From Parvularcula maris (lineage in GTDB: Bacteria; Pseudomonadota; Alphaproteobacteria; Caulobacterales; Parvularculaceae), in NCBI RefSeq assembly GCF_024505085.1, contig NZ_JANIBC010000010.1, positions 1 to 61,028 on the forward strand: DNA of 61,028 bases, in the 5' to 3' direction. Of this stretch, positions 1 to 61,028 are shown piece by piece. Within the stretch, counting starts at the first letter, position 1. Every line of letters begins with the position of its first letter. The notes below the pieces were generated by a model that worked only from the letters and a program-made list of their open reading frames with translations, was not told the DNA's origin and searched no databases. Position numbers and translations under genes: made by a program.

Positions 1-7
1 GCAAGGT

Positions 8-246
8 CTAACGCTACCGTTGGACCACCTCGCGGGGTCAGGCCACAGATGCCGAGGTGCCTCATATAAGGGAACGTATGGCCGATTCTCGCCATATAGG
101 GCTTTGTCCACGGCGGTGGTGACATCCGGAATGCAGTCCGTTCGGAAGGTTCAAATGGACTGTTCAGAGCGACTCTTCGGTGCCTTTAACGTAAGCGTCC
201 GGACATCACCGGCCTGACCCCGTGAGTGATCCAACGGTAGCGTTAG
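8..246. mobile_element. MITE-like element with about 37-bp imperfect terminal inverted repeats
   Basis: The outer 17 bases at 8-24 (CTAACGCTACCGTTGGA) recur exactly as the reverse complement at 230-246. The match continues inward with a few mismatches to about 44 and 211, including CGGGGTCAGGCC. About 166 bases lie between the arms, and I see no convincing gene there. A short non-coding stretch with long terminal inverted repeats inside a decaying island fits a non-autonomous transposable element. No target-site duplication is obvious. The element could also be the end region of a larger transposon. Confidence 0.5.
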
Positions 247-362
247 AGTTAGCAGGTTGGCGGGCTCATACCGGGGCGCCTCCGCTACTCGAAATCACTT
301 TGCAGCAGCACTGTCATGGTCGGGTTTTAACACTTGGCCGACTGCGGCCGCGATGACTACTG
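247..362. other. intergenic stretch with no recognised feature
   Basis: I see no gene, clear promoter or repeat between the inverted-repeat element and the Lit-like reading frame. Confidence 0.4.
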
Positions 363-434
363 GTGGGCATGAAGAAATCGGACCGTCATGGTAGGGCCAC
401 CTATTCTTTTCCTCAGTATGGAGATCCAAGCCGA

Positions 435-1358
435 ATGACAACCAAGCCGTCTGTCCGGACGATCGTCCTCCACCTGCTTCGCGCGGCCGTACCCGAGCGC
501 GATAATGAGATCAGCAAGCTTTGGAGCCGGTATGGCCACGCCGTCGAAGTCAAGCCCAGTACGAAAGGCGTCACGATGAACGCCGACGACACGCGCATCC
601 AGTTCGATACTAAGACAATCGACTTCTTCTGGCTGTTCGGCTTCAGTGCCTGACGCGCCCTTGAGGTCTATTCACCCGCGCTGATGCTCTCTACGATGCA
701 TGGAGTAACGCTCGAACAGGCGCTCAACACCGATCCTGAACGAGGTCCGTTCGAGCTGGATTTCAAGCAGCGCATCTCCAGGGCACATTCTCTCATCGCG
801 GCCGATGAAACGAGCGATATATCATGGCCCGCAGATATTCACGAACCGACCCCAGATCGTGAAAGCCTGGACGATCCTCAGCACCAGGCTACATTCGATC
901 TAGTGGGTCTAGCCCTCGCCTTCGCGTTTCTGCATGAATTTCGACACGTCAAGTACTTGGCTGACGGCGATACACCCTCAACTCTACCAGAAGAAGAAAT
1001 CGCTTGCGATGCCTATGCTCGCGAATTCATGACGAGCCGCGTTGCGGACTATGCGAACAAGCATGGGCATCGCTTCATCGAAGTTCACCAGAAGCGCGCT
1101 GCGGGAATCGCGCTCGCGGCTATAATTATCCACGCGATGACGCCGACCCATGCCTATTGGGGCAACCGCCAATATCCGCCGATAGCTGAGCGGCTGACGG
1201 CGATGATCGGGAATTATCGCCTTCCCGCGGACTCATCTTTCTGGTGCTTTACAGCCTGTCTCCTGATCGCGCTGATGCGACTGGAGAATCGGTCACTCGA
1301 CGTAGTGGCAAACTCGAACGAGGAGATAGTCAACATCCTGCTAGACCGGCTCCGGTAA
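435..1358 (+). pseudogene. Lit-like zinc metallopeptidase (peptidase U49 type), broken by an in-frame TGA
   Basis: Two reading frames, 435-653 and 684-1358, lie in the same frame and are separated only by a TGA at 651-653. Read through, they form one protein of about 307 residues. The second half carries HEFRH (HExxH zinc motif) followed by EEEIACDAYA, a possible source of the third ligand. Both fit the Lit/U49 family, whose E. coli member cleaves EF-Tu and excludes phage T4. The codon after GFSA would read TGG with one base changed, so a Trp-to-stop mutation is likely. The ATG at 435 has GGAG 11 bases upstream; a GTG at 363 is also in frame. The gene lies inside an integrase-bearing island, consistent with a defence cargo gene that has been lost. 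The family call rests on motif recognition. Confidence 0.6.
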
Positions 1359-1439
1359 CGCCGTAAGGAGCCCCATGCCGATTTGAGGGCGTTCAAAACT
1401 TGGGGCCCGGTCATCGTTCTTTAGATCACCGCCGGACGC

Positions 1440-1820
1440 TTACCATTGGACAACCCTCGATATTCGTTTGATTTGAGTGGGGAACTGACACCCGGCACCA
1501 ACACCATTCGTGGGCTGAAAAGGTTCCCTACTCCCCGCCCGCCGGTAGTCCTCAGAAGATATGCCCGTCCGCTGCCGTAGCAGTCGGCGGAGATAATTTC
1601 TGTTCGTAAATCCGTAGAGTTTGGCGATGCAAGGCACAGCTGATCGGGTTAGGGTTAGCAGACGCTGGGCTTGGTCAAGGCGCACAGCTCTTACAAAATC
1701 TTGGCTTCTGGCGCGGCGGATGAGGAACGGAAATCTTTCAATAATGAACGGAGCAAAACTGTCCGATATCGTACTTTTGGGGAGAACTAGCCAACGTGCG
1801 GACGGGCCGAAACCAGTCAT
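1440..1820 (-). CDS. small protein with AraC-type helix-turn-helix region, coupled to the integrase
   Basis: The product is 126 residues. Its middle (about residues 45-95) resembles the C-terminal DNA-binding part of AraC/XylS regulators: LDQAQRLL, then IAKLYGFTNRNYLRRLLRQR and TGISSEDYR. No effector domain precedes it. Its ATG overlaps the integrase stop codon as ATGA at 1817-1820, so translation is probably coupled to the integrase. A tiny HTH protein next to an integrase could act as an excision or integration regulator, which is inference. The tail after the HTH is low-complexity and may be degraded. Confidence 0.5.
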   Translation of the reverse strand: MTGFGPSARWLVLPKSTISDSFAPFIIERFPFLIRRARSQDFVRAVRLDQAQRLLTLTRSAVPCIAKLYGFTNRNYLRRLLRQRTGISSEDYRRAGSREPFQPTNGVGAGCQFPTQIKRISRVVQW

Positions 1821-3189
1821 TCAACACAGCTATCATCGAACGGATGGGCGATCTTCATCAGCTCATCTCTTCGGTAGGCCATTGATCCGCCGTCCCCATA
1901 CTTCGGGCGGTCGGTCTTGTGGCCCATCAGAAGACAGCGAAGCCCGTAGTCGATGCCTGCCTCCTGCATGCGCTTTTCGAATGAATGGCGGAAGGAGTAG
2001 ATGACATGGTCGGGCGTAGGGAAGAGCCCGCGGTTTCTAAGCGACTTGTTCGCTGCCGCCGAGAACGAACTGCTGCGGTCGCGGTAGTGCGGGAAGCCCT
2101 CGGGCGCCTGCTTCATCGCCGCCAAGGCAATGCCTACTAGCGGGATGCCCCTTGTGGAAGCTTCGGCTTTGATCTCGCGCTTGTTCTTTCCTTCGAGCGT
2201 GGGCCGGATCCGGATGAAGGGAACCTTCGCATCGAGTTCGATGTCCTCCGGCAAGAGGTTGACCACCTCCCCCGGACGACAGCCGGTTTCGATCATGATG
2301 AACGTCACGAGCCGTATCTCGTCGCGGAGACCGCTCAATGCACCTGGTTTGAGGATGACGTTCCTCACCCACTCCGTCTCGATGCGCGGTGCGGATTTCT
2401 TGATCTTATCCTTGAAGCTCAGCGCCCTGAACGGATTGGATAGCTCTTCCCTGCCGACATACGTCTTGTAGCGGTCGAACAGCCCGCGCAGGTCGCCCAT
2501 ATGGCGGTTCGCGGTGTTGGCGGAAATTGGTGACTTCTCGTCCTGCATACACTCGAGCCAGTGAATCCGGAACCGGCGGGCGTCTTCGCGCGTGATCTCC
2601 AGAATCGGCACGTCGCCTACGACTTCGGTGAAGTACTGCACCGAACGAAGTTTGGTGTTCTTCCATATCTGCCGCTGCCGCGGTGACTTTCCACGCAGGT
2701 CAGCTGCCACGATCTCACGGCGGTAGATGTCGAACGCCTGACTGACCGTGACGATCGGCACCGGTGCGCCGCCCGCGAGCGCTTCGGCTTCTGACCATCA
2801 GTGCCAGCCAAAGCCAGCATGCGTTTGGTAAGCTCTTCGATCGACGTCGAGGTCGGGTCCGCAAGCAGCTCGACCGTCTTGTAACCGAAGCCTGACACTT
2901 CAGCCCTGGCTCTAGCCGCCTCGTAGCGCTTCTTCGCTACTTCCAAATCGATCGGCGTTCCTGCCGCCTCTGCTTTCTCGGCAAGAACGATGTGTGCCCA
3001 CCACGCGTCATCGGCTTCTGCCAGACCATCCCTTTTGGTTCGAGCAACCTCTAGCGACTTCGTCTTCAGTGATCGGAAGACATGCCGCCGTGTGTCGTAT
3101 GCCGCTACCGACTTGGGCACCCTCCGGTAGTAGTGCCACGTCTGTCCGCGGCGAATGAGGAAACGATCTTCCACTCTGGTCTGCGGCAT
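1817..3189 (-). pseudogene. site-specific tyrosine recombinase (integrase), frameshifted
   Basis: Two overlapping frames make one integrase. The N-terminal part, 3189 to about 2795, has RRGQTWHYYRRVPKSVA, typical of DUF6538-type integrase starts. The C-terminal part, about 2790-1817, holds the SAM-like core-binding region and the catalytic domain. Visible catalytic elements are TGCRPGEV (first Arg), YSFRH (second Arg, with Tyr where His is usual), LLMGHK, and Tyr in PKYGDG. The frames join at about 2793-2796, where adding one base restores reading through SEAEALAGGAPVPIVTV. A one-base deletion, real or from sequencing, is therefore the likely cause. The gene faces the 3' end of tRNA-Gly, the usual arrangement for a tRNA-integrating element. 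Confidence 0.8.
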
Positions 3190-3344
3190 GGCTCAGTCCT
3201 CCTTATAACATCTATCAGCCCGATTAAACCCGGAACGTATAGCACTGCGTATAGCAAAATGTACGTGGACGGGTATGGCACGCCCGCTGCACGAACTATA
3301 CGCTCATAAAATCAATGAGTTGCTATCATGAGGGAAGAATTACA
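3190..3344. other. integrase-tRNA gap, probable right attachment region of the island
   Basis: This gap separates the integrase start from the 3' end of tRNA-Gly. Elements of this kind recombine within the tRNA 3' end, so the att core should be the tRNA tail at 3345-3370 or the bases just outside it. The matching copy at the far end of the island is not in this window. The gap is richer in A and T than its surroundings and probably holds the integrase promoter. Confidence 0.4.
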
Positions 3345-3418
3345 TGGAGCGGGTAGCGGGAATCGAACCCGCGCGTTCAGCTTGGGAAGCTGACAGGCTA
3401 CCATTACATCATACCCGC
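3345..3418 (-). tRNA. tRNA-Gly (anticodon CCC)
   Basis: The minus strand folds as a cloverleaf. The acceptor stem is GCGGGTA pairing with TACCCGC, followed by T and an encoded CCA. The anticodon stem-loop is TCAGC-TTCCCAA-GCTGA with anticodon CCC, and the T arm contains GGTTCGATTCC. Length is 74 bases. The integrase downstream of its 3' end suggests this tRNA is the island's attachment site. Confidence 0.93.
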
Positions 3419-3469
3419 CAAGGGAGATCGGTTTGCGCAAGGCGGGCCGCGGTGTCAACGAGGATCGAG

Positions 3470-4075
3470 ATGAGCGAGAACGCCAAAATCTACTCCACCA
3501 GCGCGGCGCGCAACAAGGAGATCATCGCCGGGGCCTTCCTGCGCCTCTGCCCTCAGGCCGAGCGGGTGCTGGAGCTGGCGTCGGGCAGCGGCGAGCATGC
3601 AGAGGCGGTGCTGATGCGCAAACCGTCCCTGTCCTGGCAGGGCTCGGACCCCGACGCGGAAGCCCGCGCCAGCACGACCGTGCGCATGGAAGAGGCAGGG
3701 CAGCCCGCGCCCCTGACCCTCGACACCCGCGAGGAGGCGTGGTGGCAGGAAGCAGGCCGCCCCTACGATGCGGTGGTTGCGATCAACATGATCCACATCA
3801 CCGCCTTCGCCGGGGTGGAGGGGCTGTTTCAAGGAGCCGCCCGGCTTCTCGGTGAAGGCGGCGCCCTGTTCCTCTACGGACCGATGTCGCGGCGCGGCGC
3901 CTTGGAAGAGAGCAACCAGCGCTTCGATGAGAGCCTTAAGTCGAGAGACCCCGACTGGGGTGTGCGCGATCTCGACGATACGCTGCAGCCGCTGGCGGCG
4001 CGCTTCGCCCTCTATCTGGACCACACGGAGCGGGTGCCGGCCAACAACCATGTGGTGGTGTTCAGGCGGTCTTGA
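3470..4075 (+). CDS. DUF938-family SAM-dependent methyltransferase
   Basis: The product is 201 residues with the class I methyltransferase motif I, VLELASGSGEHA, near residue 32, and the conserved PYDAVVAINMIHI segment. These match the DUF938 family, whose substrate is unknown. The ATG at 3470 is chosen because GAGGA lies just upstream and the protein then begins MSENAKIYSTSAARNKEII, the conserved family start; the longer frame upstream runs through the tRNA. The 3' end overlaps the convergent rsmD by 14 bases. Confidence 0.85.
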   Translation: MSENAKIYSTSAARNKEIIAGAFLRLCPQAERVLELASGSGEHAEAVLMRKPSLSWQGSDPDAEARASTTVRMEEAGQPAPLTLDTREEAWWQEAGRPYDAVVAINMIHITAFAGVEGLFQGAARLLGEGGALFLYGPMSRRGALEESNQRFDESLKSRDPDWGVRDLDDTLQPLAARFALYLDHTERVPANNHVVVFRRS

Positions 4076-4628
4076 TGCGGAGGAAAGTGATCTCGGTATC
4101 GCCGAACCCCCTCGTCTCTTCGGGCTCCGCCCCCTCCGGCAGGTCGAGCGCCTCCCCCTTGCTGTGCTCGGCCACGATGAGCGCGCCTGGGCTCAGCCAC
4201 TCTCCGTCGATCACGGTACTGACGGCCTTGGCGATCAGCCCCTTGCCATAGGGAGGGTCCATGAAGACGAGGTCGAAGGGGTCGCCCACATTGGCGGGCT
4301 TCTTGCCAAGGGCGTCAGCGGGGCGGCGGTGGAGCCGCGTCTCACCGAAGAGCTGCAGCGCCTCGATATTGTCGCGGATCGCGCCCCTCGCGCCCGCGTC
4401 ATTGTCGACGAAGAGGCAGAACGCGCCGCCGCGTGACAGCGCTTCGAAGCCTAAGGCTCCTGAGCCTGCAAAGAGGTCGAGCACCCTCGCCCCTTCGAGC
4501 TCCACGCCCTCCCGGTGGGCCAGGATGTTGAACAGGGCCTCGCGGGTCCTGTCCGTTGTCGGACGGGTGTTGAGCCCTGAAGGAGCGGTGATCTTCCTTC
4601 CCTTGAACCGTCCGCCTACGATGCGCAT
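4062..4628 (-). CDS. rsmD: 16S rRNA (guanine-966-N2)-methyltransferase RsmD
   Basis: The 188-residue product has the RsmD start MRIVGGRFKGR, the TRPTTDRTREALFNIL segment, the SAM-binding VLDLFAGSGALGFEALSRG and the catalytic DPPY motif in LVFMDPPYGKG. RsmD methylates the exocyclic amine of G966 in the small ribosomal subunit. It is the last gene of a tight minus-strand run after rluB and a DUF429-like gene, overlapping the latter by 13 bases. Length and motifs are complete. Confidence 0.95.
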   Translation of the reverse strand: MRIVGGRFKGRKITAPSGLNTRPTTDRTREALFNILAHREGVELEGARVLDLFAGSGALGFEALSRGGAFCLFVDNDAGARGAIRDNIEALQLFGETRLHRRPADALGKKPANVGDPFDLVFMDPPYGKGLIAKAVSTVIDGEWLSPGALIVAEHSKGEALDLPEGAEPEETRGFGDTEITFLRIKTA

Positions 4629-5500
4629 GAGAGGTCTCCTTCAGACCTACCTAGCACGCCTGCGCCCATGATCGAGCCCTCTTCGCGCAGCATGGCGGCT
4701 AGGGCGGCCTTACCGGCGCCGGGGGGAGGGCCGAGAAGCTCTTCTATCCTGCCGGCCCGGTCATAGGCAGCTATGGCAGCCGCCACGGCCCGGACCTGGG
4801 CCTCGTCCTTGGTCCCCTCACCGAAATGGCGGCGTAGAAAAAGGCTCGGATAGATCTCGCAGAAAACAGCGTGGGCGGATAAGTCGTCGGTGAAGAGGGT
4901 CTCGAAAGGCCAGATGGCTGCTCCTATCCGCTGACGCAGTTTCTCCAGACCGGCGATCCCAAGAAGGCTCTGGCTACCGACCGCGCCGGTGTAGGCGAGC
5001 TGGAACACGGGCTTTGCTCCAGATACGACCCCCTCGATCCAGCGGCGGTCATCGGCCACGCTGGCAGACGGCCTCGTGGACGGCACGAGCGGATAGCGCT
5101 CCGCCTGCTGATGAGGCTTGCCCCAGAAGCGCGGGCGACCTAGCCTGCGGTTCAGCTCCCCCGCCACCTCGAAGCGATTGGAACGGTTCGCCTCGTCATC
5201 CTCGACGAGTTCGGCGAGAAGATGCCACATCGCCCGCCAGCTCGCCTGGCCGGTGACCGCCTCGGCTACACCCTCCTGAAAGCCGAAGGCGAAGTCGAAC
5301 CCGGCCAAGGTCCGCCCTCCCCTGTTCTTCTCCTCAACCGTCAGCTCTTCGATCAGGCGAAGCGCTTCGAACCTCGTTGGAATGTTTCGAGCACTGACGG
5401 AACCATTCCTAGAGGTCGCCAGCCAGATGCTGTCCTTGCCGCGCGTAGGCTTGTTCGCCGCCGACCAGTCCGCTGCCAGATAGAGGGTGAAGACCGTCAA
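4616..5500 (-). CDS. conserved hypothetical protein, possible RNase H-fold (DUF429-like)
   Basis: The product is 294 residues. It starts with TLYLAADWSAAN and has LAGFDFAFGF at about residue 64, a pair of Asp-bearing strands that resembles the RNase H-like fold of DUF429-type proteins. Similar alphaproteobacterial proteins are sometimes annotated as CbiG-like without clear support. The start is a TTG that overlaps the rluB stop codon (TTGA), which implies translational coupling. It lies between rluB and rsmD, so a link to RNA metabolism is possible but unproven. Confidence 0.65.
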   Translation of the reverse strand: MTVFTLYLAADWSAANKPTRGKDSIWLATSRNGSVSARNIPTRFEALRLIEELTVEEKNRGGRTLAGFDFAFGFQEGVAEAVTGQASWRAMWHLLAELVEDDEANRSNRFEVAGELNRRLGRPRFWGKPHQQAERYPLVPSTRPSASVADDRRWIEGVVSGAKPVFQLAYTGAVGSQSLLGIAGLEKLRQRIGAAIWPFETLFTDDLSAHAVFCEIYPSLFLRRHFGEGTKDEAQVRAVAAAIAAYDRAGRIEELLGPPPGAGKAALAAMLREEGSIMGAGVLGRSEGDLSCAS

Positions 5501-6249
5501 ATCCCAAGCTCGCCCGCGACCTTCTTGCCGAGCTGCTCACGCAGGGTCTTGCGCGGCACCTCCTCGGTAGCCCCCTCCCTCAGTGCCCCTAGCTGGAACG
5601 GTCCGTAGGCGGTGCGGATCAGGCGGTTCACCGTCAAGTCGAGATGGCGCATGATGTTGCGGACCTCGCGGTTCTTACCCTCGGTGATCGACAGGGTGAT
5701 CCAGCTATTCGCCCCCTGCTGACGGTCGAGCTTGGCGATGACGGGGCCGTAGGCGACGCCCTCCACCTCCACCCCCTCTGCAAGGCTGTCGAGGCGCTTC
5801 TGGCTCACCCGTCCGTAGGCGCGCACACGGTAGCGGCGTTTCCACCCCGTGCTCGGCAACTCCAGCGTGCGCGACAGGCCGCCGTCATTGGTCAGGAGAA
5901 GAAGCCCCTCGGTGGTCAGGTCGAGCCGCCCCACCGAGAGGACACGGCCAAGCTCCGGCGGCAGGGCGCCGAAGACCGTCGGCCTTTCCTGCGGGTCGCG
6001 GTGGGTCGTCACCAGGCCTACGGGTTTGTAATAGCGCCACAGGCGGACCTCCTCGCGGGCGCCGATCCGCTCCCCGTCAAAGCGGATGTCCTCGGTGCCC
6101 AGCACCTTGACCGCAGGGCTCGTCAGCACCTCGCCGTCAACGCTGATGCGGCCTTCGGCGATGAGGCGCTCGGCCTCTCGCCGGGAGGCGACCCCGCTTC
6201 TTGCGAGAACTTTTGCGATCCGTTCGCCGTTGGTGGGGGCAGATGTCAT
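5497..6249 (-). CDS. rluB: 23S rRNA pseudouridine synthase, RsuA/RluB family
   Basis: The 250-residue product has an N-terminal S4 RNA-binding domain (ERIAKVLARSGVASRREAERLI, split here only by my quotation length; residues about 9-55) and the RsuA-family catalytic motif GRLDLTTEGLLLLTND with its catalytic Asp. The region EGKNREVRNIM is also conserved. RluB isomerises U2605 of 23S rRNA. The family assignment is firm; the exact target is less so. It is the first gene of the rluB, DUF429-like, rsmD run. Confidence 0.9.
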   Translation of the reverse strand: MTSAPTNGERIAKVLARSGVASRREAERLIAEGRISVDGEVLTSPAVKVLGTEDIRFDGERIGAREEVRLWRYYKPVGLVTTHRDPQERPTVFGALPPELGRVLSVGRLDLTTEGLLLLTNDGGLSRTLELPSTGWKRRYRVRAYGRVSQKRLDSLAEGVEVEGVAYGPVIAKLDRQQGANSWITLSITEGKNREVRNIMRHLDLTVNRLIRTAYGPFQLGALREGATEEVPRKTLREQLGKKVAGELGI

Positions 6250-6359
6250 CCAGGGCCTTGATACGTTTTGATGCGAAATCGTCGTGCGCGAATTGGTTCC
6301 ATCGGTATAAGAGCGGTCAAGGCTGGAACTCTAGCTCAACTTCTCATTGGAGGTTTCAC

Positions 6360-7022
6360 ATGAAGAAGCTTACCCTCGCCGCCAGCGCGGCGCTCATTCT
6401 CGCCGCCTGCACCACCAACCCCTATACCGGTGAGCGCCAGGCGTCCAAGACCGGCCGCAACGCCGCCATCGGCGCGGCTGGCGGCGCCATTGCAGGCGCG
6501 GTGATCGGCAACAACACCGGCGGCGGCGACGCTGGCAAGGGCGCGGCTATCGGCGCTGCCGTAGGCGCCCTCGCAGGCGGCGGCATCGGTGCCTATCAGG
6601 ACCGTCAGGAAGCCCGCCTGCGTCAGGAGCTCGCCTCCACCGGCGTGCGCGTCCAGCGCGACGGCAACAACATCACCCTGATCATGCCCGGCAATATCAC
6701 CTTCGCCTCGAACCAGTCCGAAATCCGCCAGGACTTCTACTCGACGCTGAACTCAGTGTCGAAGGTGCTGGCCGAGTACGACCAGACCACTGTCCTGGTT
6801 CAGGGACACACCGACAGCACTGGCTCGGACAGCTATAACGACCAGCTCTCGGTCCGGCGCGCCGTCGCCGTGGGTAACTACCTGAACAGCCAGGGCATCC
6901 CCGCAGGCCGCATCGACGCCCAGGGTTACGGCGAGCGCCAGCCCATCGCCTCGAACACCACCGAGCAAGGCAAGGCGCAGAACCGCCGGGTCGAGATCCA
7001 GCTCGTTCCGGTCCAAGGCTAA
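6360..7022 (+). CDS. OmpA-family lipoprotein with glycine zipper
   Basis: The 220-residue product begins with a lipoprotein signal ending LILAAC (lipidated Cys about residue 17). Next comes a glycine-zipper region, about 35-85, with repeated GAAGGAIAG-type segments. The C-terminal OmpA domain, about 110-220, contains VQGHTDSTGSDSYNDQLSVRRA and ends with NRRVEIQLVP. It is expected to sit in the outer membrane and bind peptidoglycan non-covalently. GGAGGT at 6349-6354 sets the ATG at 6360. A strong terminator follows, so it is probably monocistronic. Confidence 0.92.
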   Translation: MKKLTLAASAALILAACTTNPYTGERQASKTGRNAAIGAAGGAIAGAVIGNNTGGGDAGKGAAIGAAVGALAGGGIGAYQDRQEARLRQELASTGVRVQRDGNNITLIMPGNITFASNQSEIRQDFYSTLNSVSKVLAEYDQTTVLVQGHTDSTGSDSYNDQLSVRRAVAVGNYLNSQGIPAGRIDAQGYGERQPIASNTTEQGKAQNRRVEIQLVPVQG

Positions 7023-7050
7023 AACCTTACTGCTTCAACCAAGAGTTGAG

Positions 7051-7083
7051 AGCGCCCGCGGCACAAGCTGCGGGCGCTTTTTT
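7051..7083 (+). terminator. rho-independent terminator after the OmpA lipoprotein gene
   Basis: AGCGCCCGC at 7051-7059 pairs with GCGGGCGCT at 7070-7078, and a run of T follows to 7083. Confidence 0.9.
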
Positions 7084-7207
7084 GTGGGAGGCCAACCCCT
7101 TTGGTCCGCAGGGGCCACCGCAGCGCCTTGCGAAGCGGCGTTATCAGAAAGATTACATTTTTCGCTTATCACCTGTCCTCGTGTAGTCAGTTCAGGGGAC
7201 AGAGGGC

Positions 7208-8674
7208 TTGGTCTCACTCATCACCAACGCTGCCGCGCAGACCGCGCTCCAGCAGCTACGTGCGGTCGACCGCGCGGGTGAGACCGTGCGCGCCGAGATC
7301 TCCACCGGCCTCAAGGTGCGCCAAGCGGGCGACAACCCCGCCTTCTTCCTCGTCTCGCAGCAGGTGCGCGGCGACATCGCCGTGCAGAGCGGCCTCGCCG
7401 AGAACCTCACCATGCTGGAGGGCGCCATCAAGGCCGCCGAGGCGGGGCTCCGCGAGATCAACCGCCTGACCCTGCAGTTCGCCGACCTCATTCCCGTCGC
7501 CCAGACCGGCATCGCCGTGGCCGAGATGGAGGTCCTCTTCGAGGATCTCCTCGATCAGGTACGCGACACGGTCGAGGCCGCCGAGTTCCAGGGCACGAAC
7601 CTCCTCACACAAGTAGGCTCCACCAGCAGCATCATCGGCCTCAACCGCACGGATGGCGGCTTCAAGGCGCAGACCCTGACCATGCAGGGCGGCGACTTCC
7701 TACGCGACAGCTTCTTCGACGGGCTGGTCGAGCTCGACGGCGAGTTCGTCGTCCGTGCGAACAACTACAGCAGCATCCACAGCGCGGTGGGCCGCGCCGA
7801 CGGCCTTGTCAACGAGTGGGAAGAGCTGCCCGATGGCCGCCTCATCTGGCGCGACGACGGTGTCGGCGGCGGCGGCGGCGCGGACAGTCCCAGCAACCGG
7901 ACCGACCTCTACCGCCGAGCCGTGGACGCGGAGAACTTCGCGCCTAGGATCGACTTCAGGCTTCGCGTCACCACGCCCGGTACCTACTACGTCAATGTGC
8001 GCGGCGAGGGTCAGGGCGGCGCAGCCGACAGCATCCATGTCGGGTTCGACGGCAACGTGCTGACCGGCACGGGGGGCGTGAAGCTTCCGACCAACAGCGA
8101 AGGTTGGGGTACGAATGATACGCTGAGCGGCGCACGGGTCGCGATCAATATCCCGACCGCAGGCATCTACACCCTGAACATCTGGGGACGAGAGGACGGC
8201 TCGATCATCGAGGGCGTGCAGTTCATCAAGGACGACGCCAGCATCCCCTCTTCGGCTACCGCGCTGCCGCCTCCCACCCCGATTAGCGGCTCGGACATCC
8301 CCTACTACACCGATCCTGCCAAGGGCGAGGAGAGACGCGGCCGGGCCGGGGTGGTGGAGCTTCTGAGCCTCCTCAACCCCACCGCCCTGCAGCTTGTCCC
8401 CGAGGGTGCGTTCGAGATCCTCGACGCCGTCCGTGCACGGGTGAACAACTACCAGTCGGTCATCGGCTCCTATGCCGGCACGATCAGCCGCCAGCGCTCC
8501 TATCTCGGCAACGTCACCGACCTCATGGAGCAGGGCGTCGCCGCGTTGATCGAGGCGGACCTCGCCGAGGCGTCCAGCCGCCTTCAGGCCGTGCAGGTCC
8601 AGGAGCAGCTCGCCACCCAGAGCCTGACCCAGGCCAACCAGCGTCCCTCAGTCCTTCTCTCCCTGTTCCGGTAG
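7208..8674 (+). CDS. flagellin with a carbohydrate-binding-like central domain (copy 1)
   Basis: The 488-residue product has a flagellin N-terminal D0/D1 region (residues 1-135) with RAEISTGLKVRQAGDNPAF and FQGTNLL. A flagellin C-terminal region (about 400-488) has IEADLAEASSRLQAVQVQEQ and ends PSVLLSLFR. Between them, about 244-345, lies a beta-sandwich-like segment: TYYVNVRG, DSIHVGFDG, then YTLNIWGREDG. That pattern resembles CBM6/35-like modules of secreted proteins and replaces the usual D2/D3 domains. The start is TTG, giving the conserved MVSLITN, with GAGGG and CAGGGGA just upstream. No other flagellar genes are nearby. The second copy follows at 8754. Confidence 0.88.
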   Translation: MVSLITNAAAQTALQQLRAVDRAGETVRAEISTGLKVRQAGDNPAFFLVSQQVRGDIAVQSGLAENLTMLEGAIKAAEAGLREINRLTLQFADLIPVAQTGIAVAEMEVLFEDLLDQVRDTVEAAEFQGTNLLTQVGSTSSIIGLNRTDGGFKAQTLTMQGGDFLRDSFFDGLVELDGEFVVRANNYSSIHSAVGRADGLVNEWEELPDGRLIWRDDGVGGGGGADSPSNRTDLYRRAVDAENFAPRIDFRLRVTTPGTYYVNVRGEGQGGAADSIHVGFDGNVLTGTGGVKLPTNSEGWGTNDTLSGARVAINIPTAGIYTLNIWGREDGSIIEGVQFIKDDASIPSSATALPPPTPISGSDIPYYTDPAKGEERRGRAGVVELLSLLNPTALQLVPEGAFEILDAVRARVNNYQSVIGSYAGTISRQRSYLGNVTDLMEQGVAALIEADLAEASSRLQAVQVQEQLATQSLTQANQRPSVLLSLFR

Positions 8675-8753
8675 CGGACTGCCGAACGGCACTTCACCGT
8701 ATACTTACCCTTCCCCCTTATCTTCCTAGAAAAAAAGAGTGGGGGGAACACCA

Positions 8754-10226
8754 TTGGTCTCGCTGATCACCAACGCCGCGGCGCAAACCGCGCTCAAGCA
8801 GCTACGCGCGGTGAACCGCGCAGGCGAGACCGTGCGGGCGGAGATCTCCACCGGCCTCAAGGTGCGCAAGGCTGGCGACAACCCCGCCTTCTTCCTCGTC
8901 TCCAGCAAGACCAAGGGCGATGTCGCCGTCCTGAACGGTCTGCGCGACAACCTCACCGTGCTCGAAGGCTCGTTCAAGGCGGCCACAGCGGGGCTGAGGC
9001 AGCTCGACGCCATCGTTCTTCAGATGGCGGACATGATCCCGGTCACCCAGAACGGGGTCGCCATCGACCAGCTCGAAGTGGTCTTCGACGACCTTCTCGA
9101 CCAGATGCGCGACGTGATCGACGCGTCGGGCTTTCAGGGGTCGAACCTTCTCACCCAGAAGGGCGCCACCACCAGCATCATCGGTCTCGACCGAGACGGT
9201 ACCGGCCTCGGCATGCAGACCCTCAGCCTCGAAGGCGCGGACATGCTGCGCCGGACCTTCGATGGTTTGACCGAGAACGCCAACCAGTTCGTCATCGACC
9301 CCGGCAGCAGCGCCTTCAACTTCGAGAGCAAGAGCGGCAGCGACACCGCCAACACTACGGACCCGATCAACTCGTGGGAGCTGATCACCGCGCCAGGGCC
9401 TCTCCAGGGTTATGTGACCTGGGCGCAGGACAGCGTCGGCCAGGACGGCTACATCACCCAGGCCCAGCTCGACAACTTCTCGCCCCGTATGGACTACAAG
9501 GTCCGTGTCAAGAATGCCGGCACCTACTACATCAATGTGCGCGGCTTCGGGACCAACGGCAACTCCGACAGTATCCATGTCGGCCTCGACGGCGTGCGCC
9601 TGACCGATGGCGGCGGGGTCAACCTTCAGGTCAAGAGCCTCACCTCCACCGCGCCGACCCAGTGGGCGGGCCGCTCGACCTATGGCGGCGTCCGGGTACA
9701 GACGACCATAGCCACCCCCGGCATCTACACGGTCAATATCTGGGGCCGCGAGGACGGGGTCTATATCGACCGGCTCGAGTTCACCGATGTCGCAGCCGTC
9801 CCAGCCGCAAGCTACGACCCGGAGGTCACGGCGCTCGGCGGCTCGAGCCTTCCCTACTTCACCAACCCCATCGAGGGAGCGCAGCGTCGCGAGACCGCAG
9901 GCCTCATGGAGCTGATCGAGACGATCAACCCGGAGGCGATGCAGCTCAACCCCGACCAGGCCATGCTGATCGTCGATGCCGCACGTGCGAAGATCAATCG
10001 TTACATGTCCCAGGTCGGCGCCTACGAGAAACAGGTCGTCCGTCAACGGCAGTTCCTGGGCGATCTGACCGACGGCCTTGACGGCTCGGTGGCGGCGCTG
10101 ATCGAGGCGGACCTCGCCGAAGCATCGAGCCGCCTGCAGGCCGTCCAGGTGCAGGAGCAGCTCGCCATCCAGAGCCTAGGCCAGGCCAGCCAGCGTCCTT
10201 CGGTGCTGCTGTCCCTGTACCGATAG
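8754..10226 (+). CDS. flagellin with a carbohydrate-binding-like central domain (copy 2)
   Basis: This 490-residue paralogue of the preceding gene has flagellin ends at residues 1-135 and about 403-490, nearly identical to copy 1, and ends PSVLLSLYR. The central segment (about 243-344) keeps TYYINVRG, DSIHVGLDG and YTVNIWGREDGVYIDRLEF, but the rest is more diverged than the ends. It also begins with TTG (MVSLITN), placed after a GGGGGGA ribosome-binding site; an upstream GTG at 8739 is less likely because it lies within that site. The ends are conserved for filament assembly while the exposed middle varies, as expected for a surface-displayed domain. Confidence 0.88.
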   Translation: MVSLITNAAAQTALKQLRAVNRAGETVRAEISTGLKVRKAGDNPAFFLVSSKTKGDVAVLNGLRDNLTVLEGSFKAATAGLRQLDAIVLQMADMIPVTQNGVAIDQLEVVFDDLLDQMRDVIDASGFQGSNLLTQKGATTSIIGLDRDGTGLGMQTLSLEGADMLRRTFDGLTENANQFVIDPGSSAFNFESKSGSDTANTTDPINSWELITAPGPLQGYVTWAQDSVGQDGYITQAQLDNFSPRMDYKVRVKNAGTYYINVRGFGTNGNSDSIHVGLDGVRLTDGGGVNLQVKSLTSTAPTQWAGRSTYGGVRVQTTIATPGIYTVNIWGREDGVYIDRLEFTDVAAVPAASYDPEVTALGGSSLPYFTNPIEGAQRRETAGLMELIETINPEAMQLNPDQAMLIVDAARAKINRYMSQVGAYEKQVVRQRQFLGDLTDGLDGSVAALIEADLAEASSRLQAVQVQEQLAIQSLGQASQRPSVLLSLYR

Positions 10227-10263
10227 TTCGTACAAGTACGTAGAAGGCGGCGGACCGATGAAC

Positions 10264-10400
10264 CGTCATCCCGGAAAGCCGAAAGGCTTATCCGGGACCC
10301 ATGGACCGAAGCTCAGCAAACCTCGCTCCCGTTGTACGTGTACTTGGCCGCAGGCCGTGGCTCCCGGCTCTCCGCTAGCGCTTCGGCCGGGATGACACCG
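10264..10400. repeat. REP-like palindrome pair, family A
   Basis: It opens with GTCATCCCGGAAAGCC and GGCTTATCCGGGACCCATGG and closes with GGCCGGGATGAC in inverted orientation. The same two halves recur at 36600-36708 and 41119-41225. It lies between the flagellin copy 2 and SDR genes, which converge here. Confidence 0.75.
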
Positions 10401-10418
10401 GGAGAAAACCTCTACTCC

Positions 10419-11417
10419 TCAGCGGTTATAGACCGCCTTCGCGATAGCGGGCATGCCGATGCCCTCCAGCACGGCCACCTGCGTCTGCTCGCACACCTGG
10501 TTGATGGCCGCCTGCGGGATGCGCGTGGGATGCACACCGCGCCTCAACGGACGCTCCCCCTTGGGCATGGCGATGATCTCGGCGATGGCGCGGGGGATGT
10601 CCATCGGGTCGGTCTCGCGCGAAGCCCCGCCCGCCTCCATAATGCCGCCCATCATCTCCGCATAGGTCGCCTGAAGCTCCTCCGGCGTTCTCTCCAGAAG
10701 CGTCTCCGTCCGTCTACGTGAGTTCTCCCATATCTCGGTCGGATAGCCGCCTGGCTCGATCATGCAGACCTCGATGCCCTTCGGCGCCAGCTCATAGGCC
10801 ATCTGCTCACCCATCGCTTCGAGGGCGAACTTGGTGGGGCTGTACTGACCATAGGCGGGCACGATGATCCGGCCGAGCTGCGAGGTCACCTGGAAGATCA
10901 GCCCGCTGCCCTTCTCACGCATGCCTGGTAGGACCGCAAGCGCCATCCGGTGAGGGCCGAAGACATTGGTCTCGAAGGTGTGCTCGGTCGCCTTCATGTC
11001 CTGCATCTCGATCGGCCCTGCATAGGAGATACCGGCGTTGTTGATGAGCACGTCGATGGCGCCGCCCGCCATCTCCTCGGCCTTGCGCACGCCCTTCTCC
11101 ACCTGGCGGGGCCTCGTCACGTCGATCTCGATGACCTCGATGTCGTAGCCCTTGTCGGCTGCGAGCTGGCGCAGCTCCTCCGCCTCGGGCCGCGGCATGT
11201 TCCGCATCGTGGCGAAGACCTTGGCGCCTAAGGATGCGTAGTGCTCCGCCCCTAGCCGACCAAAGCCGGACGAGGCGCCGGTGATGAGGATCGAGGTGCC
11301 GGAGAGATCGGGCGCGCTCTCCCCCTGCAGCGATGAGGCGGCGGAAGCGGCAGCGGCGGCGGCAGGAAGCGCGGCAGCCCCCGCGAGCAGGCTACGGCGG
11401 GTCGTTTTGAGGGCCAT
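10419..11417 (-). CDS. short-chain dehydrogenase/reductase with Tat-type signal
   Basis: The 332-residue product starts MALKTTRRSLLAGAAALP, a twin-arginine signal followed by an Ala-rich stretch. The Rossmann nucleotide site ILITGASSGFGRLGAE follows, then NNAG and the catalytic YSPTK (Tyr-x-x-x-Lys), then IEPGGYPTEIW. It is a classical SDR oxidoreductase; the substrate is unknown. AAGGAA upstream supports the ATG at 11417 over a start ten codons earlier. Export of an SDR by Tat is unusual, since the cofactor would bind in the cytoplasm before export. It lies among the three flagellin-type genes but on the opposite strand. Confidence 0.85.
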   Translation of the reverse strand: MALKTTRRSLLAGAAALPAAAAAASAASSLQGESAPDLSGTSILITGASSGFGRLGAEHYASLGAKVFATMRNMPRPEAEELRQLAADKGYDIEVIEIDVTRPRQVEKGVRKAEEMAGGAIDVLINNAGISYAGPIEMQDMKATEHTFETNVFGPHRMALAVLPGMREKGSGLIFQVTSQLGRIIVPAYGQYSPTKFALEAMGEQMAYELAPKGIEVCMIEPGGYPTEIWENSRRRTETLLERTPEELQATYAEMMGGIMEAGGASRETDPMDIPRAIAEIIAMPKGERPLRRGVHPTRIPQAAINQVCEQTQVAVLEGIGMPAIAKAVYNR

Positions 11418-11680
11418 GGGTCGTTTCCTTGCGTGGTTTTCGGGCAACTACCAGCCTACCTCGCTCACCCACGCCTTCAAGCTCGCAAGGCAGCTATTAA
11501 CCAACAGATGCGGCGGCTGTGGGGCCTGGCGTCGTAAATAGCCAAGTAACCATAACCGATCTTCTTGCCTTATTCATGCCCTAATTCGATCTACTTTTCG
11601 TCAGATACGAAACATTAGGATTTGAACGGCATCTCTCTTTGCAGCAACAACAATGGTTTGGGTATAGAGGGATCAAGGGT

Positions 11681-13276
11681 ATGGGCGGACTGTCCAATAT
11701 CAACGCGCAATCGGCACTGAAACAGCTCGTCGGCGCGCAGAACAACAAGAAGAACCAGTTCGAAGGCTTCAGCCTCGGCGCCAGCGGAAGCGGGCTCAGG
11801 GGCTCGGCCTCGCAAGCCATCTTCAGCGTCTCCGGCGTCCTGCGCTCGGACCGCGCCATCCTTTCGGGTCTGGCGTCCAGCCTGTCCGGTGCCCGCGGTG
11901 CCGTGGCCGCCGCGCGTTCCGGCAGCGAGCAGATCACCGATACCCTCGCCCGCGCCGCGGACATCATCACGGCGGTCGAGAAGGGCGCCCCCGGCTCCGC
12001 GTTCAAGGGCGCGCTCAGCGGCCTTCAGGCCGAAGCCAACAAGGCCGTCCAGCAGGCAGGCTTCTCCGGCACCAACCTCCTGGTGGAGGGCGAGACCCTC
12101 AACATCACCTTCGGTGTGCAGGAGCGTGGCAACTACGACTTCCGCCAGGTGGGCATCGAGGCCGTCGGCCTTTCGCCTACGGAGGAAGCCCGCAAGGTGT
12201 CGTACACGACCCAGTCCGTCACCGAGACGGTGGAGGTCGAGGTCACCCGACAGGACCGCATCGAGCAGCGCATCGAAAAGCTGCAGGAGCGTCAGGAACG
12301 CCTTTCCACCCGCGAGACGCGCATCCAAGAGCGGCTTGAGCGGCTCGCTGCCCGTGAAGAACTGCTGGAGGCCCGCGCGGACCGTCTGGCGTCGCGCGCC
12401 GAGACCATCGAGCAAGGGATCGTCGATGCGGGTGGCCGCCCGACCGATTCCAAGGATCAGCGCGAGCTCGACCGTGCCAAGAAGACCAAGGCGCAGGGCG
12501 AGACCAAGATCGACGCTGGCAATCTTACGGCTGGCGAGAAGGCGCTGGAGCGCGCCGAGAAGACCGCCGACAAAGCAGGTCTCACCATCTCCCTCGACGA
12601 GCTGGAGCGTCAGGAGAACAGGCTCGCCAAGACGAACGACCGTCTCTCCCGCACCGAGCAGCGCATCGAGCGTGTCCAGGAGCGCCAGGTCAGGCTGACC
12701 GAGCGGCTGGAGAAGATCACCGAGCGCCAGGAGACCATCGGCGATCGTGTGATCACGCTGCAGGAGCGGATCGAGACCCTCTCCGAAGAGCAGCTCAATA
12801 AAGTCGTCGGCACACGCACCGAAACCGTCACCCGCGACGTGACCGTCGAGGTGGAGAACCCCGCCTCGGGCTCCTTCAGCGACATTCTCGGCGTCATCGC
12901 CCAGAAGCTCTCCGAGGGTGATACCGAAGGCGCCCGCGCCGTTCTCGGCGAGGCGCAGGCTCGGGTGGAACGTGTCGGTCGTCAGCTCGACCAGATCGAG
13001 AACACGATCGGTGGGCGGAAGACCTTCTTCGGTGCCGTCGAGGAGCGGCTGACCGACACCATCAAGGACCGGGTGGAGGAGAACCTGGACGAGGACTCGG
13101 CTGCCCGCCGCGCCGCCCTGGCCCTTGCCAAGCTGGAGAAGATCGGCCGCCTGTTCGAAGGCGAGGCCAAGCCCGGCATTCTGGAGCTCTTCACCTCTAA
13201 GGCCGCCGAGGAGCAGAAGACCGAGACGAGCATTCGTCCCTCTACAGAAGAAGAACCGGAGAAGGAAGACGCCTGA
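11681..13276 (+). CDS. flagellin-like protein with a long coiled-coil hairpin insertion
   Basis: The 531-residue product opens like a flagellin: SNINAQSALKQLVGAQ, a D1-like helical region, and FSGTNLLVEG near residue 130. A highly charged Glu/Arg-rich coiled coil occupies about 190-372 in two arms separated by a short break. Each arm is bordered by a similar strand, TETVEVEVT and TETVTRDVTVEV, suggesting an antiparallel hairpin standing on a beta base. The segment after about 433 (RQLDQIENTIG, later VEENLDEDSAARRAALALAKL) resembles the flagellin C-terminal D1 helix. The final hydrophobic D0 end is missing, and an acidic tail replaces it. The ATG at 11681 follows AGAGGG with 10 bases between. 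It may be an accessory filament component. Confidence 0.75.
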   Translation: MGGLSNINAQSALKQLVGAQNNKKNQFEGFSLGASGSGLRGSASQAIFSVSGVLRSDRAILSGLASSLSGARGAVAAARSGSEQITDTLARAADIITAVEKGAPGSAFKGALSGLQAEANKAVQQAGFSGTNLLVEGETLNITFGVQERGNYDFRQVGIEAVGLSPTEEARKVSYTTQSVTETVEVEVTRQDRIEQRIEKLQERQERLSTRETRIQERLERLAAREELLEARADRLASRAETIEQGIVDAGGRPTDSKDQRELDRAKKTKAQGETKIDAGNLTAGEKALERAEKTADKAGLTISLDELERQENRLAKTNDRLSRTEQRIERVQERQVRLTERLEKITERQETIGDRVITLQERIETLSEEQLNKVVGTRTETVTRDVTVEVENPASGSFSDILGVIAQKLSEGDTEGARAVLGEAQARVERVGRQLDQIENTIGGRKTFFGAVEERLTDTIKDRVEENLDEDSAARRAALALAKLEKIGRLFEGEAKPGILELFTSKAAEEQKTETSIRPSTEEEPEKEDA

Positions 13277-13308
13277 GCGGGCGTTCTCTTCCCCCAATCC
13301 TTCTCCAA

Positions 13309-13344
13309 AAAACCCCCGGAGCGGCTGTCCGCTCCGGGGGTTTT
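13309..13344 (+). terminator. strong bidirectional terminator
   Basis: AAAACCCCCGGAGCGG at 13309-13324 pairs perfectly (16 bp) with CCGCTCCGGGGGTTTT at 13329-13344 around a CTGT loop. Runs of A and T at its two ends suit termination from both sides. It lies between the convergent flagellin-like and acyl-CoA dehydrogenase genes. Confidence 0.93.
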
Positions 13345-13365
13345 GGTTATCTGGGGAGCACCTAG

Positions 13366-13492
13366 TTCCCCTCCCCCTCAGCCTGCCGGCAGCTCCCCCT
13401 CGGGGAGGGGGAGCGAATAGAGAGCAAAGCTTGGTTCTGCTTCCCTCCCCCACTGGTGGGGGAGGTGCCCGAAGGGCGGAGGGGGCTAGGTC
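13366..13492. repeat. REP-like palindrome pair, family B
   Basis: It contains CCCCCTCAGCCTGCCGGCAG, then CCCTCCCCCACTGGTGGGGG and a CCCGAAGGGCGGAGGGGG end. Copies with one half inverted or shortened lie at 15424-15540 and 36306-36415. All are between genes. Confidence 0.75.
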
Positions 13493-13504
13493 GGTAGCAG
13501 GAGA

Positions 13505-15292
13505 TCAGAACGCTTCCGCGTCGAGCTCCATCATGGTCGAGGTACCGGTCTTGACCTTGGCAAGGTGCACGGAGCTTTCAACGATGACGCGGTCGAAGAA
13601 GTACTTCGCCGTGATCAGCTTGTTCTTGTAGAACGGGTCGCCCGAACCTTCATGCTCCAGCGCCTCCTTGGTCATCATCGCCCACATATAGCCGAGAGCC
13701 ACGATGCCGAAGAGATGCAGGTAGTCCGTGGACGCAGCGCCTGCATTGTCGAAGTTCGCCATGGCGTTGGCGCCGAGCCACTGGGTCGCCTCGGTGAGCT
13801 CCCCCTTAGCGGCCAGCAGCTTCTCGATATAGGCATCGAGGTCGTCGTTCGTGCCTTTATTGTCGGCACACCACTGGTCGATCTCGGCGAAGAAGGTCTG
13901 CCAGTAGCGACCGCCCTCGGCCATCAGCTTGCGGCCGACGAGGTCCAGGGCCTGAATGCCGTTCGTGCCCTCATAGATGAGCGCGATGCGCACATCACGG
14001 ACGAACTGGGACATGCCCCATTCTTCGCAATAGCCCGAGCCGCCAAAGACCTGGAGGCTGTCGTTCGCGCCCTTCGAGCCTTTGTCCGTGAGGTAGGCTT
14101 TGATGACCGGCGTGAGGAGCGCCATGTAGTCGTTCGACTTCTGACGGTCTGCCTCGTCGGGGGCCTTGTGGCTCATGTCCTCATGGAGCGCCGCCCAGTA
14201 GGTGAGCGCGCGGGCGCCCTCGACGAAGGCGCGGGTATCCATCAGCATGCGGCGCACATCGGGGTGGACGATGATCGGGTCGGCGGGCTTGTCGGGCGCT
14301 TTAACGCCGGTGACCGAGCGCGACTGCAGGCGGTCGCGGGCAAAGGCGGCGGCGTTCTGCATGGCGACTTCGGCAGCGGCGTAGCCCTGCATGCCGACGC
14401 CAAGGCGCGCTTCGTTCATCATGATGAACATGGCGCGCATGCCCTTGTTCTCTTCACCGACCAGGAAGCCCGTCGCCTCGTCATAGTTCATGACACACGT
14501 GGCGTTGCCGTGGATGCCCATCTTCTCTTCGAGGCCGCCGCAGGAGACGCCGTTGCGCTCACCGAGGGAGCCGTCATCGCCCACCATGAACTTCGGCACG
14601 ATGAAGAGCGAGATGCCCTTGATGCCTTCAGGCGCGCCCTCGATCCGGGCCAGCACCAGGTGGATGATGTTGTCCGCCATGTCGTGCTCACCGGCGGAGA
14701 TCCAGATCTTCTGGCCGCTGATCTTGTAGGTGCCGTCGCCCTGGGGAACCGCCTTGGTGCGGATGAGACCGAGATCCGTGCCGCATTGGGGCTCGGTCAG
14801 GTTCATCGTGCCGGTCCACTCACCCGAGGTCATCTTGGGCAGGTATTTCTGCTTCTGCTCATCGGATGCTGCCGCGTGGATCGCGCGCCAGGCACCCGCC
14901 GAGAGGCCCGGATACATGGCGAAGGCCTGGTTCGCCGCAGAAGACATCTCGTTGATGGCGTAAGCGAGGGTCACCGGCAGGCCCTGGCCGCCATATTCGG
15001 GGTCCATGGCGAGGCTGCCGAAGCCGTTCTCGCAGAACTGCTTGTAGGCGTCCTTGAAGCCCGTGGGCGTGGTCACCGAGCCGTCATCATTGCGCCGCGC
15101 GCCTTCAAGGTCGCCGACGCGGTTGAGGGGCGCGAGCACATCGCGGTGCCACTTGCCGCTCTCCTCTAAGAAGGCGTCGATCGTGTCTTTGTCGGCATCG
15201 GCAAAGCCGGGCAGGTTCGAGTAGTTCTGCAGCTTGAGCACATCGTGCAGCAGGAACTGCATATCGCGAATGGGAGCTTCGTAGACGGGCAT
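13505..15292 (-). CDS. acyl-CoA dehydrogenase with C-terminal extension (DmdC-like)
   Basis: The 595-residue product starts MPVYEAPIRDMQFLLHDVL, typical of the long acyl-CoA dehydrogenases that include DmdC (3-methylmercaptopropionyl-CoA dehydrogenase). Visible elements are the FAD-binding MNLTEPQCGTDLG, QKIWISAGEHD, and the catalytic Glu (about residue 441) in YEGTNGIQALDL. A C-terminal acyl-CoA dehydrogenase extension follows. It should oxidise an acyl-CoA at C2-C3; whether the substrate is DMSP-derived or a fatty acyl chain cannot be told here, as no other dmd genes are present. GGAGG just before the ATG at 15292 fixes the start. Confidence 0.9.
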   Translation of the reverse strand: MPVYEAPIRDMQFLLHDVLKLQNYSNLPGFADADKDTIDAFLEESGKWHRDVLAPLNRVGDLEGARRNDDGSVTTPTGFKDAYKQFCENGFGSLAMDPEYGGQGLPVTLAYAINEMSSAANQAFAMYPGLSAGAWRAIHAAASDEQKQKYLPKMTSGEWTGTMNLTEPQCGTDLGLIRTKAVPQGDGTYKISGQKIWISAGEHDMADNIIHLVLARIEGAPEGIKGISLFIVPKFMVGDDGSLGERNGVSCGGLEEKMGIHGNATCVMNYDEATGFLVGEENKGMRAMFIMMNEARLGVGMQGYAAAEVAMQNAAAFARDRLQSRSVTGVKAPDKPADPIIVHPDVRRMLMDTRAFVEGARALTYWAALHEDMSHKAPDEADRQKSNDYMALLTPVIKAYLTDKGSKGANDSLQVFGGSGYCEEWGMSQFVRDVRIALIYEGTNGIQALDLVGRKLMAEGGRYWQTFFAEIDQWCADNKGTNDDLDAYIEKLLAAKGELTEATQWLGANAMANFDNAGAASTDYLHLFGIVALGYMWAMMTKEALEHEGSGDPFYKNKLITAKYFFDRVIVESSVHLAKVKTGTSTMMELDAEAF

Positions 15293-15423
15293 CGTCTTCC
15301 TCCAGGTCAGGGTTTGAGGCACGAAATCGCGCCGAGTTTGGCGCCGCCTTAGCGCCCGGCGGCGAAAGAGCAAAGCGGGTGTGTCGTCGCGGCGGCACGG
15401 TGGGCAGATTGCGCGCTGCATCG

Positions 15424-15540
15424 GCTCCCCCTCCGCCCTTCGGGCACCTCCCCCTCATGGAGGGGGAGGAAAGAAGAGCTTGCGCTGCTCTTTAGGTCGC
15501 TCCCCCACGAGTGGGGGAGCTGCCGGCAGGCTGAGGGGGC
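15424..15540. repeat. REP-like palindrome pair, family B
   Basis: This is the second copy of family B. It has CCGCCCTTCGGGCACCTCCC, then CTCCCCCACGAGTGGGGGAG and TGCCGGCAGGCTGAGGGGG. It lies between the acyl-CoA dehydrogenase start and the efflux operon end. Apart from this repeat, the gap at 15293-15551 shows no gene. Confidence 0.75.
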
Positions 15541-15551
15541 GAAGGCGCTCG

Positions 15552-16805
15552 TCAAAGCCCTCCCACCGCATGAAGAAGCGCATGCTCCGCCGCCGTCACG
15601 TCGGCCTTGGCGGACAGAAGCGCCACCTCAGCCTCCGTGCGCTCCCGGTCGGCGTCGAGGAGGTCCAGGCGGGTGCGGCGCCCGGCGGTCAGCTCCGCCG
15701 CCACCCCTTCGGCTGCAAGCGACGCCGCGCGGACTTGCGCCTCACGAGCCATCAGAGAGGCGCGGGCAGCGATGAGGCGGGACCAGGAGGCCTGGACCCC
15801 CTCCCTCACCCGGCGCTCCTCGGCATCGCGTAAGTACCCCGCAGCGCGGCGGCGCTGGCCTGCTGCCCTGGTCCTCGCGTAGCCCGAGCCCCCGGAGAAG
15901 AGGTCCCAGCGGCCCTGCACGGTGAGGGAGTAGACCTCCGCCTCGCCAAGCTCGATGCCGAAGCGCTGCTCATCGGCGCTACTGGCCTCGGCGTTGAGGC
16001 TCACCTGGGGCAGGGTCGCGCCACGCGCTGCGCGGACGGCCTGCCTGGCTGCCTCCTGGCGCTCCCTCGCCGCACCGAGCGAGGGGTGCTGGCGCAGGGC
16101 AAGGTTCAAGGCCTCCTCTAGCTCGCCGGGCAGGGGCGTAGATAGGGACGGCATGGTCAGCTCCCGCGGTGCGGCGAAGCCGAACAGGCGGGCAAAAGCG
16201 GCTTCCTGCGCATCGAGCTGCGCCCGCGCCGCTTCGACCTCAGCCCTCGCGAGGGCCAGCCGCGCCTCGGACTGGCGCTCATCGGTGAGGGTGGCGAGCC
16301 CCGCCCGGCGCCGGGCCGAGGCTTCGCTGAGGCGTCCCTCCGTTAAGCGGGCGTTCTCGCTGCGCTCCTCCAATACGGCGCGGTCGCGCACCAGCTTCGC
16401 CATGAGAAGCGCTCCGGCGAGGAGGAGGTCCTGACGCACCGCCTCGGCCTCCTCCTCGGACTGGCGGGCGCTGGCCTTGGCGGCCCTGATCCCGCCCATC
16501 ACCCGGCCCGAGGCGAAAAGGGTCTGCTGGATGCTGGCCGAGACCGCCGAGGGCTCGCGCGTCGCGGCGAAGGAGCCGGGCGCCCCTTGCACGGTGAAGG
16601 TCTCCTCCACCGTACCGAACTGTCCAGTGACGGAGAGCTGCGGCAGCGCCGCGCCCCTCGCCTCCCACACCTCCGCCCTCGCCGCGCCCGCCTCGGCCTT
16701 GGCGGCGGCCAGCTCGGGGCTGCCGTCGGTGAGGCGGAGAAGGAGCGGGTCCGTCTGGGCGTTGGCGGAGGAGCAGGCGAGGAGGATGACAGCGAGCTTA
16801 CGCAT
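15552..16805 (-). CDS. TolC-like outer-membrane efflux protein
   Basis: The 417-residue product has a short signal peptide (MRKLAVILLACSSANA), then two similar Ala/Glu/Arg-rich halves of long helices with LARAEVEAARAQLDAQEAAF and a periplasmic/beta repeat, the OEP family layout. It would form the outer-membrane channel of the adjacent RND pump. The start at 16805 follows GGGAGGG and overlaps the end of the pump gene by 8 bases. Third gene of the minus-strand operon MFP, RND, OEP. Confidence 0.88.
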   Translation of the reverse strand: MRKLAVILLACSSANAQTDPLLLRLTDGSPELAAAKAEAGAARAEVWEARGAALPQLSVTGQFGTVEETFTVQGAPGSFAATREPSAVSASIQQTLFASGRVMGGIRAAKASARQSEEEAEAVRQDLLLAGALLMAKLVRDRAVLEERSENARLTEGRLSEASARRRAGLATLTDERQSEARLALARAEVEAARAQLDAQEAAFARLFGFAAPRELTMPSLSTPLPGELEEALNLALRQHPSLGAARERQEAARQAVRAARGATLPQVSLNAEASSADEQRFGIELGEAEVYSLTVQGRWDLFSGGSGYARTRAAGQRRRAAGYLRDAEERRVREGVQASWSRLIAARASLMAREAQVRAASLAAEGVAAELTAGRRTRLDLLDADRERTEAEVALLSAKADVTAAEHALLHAVGGL

Positions 16806-19800
16806 GGGCGAGCCCTCCCTGTGGTAGGCTTCGGGACGAGGCACGCCGCTCCTGCCCCCTGGCGAGAAGCAGAAACGCCTGGGGCACGAAGAAGAACGAC
16901 ACCACCGTCGAAAGGACCACACCCCCGGCAATGGCCGTGGCGAAGGGCGGCCAGAAGCCCCCTTCGGAGAGGATCAACGGCAAGAAGCCTGCGAAGGTCG
17001 TCAGCGTGGTCGAGGTGATGTGGCGGGCAGTCTTCAGCACACCCTCGCGCACCGCTTCCGGCTCGCCGCGCGAGGCCGCGACATCTTCCCTCAGCGTGGT
17101 GACGATGATGATGGCGGCGTTGATTGCCACCCCCATGAGACCCATCAGGGCGATGATCGGCTGGAAGCCGAAGGCGAACCCGGCAAGGGTCAGGCTCAGC
17201 ATGCCGAGCCCCATCGAAAGGCCCGCCACCGTCAGGATCAGCGCGCCGAGGCGGAAGCTACCGAAAGTCAGCACCACGACGGCCACCACCAGGGTGACGA
17301 TCAGCCCCACCGAGGCGAGAAGCGCCCCCACCGCATCCGAGCGCGCCTCCGCGTCGCCGCCAAAGGCGTAGTCATAGCCGTAGGGAAGCTGGAAGCGGCC
17401 CTCGGCCATGGCCTCCTCGAAGCGGGTGATGGCGACGGCGGGCAAGGCGCCCGCCTCCATGAAGCCGAACACGTTGTTGACGCGCTCGCCGTCATAGCGG
17501 GTGATCTTCGCCGCCGAGGGCTGAAGCGTCAGCTCTCCCAGGGAGGCGAGCGGCACGCCCGCGCCGCTGGGCGCGACGAGGGTCGCCGAGCGCAGCTCTT
17601 CGATCGAGCCGCGGGCATCACCGAGGCGGACCACCACGGGGATCTCGTTCTGCCCCTCGATCACACTTCCTCCGCGTGCGCCCTGAAGCTTGGCGGCGAT
17701 CGCTTGGCTGACGGCAGCGAGGGGCATTCCGGCGATGAGCGCAGCCTCCTCATCCGCCTCCACCCAGATCTTCGGCTCGCCGCCGGAGAGAGAGGCACTC
17801 GACACCGTCACCTCGGGCATCTCGGAGAGGATAAGCCGTGCCTCCTCACCAAGCCGCCGCAGCTCGTCCAGGTTCGGGCCGGAGATGCGCAGCTCGAAGG
17901 GCGCATTGGTCGGCGGACCCTGAACCAGAAGCCTCGTATTGACCTGGGCGTTCGGGACCGCAGCGGTCAGCTCCGCCTGCAGATCGTTGACCAGCGTTTC
18001 GAGGCCGGAAAGCTCCCTCGCCGTCACCATGGCTTCGGCGAAGTGCTTGGCCCCGTCGCGGTTCATTTTGAGGTTGTAGTAGAAGGCGGGGACGGACGAC
18101 CCTGTGAACCAGTCAGCCTGGACGATCTCCTCATGGGCATCGAGTACTGCCGAAGCCGCCGCCACCGCCCTCTCGGTCTCCTCTAAGGACGCCTGCGGAT
18201 GAAGCTCGAGCTGCACGTGAAACTGCGCCCGGTCGGCATCGGGGAAGAACTGGTTCGGCAGCCGGCCCGCGCCGACGAAGCCGAGCACGGGCAGGACCAG
18301 GGCCAGCGCGATGGAGAGACGCGGCCGTGCGAGGCTTGCTGCAAGTGCGCCTTCGAAGGCTTTGCCGATGGGAGCGAAGAGATCCCGTCCCCCTTCCGCC
18401 GCCGGTTTCTCAGGTCTCAGGAAGAAGCCTGCGAGCGCCGCGATGACGCTCACCGCCAGAAGGAACGAAGCGATCAGGGCTATGATGACGCTGTCCGCGA
18501 TAGGCCCCACGAACTCGCCCGCGCCCCCAATCAGTAGCGTGATCGGCATAAAAGCCAGCACCGTCGTCAGGGTCGAGGAGAGAAGCGGCAGCCACAGCCT
18601 CCCGACGCTCTCCTCCACCGCCTCCCGCGGTGACAGACCCCTCGTCAGCGCACGGCTCACCGCGTCGCACATGACGATGGCCGCATCGACGAGAAGCCCA
18701 AGCGCGACGATCAGTCCCGTGATCGACATCTGATGGATGGGAATGCCGACGAAGTTCATCACTGCTAGCGAGAGGAGGCTCGTCAGCGGAATGGCTGCGG
18801 TCACCAGTAGCGCCGAGCGGAAGCCAAGGGTGAAGAAGAGGATCGCCACCACCAGCATGATCCCTACGAAGAGGTTCACCAGAAGACTGCCGAAGCGCTC
18901 CTCCGCATAGACCGACTGATCGAAGATCAGCTCCAGCTCAAGTCCTGCGGAGAGTTCCGCTTCGAAGGCATCGAGCTCCTCCCTGACTCTCGCCGACCAG
19001 CCGCCGACGCGGAGGCCGTCGTCAATCCTAGTGCCGACCACCACGGCGCGCTTGCCGTTGACGAGCACGCCCTGCGGCTCGGGCTGCACGATGCCGCGGC
19101 TGATCCTGGCGACATCGCCTAAGAGAAGCTGCGCCCCATCACGGCCCCGGCGCAGGGGCACGGCCCTAAGGCGGGTGAGGTCCGTCAGCTCACCGCGCAC
19201 CTCGACGGCGAGCTCGTTGCCCTGGCCGTAGACCTGACCGGCGGACTGCTTGGCATCAGCCTGGGCGATGGCGCGAGCGATCTCTGCCTCGCCAAGGGAA
19301 AGGGAAGCCGCGAGATCCGGGTCGAGGGTGACGCTGATCTCTTCGTCACCCACGCCCTCGGTCAGCACATACTCCGTACCGGGTACGTTGCGCAGCCTTG
19401 CCTCCAGCTCTTCGGCGGTCCGCTTTAGGATGAGGGGGTCGGGCGCCTCCTCCCCCTCCCAGACGATGGCCGCCAGAAGGGTGAAGGCGTAGCCTCGCTC
19501 GTCGATGAAGCGGGGGTCGCTTGCCCCTTCGGGCAAGAGCACCGCCGCATCGGCCAGCGCATCACGGACCTTGGAGAAGGCCTGATCGGTCTCGTTGATC
19601 GCATCCTGCAGGGTGACCGATACGGAGGAAAGCCCCGTGCTGGAGGTGGAGCTGACGATATCCACCTCTTCGAGTCCGCGCAGCTCATCCTCGATCACCT
19701 GGCTGACCAGCCGCTCGACCCGCTCGGCGCTGGCGCCCGGAAGCGCAGTGAGGATGACGGCGTTACGGTTGCGGATCTTCGGATCCTCCGCCTGCGGCAT

Positions 19801-19887
19801 GGTGAGAAGGGCGGCGACGCCCGCCACCGCCACCAGGATGACAGCGAGAGCCAGCGCCCTTGGGTGATCGTAGAGGATCGTCTTCAT
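16798..19887 (-). CDS. RND-family efflux transporter permease
   Basis: The 1029-residue product has a first membrane segment at about 10-30 and the conserved LPGASAERVERLVSQVIEDE. Two periplasmic porter regions and two clusters of membrane segments follow. The TM4 motif reads GLLVDAAIVMCDAV: one of the paired proton-relay Asp residues of AcrB is present and the second is Ala, a variation found in subfamilies. It should export substrates by proton antiport with the adjacent adaptor and channel. The GVAINAAIIIVTTLRED motif in the second half is also typical. The start overlaps the adaptor gene's end by 4 bases. Confidence 0.93.
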   Translation of the reverse strand: MKTILYDHPRALALAVILVAVAGVAALLTMPQAEDPKIRNRNAVILTALPGASAERVERLVSQVIEDELRGLEEVDIVSSTSSTGLSSVSVTLQDAINETDQAFSKVRDALADAAVLLPEGASDPRFIDERGYAFTLLAAIVWEGEEAPDPLILKRTAEELEARLRNVPGTEYVLTEGVGDEEISVTLDPDLAASLSLGEAEIARAIAQADAKQSAGQVYGQGNELAVEVRGELTDLTRLRAVPLRRGRDGAQLLLGDVARISRGIVQPEPQGVLVNGKRAVVVGTRIDDGLRVGGWSARVREELDAFEAELSAGLELELIFDQSVYAEERFGSLLVNLFVGIMLVVAILFFTLGFRSALLVTAAIPLTSLLSLAVMNFVGIPIHQMSITGLIVALGLLVDAAIVMCDAVSRALTRGLSPREAVEESVGRLWLPLLSSTLTTVLAFMPITLLIGGAGEFVGPIADSVIIALIASFLLAVSVIAALAGFFLRPEKPAAEGGRDLFAPIGKAFEGALAASLARPRLSIALALVLPVLGFVGAGRLPNQFFPDADRAQFHVQLELHPQASLEETERAVAAASAVLDAHEEIVQADWFTGSSVPAFYYNLKMNRDGAKHFAEAMVTARELSGLETLVNDLQAELTAAVPNAQVNTRLLVQGPPTNAPFELRISGPNLDELRRLGEEARLILSEMPEVTVSSASLSGGEPKIWVEADEEAALIAGMPLAAVSQAIAAKLQGARGGSVIEGQNEIPVVVRLGDARGSIEELRSATLVAPSGAGVPLASLGELTLQPSAAKITRYDGERVNNVFGFMEAGALPAVAITRFEEAMAEGRFQLPYGYDYAFGGDAEARSDAVGALLASVGLIVTLVVAVVVLTFGSFRLGALILTVAGLSMGLGMLSLTLAGFAFGFQPIIALMGLMGVAINAAIIIVTTLREDVAASRGEPEAVREGVLKTARHITSTTLTTFAGFLPLILSEGGFWPPFATAIAGGVVLSTVVSFFFVPQAFLLLARGQERRASSRSLPQGGLAHA

Positions 19888-21047
19888 CGCGACGCTCCCC
19901 CTGCATTGGCGAGGGAGATGGGACCGCTAGAAGGAACAGGCGTCACCTTCTGTCCGGGCACGAAGCGGAAGGTGGCGGCCTTGATCACCTGATCGCCGTC
20001 CTCCAGAGTCCCCGAAACATAGGCCCGGTCGTCGCTAAGGGAGAGGATGGTGACGTCCTTGCGCACCGCCGCGCCGTCCTCTACCACGTAGACGGACCAT
20101 AGACCGCGATAGCCCTCCTGCAGTGCCGATAGAGGAACCCATGCGCCGCGCCCCTCCTGCTCATCGGTCAGCTCCAGCCGCACCAACGCGCCGGGGGTGA
20201 GGCTCGAGCCTTGGGGCAGCTCCATCCGCACCATCCGGCTTCTGGTGGAGGGGTCGATGTCCTGCGCGATGCCCGTCACCTTGGCCATGACCTCACCGCC
20301 GCGGTGGATCAGGGGAAGCTCCGCTCCCGGAAGAAGGCGGCCCGAAAGGGTGTCGGGCACCGCCACCTCTGCCTCCTGGGCGGCGTTCTCGGACAGACGC
20401 AGCACCGGCGCGCCGGCGGCCACCGTCGCGCCCTGATCGGCATAGCGGCGCACCACGAAACCAGCGAAGGGCGCGGTGAGCGACGCATCCTCGGCATCGG
20501 CCCGCGCTCTCGCACTGGCACGCTGGAGCAGCCTGACCCGCTCCGCCGCGCTGTCCCTGGCGGCCACGGCATCGTCGCGCTCCTGGTCGGTGGCGAAGCC
20601 CTGGCGCCGCAGATCGAGCACCCGCTCGGCGGTGCTCCGGGCACGGCGAAGGGCGGCCTCCGCCTCAGCGAGCTGGGCCGAGGCTTCCTCGCGGCGAAGG
20701 TCGATCTTCTCCGGGTCGAGCCTGGCGAGGACATCGCCCTTCTCCACTCGGTCGCCGATCTGCACCAGCACGGCCTCGATCTCGCCGGGCACCTGGAAGC
20801 CCACATCGCTGACCTCCGAGGCGGAGAGCGTGCCGGTGAAGAGGCGCCGCTCCTCGAAGCTGTCCTGCATCCTCGCTGCGAAGACCTCCGCTTCGAGCGC
20901 CCGGCCCTCGCCCTCGCGAGGCGCGCCGTCGATGGGCCTGAAGAGCGCGAACGCCCCGATGACCGCGAGCAAGCCGGCCGCGCCGAACCACCAGATGGCC
21001 GCCGGGCGCCTCCCTCGTGCACCCCGCACATCGTTCCGTTCGGTCAT
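19884..21047 (-). CDS. RND efflux periplasmic adaptor (membrane fusion protein)
   Basis: The 387-residue product has an N-terminal membrane anchor (IWWFGAAGLLAVIGAFALF). A lipoyl half-motif follows (GFQVPGEIEAVLVQIGDRVE, then KGDVLARLDP), an alpha-hairpin at about 115-180 rich in Ala/Arg/Glu, the second lipoyl half with APFAGFVVRRYADQGATV, and a beta-barrel region. The layout is the usual HlyD/AcrA one. It bridges the RND pump and the TolC-like channel. The start at 21047 is preferred because GGGAG lies about 8 bases upstream. First gene of the operon; regulated from the shared region with tetR. Confidence 0.92.
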   Translation of the reverse strand: MTERNDVRGARGRRPAAIWWFGAAGLLAVIGAFALFRPIDGAPREGEGRALEAEVFAARMQDSFEERRLFTGTLSASEVSDVGFQVPGEIEAVLVQIGDRVEKGDVLARLDPEKIDLRREEASAQLAEAEAALRRARSTAERVLDLRRQGFATDQERDDAVAARDSAAERVRLLQRASARARADAEDASLTAPFAGFVVRRYADQGATVAAGAPVLRLSENAAQEAEVAVPDTLSGRLLPGAELPLIHRGGEVMAKVTGIAQDIDPSTRSRMVRMELPQGSSLTPGALVRLELTDEQEGRGAWVPLSALQEGYRGLWSVYVVEDGAAVRKDVTILSLSDDRAYVSGTLEDGDQVIKAATFRFVPGQKVTPVPSSGPISLANAGGASR

Positions 21048-21078
21048 TATCAAGGCTCCCTCACCTAACGAATGCGTT

Positions 21079-21102
21079 GTGACGATATTCGTATTTCGTC
21101 AC
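21079..21102. promoter_or_regulatory. palindromic operator between the tetR and efflux genes
   Basis: GTGACGA at 21079-21085 and TCGTCAC at 21096-21102 form a perfect inverted repeat with a 10-base spacer. A TTGACT box at 21109-21104 on the minus strand could be the -35 of the efflux promoter, which would put the palindrome over the promoter core. The divergent TetR gene is the natural candidate to bind it. This is inference from placement and symmetry. Confidence 0.7.
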
Positions 21103-21155
21103 TAGTCAACTAATGAAAAGCAGTCTAAGGCCCTGATCCCGCTAAGGAGGTGCAT

Positions 21156-21749
21156 TTGCCGCGGCTCAACCTGACCGAAGACGAGACGAGAAACCTGGTG
21201 CTGGACGAGGCCGAGCGGCTGTTCGGCGAGGTGGGCTACGACAAGACCACCATCGCCGACATCGCTAAGGCCTGCGGCTTCTCCACGGCCAATGTGCACC
21301 GGGTCCTGGGCACCAAATCGGCCATCAACCAGGCCATTGCCGCCCGCAAGCTGTCGGGCAAGATCGCCGAGGCCAGGCGGGCGGCGGGCGGCGCCGAGAC
21401 GGCCGAGGCTGCCCTGCACGCCTTCGCCCGCTCGATCTACGAGCAGACCAAGATCATGGTCGATAACGACAAGCGGGTGCATCACATGGTCGCCGCCGCC
21501 ATCGAGGAGCGCTGGCAGGAGGTCACCACCTACCGCCGCGGGCTTCTCAAGGAGGTCAGCCGCTTCATCGAGCGCGGCTGCGACAGCGGCGAGTTCAGTG
21601 TTGTGGATGCCGAAACGGCGGCGCGCGTCTTTCACACCTCCGCCGTGCGCTACTTCCACCCCCTTCTCGTCGCCGAGCTGGAGGGCTCCGAGGGCGCCGA
21701 GTTCGACGACTGGTTCGCTCACATAGTAGCGTCTTTGAAGTCTCGGTGA
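21156..21749 (+). CDS. TetR-family transcriptional regulator
   Basis: The 197-residue product has the TetR HTH: AERLFGEVGYDKTTIADIAK, then ACGFSTANVHRVLGTK, at about residues 15-60, followed by a helical ligand domain. TTG at 21156 is chosen because AAGGAGGT at 21144-21151 is spaced correctly for it; the GTG at 21150 overlaps that site. The gene diverges from the RND operon and probably represses it. Confidence 0.9.
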   Translation: MPRLNLTEDETRNLVLDEAERLFGEVGYDKTTIADIAKACGFSTANVHRVLGTKSAINQAIAARKLSGKIAEARRAAGGAETAEAALHAFARSIYEQTKIMVDNDKRVHHMVAAAIEERWQEVTTYRRGLLKEVSRFIERGCDSGEFSVVDAETAARVFHTSAVRYFHPLLVAELEGSEGAEFDDWFAHIVASLKSR

Positions 21750-21847
21750 GCTAGGCTTGTGCTCGCCCCGCACAGGGCGCAAAACCTTGGGTGGGCAGCC
21801 GTTCACCTCGATCGTAGCGAACGGCTGAGACGGCAAGGAGCCCAGTA

Positions 21848-24800
21848 GTGAGCGCGGATGGTACCGAGGAATGCCCGGCGAAGTTTGAGCCGCAACTGAG
21901 CTTCCCCGTCATCGGCATCGGCGCTTCGGCGGGCGGTCTCGAAGCCGTGACGGAGATGCTGCGCGAGGGCGATCCGAACACCGGTATGGCCTTCGTGCTG
22001 GTTCAGCACCTCGACCCCAACCATGAGAGCATGCTGCCGGAGCTTCTCAGCCGCAAGACCAGGCTGAGCGTGCGCCAGGTCCGCAAGGGCGACCGGATCG
22101 AGCCGGACACGCTGCACATCATCCCGCCGGGCAACGCCCTCTCCATCGAGGAGGGGCGCTTCGTCCTGACCGCCTTCGACGAGCCGAGGGGCTTGAGGCG
22201 GCCGATCGACACCTTCCTGGAAAGCCTTGGCGCGGCTCAAGGGGCCGACTGCGCCTGCGTCATCCTCTCCGGCACCGGCGCCGACGGCTCGGAGGGGCTT
22301 CGCACGGTCAAGGAGATGGGCGGGGTCGTCCTGGTCCAGTCTCCCGAGACCTCCCGCTATGACGGCATGCCCAACTCCGCCATCGCCACAGGGCTTGCCG
22401 ACCACGTCATGCCCACGGGCGAGATGTTCGCCCGGCTGCACCGCTACTTCTCCAGCCGCGACAAGGGTGCCCTTCTCGGTAGCGGAGAGGAGCTCGAAAG
22501 CCAGCTCGACGAGATCGTCCGTACCTTGCGCGATAGCGTCGGGCACGACTTCTCCGGCTACAAGCACCCCACGCTCGTCCGGCGTATCTCCCGTCACATG
22601 CAGCTTACGGAGAAGCTCGACCCGGACGAGTATATCGCCTTCCTGCGCGCCTCCCCTGCCGCCTCCGAGGCCCTGTTCAGGGACCTCCTCATCAACGTCA
22701 CCAACTTCTTCCGGGACAAGGAGTATTTCGACCTCCTGCGGCGGGAGGTGGTCGAGCCTCTGGTGGAGAGCACCCCTCGCTCCCACCAGATTCGCGTCTG
22801 GGTGCCGGGCTGCTCCAGCGGCCAGGAGGCCTACTCCCTCGCCATGCTGTTCGATCATGTGGGCACACGGATGAACAGGCGACCTCTCGTGCAGATTTTC
22901 GCCACCGATGTCGACGACACCATGATCCGCATCGCGCGGGAGGGGCACTACCCGACCGCCGCCCTCAAGGACATACCCGAGGAGTTCCGCAACAGCTACA
23001 CGATCGGCATGGACAGCCAGTTCCGCATCGCGCCGAGGGTACGCGATATGGTGAGGTTCTCCGTCCACAACCTCGTCAAGGACCCGCCCTTCTCGAACCT
23101 CGACCTGATCTCCTGCCGGAACCTGCTCATCTATCTCACGGACAAGGTGCAGCAGCACCTCATCCCGCTGATGCACTACAGCCTCAGGCCGGGCGGCTTC
23201 CTCTTTCTCGGGCCGTCGGAGAGCATCGCGCGGCGCGAAGACCTCTTCGCCCCGATCGACCAGAAGGCTCGCCTGTTCAAACGCAAAGATACTCATGCCC
23301 GTGAGCCCATTCGGCTTCCCCTCGGCGTCGATACGCCGCGTGTCACCGCCCCGCGATCCGCTTCCCCCTCCCCCTATGCCCATCTCGAAGAGCGGACGGA
23401 AACGCCGAACACGGAGATCATGGAGCGGTTCGCGCCGCCCTTCGTCCGCATCAACGAGGACGGCGATGTCAGGGGCTCGTCCGGCGACCTCAGCCCCTAT
23501 CTCAAATCCTACCCCGGAGAGCGCGACCAGCATATCTTCAGGCTGGCCCGCGAGGGTCTGAGGGAAACTGTCTTTCCTCTGATCATGAAGGCTAGGAAGA
23601 CGGGGCGGCGGCAGGCGGCGAAGGATATCGAGGTGGAGTCGCAGTTCGGCATCCAGACCGTGGACGTCGTCGCCGAACCCTTGCGCGAGGGGCTGCTCGC
23701 CCTCGTCTTCATCAATGTCGGCCAGTTCCGCCAGAAGCTGCAGGACTACTATATCGAAGGCGGCGATGCGGACGACCGCGTCAACGATCTGGAGGCGGAG
23801 CTTCGCCTGACCCGCTACCGCCTGCGCGGGGCGGTGGAGGAGCTCGAGACCGCCAATGAGGAGCTGAAGAGCTCCAACGAAGAGATGATGTCGGCGAACG
23901 AGGAGCTTCAGTCGGCGAACGAAGAGCTCTCGACGGTCAACGAGGAGCTCAAGCACAAGGTCGACGAGCTGGGCGTGGTGAATGCCGACCTTGCCAACTT
24001 CCTCACCTCGATCAAGATGGCCGTGGTGGTGGTTGACCGCGACCTCATGGTGCGGACCTTCACCGACCAGTCGCGGCAGATCTTCCCCTTCCAGAACGCA
24101 GACAAGGGCAGGCCCCTTTCCGAGATCAACCTGCTCGTCGACGAGGTCAACCTCCTCAGCGACGTTCAGCACTGCATCGAGCATAACGAGCCGGTCGAGC
24201 GCGTTGTCGAAAACAAAGACAACACCATGACCTTCATTATGCGGATCCTACCCTACAAGTCCGCTGCCGGAGAGGTCGACGGCGCCACCCTCACCTTCAA
24301 CGACATCACCCGCCTCAAACGTCTCGAGAACGACGTCTATGAGAAGACCGAGCGGCTCCGGCTCGCCATGTCCATCGGCGAGATCGGCGTGTGGGAGATC
24401 GACCTCGATACCGACATCGTCGAGTGCGACGAGACCCTTCTCCGCCTCTTCGACATGCCGGAGAAGAAGGAGGTCACCGTCACCGACTTCATCGACCAGA
24501 TCCACCCGGACGACCGCGACCGCGTGCTTCAGGATTTCGAGAAGGCGAGGCGGGACAGGGGAGCCTACGAGCAGGAGTTCCGCATCCCCCTGCCCGACGG
24601 CTCCGTCCGTTGGCTGAAGGGCGTGGGGCAGCTGCTTCAGCTTCCCGCGGGCCAGCGCCGCATGCTCGGCCTCAACTACGACATCACCTTCGAGGAGGAG
24701 GCCCGCGAGAACCAGCAGCTCCTGGTGCGGGAGATGAACCACCGGGTGAAGAACCTCTTCGCGGTCGTCTCCTCCCTGATCAACACCACCGCCAAGAGAG

Positions 24801-25300
24801 CCAGCAACGTCCCCGACTACGCCGTTTCCCTGCGCGACCGGGTGAACGCCCTAGGCCGGGCCTACGAGCTTACCCAGAACAAGACCGTGCTGGCCAATGT
24901 GGACCTTCACTCTCTCCTGCAGAAGATCCTCGCTCCCCACGGAACCGCGGCCGAGGTCACCCTCGAGGGCACCCCCGTCGACGTACCGGTGGACGCCATC
25001 ACCCCGATCAGCCTGATCGTCCACGAGCTCGCCACCAACGCCGTCAAATATGGCGGCCTGTCCAGTCAAGACGCGGAGCTTGCCATCCATTGGAAGACCG
25101 AAGAGGATGGCAGCATCAGCCTTCAGTGGAAGGAGAAGGGTAGCCAGCCCAGCAAGGGTGCGGGGGACGCCGCGCACGGCTTCGGCACGAAACTCATCGA
25201 CGCGAGCGTCAGGCAGCTTCGCGGCAGCATCGAAAGGCAGTGGACGGAGGAGGGACTTCACGCCCTTCTCACCATCCGCCTTCCAGGAAACCACCGGTAG
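21848..25300 (+). CDS. CheB-CheR-PAS-PAS HWE-family sensor histidine kinase
   Basis: The 1150-residue product has a CheB methylesterase domain (about 18-195; GIGASAGGLEAV, VLVQHLDP, SGTGADGSEGL). A CheR methyltransferase domain (about 237-477; VWVPGCSSGQEAYSLAML, ISCRNLLIYL) follows. Next are a coiled coil at about 646-705 with repeated ANEEL/SNEEM heptads, two PAS domains (about 714-827 and 834-947), and an HWE/HisKA2-type kinase with phospho-acceptor His about 965 in VREMNHRVKNLF. CheB and CheR fused to a kinase suggests signalling linked to methylation rather than classic chemotaxis. GTG at 21848 follows AAGGAG. A response regulator gene starts 3 bases after the stop. Confidence 0.93.
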   Translation: MSADGTEECPAKFEPQLSFPVIGIGASAGGLEAVTEMLREGDPNTGMAFVLVQHLDPNHESMLPELLSRKTRLSVRQVRKGDRIEPDTLHIIPPGNALSIEEGRFVLTAFDEPRGLRRPIDTFLESLGAAQGADCACVILSGTGADGSEGLRTVKEMGGVVLVQSPETSRYDGMPNSAIATGLADHVMPTGEMFARLHRYFSSRDKGALLGSGEELESQLDEIVRTLRDSVGHDFSGYKHPTLVRRISRHMQLTEKLDPDEYIAFLRASPAASEALFRDLLINVTNFFRDKEYFDLLRREVVEPLVESTPRSHQIRVWVPGCSSGQEAYSLAMLFDHVGTRMNRRPLVQIFATDVDDTMIRIAREGHYPTAALKDIPEEFRNSYTIGMDSQFRIAPRVRDMVRFSVHNLVKDPPFSNLDLISCRNLLIYLTDKVQQHLIPLMHYSLRPGGFLFLGPSESIARREDLFAPIDQKARLFKRKDTHAREPIRLPLGVDTPRVTAPRSASPSPYAHLEERTETPNTEIMERFAPPFVRINEDGDVRGSSGDLSPYLKSYPGERDQHIFRLAREGLRETVFPLIMKARKTGRRQAAKDIEVESQFGIQTVDVVAEPLREGLLALVFINVGQFRQKLQDYYIEGGDADDRVNDLEAELRLTRYRLRGAVEELETANEELKSSNEEMMSANEELQSANEELSTVNEELKHKVDELGVVNADLANFLTSIKMAVVVVDRDLMVRTFTDQSRQIFPFQNADKGRPLSEINLLVDEVNLLSDVQHCIEHNEPVERVVENKDNTMTFIMRILPYKSAAGEVDGATLTFNDITRLKRLENDVYEKTERLRLAMSIGEIGVWEIDLDTDIVECDETLLRLFDMPEKKEVTVTDFIDQIHPDDRDRVLQDFEKARRDRGAYEQEFRIPLPDGSVRWLKGVGQLLQLPAGQRRMLGLNYDITFEEEARENQQLLVREMNHRVKNLFAVVSSLINTTAKRASNVPDYAVSLRDRVNALGRAYELTQNKTVLANVDLHSLLQKILAPHGTAAEVTLEGTPVDVPVDAITPISLIVHELATNAVKYGGLSSQDAELAIHWKTEEDGSISLQWKEKGSQPSKGAGDAAHGFGTKLIDASVRQLRGSIERQWTEEGLHALLTIRLPGNHR

Positions 25301-25303
25301 AGC

Positions 25304-25678
25304 ATGCGTAACCTCAGGCTTCTGATCGTCGAGGACGAGGCGCTCGTCGCCATGGACCTCGAACTCGCCGCCTCTTCCCTCGGCGTCGGTGACATCTTGG
25401 TCGCCGGTAGCTGCCAGGAGGCGATGAACCTGATCGGTGAGGAGTGGATCGACGTCGCCATCCTCGACATCGCCCTTCCGGACGGCAAGTCCTTCGACGC
25501 CGCCGCCCTACTGAAAGCTCGGGGCGCGGGCATCATCTTTCACTCAGGCCATGCCGAGCCGACCTCCCTTCTGAGCGAGTTCCCAGGCGCGGAGGTCTGC
25601 ACCAAACCTTGCGGCCCCGAAGAGGTCATGGCGGCGATGCAGAAGGTTCTGCATCCGGGACGAACCGATCCGGCGTGA
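25304..25678 (+). CDS. single-domain response regulator
   Basis: The 124-residue product is a receiver domain alone: acidic pocket VEDE near residue 9, phospho-acceptor Asp55 in AILDIALPDG, and the conserved Lys in CTKPC. No output domain follows. It begins 3 bases after the kinase stop, so it is probably its partner, as commonly seen beside HWE kinases. It may relay phosphate or act by binding another protein. Confidence 0.92.
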   Translation: MRNLRLLIVEDEALVAMDLELAASSLGVGDILVAGSCQEAMNLIGEEWIDVAILDIALPDGKSFDAAALLKARGAGIIFHSGHAEPTSLLSEFPGAEVCTKPCGPEEVMAAMQKVLHPGRTDPA

Positions 25679-25684
25679 TCCCCT

Positions 25685-26443
25685 TCAGTACTGGCCCATC
25701 ATCCCCCCATCGACGAAGATGGTCTGCCCCGTGATGAACGACGCGCCGGGGCCGGCCAGGAAGACGGCGGCCGCCGCGATCTCGTGCGGTTCGCCGCAGC
25801 GCCCGACGGCGAAACGAGCCTCCGCCCACTTCATCAGCTCGTCATCGGCGAGCAGGCTCTCGTTGCTTTTCGTACGGAAGAAGCCAGGTGCCACCGCGTT
25901 CACCGTCACCCCGCTCGCGCCGAAACTCGCAGCCAGGGACCGGGTCGCCGCCTCCAGGGCGCTTTTCGACATGCCGTAGGGGTGGTCGTAGCCCCTCGCC
26001 AAGGGGCCGGTCACCGAGGTCATGTTGACGATACGCCCGTACCCGCGCTCGGCCATGGCTCGTCCCGCCACGCGCGCGAGGTGGAAGGGCGCGACGGTAT
26101 TGGCACGGAGCATCGCTTCGACCTCCGCAACGCCGTACTCCTGCAGGCCCTTACGGTTTCTGAGGCCCGCATTGTTGATCAAGATGCTGATCGGCTTTCT
26201 CGCCTCCAGATCGCGAAACGCCGCCTCCGCCGCCGCCGGGTCGCTGGCGTCGAAGCAGAGCGCCTCGCCCCCTACCTCCGCCGCCGCCCTGCCCGCGCGC
26301 TCGGGCGAGCGGCTGTTGATGACCAGTTCGGCGCCGCAGCTCGCCAGCCCCTTGGCGATCTCGTACCCCAGCCCGGAAGAGGCCCCGGTGACGAGCGCGC
26401 GCTGCCCGGTGAGGTCGAACAGTTCCGGCGCCCCTTCAGGCAC
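25685..26443 (-). CDS. short-chain dehydrogenase/reductase
   Basis: The 252-residue product has the SDR cofactor site ALVTGASSGLGYEIAKG, NNAG, catalytic Ser in VNMTSVTG, YGMSK (Tyr-x-x-x-Lys), and the FabG-like end TGQTIFVDGGMMGQY. It most resembles gluconate-5-dehydrogenase and FabG-type reductases; the substrate is unknown. The GTG start at 26443 overlaps the end of the FAD reductase gene by 8 bases, so both are co-translated. It converges with the response regulator gene. Confidence 0.88.
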   Translation of the reverse strand: MPEGAPELFDLTGQRALVTGASSGLGYEIAKGLASCGAELVINSRSPERAGRAAAEVGGEALCFDASDPAAAEAAFRDLEARKPISILINNAGLRNRKGLQEYGVAEVEAMLRANTVAPFHLARVAGRAMAERGYGRIVNMTSVTGPLARGYDHPYGMSKSALEAATRSLAASFGASGVTVNAVAPGFFRTKSNESLLADDELMKWAEARFAVGRCGEPHEIAAAAVFLAGPGASFITGQTIFVDGGMMGQY

Positions 26444-28061
26444 TTTCCGTCCCGTGCAGATGGTTCCAGACCTCGCTGATGACCACCGATCCTTCGCCCA
26501 CAGAGGAGGCCACACGCTTGACCGATCCTGCCCGCACATCGCCGACGGCGAAGATGCCCGGCACGCTGGTGGCGTAGACGGACGGGGTGTAGTCCTGGCC
26601 GCCGGTTTTCACGAAGCCCTTCTCGTCCAGGGCCACCTCCTCGCATATCCAGTCCGTGCACGGCGCAGCGCCGATCATCACGAACAGGGCGGGGGTCTCG
26701 ATCTCCACCTCGCCCTCCGGTTTGGAGAGGGTCACACGGCTCAGCCGGTCATCCCCGCCGAGCCCCACGCACTCCGTCTCGAAGTGCAGCGTGATCTTCG
26801 GGTCCTGCTCCAGCCTGCGCGAGAGATAGGCGGACATGGAGGAGGCCAGCTCCTTGCCCCGGATCAGCACATGCACGTGGCTTGCCGAGCGGGAGAGATA
26901 CATGGCCGCCTGCCCCGCCGAGTTGCCGCCGCCAATGACCACGGCCTCCGCCCCCTTGCAGAACCGCGCCTCGAGATCGGTGGCGGCGTAGTAGATGCCC
27001 CTCCCCTCGAACTCGTCCAACCGGTCCAGCGGAAGCTGCCTGTACTGAACACCCGTGGCGATGACCACCGCCCTGGCCCGCACCTCCTCGCCGTCTTCGA
27101 GGCCGATGCAGAAACCGTCCGCATCGCTCAGCCCTGTCAGCCGCTCGACTTTCCGGGGCATGACGAATTTGGTGCCGAGCCGCATGGCCTGGATCTCGCC
27201 GCGCAGGCAAAGATCGGCGCCGGAGATACCGGTGGGAAAGCCCATATAGTTCTCGATCCGCGAGGAGGAGCCCGCCTGTCCGCCGATCACTTGGTTCTCG
27301 ATGACGAGTGCCGACAATCCCTCCGCACCCGCATAGACCGCCGCCGCGATCCCCGCAGGGCCGCCGCCGACGATCACCACGTCGAAACTATCCTTCTTCG
27401 ACAGCGGCAGGTCGAGGCCGATATAGCGGGCCACGTCGCGCGGTTTCAGGCTCTCCAGCACCTCGTCCGCCCCGCCGATCGCCACCGGTTTATCCTGAGG
27501 CTGACCGGCTTTCTCCAAGAAGGCGTTGGCTTCGTCCGAGCCCAGCGTCATCATCTTGTGCGGGATGCGGTTGCGCGAGACGAAGGAGGCGACCTCGCTC
27601 AGCTCCGTATCCACCTCCGCGCCGATGATCGTCAGCCCGCTGTTCTGATCCTCGAAGGTCCGCCTACGGCGCGCTGCGAAGACCGTGACGATGATGTCGC
27701 TCATCTCCGGCACGCGGGACATGAGGCCCAGCATCACCTCCCGCGGCACCACGGTGCAGCGCGTCCGCTTCGCCGCGCGCATGGGCAGGTGCCAGCTTCC
27801 GCCGTTGAGAAAGTTGATCTCGCCGAGATACTGACCCGGCCCGATGGTGGCCTCGACGGCCTTCTCACCGGTGCGGGGATCGAGGAGCTCCACCTCTCCC
27901 TCTTCGCAGAAGATGAACTGGTCCATGGGTGTGCCCATCTCGACCACCATCTCCCCCTTCTCGAAGATCTTCTCCGTTCCCTCCTCGCGCAGCATGGCGA
28001 CGTGCTCGTCCGCCAGGGGGGTGCGCTGCATCTCGCGAAGGTCGCCAGCCAGGCTTTCCAT
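26436..28061 (-). CDS. cyclic-nucleotide-binding domain fused to thioredoxin-reductase-like FAD oxidoreductase
   Basis: The 541-residue product has an N-terminal cNMP-binding fold (about 15-130; EKGEMVVEMGTPMDQFIFCE, GQYLGEINFLNGG), a linker, and a thioredoxin-reductase-like region from about 235. The FAD site VVIVGGGPAGIAAAVYAGAE, the NADPH site AVVIGGGNSAGQAAMYLS and the end GIFAVGDVRAGSVKRVASSV are clear. The redox CxxC of true thioredoxin reductases is absent; the position reads GSSSRIENYMGFP. It may therefore reduce a flavin-linked or quinone-type partner rather than thioredoxin. AAGGAG supports ATG 28061. It forms a two-gene operon with the SDR. Confidence 0.88.
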   Translation of the reverse strand: MESLAGDLREMQRTPLADEHVAMLREEGTEKIFEKGEMVVEMGTPMDQFIFCEEGEVELLDPRTGEKAVEATIGPGQYLGEINFLNGGSWHLPMRAAKRTRCTVVPREVMLGLMSRVPEMSDIIVTVFAARRRRTFEDQNSGLTIIGAEVDTELSEVASFVSRNRIPHKMMTLGSDEANAFLEKAGQPQDKPVAIGGADEVLESLKPRDVARYIGLDLPLSKKDSFDVVIVGGGPAGIAAAVYAGAEGLSALVIENQVIGGQAGSSSRIENYMGFPTGISGADLCLRGEIQAMRLGTKFVMPRKVERLTGLSDADGFCIGLEDGEEVRARAVVIATGVQYRQLPLDRLDEFEGRGIYYAATDLEARFCKGAEAVVIGGGNSAGQAAMYLSRSASHVHVLIRGKELASSMSAYLSRRLEQDPKITLHFETECVGLGGDDRLSRVTLSKPEGEVEIETPALFVMIGAAPCTDWICEEVALDEKGFVKTGGQDYTPSVYATSVPGIFAVGDVRAGSVKRVASSVGEGSVVISEVWNHLHGTESA

Positions 28062-28189
28062 AGAGGTCTCCTTGGGGCCGCATAGCCCACGGGGACGAGG
28101 GTTAGCGCGCCTCGGCGGAGAGGCAAGCCGTCTGTGCTGCCGCGCAGTGATCGGCCTGTCCATTGACAGCCTGTCGCACCGCCCCGAAA

Positions 28190-28385
28190 AGAGCCGCCGA
28201 TGGTTCCGGCCTTAACGGTCGGCGAAGAGGGAAGCCGGTGAGGATCCGGCGCTGTACCCGCAACTGTGACCCGTGAGCGGACGGCCAAGACGCCACTGAA
28301 CGAGCCTAGGCGAAGTTTGGGAAGGCGGCCCGACGCAGCGACCGGGGAGCCAGGAGACCTGCCGTCACGTCGTTCACCCGCGGTC
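28190..28385 (+). ncRNA. cobalamin (B12) riboswitch
   Basis: The leader of btuB has the aptamer hallmarks in order: GAAGAGGGAAGCCGGTG, then CCGGCGCTGTACCCGCAACT, then the B12 box AGCCAGGAGACCTGCC at 28349-28364. A TTGACA at 28163-28168 may be part of the promoter. The region after the aptamer up to the btuB ATG has GC-rich pairing segments that could sequester the ribosome-binding site. Edges are approximate. Confidence 0.93.
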
Positions 28386-28509
28386 CGGGAACAGGCCATT
28401 CGGGTGGGAGCGAGCCTCCTTTGCAACGGCACGATCCGGGAGCCTTCCGGCATCCGGGCTTGTTCAACGCGAAACGGCCGGGCGGCGCTCCCGCCTGGTG
28501 AGGTCACCC

Positions 28510-30297
28510 ATGCTACTTACCACTATCCTTCTCAGCACCGCCGCGGCAGTCGCGCCGCCCGACGAGATCGTCGTTCGGGGGACGCGCCTCGAACAGCGCC
28601 TTTTAGACAGCGGCACCTCCATCTCCGTCATCGACCGCGAGGACCTGGTCCGTCTAGGCGATGTGTTCCTGGCCGATAGCCTCGCCACCGTTCCCGGCGT
28701 CACCTTAAACCGTAACGGCCCGTTGGGCGGCGCTGCTTCCTTGCGCATCAGGGGGGCGGGCACGGACCAGACCCTCGTGCTCATCGACGGCGTGCCCGTC
28801 GGAGACACGGCGAGCCCTGGCGGCGGGTTCGATTTGTCCCGCCTCGCCCCCTCCCAGATCGAGCGGGTGGAGGTCCTGCGCGGTCCGCAATCGGCGCTCT
28901 GGGGCTCGGAGGCCATTGGCGGTGTGGTCGCCATCACCACCAGGCGGACGGGCGGTGCGCCCCTCGCAGGCTTTGCCGAGGGCGGCAGCTTCGGCACTCT
29001 TCGCGCAGGCATCTCCGCCGCCGCTGCATCCGGTGCAAACGGCGTGCGCCTGTCCCTCTCCGGCATCACCTCGGACGGCATCTCCAAGGCCGACGAGGAA
29101 GCCGGCAACACGGAGGAAGACGGCTTCGACAGCTTCAGCGGCACACTGAGCAGCAACACGGAGTTCGCCGGGACTAGGATCGACACCAGCTTCCACTACC
29201 AGACAGCCGAGACCGAAACCGACGGCTTCGTCTCCGGCGCGCCGGGCAATGTCGGCGATACGGACAACGAGACCGATACGGAGGAGTTCGGCGGCAGCCT
29301 CCGCTTCGCCTTCCCCGAGTTCGGCGGCGGGTGGAACCAGAGCTTCCTCGCTGGCTACCGGCAACTCAACCGCAAGAACGAGACGGGGGGTACGGAAACC
29401 TTCTCCGCTAAGGGTGAGCGCACCACGCTGCGCTACCAGCTCAACTCGCCCAGCGAAGCACCCCTGCGAACGGCGCTAGGCGGCGAGGCGGACCTTCGGG
29501 AGGCGGACGGTCGCAGCACCTCCATCCTCAGCGCTTTCGCCGTAGGCGAGGCCGAGATCACCGAGCGCCTAACCCTCTCCGCAGGCCTTCGCGCCGACGA
29601 TCACGAAGAGTTCGGCACCGAAGTCACCTCGCGGCTGGCAGCGGCGTTCCGAGCCCATGACTACCTTACCTTCCGCGCCAATTACGGCGAGGGCTTCAAG
29701 GCCCCGAGCCTCTTTCAGGAGACCTTCTTCTGCTGCGGCTCGACGGAGCCCAATCTCGACCTGCAGCCCGAGCGGTCTCGTAGCTACGAGATCGGCGCTG
29801 CCTTCGTCCGTGAGAGGACCAGCCTCGATGTGGCGGTCTTCAAGCAAGACACGGACGACCTCATCGACTTCGATTTCGCCAGCGGCACCTACATCAACAT
29901 CGCCGAAGCGGAGACGACAGGGGTCGAGCTAGGCCTGTCCCAGACCCTCGGCAGCATCGTGACCGCCACCCTCTCCTACACCTATCTCGATGCGGAGAAT
30001 GGCGAGGGCGACCGCCTCGCCAGGGTCCCGCGTCACAGCGGCACGACCTTCCTCTTCTTCGATCCCGAAGGTCCCTTCGCCGGTCAGCTATCCTTACGCG
30101 CCAACAGCGAAGAGGAGGACAGTTTCGGTATCACGCCCGGATGGATCACCCTCGACAGCCAGCTCAGCTACGACATCGGCGAGAAGGTGCAGCTCTACCT
30201 CCGAGCCGAAAACCTTCTCGATGCGGACTACCAAGAAGTGTTCGGGTTCGGAACGCTTGGCCGCTCGGCTTTTCTCGGTCTGCGGTTTAATCCATGA
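28510..30297 (+). CDS. btuB: TonB-dependent cobalamin receptor BtuB
   Basis: The 595-residue product has a short signal peptide (MLLTTILLSTAAAVA), a TonB-box-like DEIVVRGTR, a plug domain with RIRGAGTDQTLVLIDGVPVG and IERVEVLRGPQSALWGSEAI, and a beta-barrel ending LGLRFNP with terminal aromatic residues nearby. The upstream B12 riboswitch and the following btuFCD genes identify it as the outer-membrane cobalamin receptor. GAGGT supports the ATG at 28510 rather than the GTG at 28498. Confidence 0.93.
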   Translation: MLLTTILLSTAAAVAPPDEIVVRGTRLEQRLLDSGTSISVIDREDLVRLGDVFLADSLATVPGVTLNRNGPLGGAASLRIRGAGTDQTLVLIDGVPVGDTASPGGGFDLSRLAPSQIERVEVLRGPQSALWGSEAIGGVVAITTRRTGGAPLAGFAEGGSFGTLRAGISAAAASGANGVRLSLSGITSDGISKADEEAGNTEEDGFDSFSGTLSSNTEFAGTRIDTSFHYQTAETETDGFVSGAPGNVGDTDNETDTEEFGGSLRFAFPEFGGGWNQSFLAGYRQLNRKNETGGTETFSAKGERTTLRYQLNSPSEAPLRTALGGEADLREADGRSTSILSAFAVGEAEITERLTLSAGLRADDHEEFGTEVTSRLAAAFRAHDYLTFRANYGEGFKAPSLFQETFFCCGSTEPNLDLQPERSRSYEIGAAFVRERTSLDVAVFKQDTDDLIDFDFASGTYINIAEAETTGVELGLSQTLGSIVTATLSYTYLDAENGEGDRLARVPRHSGTTFLFFDPEGPFAGQLSLRANSEEEDSFGITPGWITLDSQLSYDIGEKVQLYLRAENLLDADYQEVFGFGTLGRSAFLGLRFNP

Positions 30298-31055
30298 GGT
30301 GGATGCTGGCGGCCCTCCTCTTCTTCGGTGCAGCGGCCGCTACACCTGACGAGCGGATCGTCAGTATCGACCACTGCGCCGATCTTCACATTCTGGCCTT
30401 CGCCGAGCGAAGCTCGGTGGCCGCCCTATCGGAGGGCGCGGAGGGTGACTTCGCCTTCCTGCGTGACCGCGCGAAGGGCCTGCACAAGGTACCGCCAGAG
30501 GCCGAGGCGATCCTCGCCCACCGGCCCACCCTCGTTGTGCGCTCCTATGGCGGGGATGCACGGCTGGTCAGTCTCCTGCGCCGTTCGGGGGTCGAGATCA
30601 TCGAGATAGGCTTCCCCGCCACGCCAAAGGAGATTGCTGCCAACACGGAGCGTTTGGCGTCAAGACTGGGCGGCAAGGCCCCTGGCCCGCTCGCTGAAAC
30701 CCCTAGAAGCGGCGTAGACCGCACGGCCCTCTACCTCACCCCCTCGGGCGTGGTCGCAGGCCGCGGAACGCTGACATCCTTGCTGCTGGAGCAGGCGGGC
30801 CTCACCAACTACGAGCAGCGCTCGGGTTGGCATGAGCTGCCCTTGGAGGAGTTGGTCGGCCAAAAGCCCGACCTCATCGTCACGGGCTTCTTCGACAGCC
30901 GCGACCGGTTCGAGGGGTGGTGGGACACGATGCGCCACCCCCTTGCGAGAGGCCTGCTAGAAGATACGCCCCGCACGGACATTCCCGGCGACCGCATGGC
31001 CTGCGCCGCCTTTCCCATGCTGGCCGTGCCGCGCCTGATCGAGGAGGGCCTGTGA
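30294..31055 (+). CDS. btuF: periplasmic cobalamin-binding protein BtuF
   Basis: The 253-residue product has a signal peptide (MRWMLAALLFFGAAAA), then ERIVSIDHCADLHILAFA and the two-lobed ABC binding-protein layout; PTLVVRSYGG and PDLIVTGFFDSRD mark the lobes. In this operon it should deliver B12 to BtuCD. Its ATG overlaps the btuB stop as ATGA. Confidence 0.88.
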   Translation: MRWMLAALLFFGAAAATPDERIVSIDHCADLHILAFAERSSVAALSEGAEGDFAFLRDRAKGLHKVPPEAEAILAHRPTLVVRSYGGDARLVSLLRRSGVEIIEIGFPATPKEIAANTERLASRLGGKAPGPLAETPRSGVDRTALYLTPSGVVAGRGTLTSLLLEQAGLTNYEQRSGWHELPLEELVGQKPDLIVTGFFDSRDRFEGWWDTMRHPLARGLLEDTPRTDIPGDRMACAAFPMLAVPRLIEEGL

Positions 31056-32029
31056 AGCACCTCACGCCCATCCTGGTCTCGGCCTCGCTTCTACTTCTTG
31101 CCGTCAGCCTCCTGCCAGGACCGGCGGAGTTGTCTGCCTGGCAAGTCATCACCGCTCTTCTCGGGCAAGGGGACGCCCAGGCACGTATCATCGTCCAGGA
31201 GATCCGCCTACCGCGCAGCCTCGCCGCCTTCGTCACCGGCGCGGCGCTCGCCATGGCAGGGGCCACCCTCCAGGGCCTCCTGCGCAACCCGCTCGCTGAG
31301 CCGGGTGTGCTGGGCGTCACCGCGGCGGCCATCTTCGGCGCCACCCTCGCACTCTATTTCGGGTTCGCCGCGCCCCTTTTCGCGGTTCCGGCTAGTGCAG
31401 CGCTGGGGGCTTTGGCGGCGACGCTCCTCATCTCTTTCGCCGCGATCTCGATCAAGCGGACCTCCACCCTCATCCTCTTCGGCATCGGTCTCTCCTCGTT
31501 CATTGGTGCACTGATGAGCGTGCTTCTCGTTCTCTCTCCCACGCCCTTCACCCTCGCAGAGATGGTCAACTGGTCCTTCGGCTCGGTCGCCAACCGAAGC
31601 CTCCAGGACATCCTCTTCGCGAGCCCCTTCCTCATCGCAGGCACTATCCTTTGCCTCCTCTCCGGAAGGGGGCTGACCTTCCTCACCCTTGGCGAGGAGA
31701 TCGCGTCGGTCTCCGGTCTCGATATCCGCCGTCACCGCCTTCTGGCGGTCGGCGGGGCAGGGCTCCTGACCGGCGGTGCGGTCGCCATCGCAGGGGGGAT
31801 CGGCTTTGTCGGTATTGTAGCCCCGCATATCGTCAGACCGCTGACCGGGCACGATCCGGGGCGAAGCCTCGTACCCTCTGCCCTTCTGGGCGGCTGCCTC
31901 CTGCTTCTGGCAGACCTTCTCCTCAAGACGGTCCCTCTCTTCGGCGCCTTGCGCCTGGGCGTCATCGCCAGCCTGATCGGCGCACCGGTCTTCGTCTGGA
32001 TCGCACTGCAGGAGGGTCGCCACCGATGA
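31052..32029 (+). CDS. btuC: cobalamin ABC transporter permease BtuC (FecCD family)
   Basis: The 325-residue product has about nine membrane segments and FecCD landmarks: IRLPRSLAAFVTGAALAMAG, LLRNPLAEPGVLGV, GGIGFVGIVAPHIVRPLTGH, and APVFVWI near the end. It forms the inner-membrane channel with BtuD. The GTG start overlaps the btuF stop (GTGA), so the longer upstream frame is discarded. Confidence 0.93.
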   Translation: MKHLTPILVSASLLLLAVSLLPGPAELSAWQVITALLGQGDAQARIIVQEIRLPRSLAAFVTGAALAMAGATLQGLLRNPLAEPGVLGVTAAAIFGATLALYFGFAAPLFAVPASAALGALAATLLISFAAISIKRTSTLILFGIGLSSFIGALMSVLLVLSPTPFTLAEMVNWSFGSVANRSLQDILFASPFLIAGTILCLLSGRGLTFLTLGEEIASVSGLDIRRHRLLAVGGAGLLTGGAVAIAGGIGFVGIVAPHIVRPLTGHDPGRSLVPSALLGGCLLLLADLLLKTVPLFGALRLGVIASLIGAPVFVWIALQEGRHR

Positions 32030-32784
32030 GCCTGATCGCCTCGAAGCTCTACGCGGAAGCCTCAGGCCGGATCATCCTCGATGTCCCCGAAGTGACGTTC
32101 GAGAGGCCCGGCCTCACGGCGATCATCGGCCCCAATGGTTCAGGCAAGACCACCCTCCTGCGCGCCCTTCTCGGCACCATCCCTCAGCCGCAGGGCCTCG
32201 TCGGCATCGAAGACCGGCAGCTCTCGGATCATTCCCCCCAAGAGCGTGCCCGGCTGATCGCCTATATGCCGCAAAAGACCGTCCTGGCCTGGCCGCTCCC
32301 CGTTCATACCGTGGTCGCGCTAGGCCGCTTCGCCTACGGAGCGGTTCCCCAGCGTCTGACGCCAGAGGACCAAGCAAGGGTGAAGCGGGTTCTCGCCGGA
32401 GTGGGCTTATGGGAGCGAAAAGAGCAGTCCGCTTCCACCCTTTCCGGCGGCGAGTTCGCCAAACTGATGGTTGCCCGCGCCTTGGCTGCCGAGACCCCCT
32501 ACCTCCTTGCCGACGAGCCAGCCGCCGCCCTCGACCCAGCCCAGCAGCACCAAGTGCTGAGCCTTCTGCGCAAGAAGGCCGATGAAGGCGCCTGCGTCGT
32601 GGTGATCGTGCACGACCTCAGCCTGGCTAAGGACTATGCCGACCACGTCGCCCTGATGAACGAGGGCCGCATCCTGGCGACGGGTTCCCCTACGGACGTT
32701 CTGGTCCCGGACCTTCTTGCGAAGGTCTACGGGCAGGCGCCGCTGATCGGCCCGCAGGGGATCACCTTCCCCCGCCCTTCCTGA
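32026..32784 (+). CDS. btuD: cobalamin ABC transporter ATP-binding protein BtuD
   Basis: The 252-residue product has Walker A (GPNGSGKTTLL), signature (LSGGEFAKLMVARALA), Walker B (PYLLADEPAAALDP) and the H-loop (VVIVHDLSLA). ATG overlaps the btuC stop as ATGA. Last gene of the riboswitch-controlled uptake operon; its 3' end overlaps the convergent Hsp70-like gene by 23 bases. Confidence 0.93.
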   Translation: MSLIASKLYAEASGRIILDVPEVTFERPGLTAIIGPNGSGKTTLLRALLGTIPQPQGLVGIEDRQLSDHSPQERARLIAYMPQKTVLAWPLPVHTVVALGRFAYGAVPQRLTPEDQARVKRVLAGVGLWERKEQSASTLSGGEFAKLMVARALAAETPYLLADEPAAALDPAQQHQVLSLLRKKADEGACVVVIVHDLSLAKDYADHVALMNEGRILATGSPTDVLVPDLLAKVYGQAPLIGPQGITFPRPS

Positions 32785-34795
32785 CGCCTGCTCCGTCGCT
32801 TCCCATCAGGAGAAGCTGCGCCCGCCTGGTCTGGTTCTGAACAGAGGCGGCGACGGCCTCCTCGACCTGAGCGAGGATGCTCTCCTCCGCCTTGTCGAGG
32901 GAGGAGGAGAGTGCCTTCTCCACCTTGGCCTTGATCTGTCCGCTGAAGAGCTTGTCCTTGCCGGGCAGCCGGTCCGGCAAACGCCTGGCGAAGGCAGGCA
33001 CGTCCAGGCTCGCGATCCAGCGCCTCGTGAACCTGCCGCCCAGGAACACCGCCGCCGTCAGCCCGCCGGTGAGGAACGGGATGCCCCCCAGCGCCGCGTC
33101 GATGCTCAGTGTCACCACATAAGCGAGGGTCACGATGATGATCTGAATGATGGTCTCGAAGGGCAGCTCGATCGCCTCCGCCTTGAAACCGAAGACCCCC
33201 GGCTCGATGGCGCGGTCGAACTGAAGCTGGATGTCGCGAGAGATGCCGTACTGGGTGTGAAGGCCGTCCAGCTCCTCGTCGAGGGCGTGCTTGACATGAT
33301 CGCGCCACCAACCGTTGATCCGCTCGATGAAGAAGCTCTCCGCCTCCGCCGAGGGCAGCCAGGCGCGGTAGTTGCGCTCGATCTCCCGGCGCACATCCTG
33401 CCCGGTCTTGAAGGCGCCGTCCTTCCAGTCCTCCACCACCGGCACCACGAAACGGTCGAAGACCAGGTCAGCCATGCCTGCCGCCAGCGACGCCTTCAGT
33501 GCAGGGAACTCTCCTTCCACAAGCGAGGGCAGCCGCTCATGCATGAGGATGGTCGCCTCCTTGGAGAAGCGTTCGACATCGTGCCGCTTGCGTCCCCATC
33601 GGGCGAGCCCCCGGCTGACCAGATGGCTCGGCTCGGGGTCGCGCAGCACCTCCCCGCCCGTGCCGAAGACGCGCTCGGCCAGCTCCTTGGTGAAAGGCAT
33701 GCGCGAGGCGCCCCCCGCCAGGAGCACCTGTCCGTAGCCGGTCCCCCGCCGCTCGATCGCAGCCTTCAGGGCACGGAGGCTCTCTTCGTAGAGCGCCGTC
33801 CAGCTCTTCCCCTCCAGCATCAGCGGGTCGAGGTTGAGCTCAGCCGACGGATGAAGCTCGCGGTCGTAAGGCGCCACTTCGAAGCGCTCCATCTCCGCCC
33901 CGCTGGTGGTGATCTCCAGGCTCCGCCGCCTGCCCCCTGTGAAGTAGGGCTGCAGCGGCGCACCGCTCACCCGGTCCTCGGGATCGGTGGGCGCATCGAG
34001 GAAGTACTGCTCCTTCGTCCGGCGCGCATAGTAGAGCCAGAGGTCGCGGTAGTGGGGGTTGTGCTGAAGAAAACGCCTCGCTGCGTCCTCTCGCTCCAAA
34101 TTCGCCTCCAGCACCTGACGGTCGAAGAAGGACGCACCGAGATCGAGCCCCGCATCGAGGAGGGGTGCCGCTTTGCGCTCCGGCGCAATGAGCGAGAAGT
34201 CGAGGGTGGAGGATCCGATGTCGATGACCAGGATGTTTTCGTCCCGCGCCTTGGCGGTCAGGGGCGAGTTGGGGCTGTCGATAGCCTGGAGCAGCGCGGC
34301 CCGGCTCTCCGGCACCACCCTGACACGGGCGTCCTTCATGGGCGTCTGCGCGATGCCCTCGATCAGAAGCTCCTGGTACTGCTGGATATCCTCGTCGGCC
34401 GACCAGCTCGAAGGACAACCCACCGCGATCTCCACCCCGGCCCAGCCCTCCGGCGGGACGGGATCGAAGTTGGTCCCTTCGAGACAGGCGGCAAAGAAGC
34501 CGCTAATGTCTCGCCTCGCCTCGCCGAGCTTCGCTGGCCGTGCCTTGAACGCTGCCTTGAGGGCCGCACGCTCGCTGCCGCCTTCGGACTTGGCCGCCTC
34601 GCGGATCGCCCGTGTACCGACGATCAGCTCTTCCCCCGCCTGCCCCTTCTGGCGGATGAGGGCCGTGGGCTGAATGACCTGGCCGTGGATCTCGATATTG
34701 GCGGGCGCTGCGAAGCGGTCGCGGGTGTCGCCGCTGACCAGGGCGATGGCGGTGTCGGCATGGCCGAGGTCGAAGCCTAAAAAGTGGTTGGCCAT
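32762..34795 (-). CDS. Hsp70/DnaK-like ATPase with C-terminal membrane region
   Basis: The 677-residue product has the actin/Hsp70 nucleotide fold: GFDLGHADTAIAL (phosphate 1), ILVIDIGSSTLDFSLI (phosphate 2) and QVLLAGGASRMPFTKELAE (adenosine). The usual substrate-binding domain is not recognisable. Instead there is a helical region and hydrophobic segments near residues 560-600 (IIQIIIVTLAYVVTLSIDAA, then FLTGGLTAAVFLGG), followed by a charged tail. It is probably a membrane-attached chaperone-like ATPase of unknown client. It overlaps its upstream partner by one base (TGATG). Confidence 0.85.
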   Translation of the reverse strand: MANHFLGFDLGHADTAIALVSGDTRDRFAAPANIEIHGQVIQPTALIRQKGQAGEELIVGTRAIREAAKSEGGSERAALKAAFKARPAKLGEARRDISGFFAACLEGTNFDPVPPEGWAGVEIAVGCPSSWSADEDIQQYQELLIEGIAQTPMKDARVRVVPESRAALLQAIDSPNSPLTAKARDENILVIDIGSSTLDFSLIAPERKAAPLLDAGLDLGASFFDRQVLEANLEREDAARRFLQHNPHYRDLWLYYARRTKEQYFLDAPTDPEDRVSGAPLQPYFTGGRRRSLEITTSGAEMERFEVAPYDRELHPSAELNLDPLMLEGKSWTALYEESLRALKAAIERRGTGYGQVLLAGGASRMPFTKELAERVFGTGGEVLRDPEPSHLVSRGLARWGRKRHDVERFSKEATILMHERLPSLVEGEFPALKASLAAGMADLVFDRFVVPVVEDWKDGAFKTGQDVRREIERNYRAWLPSAEAESFFIERINGWWRDHVKHALDEELDGLHTQYGISRDIQLQFDRAIEPGVFGFKAEAIELPFETIIQIIIVTLAYVVTLSIDAALGGIPFLTGGLTAAVFLGGRFTRRWIASLDVPAFARRLPDRLPGKDKLFSGQIKAKVEKALSSSLDKAEESILAQVEEAVAASVQNQTRRAQLLLMGSDGAGVRKGGGR

Positions 34796-35577
34796 CAGCT
34801 TCTGCCTCTCACCAGAACGCCGGGCACGACGCGGTTCGGATCGCTTCGGTGGACGAGGGCAGGCTTCAAGATCAGCTCTCCTTGAAGGTCGGGGTCGGTC
34901 ATCACCTCGAAGAGGCCCTGCCCCGCCCTCGGTTCACGGACGATACGGTAGCCCGCCCGCTCGATCAGACGTGCGGCGTTCTGCGCCGCTTCCTCCGCTG
35001 CCAGATCGCCCTCCAGCATCACCGCGTCCTGCAGAAAGCTCAGCATGTCCTCCTCCGGCACGGCGCTGGTACCGGGCGGCGGGGGCGGCAGAGCGCGCTG
35101 GGCCGTCATCGAGACCAGCGCCTGATCGGCGGCGGAGGCGAGGCTTCTGAACTTGGCGTCCACCCCCTTAGGTCTCGGCCGGGTGCGTTCGCGCGGCCTA
35201 CCGCCGGTCGTTAGTGTCAGGACCGCCGCGACCCCTGCTGCGATGCTCAGCATGACGCTGTCGGCATAGACCAGCGGCGCCATCGCCGCCAGAAGCAGCC
35301 CCCCGCCATAGCGCCCCAAAAGGCGCGGCAGCTCGGTCACGAGCCGCACCGGCGCCGGGCGTTCTTCGGGCAGGGGCAGCGGGTAGCTCGAACCCAGGGT
35401 CACCGCCCGCTCGGTCAGCTCGTAGAGCTCGTCCAAGCGCTCCCCCACATAGGCGTTCGAGCCATCGCGCGCGGATAGAAAAAGCTGCTGCAGCTCCGCC
35501 AGCGCCTCCTCCTTGGTCGCGGCATCGCCCAGTTCGGGGTCGAGCTTCAGCGTCTCCTGCAGCGGCCTGTCCTTCAA
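34795..35577 (-). CDS. membrane protein with GrpE-like tail, partner of the Hsp70-like ATPase
   Basis: The 260-residue product has an N-terminal helical region (about 20-60), a hydrophobic pair at about 88-125 (YGGGLLLAAMAPLVYADSVM and LSIAAGVAAVLTL), and a C-terminal part whose pattern GYRIVREPRAGQGLFEVMTD, then LKPALVHR and VVPGVLVRG, loosely resembles the beta-rich end of GrpE. Given direct coupling to an Hsp70-like gene, a membrane-bound nucleotide-exchange role is a reasonable guess. The likeness is weak, and the protein may be a new partner type. Confidence 0.6.
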   Translation of the reverse strand: MKDRPLQETLKLDPELGDAATKEEALAELQQLFLSARDGSNAYVGERLDELYELTERAVTLGSSYPLPLPEERPAPVRLVTELPRLLGRYGGGLLLAAMAPLVYADSVMLSIAAGVAAVLTLTTGGRPRERTRPRPKGVDAKFRSLASAADQALVSMTAQRALPPPPPGTSAVPEEDMLSFLQDAVMLEGDLAAEEAAQNAARLIERAGYRIVREPRAGQGLFEVMTDPDLQGELILKPALVHRSDPNRVVPGVLVRGRS

Positions 35578-35757
35578 CTTCGCTCCCTCAGGCCCCCAAG
35601 GGCTCGGCTTTCTGACAGCCCTTTATGGGTGCGCCCGCCCCTCCCCGCTACCCCTGACCGATCGTTGAGGGGGCTTGCCTAGCCACCGAAAGAGCTATTT
35701 GTTAACGGACGAGGGAATGGAGCAGCCGGGATCGTTGCGGCTGCAGGAGGAGCGATC

Positions 35758-36249
35758 ATGCGCATGGTATGGGGGATGGCCCTGGCTGCGGCGGCCTGCG
35801 CCACGGCGCCTTTGTCGGAGGACAAGGCGGTACGGCAGATCGAGCACGTCACCGAGGCGGTCTATCTGGGCAACGACCGGATCAAGCTGACCACCGACAA
35901 GCCCCTCCTCATGCCGATCGAAGATCTGGAGTTCGCGGTCCTCGCCCGCGCCGCCGACGCGGCCTCCGAGCGCGGGGCCGAGCGCTTCGCCATCGTCCAT
36001 GCCGAGTACCACCAGCGCGGCGCCTTTCTCAGCCCCGATCTCGAGCCCCTCGGCCAGACTTACATTGGCAGCTATGAGCGCCTCCTGCGATTTCGCGAGG
36101 AGGAGCAGAAGCGCTTCGGCCAGACCACCGGCATGACCGTGGTGGTGCAGCTCCAAGAGGAGGGCGAGATTAGTGTCCGCCAGAGCTTCGACGCCGAGGA
36201 GACCTACGAGGCCATGATCGGCGCCTGGATCAAGCGGGGCGATCTCTAG
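35758..36249 (+). CDS. small putative lipoprotein, CC0125-like
   Basis: The 163-residue product has a short N-terminal hydrophobic segment ending in AAAAC, a weak lipobox. The conserved-looking body includes FAVLARAADAASERGAERFA. It resembles a Caulobacter-type family (CC0125) of unknown function. GGAGGAGCG just upstream supports the ATG at 35758. It stands alone, followed by a repeat-rich gap. Confidence 0.7.
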   Translation: MRMVWGMALAAAACATAPLSEDKAVRQIEHVTEAVYLGNDRIKLTTDKPLLMPIEDLEFAVLARAADAASERGAERFAIVHAEYHQRGAFLSPDLEPLGQTYIGSYERLLRFREEEQKRFGQTTGMTVVVQLQEEGEISVRQSFDAEETYEAMIGAWIKRGDL

Positions 36250-36305
36250 GGGCGCTTGCATACACTCCAAACGTGGCCTGATGTTTCTTGAACGGCATAG
36301 GCTGC

Positions 36306-36415
36306 CTCCCCCTCAGCCTGCCGGCAGCTCCCCCCTTTAAAGAGGGGAGCGATCAAGAGAAAGACACTGGCTTTGCTTCCCTCCCCCACTGTTGGGGAGG
36401 TGCCCGAACGGGCTT
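36306..36415. repeat. REP-like palindrome pair, family B
   Basis: Third copy of family B: CCCCCTCAGCCTGCCGGCAG, then CCCTCCCCCACTGTTGGGGA and GGTGCCCGAACGGG. It opens the 36250-36780 gap. Confidence 0.7.
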
Positions 36416-36440
36416 CTTAGCTGGTTTGCCGTCAGGCAAA

Positions 36441-36492
36441 ACATTTGGTCCGGGGGACCAAATGTAGGCGCAGAAGGCCACGGCAGTGGCCG
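36441..36492. repeat. two short perfect hairpins
   Basis: ACATTTGGTCC at 36441-36451 pairs with GGACCAAATGT at 36455-36465. GGCCAC and GTGGCC at 36477-36492 form a second hairpin. No T run follows, so these are not classic terminators. They lie in a gap with no gene on either strand that I can support. Confidence 0.55.
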
Positions 36493-36599
36493 GGAGGGGG
36501 CCGCCTTGTTAGCAGTGTATACAAACGCCACCTTTGGGGCAGAGATTGGGATAGCTGCCGTACGGCTCAGCCCTGCTGCCTGCGACGGATAAGCCGCCC

Positions 36600-36708
36600 C
36601 GTCATCCCGGAAAGCCGTCAGGCTTATCCGGGACCCATGGACCAATCCCTTAGGCTTGACCCCGCGCAGTCGGCCCATGGATCCCGGCTCGAGGCCGGGA
36701 TGACGATC
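36600..36708. repeat. REP-like palindrome pair, family A
   Basis: Second copy of family A: GTCATCCCGGAAAGCC, GGCTTATCCGGGACCCATGG, then the inverted half GGCCGGGATGACG. No gene is visible from here to 36780. Confidence 0.75.
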
Positions 36709-36780
36709 GGGTAGTGAAACGAGGGATGGGGAAAGAGCGCTCGCTCGCGGGCACCCTTTATTTGAAGCTCTCGCCCAAGC

Positions 36781-37299
36781 TCAGTGCCGGTGCCCATGGC
36801 TGTGCCCGCGCTGGCTGCCCTGCTTGCCCCACTGGGTGAACATGCGTGTGGGCGACCCGTCCTTGCGCTCGTCCTTGTAGATGTTCGTCCACGCATCATA
36901 GACCGAGGCCAGCACCTTGGCATCGGTCACGTCGAGCGCTTCGGGACCTGTCGCGTAGAGGAAGACGTGGTTGTCCTCCAGCTCCGCGCCGAGATAGCGC
37001 GCCGCGCCGCCCTTCGTGGTGATGCCGCGGAGCACGCGGGCGCCCGCCTCCTTCAGCAGCGCCTCGTCCGAAAGATCCGTGTTCGTCTCGCGGTCACGGC
37101 CCAGCAGCACGAGCACATCGGCAGCCACGAGGCGGAAGGTCAGCGCCGTGGCAGGCTCACCGCCCAGCTCCGCCCTCTCGGCCGTGATATGCACCTCGGG
37201 CATGCGGTGGGCCAAGGCCCAGCCCGTCAGCATGAGGAGTGCTGCAGCCGAGGCGGCCGCCCACCGAACTCCCAGCCTTCTAGCGCTCACCGCCGCCAT
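36781..37299 (-). CDS. DUF6702-family exported protein with His-rich tail
   Basis: The 172-residue product has a hydrophobic N-terminal segment (AAASAAALLMLTGWALA), then HRMPEVHITAERAEL and a single small domain. It ends GHSHGHRH, a possible metal-binding tail. The layout matches DUF6702, often found next to M1 peptidases, as here, where the start overlaps the peptidase gene's end. A GTG at 37290, with AGAGG spaced better, is an alternative start. Probably periplasmic; function unknown. Confidence 0.75.
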   Translation of the reverse strand: MAAVSARRLGVRWAAASAAALLMLTGWALAHRMPEVHITAERAELGGEPATALTFRLVAADVLVLLGRDRETNTDLSDEALLKEAGARVLRGITTKGGAARYLGAELEDNHVFLYATGPEALDVTDAKVLASVYDAWTNIYKDERKDGSPTRMFTQWGKQGSQRGHSHGHRH

Positions 37300-39850
37300 C
37301 CTCTCCGTCCGGGGCGTCGTTGTCCTCGGCAGGTTCGAGCGGCACGTCGGGGCCCTGGTCCTCCGCCGTCTCGCCTTTGTCGTCGCCGTCAAGCTCCGTG
37401 TTCACCGCTTCCTCGTCGTCGCTGGAAAGCTCGACCATGCTGTCCGCCATCTGGCTGCCGCCTCTGCGGGAGTCCTGGAACAGCTCGAAGCGGCTGCGGC
37501 GCGGCTTGCCGGGGAAGGCGTTGTTACCCTCATCGGCGTCGGCGATCTCGTTGTTCGCGTCGATCTCGACGCTGACGATCTCCTTGTCCGAGATGATCAG
37601 CTTGGAGAACGCCTCCGCATCGTAGCGCCAGACTTCGGCGGGCAGCACCATCTCCTCTTCCGAGCCGTCCGCATAGGTCATCTTCAGCGGGATCGGCATG
37701 ACCAGCCCGCCCATATTGCGGAAGTCGATGATGTGCACGAAGGGATCGCGCTCCTGCACTCGGTCCCACAGAGCGCGCTCCTGCGGGTTCAGCTTCTCCA
37801 GGAACGCCTTGTAGTCGTTGCGCTGCTGGTTGTTCGGCTCGAACTCGTCGTTCTCATTGTAGAAGTCCGTGAGCTGATCGCGGCGGCGCTCGAGGCGCGT
37901 CTCGATGCCCTCTTCACGGTTCCTCCTCTGAGCGAGAGGCTCCGGCTCATCAGCCGCCCGCTGCTCGCGCTGAAGGTCCGCCTCGGCATCGGGATCCTGG
38001 CTCGAGATCTTCAGCGTCTGCATGCCCGTCACAGCGATGTCCACGTGATCGGTCGTGTACCACCAACCGCGCCAGAACCAGTCGAGATCCTTGCCCGAGA
38101 CCTCCTCCATGGTGCGGAAGAAGTCCGCCGGCGCGGGCCTCTTGAACTTCCAGCGCCGCGAGTACTCACGGAAGGCCGGATCGAAGAGCTCCCGGCCCAA
38201 GACCGTCTCGCGCAAGATCACCAGTGCCGAAGCGGGCTTCGAATAGGCATTGGGGCCGAACTGCACGATCGAGTCCGACTGGGTCATGATCGGCACCTGG
38301 TTCGTGCTCGTCATGTAGTCGATGATGACATCGTTCGGGTTCGGACGGCCTCCGAGGATGGGGAAGTTCTCCTCCCACTCATACTCCGCGACATACTCCA
38401 GGAACGTGTTGATCCCCTCGTCCATCCAGGTCCACTGACGCTCGTCCGAGTTCACCGTCATCGGGAAGTAGATGTGCCCGATCTCGTGGATGATGACGCC
38501 GATGAGCCCGTATTTGATGTTTCGCGAGTAGGTGACTTCGCCGTCCTCATTATCCTTCGTGGTCGGACGATACCCGTTGAAGGTGATCATCGGGTACTCC
38601 ATCCCGCCGCGCTCCCAGGCATTCACGGACTGGGCGGTGGGGTAGGGGTAGTTGAAGGAGAACTTGTTGTAGACGTCCATCGTGTGGATGACGGCCTCGG
38701 TCGAGTATTGCGACCAGATCGGCTCGGCCTCGTTCGGGTAGAAGCTCATGGCCATGACGAGGGGGTTCTCGTCATCCTCTTGCTCGAAACCCATGGCGTC
38801 CCAGATGAATTTCCGCGAGCTCGACCAGGCGAAGTCGCGCACCTGGTCCGCCTTGAATCGCCAAGTCTTCGTGCCGGAGCTCCCCTCTTTCTCGTTCTCC
38901 GCCGCCTCTTCGGGGGTGACGATGAAGACCGGGCTGTCCGCGCTCTCAGCCTCTCTCAGGCGCGAGCGCTGCTCCGCCGTAAGCACCTGGTTCGGGTTCT
39001 GCAGCTCGCCGGTGGCCGAGACGATGTGGTCGTCCGGCACGGTGATCGCCACCTCGTAGTCGCCGAACTCCAGCGTGAACTCGCCGCGCCCCAGGAACGC
39101 CTTGTTGTGCCAACCCTCATAGTCGGTGAAGGCCGCCATGCGCGGGAACCACTGGGCAAGGAAGTAGATCGTGTCGTTCGTCGGCTCCTCGGCGTCCACG
39201 GGGAAGCTCTCATAGCCGCCCCGGCCACCGACCACACTCTCGTTGATGATGTTGAAGGACCAGCCGATGGCGAACTCGTAGCGACCGCCGGGGCGAAGGG
39301 GCCGCGGCAGGTCCACCCGCATCATCGTGTCGACGATAGTGTATTCGAGGTCCTGCCCGCCCGAGCCCACCACGCTCTCGATCTCGAAGCCGTAATCGTT
39401 CTCCTTGAACGCCTCATCCCGCGCCAGCGAGCCGAAGGAGAGCCGCGGCGCCGTGTTGCTGCCGGGCCTCCGCCCCGCATCGGCCAGACGCTCGGACTGA
39501 CGGGCGAGGCTGTCGTTCTTGAACCGGTTCTGGTCGAGGGAGACCCAGAGATAGCGCAGCTCATGGGGCGAGTTGTTGGTATAGGTGATCGTCTCCGACG
39601 CCTCGATGCGCTTCGTGTCCTCCAGAAGCTCCACGGCGATGTCGTAGTCGGCCTGCTGCTGCCAGTACTCAGGCCCCGGCTCGCCGGTGGCGGCCCTATA
39701 GACGTTCGGCGTCGGCAGCTTGTCGTCGAGCTGCTCGAAGGCCCGCGCGCCGGAGCCGACACCGGTAAAGACCGGGCCGTCTTTTTGGGCATGGGCGGGC
39801 AAGACAATCGAGAGGAGAGAAACAACACCAAGTAACAACCGCACCAGCAC
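37280..39850 (-). CDS. M1-family zinc metallopeptidase, exported
   Basis: The 856-residue product has a signal peptide (MLVRLLLGVVSLLSIVLPAHA) and an N-terminal beta domain. The catalytic domain has HEIGH and a Glu 19 residues after the last His (WMDEGINTFLE), the HExxH-x18-E signature of M1 aminopeptidases. The C-terminal part is acidic and low-complexity. It should cut amino acids or short peptides from proteins in the periplasm. The start is GTG; an in-frame GTG two codons later has better spacing from AAGGG. Co-oriented with the DUF6702 gene, which it overlaps. Confidence 0.9.
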   Translation of the reverse strand: MLVRLLLGVVSLLSIVLPAHAQKDGPVFTGVGSGARAFEQLDDKLPTPNVYRAATGEPGPEYWQQQADYDIAVELLEDTKRIEASETITYTNNSPHELRYLWVSLDQNRFKNDSLARQSERLADAGRRPGSNTAPRLSFGSLARDEAFKENDYGFEIESVVGSGGQDLEYTIVDTMMRVDLPRPLRPGGRYEFAIGWSFNIINESVVGGRGGYESFPVDAEEPTNDTIYFLAQWFPRMAAFTDYEGWHNKAFLGRGEFTLEFGDYEVAITVPDDHIVSATGELQNPNQVLTAEQRSRLREAESADSPVFIVTPEEAAENEKEGSSGTKTWRFKADQVRDFAWSSSRKFIWDAMGFEQEDDENPLVMAMSFYPNEAEPIWSQYSTEAVIHTMDVYNKFSFNYPYPTAQSVNAWERGGMEYPMITFNGYRPTTKDNEDGEVTYSRNIKYGLIGVIIHEIGHIYFPMTVNSDERQWTWMDEGINTFLEYVAEYEWEENFPILGGRPNPNDVIIDYMTSTNQVPIMTQSDSIVQFGPNAYSKPASALVILRETVLGRELFDPAFREYSRRWKFKRPAPADFFRTMEEVSGKDLDWFWRGWWYTTDHVDIAVTGMQTLKISSQDPDAEADLQREQRAADEPEPLAQRRNREEGIETRLERRRDQLTDFYNENDEFEPNNQQRNDYKAFLEKLNPQERALWDRVQERDPFVHIIDFRNMGGLVMPIPLKMTYADGSEEEMVLPAEVWRYDAEAFSKLIISDKEIVSVEIDANNEIADADEGNNAFPGKPRRSRFELFQDSRRGGSQMADSMVELSSDDEEAVNTELDGDDKGETAEDQGPDVPLEPAEDNDAPDGEDGGGER

Positions 39851-39946
39851 ACCCTTTATCTTGTCAGTGGGGCCTGGCTTAGCCGAAAAGAACCTTCTGT
39901 CCAGTGAAGCGGCCAGACCCCGCCGCCCTCAAGGGGGCAAGCCGGA

Positions 39947-40231
39947 TCACGCTGCCGTGAGAGGCATGGGGGCCACGCCCCTCAAGAGCCCCCTCGCCTC
40001 GGAGAAGGTCCTGATACGGATCTCGGCGTTCAGCCCGCAGCAGCCGTCCCTGCCGCCAAAAAGGACCAGCACGTGGCCGGGAAAGGCCACCGCCACGAGG
40101 CCGTAGGCGCGAAGATGCTCGGCGAGCTTGAGAAGCGGCGGCGCGTCGAGGGGCACCACCACCTCGCCGCTCAAAGCAAGACCCGACGCTTCGCGGACGG
40201 GGGGGTCGATAGGGCGAAAGGCGGTGGGCAT
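39947..40231 (-). CDS. small hypothetical protein
   Basis: The 94-residue product is not recognised. The ATG at 40231 has GGGAG seven bases upstream, which supports it. It contains LLKLAEHLRAYGLVAVAFPG and a CC pair. Being short and in GC-rich DNA, it could be a chance frame, but the ribosome-binding site and the lack of a better gene in this gap favour a real one. Confidence 0.45.
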   Translation of the reverse strand: MPTAFRPIDPPVREASGLALSGEVVVPLDAPPLLKLAEHLRAYGLVAVAFPGHVLVLFGGRDGCCGLNAEIRIRTFSEARGLLRGVAPMPLTAA

Positions 40232-40429
40232 GGGCAGCTCCCAAACGGTGAAGTGGCCCGCCGCTCCTGCCACCGGAGGCCCTTCCAGTCACCCAAGCCC
40301 GGCCTCACATCGCCGCGCTAAAGCTTAAGCTTCTTAACGCCTTAGACCTCTTTTTGCGTTCGTACCCGGAACGAAGCGGGCGGCGGAAGGGGAACCTTTT
40401 CTCCCGCGCTCCGATGACATTTGCGCAAG

Positions 40430-41074
40430 CTAGAAGGGCAGCGCCAGCCCGTCGAGATCGTTGATCACGCGGAAGGTGCCGCCGCCCGCCTCCACACGCG
40501 TGCGCCAGTCCTCGATCCGGCCCTGATAGAGCCGCGGGTCGATATTGTCCGTGCGCAGCTTGGTGACGTTGAGCGCCACCACCGTCACCCCGCGAAGGTC
40601 CAGCGGCAGGTCGCGCACATAGCCTTCGGGCAGGTCCTCCTGAAGGTCGGAGAAGATGAAGATCACCTTCCTGCCCGACCCCTTCTCCATCAGGAACTCG
40701 GAGGCCTGCAGCACCCCGCCGGTGATGTCCGTATGCGAGGAGGGCGCGACGCCGCCGACGAAGCTGTCGATGTCCTCCTTGAACTGACGCTTCTGCTGGT
40801 TCGCCACCGAAGGCCGGTCGTCGAACTGCATCTTCGCCACGATATCCTTCTCGGAGAAGCTGGCCGTATCGACCCGCGCCACGGCGAAGGCGTCGGAGGG
40901 CTCGAGCGTGGCGAGGATCACGTTGATGATCGCCTGTGCCTCTTGGATCTCCTTCGTATACGTTCCCGACGTATCGATCAGCATGTAGACTCCGGTGGAG
41001 CGGTTGGGCGGCTGCCCGCAACCGGCGAGAACGGCGGATGCAGCAGCGGTCAGTCCCAGGATGAGTTTTCTCAT
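40430..41074 (-). CDS. lipoprotein with von Willebrand factor A-like domain
   Basis: The 214-residue product has a lipoprotein signal ending VLAGC (Cys about residue 19) and then a vWA fold: YMLIDTSGTYTKE (metal-site DxSGT variant), a Thr in SSHTDITGG, and KVIFIFSDLQED. It is expected to be membrane-tethered and to bind a partner through a metal site. It lies downstream of a large membrane protein gene on the same strand with a REP repeat between them. Its partner and role are unknown. Confidence 0.82.
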   Translation of the reverse strand: MRKLILGLTAAASAVLAGCGQPPNRSTGVYMLIDTSGTYTKEIQEAQAIINVILATLEPSDAFAVARVDTASFSEKDIVAKMQFDDRPSVANQQKRQFKEDIDSFVGGVAPSSHTDITGGVLQASEFLMEKGSGRKVIFIFSDLQEDLPEGYVRDLPLDLRGVTVVALNVTKLRTDNIDPRLYQGRIEDWRTRVEAGGGTFRVINDLDGLALPF

Positions 41075-41118
41075 GGTGTGGTTCCCTCGTGTAAGATGGG
41101 CGGCATCTCGTCTCTCCA

Positions 41119-41225
41119 GTCGTCATCCCGGCCTTGAGCCGGGACCCATGGACTGAGGCTGCAAGAATGAACAGCCGGTGGTCCATGGGTCCCGGATAAG
41201 CCTTGCGGCTTTCCGGGATGACGGC
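41119..41225. repeat. REP-like palindrome pair, family A
   Basis: Third copy of family A: CGTCATCCCGGCCTTGAGCC, GGGACCCATGGACTGA, then the inverted GGTCCATGGGTCCCGGATAA and TTTCCGGGATGACGG. It lies between the vWA gene and the membrane protein gene. Confidence 0.8.
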
Positions 41226-41233
41226 GGAGGCGA

Positions 41234-42688
41234 CTAAGCCGCTTCCGCAGCAGGGCCTTTCAAGCGGCTCTCCGCATCTTTCAGCACCCTCCTTGCACCG
41301 ACGACCTCCAAATCGTCACCGCGTAGCGCCTTGACCCGGCCCTCGATCCAGAGCGGCGCGAAGATCGCCACGTCGTAGAGCTGGACCGCCACCTTGCCCG
41401 CTTCCTCGAAGAGGCGTGCGGCCACCCGAAAGGTGAAGGCAGTCACCATCAGCACACCCGACGCCGACCATCCGAGCACGGCGCGCATGGAGTGGATGAA
41501 GGTCTCCAGCGGGATGGCCACGAAGGTCAAAGCGAAGGGTAGGATGAAGCCCATCCCCATCTGCGCCGCCGTGGTGATCCACAGGAAAGCCGCGCCCTGG
41601 CTCGCCTCGCCGCGAAGGACGGCGGCGGTGGCAAGCTCGTCCTGAAGCAAGAGCTCCCTCATATAGGCAAGGCCCGCCTCGACGGATGCCAACGACAGAA
41701 GCAGCGCGAAGCTAACGATCGCCAGGCGCTGGCGTGTCTTGTCGGCGAGCGATGCGACCACCGGGAAGAGCGAGGTGATCCGTAGGCACTCCATCAGGAA
41801 GAGGCCCATGGAGAGCTCGACCAGGATGATGACCAAGGCGGCGATATCGGCGGTTTTGAACGTGCCGATATAGGTGTTGCCGCCGACCATCTCCGACATC
41901 GGCCGGGCGATGAGGTGGAAGTTCACCACCGCGCCGCCCGCCGCGATCAGCAAGACGAGGCCTGCCGTGAAGAACTGCACGAGGGCGGAGCTCTGCAGCT
42001 TGATCGCCGCTTCGTCCGTGTCTTGGTGGATGCTTTCGAAGCGCGTCATCTGCTCATCGACGCTGGCCGCGCGAGCCTGGAGGCTCTCCATCCGCGTCTT
42101 GACCTGACCGAGCAGCTTCACGCTCTCGCGCCAGTGCGGCGCCATGTCGTGCAGGTGCTTATGGCGCTGGCGGGAGTCCTCCCGGTACGCACGGCCTGCC
42201 TCCTCGCCCGCCTTTTTGAACGAGCTGTGGATCGATTCGAGCACCTGGCTGCGCACGCCTTCCGACGTACCCGGCACTTGCGCGACAGCTTCGACGGCCT
42301 CGGCCCAACCTGGCGGCTCCGGGGGTTGCGAAGCGGACTTGGCATAGTCCTCATCAAGCTGCCCCGCGCGCTCCGCGAGGGACTGGTGCAGCGCCGGATA
42401 GTCGCCGAGGTCGCGATGCACCTTGTCGGAGAAGCGCTCATATTCACGCTCCACCATGCGCGCCGCTGCCTCACGGCCTGCGGAAAGGAGCACCTCTCGG
42501 TTACGGTCGACGAGCCGCTTACGGAGCGACAGGAGCGAGCGCGAGGCGAAGCGTAGGCCGCTGCCGAGCGCTGAACTGGTATCGGTCAGCACGCCCCGCA
42601 TCGGCGCCCGCGCCAGATAGAGCGCGGTCATGCCGCCAGCGATGACCAGCGCGGTTCCGGCCATATTGCCGGTAAGAAAATCAGGCAC
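41234..42688 (-). CDS. large membrane protein of unknown function with a helical domain
   Basis: The 484-residue product has an N-terminal membrane segment (AGTALVIAGGMTALYLA), a long Ala/Glu/Arg-rich helical region (about 40-235), then four or more membrane segments (ALVQFFTAGLVLLIAAGGAV, IAALVIILVELSMGLFLM, LAIVSFALLLSLASVEAG, FILPFALTFVAIPLETF). I do not recognise the family. GGGAGGG six bases before the GTG at 42688 favours that start; an ATG lies five codons earlier. The adjacent vWA lipoprotein gene downstream may be its partner. Confidence 0.75.
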   Translation of the reverse strand: MPDFLTGNMAGTALVIAGGMTALYLARAPMRGVLTDTSSALGSGLRFASRSLLSLRKRLVDRNREVLLSAGREAAARMVEREYERFSDKVHRDLGDYPALHQSLAERAGQLDEDYAKSASQPPEPPGWAEAVEAVAQVPGTSEGVRSQVLESIHSSFKKAGEEAGRAYREDSRQRHKHLHDMAPHWRESVKLLGQVKTRMESLQARAASVDEQMTRFESIHQDTDEAAIKLQSSALVQFFTAGLVLLIAAGGAVVNFHLIARPMSEMVGGNTYIGTFKTADIAALVIILVELSMGLFLMECLRITSLFPVVASLADKTRQRLAIVSFALLLSLASVEAGLAYMRELLLQDELATAAVLRGEASQGAAFLWITTAAQMGMGFILPFALTFVAIPLETFIHSMRAVLGWSASGVLMVTAFTFRVAARLFEEAGKVAVQLYDVAIFAPLWIEGRVKALRGDDLEVVGARRVLKDAESRLKGPAAEAA

Positions 42689-42809
42689 GGAAGTCCCTCC
42701 CATGAACAGCCCCGCCCCAGCACCAAGAAGAAAGCGTGGGGGCGAGGTGTTGAGGGGAGGTTGTAGGAAGGCGGAGGATTTAGATTGAATTGTAGTGGGC
42801 AGCTACTTC

Positions 42810-42957
42810 ACCTCTCCCGCATTGCGGGAGAGGTCGAAATCTATCTGATTTCGGGTGAGGGCTTCGGCGAAGCCGTACCGCTGCGCTGAACACTGAAACC
42901 TGCGCTCAGAACACCCTCACCCTCGGTCCCTCTCCCGCGGGGCGGGAGAGGGAGGCG
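42810..42957. repeat. REP-like palindrome pair, family C
   Basis: CCTCTCCCGCATTGCGGGAG, TTTCGGGTGAGGGCTTCGGC, then CACCCTCACCCTCGGTCCCT and CTCCCGCGGGGCGGGAGAGG. The same unit occurs at 60862-61012. Confidence 0.75.
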
Positions 42958-42964
42958 CAAGAAA

Positions 42965-45184
42965 CTACTCCACAGCCTTCAGATACTTATCCAAGAACCG
43001 CATAGTCGTCCCCAGCCGGTGCTCGGAGATGCCCTCCCCGCCCACGCCGTGGCGTTGGCCGGGATAGGTCATCATCTCGAACTCCTTGTTGCCCTCCTGA
43101 AGGATGGCGAAAACACGCGTCGAGTTGTCGAAGGTCACGTTGTCGTCCGCCATGCCGTGGATCATCAGAAGCGGCGTCTCCAGATCATCCAAGTAAGGAA
43201 ACACGGACGAGCTTTCATAGCCCTCAGGGTTGCCTTCGGGCGTGTCCATGTAGCGCTCCGTATAGAATGTGTCGTAGAGCGACCAGTCCGTCACCGGCGC
43301 ACCGGACACGGCCGCGCCGAACGTCCCCTCGGGCGCGCGCAGCGCCAGATGCAGGGTCATGTAGCCGCCGTAAGACCAGCCCGAGACGCCGATCCGATCC
43401 GCATCGACAAAGTCCTGGGAAGCCAGCCACTTCACACCCTGCAGCTGGTCCGCCACCTCGATATCCGACATCTGCCGGTGAATGACGTCCTCGAACGTCT
43501 TGCCGCGGTTATAGGAGCCGCGGTTGTCGAGCTGGAACACCACATAGCCCTGCTGCTGCATGTATTGCAGCGAGCCGCCGGTGAAGCTGTTGGTCACCCG
43601 CTGCACATGGGGGCCGCCGTAAACCTGCAGGATTGCGGGATACTCCTTGCCCGGCTCGAAGTCATAGGGCTTGATCAGGCGGTAGTGCATGACCTGCCCG
43701 TCCTCGGCCTCGATCGTGCCGTACTCCGGCGCCGAGTGGGCGTCGAGATAGGGCGCGTAGGGATGGTCCTCATCCAAAGCGTTCTCTGCCACCCAGGTGA
43801 TGAGCTCGCCATCGGCCGTATAGAGCCCGGTCTGGGGCGGGGTGTTGGCGTTCTGCGAGGTGCCCGCGAAGCTCTTGCCGTCAGGCGCCATGCGCACCGA
43901 CCAAGTGCGGCCCTCTTCGGTGATCCGCTCCGGCTCGCCAGGCTCGAGGTAGCTCACCTTGTAGAGGTGGCGCTCCAGCGGCGTCTCGCGGTTGGCCGTG
44001 AAGTAGACCTCGCCCGCCTCCTTATCCACGGCGCTGATCCCCAGCACCTGCCAGTCGCCGGAGGTCACCTGCACCGGCTCGCCGTCCTTGCCAAAGCGTA
44101 GAATGTGGCGGTAGCCCGTCTCCTCCGTGGTCCACAGGAACCCCTCGTCGAGGCTGCGGAAATCGTCCGACAGGTTGATCCAGGCTGGCTGCTGTTCGGT
44201 ATGCACCTCGGTCACCTCGCCAGAGCGTAGGTCCACGCTGGAGAGGGTCAGCTCGGTCTGGTCGCGGTTCACCGTTTCGATGAAGAGACGTTCCGCCCCG
44301 GCCCAGTGCACACGGGCCAGGTAGGTGTCGGGGGAGGCACCCCACTCCACTTTCACCTGCCGCCTCTTGCCCGGCTCGCGGATGAAGAGGTCCACCACCG
44401 CATTCGGGCGCCCTGCACGGGGATAGCGCTGCTCGATGACGGTCACGTCGCCCGCCGCGATGTCGAAGCGGGGGATAATGTCCACCGTGCTCTCGTCGGT
44501 GCGGGTATAGACGACGTAAGAATCGTCGGGGCTCCACCAGTTGCCGGTGTAGCGGCTCATCTCCTCCTGGGCGACGAACTCCGCCGTGCCGTATGAGACC
44601 GCGCCCTCTCCGCGAGGGCTCAGGCGCTGCTCGCGTCCGCTGGCGAGGTCGATGGCGTAGAGCGTGCCGTCCCGCAGGAAGCTGACATAGCCCCCGGACG
44701 GCGAGACCTTGGCATCGTACTCGAAGCCCTCGGTCTCGGTCAGGCGGCGGACCGATTTGTCGGCAACGTTCACCAGGAACAGGTCCCCGGCCGAAGGCAC
44801 CAGGATCTGCTCGCCCTGGCTGTCCCACTGATACTGCACGATGCCCTTGGAGCTGGCGATGCGCTTTCTCTCGCGCAGCGCCTTCTCCTCCTCCGAGAGC
44901 TCGAAGTCGTCGGGCTCCAGCGTCTTCGAATCGACCAGCATCGACGCCTCACCGGTCTCTACATCATAGGCCCAGAGGTCGAGCCGCGCCTGATCTTCCT
45001 CATTGGCGCGCAGGAAGGTCAGCATGGAGCCGTCCGGCGAGTAGGCCAGCGCCCTAGGCGCGGCGCCGGTCAGGGAGGGGCTGTCATAGAGCCGCTCGAT
45101 GGTCAGCTCTTCGGCGAGGGCGGGGGAGAGGGCGGCGCTCAGCGCCAGGACTGCACCAGCAGCCTTGAGAACATGGCTTTTCAT
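42965..45184 (-). CDS. S9B dipeptidyl-peptidase IV
   Basis: The 739-residue product has a signal peptide (AAGAVLALSAALSPALA), an N-terminal beta-propeller, and a C-terminal alpha/beta-hydrolase domain. Catalytic motifs are GWSYGGYM (Ser), GMADDNVTF (Asp) and GQRHGVGG (His). The EEMSRYTGNWWSPD segment of the S9B family is present. It should release X-Pro or X-Ala dipeptides from peptides in the periplasm. ATG 45184 places the signal peptide correctly. Confidence 0.93.
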   Translation of the reverse strand: MKSHVLKAAGAVLALSAALSPALAEELTIERLYDSPSLTGAAPRALAYSPDGSMLTFLRANEEDQARLDLWAYDVETGEASMLVDSKTLEPDDFELSEEEKALRERKRIASSKGIVQYQWDSQGEQILVPSAGDLFLVNVADKSVRRLTETEGFEYDAKVSPSGGYVSFLRDGTLYAIDLASGREQRLSPRGEGAVSYGTAEFVAQEEMSRYTGNWWSPDDSYVVYTRTDESTVDIIPRFDIAAGDVTVIEQRYPRAGRPNAVVDLFIREPGKRRQVKVEWGASPDTYLARVHWAGAERLFIETVNRDQTELTLSSVDLRSGEVTEVHTEQQPAWINLSDDFRSLDEGFLWTTEETGYRHILRFGKDGEPVQVTSGDWQVLGISAVDKEAGEVYFTANRETPLERHLYKVSYLEPGEPERITEEGRTWSVRMAPDGKSFAGTSQNANTPPQTGLYTADGELITWVAENALDEDHPYAPYLDAHSAPEYGTIEAEDGQVMHYRLIKPYDFEPGKEYPAILQVYGGPHVQRVTNSFTGGSLQYMQQQGYVVFQLDNRGSYNRGKTFEDVIHRQMSDIEVADQLQGVKWLASQDFVDADRIGVSGWSYGGYMTLHLALRAPEGTFGAAVSGAPVTDWSLYDTFYTERYMDTPEGNPEGYESSSVFPYLDDLETPLLMIHGMADDNVTFDNSTRVFAILQEGNKEFEMMTYPGQRHGVGGEGISEHRLGTTMRFLDKYLKAVE

Positions 45185-45461
45185 GACGCCTGACATGGCC
45201 GATGGGGAACCATCTGCCAAGCGGGAGGGGCAGGACTTCCGGATACCTGACCGCCTGCCTTCGAACCGGATCGAGCTGCTGAAAGCCTCTTAACGACGCT
45301 TCACCACGGCGCAGGCGAAGCCGGAGACCGTGGTGCCCAACTCCTCAAAGTAGATGACCGAGTGAGACTTCCGGTGATGGGTCCCACGGACAAGCCATGG
45401 GAAAGCGCTCAATAAGGACTCGAGGCTTCGCACACCGACATGCTGCCTTCGATGACACACC
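45185..45461. other. intergenic stretch with no recognised feature
   Basis: This gap separates the DPP IV start from the panD stop. I see no gene, riboswitch or strong terminator here. Confidence 0.4.
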
Positions 45462-45824
45462 CTACCCCCTGATCACCTCTTTCACGCTGTTGTCCTCGTT
45501 CATCAGCGCCACCACGGGGCGGTGGGTCTCCGCCTCCTCGGCGTCCACCTCGCAGAAGGCCGTGATGATGACCCGGTCGCCTGCGTGGGCGTGCCTAGCT
45601 GCGGCGCCGTTGAGCATGATCTGGCGGCTGCCTGCTTCCGCCGGCAGGGCATAGGTCGTCAGCCGCGCACCGTTGGTGATGTTCCACACATCGACCTTCT
45701 CGTTGGGCAGCAGGCCCACAGCCTCCATCAGCTCGGTGTCGATGGCGATCGAGCCCTCATAGTGGAGGTCCGTCATGGTCAGCGTCGCCTGGTGGAGCTT
45801 CGCCTTGAGCATGGTGAGGCGCAT
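45462..45824 (-). CDS. panD: aspartate 1-decarboxylase precursor PanD
   Basis: The 120-residue product has the PanD start (MLKAKLHQATLTMTDLHYEG), with self-cleavage expected between Gly24 and Ser25 in HYEGSIAID. Tyr58 in LTTYALPAEAGS and NGAAARHAHAGD are also conserved. The enzyme forms its pyruvoyl group by self-cleavage and makes beta-alanine for pantothenate and CoA. It stands alone; no other pan gene is in the window. Confidence 0.95.
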   Translation of the reverse strand: MRLTMLKAKLHQATLTMTDLHYEGSIAIDTELMEAVGLLPNEKVDVWNITNGARLTTYALPAEAGSRQIMLNGAAARHAHAGDRVIITAFCEVDAEEAETHRPVVALMNEDNSVKEVIRG

Positions 45825-45938
45825 GGGAACCTTTAGGTCGCGTCCGGGAGGGCCAGCCTATGCCCGACAAGGACCACTCCGCGCAAGCCGGAAATCCGCG
45901 TCTCTACTCCAGGTTGTAGCGTGAAACCATATCGAAGG

Positions 45939-45991
45939 TTAACGGGATTCACTGTGAGAACCTAACAAGTTTAACCTTTAACCGCTTAACC
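45939..45991. promoter_or_regulatory. cluster of TTAAC boxes upstream of the repeat-subtilase gene
   Basis: TTAACC occurs three times at 45971-45976, 45978-45983 and 45986-45991, with a further TTAAC at 45939-45943. The spacing does not fit the TTAA-N7-TTAA site of CtrA. A direct-repeat binding site for another regulator is possible. Apart from this cluster the 45825-46162 gap holds no gene. Confidence 0.35.
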
Positions 45992-46162
45992 CAGGCGGCG
46001 ACTGGGCTGTGAACGAGTCACGCTAACCGAGATACCTGACCGGTTTCCGTCCCGGAACCAAACTCTATGGTTGCGTAAAAGTTGAGATTGTGCCCTAACA
46101 GATTCCTAATGTGCGGGCAGGCGCAGGGGCGCCGCGTGTTTACGCCCGCCGGGAGCAGACAC

Positions 46163-49100
46163 ATGAAGAAGTATCTGGTCAGCACTTGCGCCGCGGCACT
46201 GGTCGCAGGAATCGTCGGCAGCACGGCGTTTGCAACGGACTTCACCGTCCGCGAGATGCACCTCGATCCTCTCGAAATGCATCTGGACCCGCTGGAGATG
46301 CACCTCGACCCTCTGGAGATGCACCTCGACCCTCTGGAGATGCACCTCGACCCTCTGGAGATGCACCTCGATCCTCTCGAAATGCATCTGGACCCGCTGG
46401 AGATGCACCTCGACCCTCTTGAGATGCATTTGGATCCGCTCGAAATGCACCTCGATCCGTTAGAGATGCATCTCGACCCCCTGGAAATGCACCTAGATCC
46501 GCTGAGCAAGATTCTCGGCTCCACGATCTTCACCGCCAACGAGATGCATCTTGATCCCCTAGAGATGCACTTGGACCCGCTCGAGATGCATTTGGACCCC
46601 CTGGAGATGCATCTGGATCCTTTGGAAATGCATCTCGATCCGCTGGAGATGCACTTGGATCCGCTGGAGATGCATCTTGACCCGCTCGAAATGCATCTGG
46701 ATCCCCTCGCTCTCGGTTTCGTCGCCCTTCAATACGGCAGTCTGAGCGGCAACCAGGCCATGATGTCCGGTCAGGGCAGCCTCTTCTGGGGTACCTTCCG
46801 GCCCATGGAGATGCACCTCGATCCTCTCGAAATGCATCTGGACCCGCTGGAGATGCAGCTCGATCCGCTCGAAATGCAGCTCGATCCCCTTGAGATGCAT
46901 CTCGACCCGCTGGCGCTCTTCATCGATCCGCTGGAGATGCACCTCGATCCTCTCGAAATGCATCTGGACCCGCTGGAGATGCACTTGGATCCCTTGGAGA
47001 TGCATCTCGATCCGCTCGAAATGCACCTTGATCCCCTTGAGATGCACCTCGACCCGCTGGCGCTCTTCATCGATCCGCTGGAGATGCATCTGGACCCCCT
47101 GGAGATGCATCTCGACCCGTTGGGCCTGTTCGCCTCTGCCATGGAGATGCACCTTGATCCTCTAGAGATGCATCTGGATCCGCTCGAAATGCATCTCGAT
47201 CCCCTTGAGATGCACCTGGATCCCTTGGAGATGCACTTGGATCCGCTTGAGATGCACCTCGACCCTCTCGAAATGCATTTGGACCCCCTGGAGATGCATC
47301 TCGATCCGCTGGCCGTGCAGCTCTACGTGCTGAGTGCCCACCTGCGGACCCTGGAGATGCACCTCGACCCCCTCGAAATGCATCTGGACCCGCTGGAGAT
47401 GCATCTCGATCCGCTTATGCTGCGCGCCCTGAACGCGCTCAGCCTCTCGGGCGACGGCATCTCCTTCGAGCGCTTCGAGATGCACCTCGATCCCTTGCGT
47501 CAGCTCGGTGATCTGGCCGCGGAACTCGCCGCTCTCGAACAGACCCTGGGCAGCCTCGACATGGTCGCCCTCGAAATGCACCTCGACCCCCTCGCCTTTG
47601 CCGAGGTGCAGCGGGTGATGGGCGCGATGGGTGGTCTCTCCGGCCTCACCCAGCAGATGACCCAGGTGGCCAGCGCCGTGGGCTCCTTGATCGGTGCCTA
47701 CGACACCTATCAGGACCTCTACACCCGCGCCGAAGAGCGCTACGGCAGCCTGATCGAAGCCGAAACGGGCCTTGGTTTCACCGAAGGTTTCCTGGAAGGC
47801 TTCTTCGAGAAGCACGGTCTTGAAGGCTCGGGCTTCGGCGACTTCCTCGCCATGAGCGAGGCCGACCGCACGCGCTTCCTGATCGACTTCAACGACCAGC
47901 TCTTCACCTTTGTCGGCGTCGACCACCCTGACCACTGGATGAGCGCCGTCAAATGGTCGCCGCGCCTCTCCGAGATCGCGGGCTACGGCGAGGGCGTCAC
48001 CATCGGCGTCGTCGACCAGGCCTTCGAAGGCGCAGGCCCCCTGGCCGAAGCCCCCGAGCTCGACGGCGGCATCTTCGCCGGACAGAACCACGGCCGCGCC
48101 GTGGCGGGTCTTGCCGCCGGGGCGCTGGACGGCGAGGGCGTAATGGGCGTGGCGCCGAACGCCACCGTCACGCTCTCCAACCCCTTCGATGCGCAGAGCT
48201 ACGCCGACGAGCAGGATGTGATGGCCTCCATCACCGCCGTGGGCCGCGCAGGTGCCTCGATCATCAACCTCTCCATCGGCGAGAGCGGTGCCACTTTTGC
48301 CGAGGGCTGGGACGAGGTCTTCCAGAACGGCCGCGTCGCCCAAGCGACCCGCGACGCGCTCTTCGTCCTGGCCGCCGGCAATGACGGCGTCGTCCAGGAG
48401 TTCGACGTCAACATGAACGGCACCCACGGCGCCGTGGAGCGGATCATCCTGGTCGGCGCCATCGACCCGCGCGGGAACATCGCCAGCTTCTCCAACACCC
48501 CCGGCGATGCCTGCTTCACCGTCGGCAGCGACTGCGTCTCCATGGCCAGCCGCTTCCTGGTCGCCCCTGGCCAGCAGCTCCTGGTCGCCACCGAGGACGG
48601 CATCGGCCGCACCTCCGGCACCAGCTTCGCGACGCCCATCGTCTCCGGCGCCGCAGCCCTCCTGCAGAGCCGCTGGGAGTGGTTGCAGCAGGAGCCCGAG
48701 GCCACCGCCGAGATCCTCTTCCGCTCCGCCGACGACCTCGGCGCACCGGGTGTGGACGCGGTCTACGGCCACGGCCTCCTCAACGTCTCGGCCTCGCAAC
48801 GGCCCCTGGACATCAACGCCCTCCGCTTCGAGGGCGCAGGGCTAGGCACCTCCGTCATCGGCGCAGGCCTCACCCCGCAGCTCATGGCGCGGGTCGATCC
48901 CACCGCCAGCCTCACCGCCTTCGAGACCGTCGGCAATACGTTCCGCGACTTCGAGATCCCCGTCGGCGTCCTCACCACCTCGGTCATCGACCCCGGCGTC
49001 AGCCTCGAGACCGCGGCGGAGACCGTCTTCGCTGGCCGCCTGGGCACGCCCATCGGCACCATCCAGTCGGTGGCCGGTCTCTCGGTGGCCGGTCAGGGCT

Positions 49101-50137
49101 TCACCGATGCAGGCGCCGTCGCCAGCCAGTTCTTCGGTGGCGAGGGTCAGGGCTTCACCCTTACCCTCGAGGCGCGCAAGCCCGCCCACGGCCTGGCCGT
49201 GCCTGAAGGCGCCGTGCCCTTCGAGACCCATGGCGAGCTCACCTCGGAGCGCACCGGCCTTGCCTTCCGCTTCGGCCACGGTGCCGGTGCCCTTGCCTTC
49301 ACCGGCGACAGCTTCGCCATGGTCTCCGACCACGACGTCCTCACCGGCGGCGTGAACCCGGTCCTCGGCCTCGCCTCGGGCGGCGCCTACCTGCAGCTTG
49401 AAGGCCAGCTTACGGGCCGCCTCAGCTTCTCGGGCGGCATCACCCACCGCCAGGACGCCGACCTCGTGGTCAACCCGTTCTCGGGCGAGCTGACCGAGCG
49501 CGTCGCGGGTACGGAGGGCTACAGCGCCTCCGCCGTCAACGCTGCGCTGGGCTACGCGGTCACCGAGGGCACGAGCTTCACCTTCGGCTACACGCTGCTA
49601 CAGGAGCGCCAGGGCTTCCTTGGCGGGCAGAGCGTCGGCGGCTTGAGCTTCGGCGAGGCAGCGCAGACCGGGGCGGTGACCGTCGGCGTCGAAAGCGCCC
49701 TGCCCTTCGGCCTCCAGCTCTCCGGCTCGGCCAGTGCAGGCCGGACCACGGGGGCGGGCGCGGCCAGCGGGCTTCTCGGTATCGACGAGGGCGGCATTCT
49801 CACCTCGTCCTACCAGCTCGCCGTGTCGAAGCGCGGCCTCTTCGGCGAGGACCGGGTGCGCTTCTCGATCGCCCAGCCCCTCCATGTGGAGAGCGGCGAT
49901 CTCGCCCTGCGCACCCTTGACGTGATCGACCGTGAGACCGGCGAGCGGGCCGTCACCGCCGACCTCATTGGCGTCGACCGCGCCGACCGCCGCTATGTGG
50001 CGGAAGTTCTCTACGGCCGCCCGGTGCTCGATGGCCGGTCCGAGCTGAGCCTCTTCGCCCAGCACGACACCGATCCGCTGCTGACCGCGGGCCAGAGCGG
50101 CACCACGGCGGGCATCCGGTTCCGCTCCGCTTTCTGA
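46163..50137 (+). CDS. EMHLDPL-repeat subtilisin-like autotransporter
   Basis: The 1324-residue product has a signal peptide (MKKYLVSTCAAALVAGIVGS then TAFA). Residues 31-477 hold a tandem array of the heptapeptide EMHLDPL. A linker follows, then a subtilisin (S8) domain with Asp618 in IGVVDQAF, His643 in QNHGRAVAG, oxyanion Asn740 in LAAGNDG and Ser821 in GTSFATP. After about 920 a beta-rich C-terminal region ends GTTAGIRFRSAF, with a terminal Phe, typical of an autotransporter barrel. The triad is complete, although the Asp motif is unusual. GGGAG seven bases upstream sets ATG 46163. It should be exported, inserted in the outer membrane and displayed or released. A terminator follows. The role of the repeats is unknown. 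Confidence 0.85.
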   Translation: MKKYLVSTCAAALVAGIVGSTAFATDFTVREMHLDPLEMHLDPLEMHLDPLEMHLDPLEMHLDPLEMHLDPLEMHLDPLEMHLDPLEMHLDPLEMHLDPLEMHLDPLEMHLDPLSKILGSTIFTANEMHLDPLEMHLDPLEMHLDPLEMHLDPLEMHLDPLEMHLDPLEMHLDPLEMHLDPLALGFVALQYGSLSGNQAMMSGQGSLFWGTFRPMEMHLDPLEMHLDPLEMQLDPLEMQLDPLEMHLDPLALFIDPLEMHLDPLEMHLDPLEMHLDPLEMHLDPLEMHLDPLEMHLDPLALFIDPLEMHLDPLEMHLDPLGLFASAMEMHLDPLEMHLDPLEMHLDPLEMHLDPLEMHLDPLEMHLDPLEMHLDPLEMHLDPLAVQLYVLSAHLRTLEMHLDPLEMHLDPLEMHLDPLMLRALNALSLSGDGISFERFEMHLDPLRQLGDLAAELAALEQTLGSLDMVALEMHLDPLAFAEVQRVMGAMGGLSGLTQQMTQVASAVGSLIGAYDTYQDLYTRAEERYGSLIEAETGLGFTEGFLEGFFEKHGLEGSGFGDFLAMSEADRTRFLIDFNDQLFTFVGVDHPDHWMSAVKWSPRLSEIAGYGEGVTIGVVDQAFEGAGPLAEAPELDGGIFAGQNHGRAVAGLAAGALDGEGVMGVAPNATVTLSNPFDAQSYADEQDVMASITAVGRAGASIINLSIGESGATFAEGWDEVFQNGRVAQATRDALFVLAAGNDGVVQEFDVNMNGTHGAVERIILVGAIDPRGNIASFSNTPGDACFTVGSDCVSMASRFLVAPGQQLLVATEDGIGRTSGTSFATPIVSGAAALLQSRWEWLQQEPEATAEILFRSADDLGAPGVDAVYGHGLLNVSASQRPLDINALRFEGAGLGTSVIGAGLTPQLMARVDPTASLTAFETVGNTFRDFEIPVGVLTTSVIDPGVSLETAAETVFAGRLGTPIGTIQSVAGLSVAGQGFTDAGAVASQFFGGEGQGFTLTLEARKPAHGLAVPEGAVPFETHGELTSERTGLAFRFGHGAGALAFTGDSFAMVSDHDVLTGGVNPVLGLASGGAYLQLEGQLTGRLSFSGGITHRQDADLVVNPFSGELTERVAGTEGYSASAVNAALGYAVTEGTSFTFGYTLLQERQGFLGGQSVGGLSFGEAAQTGAVTVGVESALPFGLQLSGSASAGRTTGAGAASGLLGIDEGGILTSSYQLAVSKRGLFGEDRVRFSIAQPLHVESGDLALRTLDVIDRETGERAVTADLIGVDRADRRYVAEVLYGRPVLDGRSELSLFAQHDTDPLLTAGQSGTTAGIRFRSAF
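46253..47593 (+). repeat. 21-bp tandem repeat array encoding EMHLDPL
   Basis: Blocks of units, in order: 12 at 46253-46504, 8 at 46541-46708, 15 at 46808-47122 (two of them ALFIDPL, two EMQLDPL), 8 at 47144-47311, 3 at 47354-47416, and single units at 47477-47497 and 47573-47593. That gives 46 EM(H/Q)LDPL units, 44 of them with His. Spacers are 12, 33, 7, 14, 20 and 25 residues; GLFASAM, AVQLYVL and SAHLRTL look like decayed heptads. Confidence 0.95.
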
Positions 50138-50167
50138 CGCCTCACTGGCTTTCTCTGGAAGACAATG

Positions 50168-50196
50168 GCCCGCTCCCCTCTGGCGGGCGGGTTTTT
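50168..50196 (+). terminator. rho-independent terminator after the repeat-subtilase gene
   Basis: GCCCGC at 50168-50173 pairs with GCGGGC at 50183-50188, followed by GG and a T run at 50192-50196. Confidence 0.8.
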
Positions 50197-50279
50197 CGTG
50201 GGCACAACCAGGAGGGGAGCCGCGAAGACATTCTTAATGCCTTGTGATCTAGAGACCTCCCGTGAGCGAGGCTTCGACC

Positions 50280-52769
50280 ATGAGCCAAAAAAGAACCCTC
50301 GCGGCCCTGCTTGCTCTAATGAGCGCAGCCGCTTTGCAGCCCGCCGCCGGTAACCAGGCCGGCACGGGACCCGTCTCGCTGCTCGAACGCGCCCAGGCTG
50401 CCGTCCCCTCCGACACCGAAACGGGTCTTGCCCTGGCGCGCGAGGCCGCGGCCCTCGAGATGGCCGGCCCGACGCCGCGCTCCGCCGTCCTGCAGCGCGC
50501 GGCCTGGCTCGAGGCCGAAGCCCTGTTCCGCCTGGGCCGCCTGGAGGAAGCGGGCACCCATCTCGACAACGTCTTCGCCACCATCGAGGCGGAGAACACG
50601 CCGGTCTACGGCAAGCTGCTGATCGCCGATGGCCGCATCGCCAGAAGCCTCGGCCAGGACGGCCGCGCCCTCAAGGACTTCCAGGAGGCCTTCACGGTCT
50701 TCGCCGAGCTCGGCGACCGCCGCTACATGGCGATCTCGCTGCAGGCCATCGGCACGCTCTACCAGAACGCCCGCCAGTACGACCGCGCCATCGAATATAT
50801 CGAGCGCAGCCGCGCCATCGGCGCCGACGACCCGATGCTCACCGTGGCCGGGCTCAACAACGCCGCGAACGCCCACCGTTTCGCCGGTCGTCTCGACATC
50901 GCAAGGAGGCTCCTGCGCGAGGCCTTGGAGATGGAGGCGGTCAGGGCGCTCCCCTTCTGGCAGCTCACCATCCAGTCGAACCTCGCCCTCGTCGAGTGGC
51001 AGGCCGGAGAGATGGCTGCCGCCGCAGACGCCCTGTCCGGGGTGAAGGCGCTGATCGCCGAGAACCCCTCCCTCTCCCTGCCCCCCAATGCCGGGGCGAT
51101 CGAAGCCCGACTTCTAGCCACTGCGGGAAAGCCGCAGGAAGCCCTTGCCTCCCTCGCAAACAACTTCCCCGCCGAGAGCCTGAAGACCGCCACCGAAGCC
51201 TCACGCGAGGCCCATCAGATGGTCTACGCCCTCTACCGCGAGCTCGGCGTGACCGACCGGGCGCTGGCGCATCTGGAGACCTATAAGCGCCTCGTCGATG
51301 CCGAGCGGGACATCGCGGCCTCGGCCAACCTCGCCATCCTCAACGCCGAGTTCGAGCTCTCCGCCAAGGAGCTGGAGATCTCGAACGAGCGCTCCCAGCG
51401 CCTCGAGGCCGAAGTCGCCGCGTCCGAGGCCAAACGCCGCCAGCAGCTCGCCCTCGGCACCGCGGCCTGTTTCGCGGCCCTCGCCCTGGTCCTGTTCCTC
51501 GTCACCCGCATCCGCCAGTCGATCAGGCTGCAGCGCATCACCAAGGCCCACAACGCCAAGCTCGAGGACGTCAACGACCAGCTCCGCGAGAGCAACGCCG
51601 CCCTGGAGCAGGCGAACGCCGCCAAGACGGAGTTTCTGGCCACGACCAGCCATGAGGTCCGTACACCGCTCAACGCCGTCATCAACCTGACCGCCAATGT
51701 GGTCCAGGGCCTGCCCAAGGGCACCGACGCCCATCTCAAGCTCTCCACCGCCCTTCGCTCGGCCGAGCACCTGCACGCGATCGTCAGCGACGTGCTCGAT
51801 GTGGCCCGTTTCGAGGGCAAACGGGTGGAGGCGCGGATCAGCGAAGTGGATGTCGTCCGCACCGCGACGGACGTGGCGAACCTCTGGTCGCCCAAGGCCA
51901 AGGAGAAGAAGATCGGCTTCGAGGTCGCCTTCAGCCCCTCGGCGAAGCTCTTCCCCACCGATGACAAGCTCCTGCGTCAGATCCTCTCCAACCTTCTCTC
52001 CAACGCAGTGAAGTTCACCGAGGAGGGCTCGGTCAAGCTCAGCCTTTCCGGCGGCGGCGAGGACGACCTCACCCTGACGGTTTCGGACACCGGCATCGGC
52101 ATCGCACCCGCCGACCAGGCCTGCATCTTCGAGAGCTTCCGCCAGATCGACGCGGGCAGCACCAGAAGCTTCGGGGGTACGGGGCTGGGCCTCGCCATCT
52201 GCCGTCAGATCACCGATCTTCTCGGCGGCGACATCACCGTCAAGAGCGCCGTGGGCCGGGGCACGAGCATCACGGTCACCATCCCGCCGAGCGACGCCCC
52301 CGTCAGCGCGCTCGAAGAGGAGGAGCAGGAGAGCGCCGAGGAACCGTCTGAAGAGACCCTCCGCCCCCTGCGCATCCTCGCGGCGGAGGACAACGCGGTG
52401 AACGCCATGGTGATCCAGGCCATCCTGAAGAACAAGGTCAGCGGGCTCACCATCGTCGAGAACGGCGCGGAGGCCGTCACCGCGGTCACCAATGGCGGCT
52501 TCGACGTGGTGCTGATGGACAAGCAGATGCCGGTCATGGACGGCGTCGAGGCGATCAGGCGTATCAGGGCGCTGGAGGGTCCCGAGCGGGCAATCCCGAT
52601 CATCGCCGTGACCGCCGACGCCTTCGCCGAAGCCCGCGAGGAGCTGATGGGGGCGGGTGCGGACGACTACCTTTCCAAGCCGGTCAAGCCGGAGGATCTC
52701 AAGGAGTCGATTGCCGCCACCTATAAGGGCCGCGGCGGCCAGGCCCCCCTTGCGAAGAACGCGGGTTGA
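50280..52769 (+). CDS. hybrid sensor histidine kinase with TPR-like sensor region
   Basis: The 829-residue product has an N-terminal hydrophobic signal, a TPR-like helical region (about 45-370; repeated A-L/Y-N patterns such as FQEAFTVFAELGDRRYMA), and one membrane segment at about 390-410 (LALGTAACFAALALVLFLVT). A coiled linker leads to a HisKA domain with His458 in TTSHEVRTPLNAV, an ATPase domain (NLLSNAVKFTEEG, DTGIGI, FGGTGLGLAI), and a receiver domain with Asp747 in VVLMDKQMPVMDG. The TPR region is probably periplasmic. It stops 15 bases before nagA, so it is likely co-transcribed with cell-wall recycling genes. The ATG at 50280 is preferred over the GTG at 50262. Confidence 0.9.
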   Translation: MSQKRTLAALLALMSAAALQPAAGNQAGTGPVSLLERAQAAVPSDTETGLALAREAAALEMAGPTPRSAVLQRAAWLEAEALFRLGRLEEAGTHLDNVFATIEAENTPVYGKLLIADGRIARSLGQDGRALKDFQEAFTVFAELGDRRYMAISLQAIGTLYQNARQYDRAIEYIERSRAIGADDPMLTVAGLNNAANAHRFAGRLDIARRLLREALEMEAVRALPFWQLTIQSNLALVEWQAGEMAAAADALSGVKALIAENPSLSLPPNAGAIEARLLATAGKPQEALASLANNFPAESLKTATEASREAHQMVYALYRELGVTDRALAHLETYKRLVDAERDIAASANLAILNAEFELSAKELEISNERSQRLEAEVAASEAKRRQQLALGTAACFAALALVLFLVTRIRQSIRLQRITKAHNAKLEDVNDQLRESNAALEQANAAKTEFLATTSHEVRTPLNAVINLTANVVQGLPKGTDAHLKLSTALRSAEHLHAIVSDVLDVARFEGKRVEARISEVDVVRTATDVANLWSPKAKEKKIGFEVAFSPSAKLFPTDDKLLRQILSNLLSNAVKFTEEGSVKLSLSGGGEDDLTLTVSDTGIGIAPADQACIFESFRQIDAGSTRSFGGTGLGLAICRQITDLLGGDITVKSAVGRGTSITVTIPPSDAPVSALEEEEQESAEEPSEETLRPLRILAAEDNAVNAMVIQAILKNKVSGLTIVENGAEAVTAVTNGGFDVVLMDKQMPVMDGVEAIRRIRALEGPERAIPIIAVTADAFAEAREELMGAGADDYLSKPVKPEDLKESIAATYKGRGGQAPLAKNAG

Positions 52770-52784
52770 GCGCAGGCCATCTCG

Positions 52785-53948
52785 ATGGCGTCCGCTCTCA
52801 CCGCACTGACCGGAGCTCGCCTGGTCCTGCCGGACCGGGTCGCGGACGATCTGGCCCTGCTGTTGCGCGGCGGGCTGATCGAGGGGCTGGTCTTCTCCGC
52901 TGACCTACCCGCTAATGGCGAGACCTACGACCTCTCGGGCATGACCGTAACCCCTGGCTTCGTTGATCTTCAGGTCAATGGCGGCGGCGGGGTGCTGCTG
53001 AACGACGACCCTTCAGTCGCGACGATGATGCGGATCGCAGAGGCGCACCGTAGGTTTGGCACGACCAGCCTCCTGCCCACCCTGATCAGCGACACACCGG
53101 CGAAGAGCGCGGCGGCGACGGCGGCCATCCGCTCGGCGCTGGAGGAGAACGTCCCCGGCGTGATCGGGCTCCACCTCGAAGGGCCGCATCTGGCCCCTGC
53201 TAAAAGAGGCATCCACAACGACAAGCACTTCCGAACGCTGGACGCCGAAGAGGCCCGGTCCCTCGCCCCGCCGCCGGGAGGCAGCCTCCTTCTCACCCTC
53301 GCGCCGGAGCGGCACGAGCCTTCTGTCCTTCGTCAGCTTGCGGCCCAGGGGGCCGTGCTCTCCGCCGGCCACACCGCGGCGGACTACGATCAGACCCGAG
53401 GCGCGCTCGGTGCGGGGGTGAGCGGCTTCACCCACCTCTTCAACGCCATGCCGCCGCTTCTCAGCCGGGAGCCCGGACCGGTCACGGCCGCCCTAGAGAG
53501 CGAGGCCTGGTGCATGGTCATCGCCGATGGGCACCATATCCACGACGCTGTCCTGAAGCTCGCCTTCAGGGCCAAGGCAGACGGGCGGATGATCCTGGTC
53601 AGCGATGCCATGTCGCTTGCGGGTACGGACCTTCGCAGCTTTCAGTTCGACGGCAAAACGATCAGGGAAGAGAACGGCCGTTTGACCGATGACGCAGGCA
53701 CGCTCGCCGGATCGAACCTCACCATGCTCACCGCTGTCCGTCATGCCGTCAGCCGTCTCGGCCTGCCCCTTCACCAGGCTGTCCGCTGCGCCGCCCTCGA
53801 ACCCGCCCGGTTCTTGGGTCGGGAGGGTGAGTTTGGACAGCTCGCTGCCGGATGCGCTGCCGATCTGAACATTTTTACGGACTCTCTTAACCTTGTCGCG
53901 ACAATCAAAGGGGGAGATTTAACCCCGCTCCTGCCTCATTTGCGCTAA
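52785..53948 (+). CDS. nagA: N-acetylglucosamine-6-phosphate deacetylase NagA
   Basis: The 387-residue product has PGFVDLQVNGGGGVLLND, LHLEGPHL, SAGHTAADYDQ, FTHLFNAMPPL, ADGHHIHD and LVSDAMSLAG, all typical of NagA. It deacetylates GlcNAc-6-P to glucosamine-6-P during amino-sugar and peptidoglycan recycling. It lies between the hybrid kinase and nagZ. Confidence 0.94.
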   Translation: MASALTALTGARLVLPDRVADDLALLLRGGLIEGLVFSADLPANGETYDLSGMTVTPGFVDLQVNGGGGVLLNDDPSVATMMRIAEAHRRFGTTSLLPTLISDTPAKSAAATAAIRSALEENVPGVIGLHLEGPHLAPAKRGIHNDKHFRTLDAEEARSLAPPPGGSLLLTLAPERHEPSVLRQLAAQGAVLSAGHTAADYDQTRGALGAGVSGFTHLFNAMPPLLSREPGPVTAALESEAWCMVIADGHHIHDAVLKLAFRAKADGRMILVSDAMSLAGTDLRSFQFDGKTIREENGRLTDDAGTLAGSNLTMLTAVRHAVSRLGLPLHQAVRCAALEPARFLGREGEFGQLAAGCAADLNIFTDSLNLVATIKGGDLTPLLPHLR

Positions 53949-53996
53949 GATCGGCTGAGAGGAAGGGCGGTCGCAACGCGAAGGAAGACAGGCCCG

Positions 53997-55025
53997 ATGA
54001 GCGGACTTACCTCGGCTATCTATGGCTGCGAAGGACTGACCCTCACCAATTGGGAGAAAGGCTTCTTCCGCGAGCAGCAGCCTTTCGGCTTCATCGTCTT
54101 TGGCAGGAACATCGACAGTGCCGAGCAGCTCCGCCGTCTGACGGACGAGATGCGCGAGGCATCGGGCGATCCCCTGGCGCCTGTCTTCGTCGACCAGGAG
54201 GGCGGCACGGTGGCGCGGCTCAAGGGGCCGAACTTCCGCCACCCCCCCTCCCCCCACCGCTTCGCCGAGATGGCGAGGGAGGATCCCGAGACAGCCAGCG
54301 AAGCCGTCTGGCTCAACGCCCGGCTGATGGCGATGGAGCTCAAAGAGGTGGGCATCAACGCCAACTGCGTGCCGACCCTCGATGTCGTGGGGGCGGACGG
54401 CCACCCTTTCCTGCAGAAGCGCGCCCTCGGCGACGATCCCGAGCTCGTCACGCTTCTGGGCCGCTCGATCGCGGTCGGGATGCGGGAGGGAGGGGTGGCG
54501 CCCTGCATCAAGCACGCGCCCGGCCATGGCAGGGGCAATGCGGACAGCCACCACAACCTGCCCGAGGTCACCGCCGCCCGCGAGGAGCTGGAGGAGCGCG
54601 ACTTCCTGCCCTTCAAGCGTATGCTGAAGGAGCCCATGCTGATGAGCGCCCATGTGCTCTACCATGCGCTCGACAAGGACAACCCCGGCACCCTGTCCGA
54701 GACGATCATCAAGGGATTGATCCGCGACGAGTGGGGCTATGACGGCCTCATCCTCACCGACGACATCAACATGAACGCCCTGGGCGGCACGATCGAAGAG
54801 CGCAGCCGCCGTGCGCTGGCCGCCGGCTGCGAGATCATCTGCCACTGCAACGGGGTGAAGGAGGATATGCAGCAGGTGGCGCGGGCGGCCCAAACCCTCA
54901 GCCGGGAGACCATGGCGCGGGCGGACCGGGTGCGGACCATTGCGAACGCTAGACCGAAGGAGCTGGAGGTCCAGGAAACCAAGGAGCGGCTGGCCAGTCT
55001 CGACCTTCTGGAACAGACCGCATGA
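53997..55025 (+). CDS. nagZ: beta-N-acetylhexosaminidase NagZ (GH3)
   Basis: The 342-residue product has the GH3 NagZ motifs FVDQEGGTVARL, KHAPGHGRGNADSHHNLP (general acid/base His loop) and LTDDINMNAL (nucleophile Asp). It removes GlcNAc from anhydromuropeptides in the cytoplasm. It is 48 bases after nagA and overlaps anmK by 4 bases. Length is normal for the family. Confidence 0.94.
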   Translation: MSGLTSAIYGCEGLTLTNWEKGFFREQQPFGFIVFGRNIDSAEQLRRLTDEMREASGDPLAPVFVDQEGGTVARLKGPNFRHPPSPHRFAEMAREDPETASEAVWLNARLMAMELKEVGINANCVPTLDVVGADGHPFLQKRALGDDPELVTLLGRSIAVGMREGGVAPCIKHAPGHGRGNADSHHNLPEVTAAREELEERDFLPFKRMLKEPMLMSAHVLYHALDKDNPGTLSETIIKGLIRDEWGYDGLILTDDINMNALGGTIEERSRRALAAGCEIICHCNGVKEDMQQVARAAQTLSRETMARADRVRTIANARPKELEVQETKERLASLDLLEQTA

Positions 55026-56212
55026 GCGCAGCGAGCCTTGCGCGCCTCTCCGCCATCGCAGCCAAGGGCGAGCGCTTCGTCCTGGGACTGATGAGCGGCA
55101 CCTCCCTCGATGGTCTCGATATGGCGCTCTGCAGGCTAAAGGGTTCGGGCACCGATACCCGTTTCACCCTGGAAACGTTCGCCACGGCGCCCTACGAGCC
55201 CTCGTTCCGTGAGGCGGTGCTTGAGGTCTTCGCTAAGGGTCAGGTCTCGCTCGAGGATCTGACTCTGTTGAACGTCACCATCGCCGAGACCCATGCGGAG
55301 CTCGTCAACCGTCAGCTAGCGGACTGGCGCAGGGATAAGGACAGCGTCGACCTCATCGCCAGCCACGGCCAGACCGTCTACCACGCCCCCCGCTCTCTTC
55401 ACGGGCGCCCGGAAAAACCCAACGCTACCCTGCAGTTAGGTGATGGCGACCACCTTTCTGTCCGCACCGGGATCATCACCCTCTCGGACTTTCGTCAGAA
55501 GCAGATCGCGGCGGGCGGGGAAGGCGCGCCGCTTGCAGCTTACGGCGACCTTCTCCTGATGAGCGACCATCACGAGACGCGGGTGCTGCTGAACATTGGC
55601 GGCATCGCCAACATCACCTTTCTGCCGAGGGCGGACCAAGACGACCGGGCCTTCTCCACCGATATCGGCCCCGGCAACACCATCATGGACGGCTATATGA
55701 GGCGGTATTTCGCGCCCCTCGCCTATGATGAGGACGCATTGGTCGCGAAGCGCGGCACGGTCTGCGAAACGCTTCTAGTCCGCCTTCTTCAAGAGCCGTT
55801 CCTGAAGCTGCCCGTGCCCAAGACGACGGGTCCGGAGCTTTTCAGTCTAGGTTGGTTCGAGGCGAAGAAAGAAGAGACGGCCCCCGGCCTCTCCCATGAG
55901 GACGCTATGGCCACCCTCAACCGGTTCTCCGCCCACTCGATCGCCCAGGCCATCGCGCCGCTTCGTCCCGATGCGGTGTTTCTTTCGGGCGGAGGCACGC
56001 ACAACCCGCTGCTCCGTGGGCAGATCGCCGAGGCGCTTCCTAGTGTCGGTCTTCATACGACGGACAGGCTGGGGATGAACCCCGATGCGAAGGAGGCGGT
56101 GCTGTTTGCGCTTCTCGCCAACGAGCTGGTGGCCGGCGACCCTGCCGTCTTCGAGAGCCGCATTCTCGGTGCGCCGGCCATCGGCATGGGGAAGATCAGC
56201 CTACCGGACTAG
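55022..56212 (+). CDS. anmK: anhydro-N-acetylmuramic acid kinase AnmK
   Basis: The 396-residue product has GLMSGTSLDGLDMAL, ASHGQTVYHAP, LLNIGGIANITFL, DIGPGNTIMDGY and FLSGGGTHNPLL, the AnmK set. It opens and phosphorylates anhydro-MurNAc to MurNAc-6-P. Its ATG overlaps the nagZ stop as ATGA. Its 3' end overlaps the convergent aminotransferase gene by 12 bases. Confidence 0.95.
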   Translation: MSAASLARLSAIAAKGERFVLGLMSGTSLDGLDMALCRLKGSGTDTRFTLETFATAPYEPSFREAVLEVFAKGQVSLEDLTLLNVTIAETHAELVNRQLADWRRDKDSVDLIASHGQTVYHAPRSLHGRPEKPNATLQLGDGDHLSVRTGIITLSDFRQKQIAAGGEGAPLAAYGDLLLMSDHHETRVLLNIGGIANITFLPRADQDDRAFSTDIGPGNTIMDGYMRRYFAPLAYDEDALVAKRGTVCETLLVRLLQEPFLKLPVPKTTGPELFSLGWFEAKKEETAPGLSHEDAMATLNRFSAHSIAQAIAPLRPDAVFLSGGGTHNPLLRGQIAEALPSVGLHTTDRLGMNPDAKEAVLFALLANELVAGDPAVFESRILGAPAIGMGKISLPD

Positions 56213-57388
56213 GTAGGAAGCGAGGTCGGCGGCGAGCTCACCCAACCGGTCTTCCTTGAGACCGGCGATGTTCACACGCCCGGAGCCTGGCATGTAGATG
56301 CCCTTCTCGCGCTGCAGAACCAGCGTGTCCTCCGCCTCGATGGGAAGCTGAGAGAACATCCCTTTCTCCTCGGCGATCCGGGAAAGGCTGTCGTCGTTCG
56401 TGGCGCGCACGAGAGCGCTTGCGAACCCTTCGCGCAGACCGTTCAGCCTGCCGCGCATCTGGCCTAGCTCTTCCTCCCAAGACCGGCGAAGCTCGGCATC
56501 GTTCAGGATCGTCGCGACGATGGCGGCGCCGTGGGAGGGGGGCATGGAGTAGGAGGCGCGCACGAGCGCCGCCGTCTGGGTGGCGACGGCGTCCTTCGCC
56601 TTCGCGCCTGGGGCTTGGATGATCAGTGCACCCGTCCGCTCGCGGTAGAGGCCGAAGTTTTTCGAGCAGGAGTAGGTCAGGATCGCCTCGGGTATACGCT
56701 CCAGAAACGCCTTTACGTTCGCCCCGTCCTCTTCGAGGCCCCGCGCGAACCCCTGATAGGCGGTGTCGACGAAAGGCAGGAGACCGCGCTTCTCCACCTC
56801 TTCGGCGAGGCGCACCCACTGCTCGGCCGAGAAGTCCGTGCCCGTCGGGTTGTGGCAGGCGCCCTGCAGCAGGAGGATGTCCCCTGCCCTCGCACCCTCC
56901 AGGCCCTTCAGCACGAGATCCATGTCGGGCGCGCCCGTCCGGTCTCCGACATAGGGGTAGAAGACGGTCTCGATGCCCAAGGCGGCGGCGATGCCCTCAT
57001 GGTTGGGCCAGCTCGGGTCGGAGAGGAAGAGCCGCGCATCAGGCGAGGCGAGCTTGGCTGCCTGCATGCCGATGAAGAGCGCGCCGCAGCCGCCGGGCGT
57101 CGTGAACGCCGTGTGCCGGTCGCCGAGCCCGCCAAGCGTCAGCTCGCCAATGGCTTCGCAGAAGAGAGGATTGCCGTGAGGGCCTTCATAGGCCTTGGTG
57201 GTTTCGGTCTCGAGAAGGCGGCGCTCCGCCTCCTTGACCGCACGGAGGACGGGGGTATCGCCCGCTTCGGTCTTGTAGATGCCGACACCGAGGTCGGTCT
57301 TGCCCGGCCTCTCATCCGCTCTCGCCGCCAGCATCAGCCCCAGAAGGGGGTCGGCGGGCGCGGGGTTGAGACTGTCCATCAGGGCCAC
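56201..57388 (-). CDS. aspartate/aromatic-amino-acid aminotransferase (class I, PLP)
   Basis: The 395-residue product has TDLGVGIYKTEAGDTPVLRA, HNPTGTDFS, and the PLP Lys in TYSCSKNFGLYRERTGA, typical of the Iα aspartate/tyrosine aminotransferases (AspC/TyrB type). The GTG at 57388 follows AAGGAG at good spacing; the ATG three codons later is also possible. It makes aspartate or aromatic amino acids from keto acids. Beside the methionine genes it could feed aspartate-family synthesis, but this link is inferred. Confidence 0.92.
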   Translation of the reverse strand: MALMDSLNPAPADPLLGLMLAARADERPGKTDLGVGIYKTEAGDTPVLRAVKEAERRLLETETTKAYEGPHGNPLFCEAIGELTLGGLGDRHTAFTTPGGCGALFIGMQAAKLASPDARLFLSDPSWPNHEGIAAALGIETVFYPYVGDRTGAPDMDLVLKGLEGARAGDILLLQGACHNPTGTDFSAEQWVRLAEEVEKRGLLPFVDTAYQGFARGLEEDGANVKAFLERIPEAILTYSCSKNFGLYRERTGALIIQAPGAKAKDAVATQTAALVRASYSMPPSHGAAIVATILNDAELRRSWEEELGQMRGRLNGLREGFASALVRATNDDSLSRIAEEKGMFSQLPIEAEDTLVLQREKGIYMPGSGRVNIAGLKEDRLGELAADLASYLVR

Positions 57389-57496
57389 GGCTTCGCTCCT
57401 TCCGATCTCGGCATCGCCGTCCGGCGCCGCCTGAAGCTCGGGGTTTTGCCGCGATCGTGCCTGAGGTCCAGCCCTAGGGGACAAGTTCCCCGAGGT

Positions 57497-57649
57497 TCAG
57501 GGAGCGGCGCCGAGGAAGCTGCCGAAATTGGCGGCGTTGGGGGAGCGGCGCTCGGCCACCGGCTTGCCCTTGGACGCCATGGCGGCGGGGCTGTGCTTGG
57601 GGGTGGGGACCGGGCGGACGACCGGCTTGGGGGACGGGCTCTTCTGCAT
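57497..57649 (-). CDS. small Pro/Lys-rich protein (50 residues)
   Basis: The ATG at 57649 is preceded by AGGAGAG with 6-7 bases between. The product is rich in Pro, Lys, Ser and Ala (KSPSPKPVVRPVPTPKHSP) and ends NFGSFLGAAP. No domain is recognised, and it is probably disordered. The good ribosome-binding site favours a real gene. Confidence 0.5.
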   Translation of the reverse strand: MQKSPSPKPVVRPVPTPKHSPAAMASKGKPVAERRSPNAANFGSFLGAAP

Positions 57650-57798
57650 GGTGCTCTCTCCTGACCGAGGCGGCTTCGCAGCCGCGATATCGCTATGCAC
57701 CAAAGAGGTGAAGCAATCCTTGTCAGGATACAAGCTTACGAAGCGTTTTTCTGCTCCAACGGCGGCCTGTCGCGCATGATCGTGACAAGGTGTGTTGC

Positions 57799-58962
57799 TT
57801 AAGCCATAGCCTCGGCCTGTCGCAGGCCGTGTTTCAGATCGGACATCAGATCCTCCTCCTCCTCGAGACCGACCGAGAGCCTGAGAAGGCCCGGTGCGAT
57901 ACCGGCCTCCCGCCTCGCCGCCTCCTCCATGCCGGCATGGGTCATGGTGTCCGGCACGCAGATCAGGCTCTCGAAACCGCCCAGGGACTCGGCGAGGTTG
58001 ACGAGCTTCAGGCCGGACAGAAAGCCGCCCACCTCGAGCCCGTCCCGGAGCTCGAAGGAGATCATGCTCCCCGGCCCCTTCTGCTGGCGGGCGATCAGGT
58101 TCTTCTGAGGATGGCTGACGGAGCCCGGATAGCGAACCGCCCTCACCCGCTCGTCGTCTTCGAGCATCCGGGCGAGGTTCCTCGCGGTCCGCTGCTGCGC
58201 CTCGACGCGCACGGCCAGGGTCCTGACCCCGCGCAGGGTGAGCCAGCTATCGTAGGACGCGCCTGTGACGCCTGTGCAGTTGGCCCACCAGGCAAGCTCC
58301 TCGGCAAGGCCCGGATCCTTCGCCAGCGCCGCGCCGCCGACCACGTCGCTGTGCCCGCCGATGAACTTGGTGGTGGAGTGGACGACCACGTCGCAGCCGA
58401 GCTCCAGCGGGCTCTGCAGCATGGGGGAGAGAAAGGTGTTGTCCGCGACCGTCACCGTGCCCGCAGCCCTTGCCTCCTTAGCGCAGGCGGCAAGATCGGT
58501 GATGCGCATGAGAGGGTTCGAGGGGGTCTCAAGATAGGCGAGTTTCGGCCTCCTGGCGAAGGCGTCCCGGCGGGCCGCCTCGTCGGTCAGGTCGGCGAAG
58601 TGAAGCTCGAACTGGCCCCGCCTCGCCCGGTGGGTCAGGAGCCGGTGGGTGCCCCCGTAGCAGTCATGGGGCGCCACCACGAGGTCACCCGGGCTCACCA
58701 TGAAGAGGCAGAGGTCGAGGGCGGCGAGCCCTGACGAGGTGACCGCGCCGCCGGCCGCGCCCTCCAGCTCCGCGAGGCAGGAGGTGAGCTGGTCGCGGTT
58801 GGGCGTCGCCCTCCTTGCGTAGTCGTAGCCCGGTTTCTCCCGGTGGTCGTCCCAAGTGAAGGTGGTGGAGAGCCCGATGGGCGGCGCCACCGAGCCGAAG
58901 GCCCTGTCCTCCGCCACCGCCGAGGAGGCGAGGATGGTGCGCTTGCTCCTCTTTTCCGTCAC
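57799..58962 (-). CDS. metB: cystathionine gamma-synthase / O-acylhomoserine sulfhydrylase family (PLP)
   Basis: The 387-residue product has the Cys/Met-metabolism PLP signature HSTTKFIGGHSDVVGG with its Lys, YDYARRATPNRDQL, and TPSNPLMRITD. Together with the upstream homoserine acyltransferase gene it should make cystathionine or homocysteine from an O-acylhomoserine. The GTG start overlaps the metX-like stop (GTGA), so the two are coupled. Confidence 0.88.
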   Translation of the reverse strand: MTEKRSKRTILASSAVAEDRAFGSVAPPIGLSTTFTWDDHREKPGYDYARRATPNRDQLTSCLAELEGAAGGAVTSSGLAALDLCLFMVSPGDLVVAPHDCYGGTHRLLTHRARRGQFELHFADLTDEAARRDAFARRPKLAYLETPSNPLMRITDLAACAKEARAAGTVTVADNTFLSPMLQSPLELGCDVVVHSTTKFIGGHSDVVGGAALAKDPGLAEELAWWANCTGVTGASYDSWLTLRGVRTLAVRVEAQQRTARNLARMLEDDERVRAVRYPGSVSHPQKNLIARQQKGPGSMISFELRDGLEVGGFLSGLKLVNLAESLGGFESLICVPDTMTHAGMEEAARREAGIAPGLLRLSVGLEEEEDLMSDLKHGLRQAEAMA

Positions 58963-59948
58963 GAGAGCATGCCCTTGAGGATGGGCGCGATGGCCGCCGT
59001 CTCCTTGAGAAAGGCGTCGTGGCCGTATCTCGTGGGGATCACCTCGTAGCGGTCGAGTTTGGGCAGGCGGGCCGCAAGCTCCTGTGCCAGCTCCAGCGGC
59101 ACGAGCTGGTCGCCTTCCGCGGCGATCACCGTGGTCGGCACCTTGATGAGGCTGGGGTCTTCGGAATGGGCGTCGATGGCTGCCGAGAGCGTGCGGTAGC
59201 GGGCGGCGCTGACCGTGCTGGCGTAGCGGTCGCCATGGTGCTTGAGATAGGCCTCGAGGTCCTCCCCCCCGGGGCCGAAGCGGCTGCCGAACTCCTCGGC
59301 GCTTCGGTAGGTCGTCATGGCGAGCTGGCGGGCGAGGCCGACGCCCTCGGCCTCGCGGTTGGTCCCCTCGGTCAGCTCGAGGATCTGCCGCTGGATGTGG
59401 CGCACGGCGGTGGCCATGGGGTGAGGCCGGTGGGCTGCGCAGACCACGGCCAGCCTGCCGATCCGCGCGGGCGCGAGCCTTGCCATGGCCAGGGCCACCA
59501 TGCCGCCGAAGGAGGCGCCGATCACGGCACCCAGCTCCTCGACCCCCTCGTCCCGAAGCGCCTTCAGGAAGAGGTTGGCGAAGTCCTCTGGGCGTAAACG
59601 CTTCGCCTGCCCGCCGTGCTCGGGCAGGTAGTCGGCGCCGATGATGAGGTCCCTATCGCAGCAGACCGCCCGCTGCGGCCCGACGAGCTCGCCCCACCAC
59701 CCGTCGTCGCAGGAGGTGACCCGCCGCCCCGCGGAGATGCCGCCGAGCACCAGGATGCGGCGACCGCGCGGGTTGCCCTTGAAGCGCAAGCGAACCCTTT
59801 CGCCTTCGAGACGGTCACCGGATTGGGCCGTCCATAGGGGGTCCACCTCCCAGTCGGCATCGCGCATACCGGCGGCCGCGCTAGCGGGCACCTGGGACAC
59901 CGCCCCAGGCTCGACCATCGGATCGTAGAGTTCATCGGCAAAGCTCAT
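58959..59948 (-). CDS. metX: homoserine O-acyltransferase (MetX-like alpha/beta hydrolase)
   Basis: The 329-residue product has nucleophile Ser in IGASFGGMVALAMAR, Asp in AAEGDQLVPLE and His in RYGHDAFLKE, the MetX-type catalytic set. It activates homoserine by acetylation or succinylation. Sequence alone does not tell which acyl donor is used. AAGGAG supports ATG 59948; the longer frame runs into the riboswitch. First gene of a metX-metB pair under an apparent SAM-II riboswitch. Confidence 0.88.
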   Translation of the reverse strand: MSFADELYDPMVEPGAVSQVPASAAAGMRDADWEVDPLWTAQSGDRLEGERVRLRFKGNPRGRRILVLGGISAGRRVTSCDDGWWGELVGPQRAVCCDRDLIIGADYLPEHGGQAKRLRPEDFANLFLKALRDEGVEELGAVIGASFGGMVALAMARLAPARIGRLAVVCAAHRPHPMATAVRHIQRQILELTEGTNREAEGVGLARQLAMTTYRSAEEFGSRFGPGGEDLEAYLKHHGDRYASTVSAARYRTLSAAIDAHSEDPSLIKVPTTVIAAEGDQLVPLELAQELAARLPKLDRYEVIPTRYGHDAFLKETAAIAPILKGMLS

Positions 59949-60039
59949 CACGCGCTCCTTACGAGGGGCGCCGACCGGCCGGAAGCTTGCGGGGGGCAAA
60001 GCATGCGCGAGGGCGGGACAGACAGGTTCCTCTTCCTCA

Positions 60040-60102
60040 CGCACCCCTCGCTTTAGCGACATTTGTCGAGCGCCCCGCAAGCTGAGAGGTCAAATCGGCG
60101 CT
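60040..60102 (-). ncRNA. SAM-II-type riboswitch
   Basis: On the minus strand, about 100 bases before metX, the order is GATTTGACC (60096-60088), a hairpin with GCTTGCGGGGCGC, then CAAAT (65-61 of 60061-60065) and CGCTAAAGCG (60058-60049). This matches the SAM-II aptamer layout, including a possible GATTTG/CAAAT pseudoknot and the CGCTAAA core. SAM-II controls Met genes in Alphaproteobacteria. Edges are approximate. Confidence 0.82.
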
Positions 60103-60232
60103 TGCTCGCTCTCTGCTCCTCTCAGAACCCTTCTGTCAACAGCCGCGGCTGCCTGGGTTGCGTGAGACGATTGACACAATTGGAAGGTTGGGTGACGCTT
60201 TTCCCCAGGGAGACTTCATAAGGAGCACTCGG

Positions 60233-60814
60233 ATGACCTGGCGTACCTTGATCGGCCTACCGCTGGCAGGCGCAGTGGTGATGTTTCTGTTCCTTCTCAT
60301 GGCAGGGGTGATCGACACCAGCGAGCTGCCGCCGGGAACCTCCAAGGAGCGGCCGGATATCAGGATCACGCAGCGGCCTGATCCGGGTGACCCGCCTCCG
60401 GACCGTCCCATCAAACCGAAGGACCTCCCCCCTCCTCCGCCCCCAACCTTCACCGACCGCCCCCTGGACGGACCTACCGACGGCGGCGGAACCAGGACCA
60501 TCGTCATCGACGGCATCGATAAGATCGGCGACCTGCCGCGCAACGAGCCGCTGGTCCCCATCGTGCGGACCAACCCCTCGGGCTTCGAGCGCTGCATCAA
60601 GGGAGACGCCGCTGAGCACCGCGTGCGCGTGCAGTTCGACGTGACCCCCTCGGGTGAGACCACCAATGTCAGGGCCGTCGCCTCCAGCGACCGCTGCTAC
60701 GACCGCTCCGCCATCCGCGCAGTGGAGGGCTGGCGCTACCGGCCCAAGGTGGTGAACGGCGAACCCCAGTGGGTCTACGGCGTCGAGACGACCATCGTCT
60801 ACGAGGTGCAGTAG
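60233..60814 (+). CDS. TonB-like periplasmic protein
   Basis: The 193-residue product has one N-terminal membrane segment (LPLAGAVVMFLFLLMAGVI), a Pro-rich stretch (about 45-85) and a C-terminal TonB-type domain: VRVQFDVTPSGETTNVRAVA, then AIRAVEGWRYRPKVVNG and TTIVYEVQ. The two Cys residues (FERCIKG, DRCYDR) may form a disulfide. It could energise TonB-dependent receptors such as BtuB, although no exbBD are nearby. AAGGAG sets ATG 60233. Confidence 0.85.
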   Translation: MTWRTLIGLPLAGAVVMFLFLLMAGVIDTSELPPGTSKERPDIRITQRPDPGDPPPDRPIKPKDLPPPPPPTFTDRPLDGPTDGGGTRTIVIDGIDKIGDLPRNEPLVPIVRTNPSGFERCIKGDAAEHRVRVQFDVTPSGETTNVRAVASSDRCYDRSAIRAVEGWRYRPKVVNGEPQWVYGVETTIVYEVQ

Positions 60815-60861
60815 TAGGTAATGCCTCAGCTTGAATTGAGTTCGGGGGGTTTGAACAGGGA

Positions 60862-61012
60862 TCACCTCTCCCGTTCACGGGAGAGGTCAAAGGCTGCGTA
60901 GCAGGCTTTGGGTGAGGGCCTCGGCGAAGCCGTTCTGCTACGCTTGCCATCACGATCTGAGCTCAGAGGACCCTCACCCTCGGTCCCTCTCCCGCAAGCG
61001 GGAGAGGGAGGC
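60862..61012. repeat. REP-like palindrome pair, family C
   Basis: Second copy of family C: ATCACCTCTCCCGTTCACGG, GGTGAGGGCCTCGGCGAAGC, then ACCCTCACCCTCGGTCCCTC and CCCGCAAGCGGGAGAGGGAG. It fills the end of the window after the TonB-like gene. Confidence 0.75.
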
Positions 61013-61028
61013 GGTACTTGCTATGCTT

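Follow-up and report, generated by a model that had tools for sequence, protein, structure and literature searches.

Organization of the locus

The window, that is, the whole stretch of 61,028 nucleotides of Parvularcula maris that we analysed, harbours a gene for a subtilase with a long N-terminal array of heptapeptides, and downstream of it on the same strand a gene for a sensor protein. The relevant features are the following.

46163..50137, + strand: S8 subtilase bearing a heptad array and a putative C-terminal beta region (1324 aa; ORF and Pfam match; orthologues known)
46163..46237, + strand: signal peptide, end approximate (the N terminus is hydrophobic in KD windows that start at residues 4-6)
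46253..47593, + strand: heptad array (44 EMHLDPL and 2 EMQLDPL in nine runs, 2 ALFIDPL, 111 linker residues)
46784..46804, + strand: FWGTFRP within a 33-aa linker that is conserved in orthologues; possibly a relic of a FWGDINP-type heptad
47594..47990, + strand: helical region joining array to protease (helices in both AlphaFold models)
48080..48775, + strand: Peptidase_S8 match, residues 640-871 (PF00082, E 2.8e-31; catalytic Asp just upstream)
48812..50134, + strand: C-terminal region ending in Phe, possible outer-membrane translocator (beta-rich by analogy with a modelled paralogue)
50262..52769, + strand: adjacent sensor with signal-like N terminus, TPR, hydrophobic segment, HisKA, HATPase_c and receiver
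50394..51431, + strand: TPR sensor domain (residues 45-390), predicted to be periplasmic and proposed as the receptor of the heptad

A Pfam scan of the window protein placed it among the S8 proteases (PF00082, E 2.8e-31). In 160 family proteins selected by their Ser motif, with duplicates kept, the His motif was found in 157, the Asp motif in 153 and the oxyanion Asn in 158. The AlphaFold model of a paralogue from the same genome shows 12 terminal strands, and the C terminus of the subtilase may form an outer-membrane barrel. A Foldseek search with the paralogue model yielded S8 proteins only, among the 50 of 910 matches listed, and the window protein and the family members scanned had no Pfam autotransporter or barrel match above cut-off. 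AlphaFold gave no confident fold for the array of the window protein (modelled over residues 25-883) or of the paralogue; because array pLDDT values were ~21-49, we make no claim for a solenoid or a fibre.

The gene order around the subtilase/sensor pair is conserved in Parvularcula lutaonensis, Parvularcula mediterranea and, within the reach of its contigs, the Parvularculaceae MAG DT_81. Upstream of the pair and divergent from it, each of the four Parvularculaceae genomes that we compared has two genes (minus strand, 42965-45220 and 45462-45824 in the window), which we take to code for a DPP IV-like peptidase and a PanD-like protein.

The EMHLDPL array

Residues 31-477 contain 44 exact EMHLDPL, 2 EMQLDPL and 2 ALFIDPL heptads, with EM[HQ]LDPL runs of 12, 8, 5, 6, 2, 8, 3, 1 and 1 units. 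The ORF thus bears out the 46 EMHLDPL-type units, two of them with His replaced by Gln, and the two ALFIDPL variants counted in an earlier sequence-only reading of this DNA. That reading described the segment as made almost entirely of heptads, which is too strong, as linkers of 7-33 aa each account for 111 of its 447 residues (25%). The predicted layout agrees with its proposal that the repeats sit between the signal peptide and the subtilase and should be exported together with the latter.

The number of identical heptads is far beyond chance. A degenerate DNA pattern for EMHLDPL gave 44 matches in the 3.19-Mb genome, all of them inside the window gene and none elsewhere, and the reversed-pattern control gave 0. 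The 46 units are encoded by 37 different DNA sequences, i.e. their uniformity is at the protein level. As the unit codons are so varied, recent slippage alone would be insufficient to account for the array. Other 21-bp tandem repeats occur in the window at 23837-23953, 12680-12734 and 24121-24164, perhaps coding for coiled coils.

We also considered the Pfam family DUF7310 (PF23991), for which the whole-protein score of 45.3 exceeds the cut-off of 40. This score sums weak repeat matches, no single stretch passes the cut-off, the match covers 35 residues of repeat, and both Parvularcula orthologues scanned lack it. We judged it to be a repeat artefact.

The orthologues of P. lutaonensis KCTC 22245 and P. 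mediterranea ZS-1/3 harbour near-uniform arrays of 32 DLHIDPL and 34 SLHIDPL units, respectively, with 12- and 33-residue linkers at matching places. Thus, the arrays of the three Parvularcula species are near-uniform within each species and differ between species. In DT_81, where the gene is on a contig fragment, the units read (N/T/S)LHLDAL.

A family of heptad-bearing subtilases

We scanned a genome collection for relatives, found 137 and kept 79 loci. According to their record titles, they belong to Parvularculaceae, Maricaulis and relatives, Hyphomonadaceae, Caulobacteraceae and Sphingomonadales. The heptad subtilase is not universal: it was found in 12 of 61 related genomes and, at E<=1e-100, in 27 of 114, 16 of 19 and 17 of 101 genomes of the genera of three named loci. 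The N termini of 50 of the 79 loci mostly hold heptads such as WGDINPF, YGNLDAF, WGSVSPF, GGDINPF and WGNLDSF. The other 29 were missed by our first motif filter and are absent from the array table; a wider motif later took them up. The sequence-only reading knew of no family with this repeat; in homologous subtilases, the same slot does hold heptads, and these share the register x-x-x-[ILV]-x-[PAST]-[FL].

The unit profile W/Y-G-D/N-I/L-x-P/A-F was drawn from 147 of 160 loci, with duplicates kept. Position 4 is I, L or V in 99.7% of the units, position 6 is P, A, S or T in 99.7% and position 7 is F or L in 97%, figures for which only the skew inside the pattern is informative since the search pattern itself restricts positions 4-7. 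Many species carry mixed heptads, which is not expected of one strict peptide code.

Subtilisins are known for their preferences at P2 and P1. The unit resembles a subtilisin site, with a hydrophobic P4, Pro, Ala, Ser or Thr at P2 and Phe or Leu at P1, so that cleavage after each unit by the protein's own subtilase domain is plausible from the sequences. Various residues precede a run (Y 47, F 43, Q 40, S 37 and T 23 in 289 runs, duplicates kept); hence cleavage is unlikely to be alike at every junction, and clean excision of every unit is doubtful. Savinase and BPN' favour Phe over Ala at P4, and AAPF is a standard substrate (PMC3168465).

In a search of the genus Phenylobacterium, three heptad-type subtilase genes were found in tandem in one genome (G349 C1:2921688-2931338). 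Two loci, L060 (G004 C1:311178-313499) and L222, have subtilase copies with one in-frame stop.

A conserved TPR partner

In the 61 related genomes, 18 heptad-S8 genes (E<1e-60) were detected in 12 genomes, and their pairing with TPR genes was matched by coordinates. A TPR gene lies beside 17 of them, and the 18th ends at a contig end; in one pair (G001 C37) the array itself is on another contig. Conversely, with the TPR part as query, all 17 matches at E<=1e-30 adjoin a heptad-S8 gene, and a single weak match (3e-7) lies elsewhere. The genome of the window has a second subtilase/TPR pair on contig 2, also with a histidine kinase. In 71 of the 79 named loci, the TPR gene is within 900 bp on the same strand, and in five of the other eight it is elsewhere in the locus. 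It was not found in the remaining three (L074, L092 and L146), of which L146 stops at a contig end.

We scanned 57 neighbours of 780-1050 aa, namely 56 of the 65 downstream ORFs found and the window's own. TPR_12 was detected in 56 of them, HisKA/HATPase in 25, EAL in 31 and GGDEF in 20, and a hydrophobic segment follows the TPR in all 72 partners of at least 700 aa. Thus, the constant part of the neighbour is a TPR input, and the output varies between histidine kinase and EAL/GGDEF domains. We rejected a view of the partner as a histidine kinase only: BLAST with the window sensor matched 75 of the 79 loci, but many of these matches are EAL/GGDEF proteins that share the TPR part alone.

Based on hydropathy, the TPR domain is predicted to be periplasmic. 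A PDB search with its profile also recovers RapI, RapF and RapH, which are peptide receptors (E 4.6e-8 to 4.2e-7), ranked below many generic TPR proteins; these matches are supportive at most of a heptad ligand. We found nothing relevant on periplasmic TPR sensors in the open-access literature.

Heptads and TPR domains vary together

The subtilases of Ponticaulis sp. SP186 (L089, a MAG) and Ponticaulis koreensis DSM 19734 (L090) share 94% of their protein sequence, and all 29 aligned units change from WGNLDSF in the former to WGNLDTF in the latter, with mixed codons. Over 12.5 kb compared in 250-bp bins, identity is 0.776-0.860 in the array and 0.660-0.748 in the TPR half of the sensor gene, vs 0.88-0.98 in the other interior bins. 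These are the only two interior valleys, and between them lie ~2.5 kb in which the subtilase and C-terminal sequences are conserved; the outermost bins, at 0.848 and 0.668, are alignment ends outside these genes. The sensors of this pair are 71% identical in the TPR part and 98% in the kinase part. G169, which has the S unit and an S-type TPR, served as a same-unit control: its TPR part is 99% identical to that of L089 and 71% to that of L090, which has the T unit, and its kinase part is 96-97% identical to both (96% for L089).

The Ponticaulis clade comprises seven genomes and 21 pairs. In three deeper pairs with the same unit, TPR and kinase parts are about equally conserved (0.69-0.70 vs 0.68-0.72). 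Fourteen of the 17 pairs with different units have TPR identities of 0.44-0.50 vs kinase identities of 0.62-0.71, and two more are the L089/L090 and G169/L090 pairs. The exception is L090/L086 (T vs S), with no TPR deficit against the kinase (0.67 vs 0.68).

Codon divergence in this genus is 0.51 for the array linkers and 0.52 for the TPR part, and ~0.2 elsewhere. As the two values are alike and far above the rest, they point to the array and TPR segments having been imported. We dropped in-place mutation of every unit as the origin of the switch: the linkers are equally diverged (0.51, vs 0.21 outside the heptads) and the borders are sharp, which argues for exchange of the whole segment in the array.

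A second clade includes L113 (WGEINPF units) and L129 (WGEISPF units), MAG contigs labelled Phenylobacterium and Caulobacteraceae, the array of L113 being cut by the contig end. TPR windows of this pair are 23-53% identical, and kinase windows 90-100%. The S8 segment after the array has diverged too (28-53%), and the ligand thus need not be the heptad alone. The association of unit and TPR was found in two of the three pairs of this clade; L113/L123 has a TPR deficit of 0.16 against the S8 domain. Co-variation of putative ligand and sensor domain between conserved flanks, as in pherotypes, is therefore present in two clades, with L090/L086 as the exception.

For pairwise counts, we left out 22 of 159 loci without a nearby TPR ORF, many of which are cut by locus or contig ends, then 12 of 138 loci with fewer than four units and 35 near-identical loci, to obtain 91 distinct loci. 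Among the 65 pairs with S8 identities of at least 0.75, TPR deficits above 0.2 were found in 8 of the 10 pairs with no shared unit and in none of the 55 with a shared unit (Fisher 8.9e-9), although these 65 pairs are not independent and the 10 disjoint-unit pairs stem from two clades. At S8 identities of at least 0.80, the counts are 4 of 5 disjoint-unit vs 0 of 31 shared-unit pairs (8.5e-5). In each of the six identity bins, mean TPR identity is lower for the disjoint-unit pairs. The partial Mantel correlation over 59 loci is r = 0.29 (P = 0.0028), and r was 0.12 for the C-terminal TPR half (60 loci). Before the latter analysis we left out L079, L169 and 3 of 63 pairs that had fewer than four units, and before the Mantel test on 59 loci also L110 (same genome as G172).

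The effect is weak among the window, P. lutaonensis and P. mediterranea (TPR 0.55-0.63 vs kinase 0.62-0.70); the gap is wider against DT_81 (0.41-0.53 vs 0.63-0.66). Because of this weak effect within Parvularcula, the argument for the window draws mainly on its relatives.

A putative ligand and its proposed receptor

We propose, with a probability of roughly 0.65, that the TPR sensor encoded immediately downstream has the heptad array as its ligand, or as the part of its ligand that determines specificity. Such a relation would account at once for the gene pairing, the need for identical units, the array-wide switches between species and the fact that two separated segments change together. 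The array would be exported together with the subtilase and its translocator-like C terminus, and the heptads, as an array or as cleaved peptides, would bind directly to the predicted periplasmic TPR domain and control the histidine-kinase output, or the EAL/GGDEF output in other lineages. Recognition by one receptor would select for dozens of identical units, whose codons could vary freely or under selection. Acquisition of a new receptor type by a lineage would entail a change of the entire array, as in peptide pherotypes. The ligand might be the intact array, a fragment cut from it or a single free heptapeptide, acting either from cell to cell or within the periplasm of one cell; the subtilase domain of the same protein could plausibly release free heptapeptides by cutting after each F/L. 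One point against a ligand is that a peptide of ~0.8 kDa would have to reach the periplasm from outside.

More tentatively, the locus might represent a Gram-negative peptide-pheromone system. One autotransporter would carry 20-46 tandem species-specific heptapeptides together with the subtilase that frees them, the adjacent kinase or c-di-GMP enzyme would read these peptides through its predicted periplasmic TPR domain, and ligand and receptor would be swapped as pherotypes. We put this fuller scheme somewhat short of even odds.

The array might instead be structural, i.e. a surface fibre, an adhesin or a matrix protein that owes its uniformity to its structure, with the TPR sensor monitoring secretion or assembly in the periplasm. 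Uniform tandem repeats, the W/Y-G-rich units of most relatives and the exported position would suit such a passenger, and a periplasmic monitor could meet it before secretion. However, a structural role alone does not explain why array-wide single-residue changes (S to T, N to S) accompany the replacement of the TPR half next door, and AlphaFold gave no confident fold for either array. We thus regard it as unlikely, if worth keeping in mind.

It is improbable that the array and the TPR part vary independently, each as a recombination hot spot or under selection by phages or grazers, so that their joint divergence would reflect coincidence or shared ancestry. The codon divergence of the Ponticaulis linkers (0.51) and TPR (0.52) does point to imported segments, and few independent clades are available. 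Nevertheless, the ~2.5 kb between the valleys are conserved, same-unit pairs keep their TPR, the TPR domain is predicted to be periplasmic rather than surface exposed, and the association recurs in the second clade and in every identity bin.

A decoy or timer, in which a run of preferred cleavage sites would delay or inhibit the protein's own subtilase, would accord with unit ends resembling subtilisin preferences, such as that of savinase and BPN' for Phe over Ala at P4, and with AAPF being a standard substrate (PMC3168465), but it leaves the TPR partner and its co-variation without a reason and is very improbable. Metal or proton binding, which the sequence-only reading had suggested and for which the main-type Parvularcula unit offers one His and one Asp, is scarcely credible and was rejected on family-wide residue frequencies, the His-equivalent position 3 being mostly D, N or S and the Glu-equivalent position 1 mostly W or Y.

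Comparison with known systems

Most known cases of peptide quorum sensing through TPR receptors are from Gram-positive bacteria. In RRNPPA systems, as described in PMC11343458, which also regards them as mainly Gram-positive, peptides of 5-10 aa bind TPR receptors encoded adjacently. According to the same paper, propeptides may hold 1-4 copies and are matured by extracellular proteases, with a title cited there naming subtilisin for CSF (PMC11343458). These systems (Rap/Phr, PlcR/PapR and NprR/NprX of Bacillota) are the closest working analogue of the heptad/TPR pairs, as a 7-aa unit is encoded beside a TPR protein in both cases. In contrast, the heptads are alphaproteobacterial, with up to 46 copies inside a 1324-aa autotransporter-like protease, and the RRNPPA propeptide has 50-120 aa, although both are encoded next to a TPR gene. 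RRNPPA receptors are soluble cytoplasmic TPR proteins that act on DNA or protein targets, whereas here the TPR is joined via a hydrophobic segment to HisKA/HATPase or EAL/GGDEF domains. Because of the receptor topology and the propeptide size, the heptad/TPR system is not a member of RRNPPA, even though it would work like such pheromone-TPR pairs.

The two-valley pattern is comparable to the competence pherotypes of Streptococcus, which differ in ligand architecture, receptor domain and phylum. In the ComC/ComD system, the adjacent sensor kinase varies too. Polymorphic types of the ComC/ComD peptide signal are described in PMC5629823.

The protein shares its predicted signal peptide, S8 domain and putative C-terminal beta region with subtilase autotransporters of the NalP/SphB1/EprS type, unlike which it has a long N-terminal heptad array and a TPR partner. 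The EprS model matches the own-genome paralogue weakly (21.8 bits vs a cut-off of 1700). Other S8 domains with model or structure matches are those of mycosins, cyanobactin PatA/PagA and lanthipeptide proteases, of which the latter two groups cut peptide precursors. The family models score far below their cut-offs (mycosin 78.4 vs 278.75 bits, PatA 45.8 vs 421.05).

In the open-access literature, we found no description of the EMHLDPL repeat, nothing relevant on GDINPF, WGDINPF, WGNLD, FWGDI or SLHIDPL units, and nothing on a heptapeptide repeat combined with a subtilisin autotransporter. Among the open-access titles and abstract openings listed, we found no account of a heptad system for Parvularcula or Maricaulis autotransporters and none of Gram-negative peptide pheromones borne by autotransporters. 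What is new is the architecture; should the signalling logic be confirmed, parallels to it are already known. Were the heptad a ligand, the system would be a separate signalling design, linked to two-component and c-di-GMP signalling, whose ligand could be read off the genome sequence. A synthesizable heptapeptide and a receptor domain would then be at hand for each species, making specificity directly testable.

Codon mixing in the arrays

The array exemplifies how a natural repeat can be uniform in protein yet mixed in codons, a point relevant to the stability of tandem-repeat genes. The numbers of DNA variants per unit set are 37 of 46 in the window, 23 of 32 in P. lutaonensis and 31 of 34 in P. 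mediterranea; the latter uses both AGC and TCN codons for the unit Ser. In these three arrays, neighbouring units are less alike in their codons than shuffled ones (P 0.0004, 0.013 and 0/5000, respectively). Five of nine distinct arrays show this excess (the same three, L089 and L117; P<0.02). It was not seen in L086, L090 and L114, and L097 has the opposite sense. Such mixing is a natural counterpart of codon scrambling; with five of nine arrays, we keep selection against DNA repeats as a side observation only. Finally, L089 and L154 encode an identical array protein, and two 40-residue windows in their long heptad runs differ at 43-46% of codons, vs 3-17% in the other array windows, which suggests local turnover of units.
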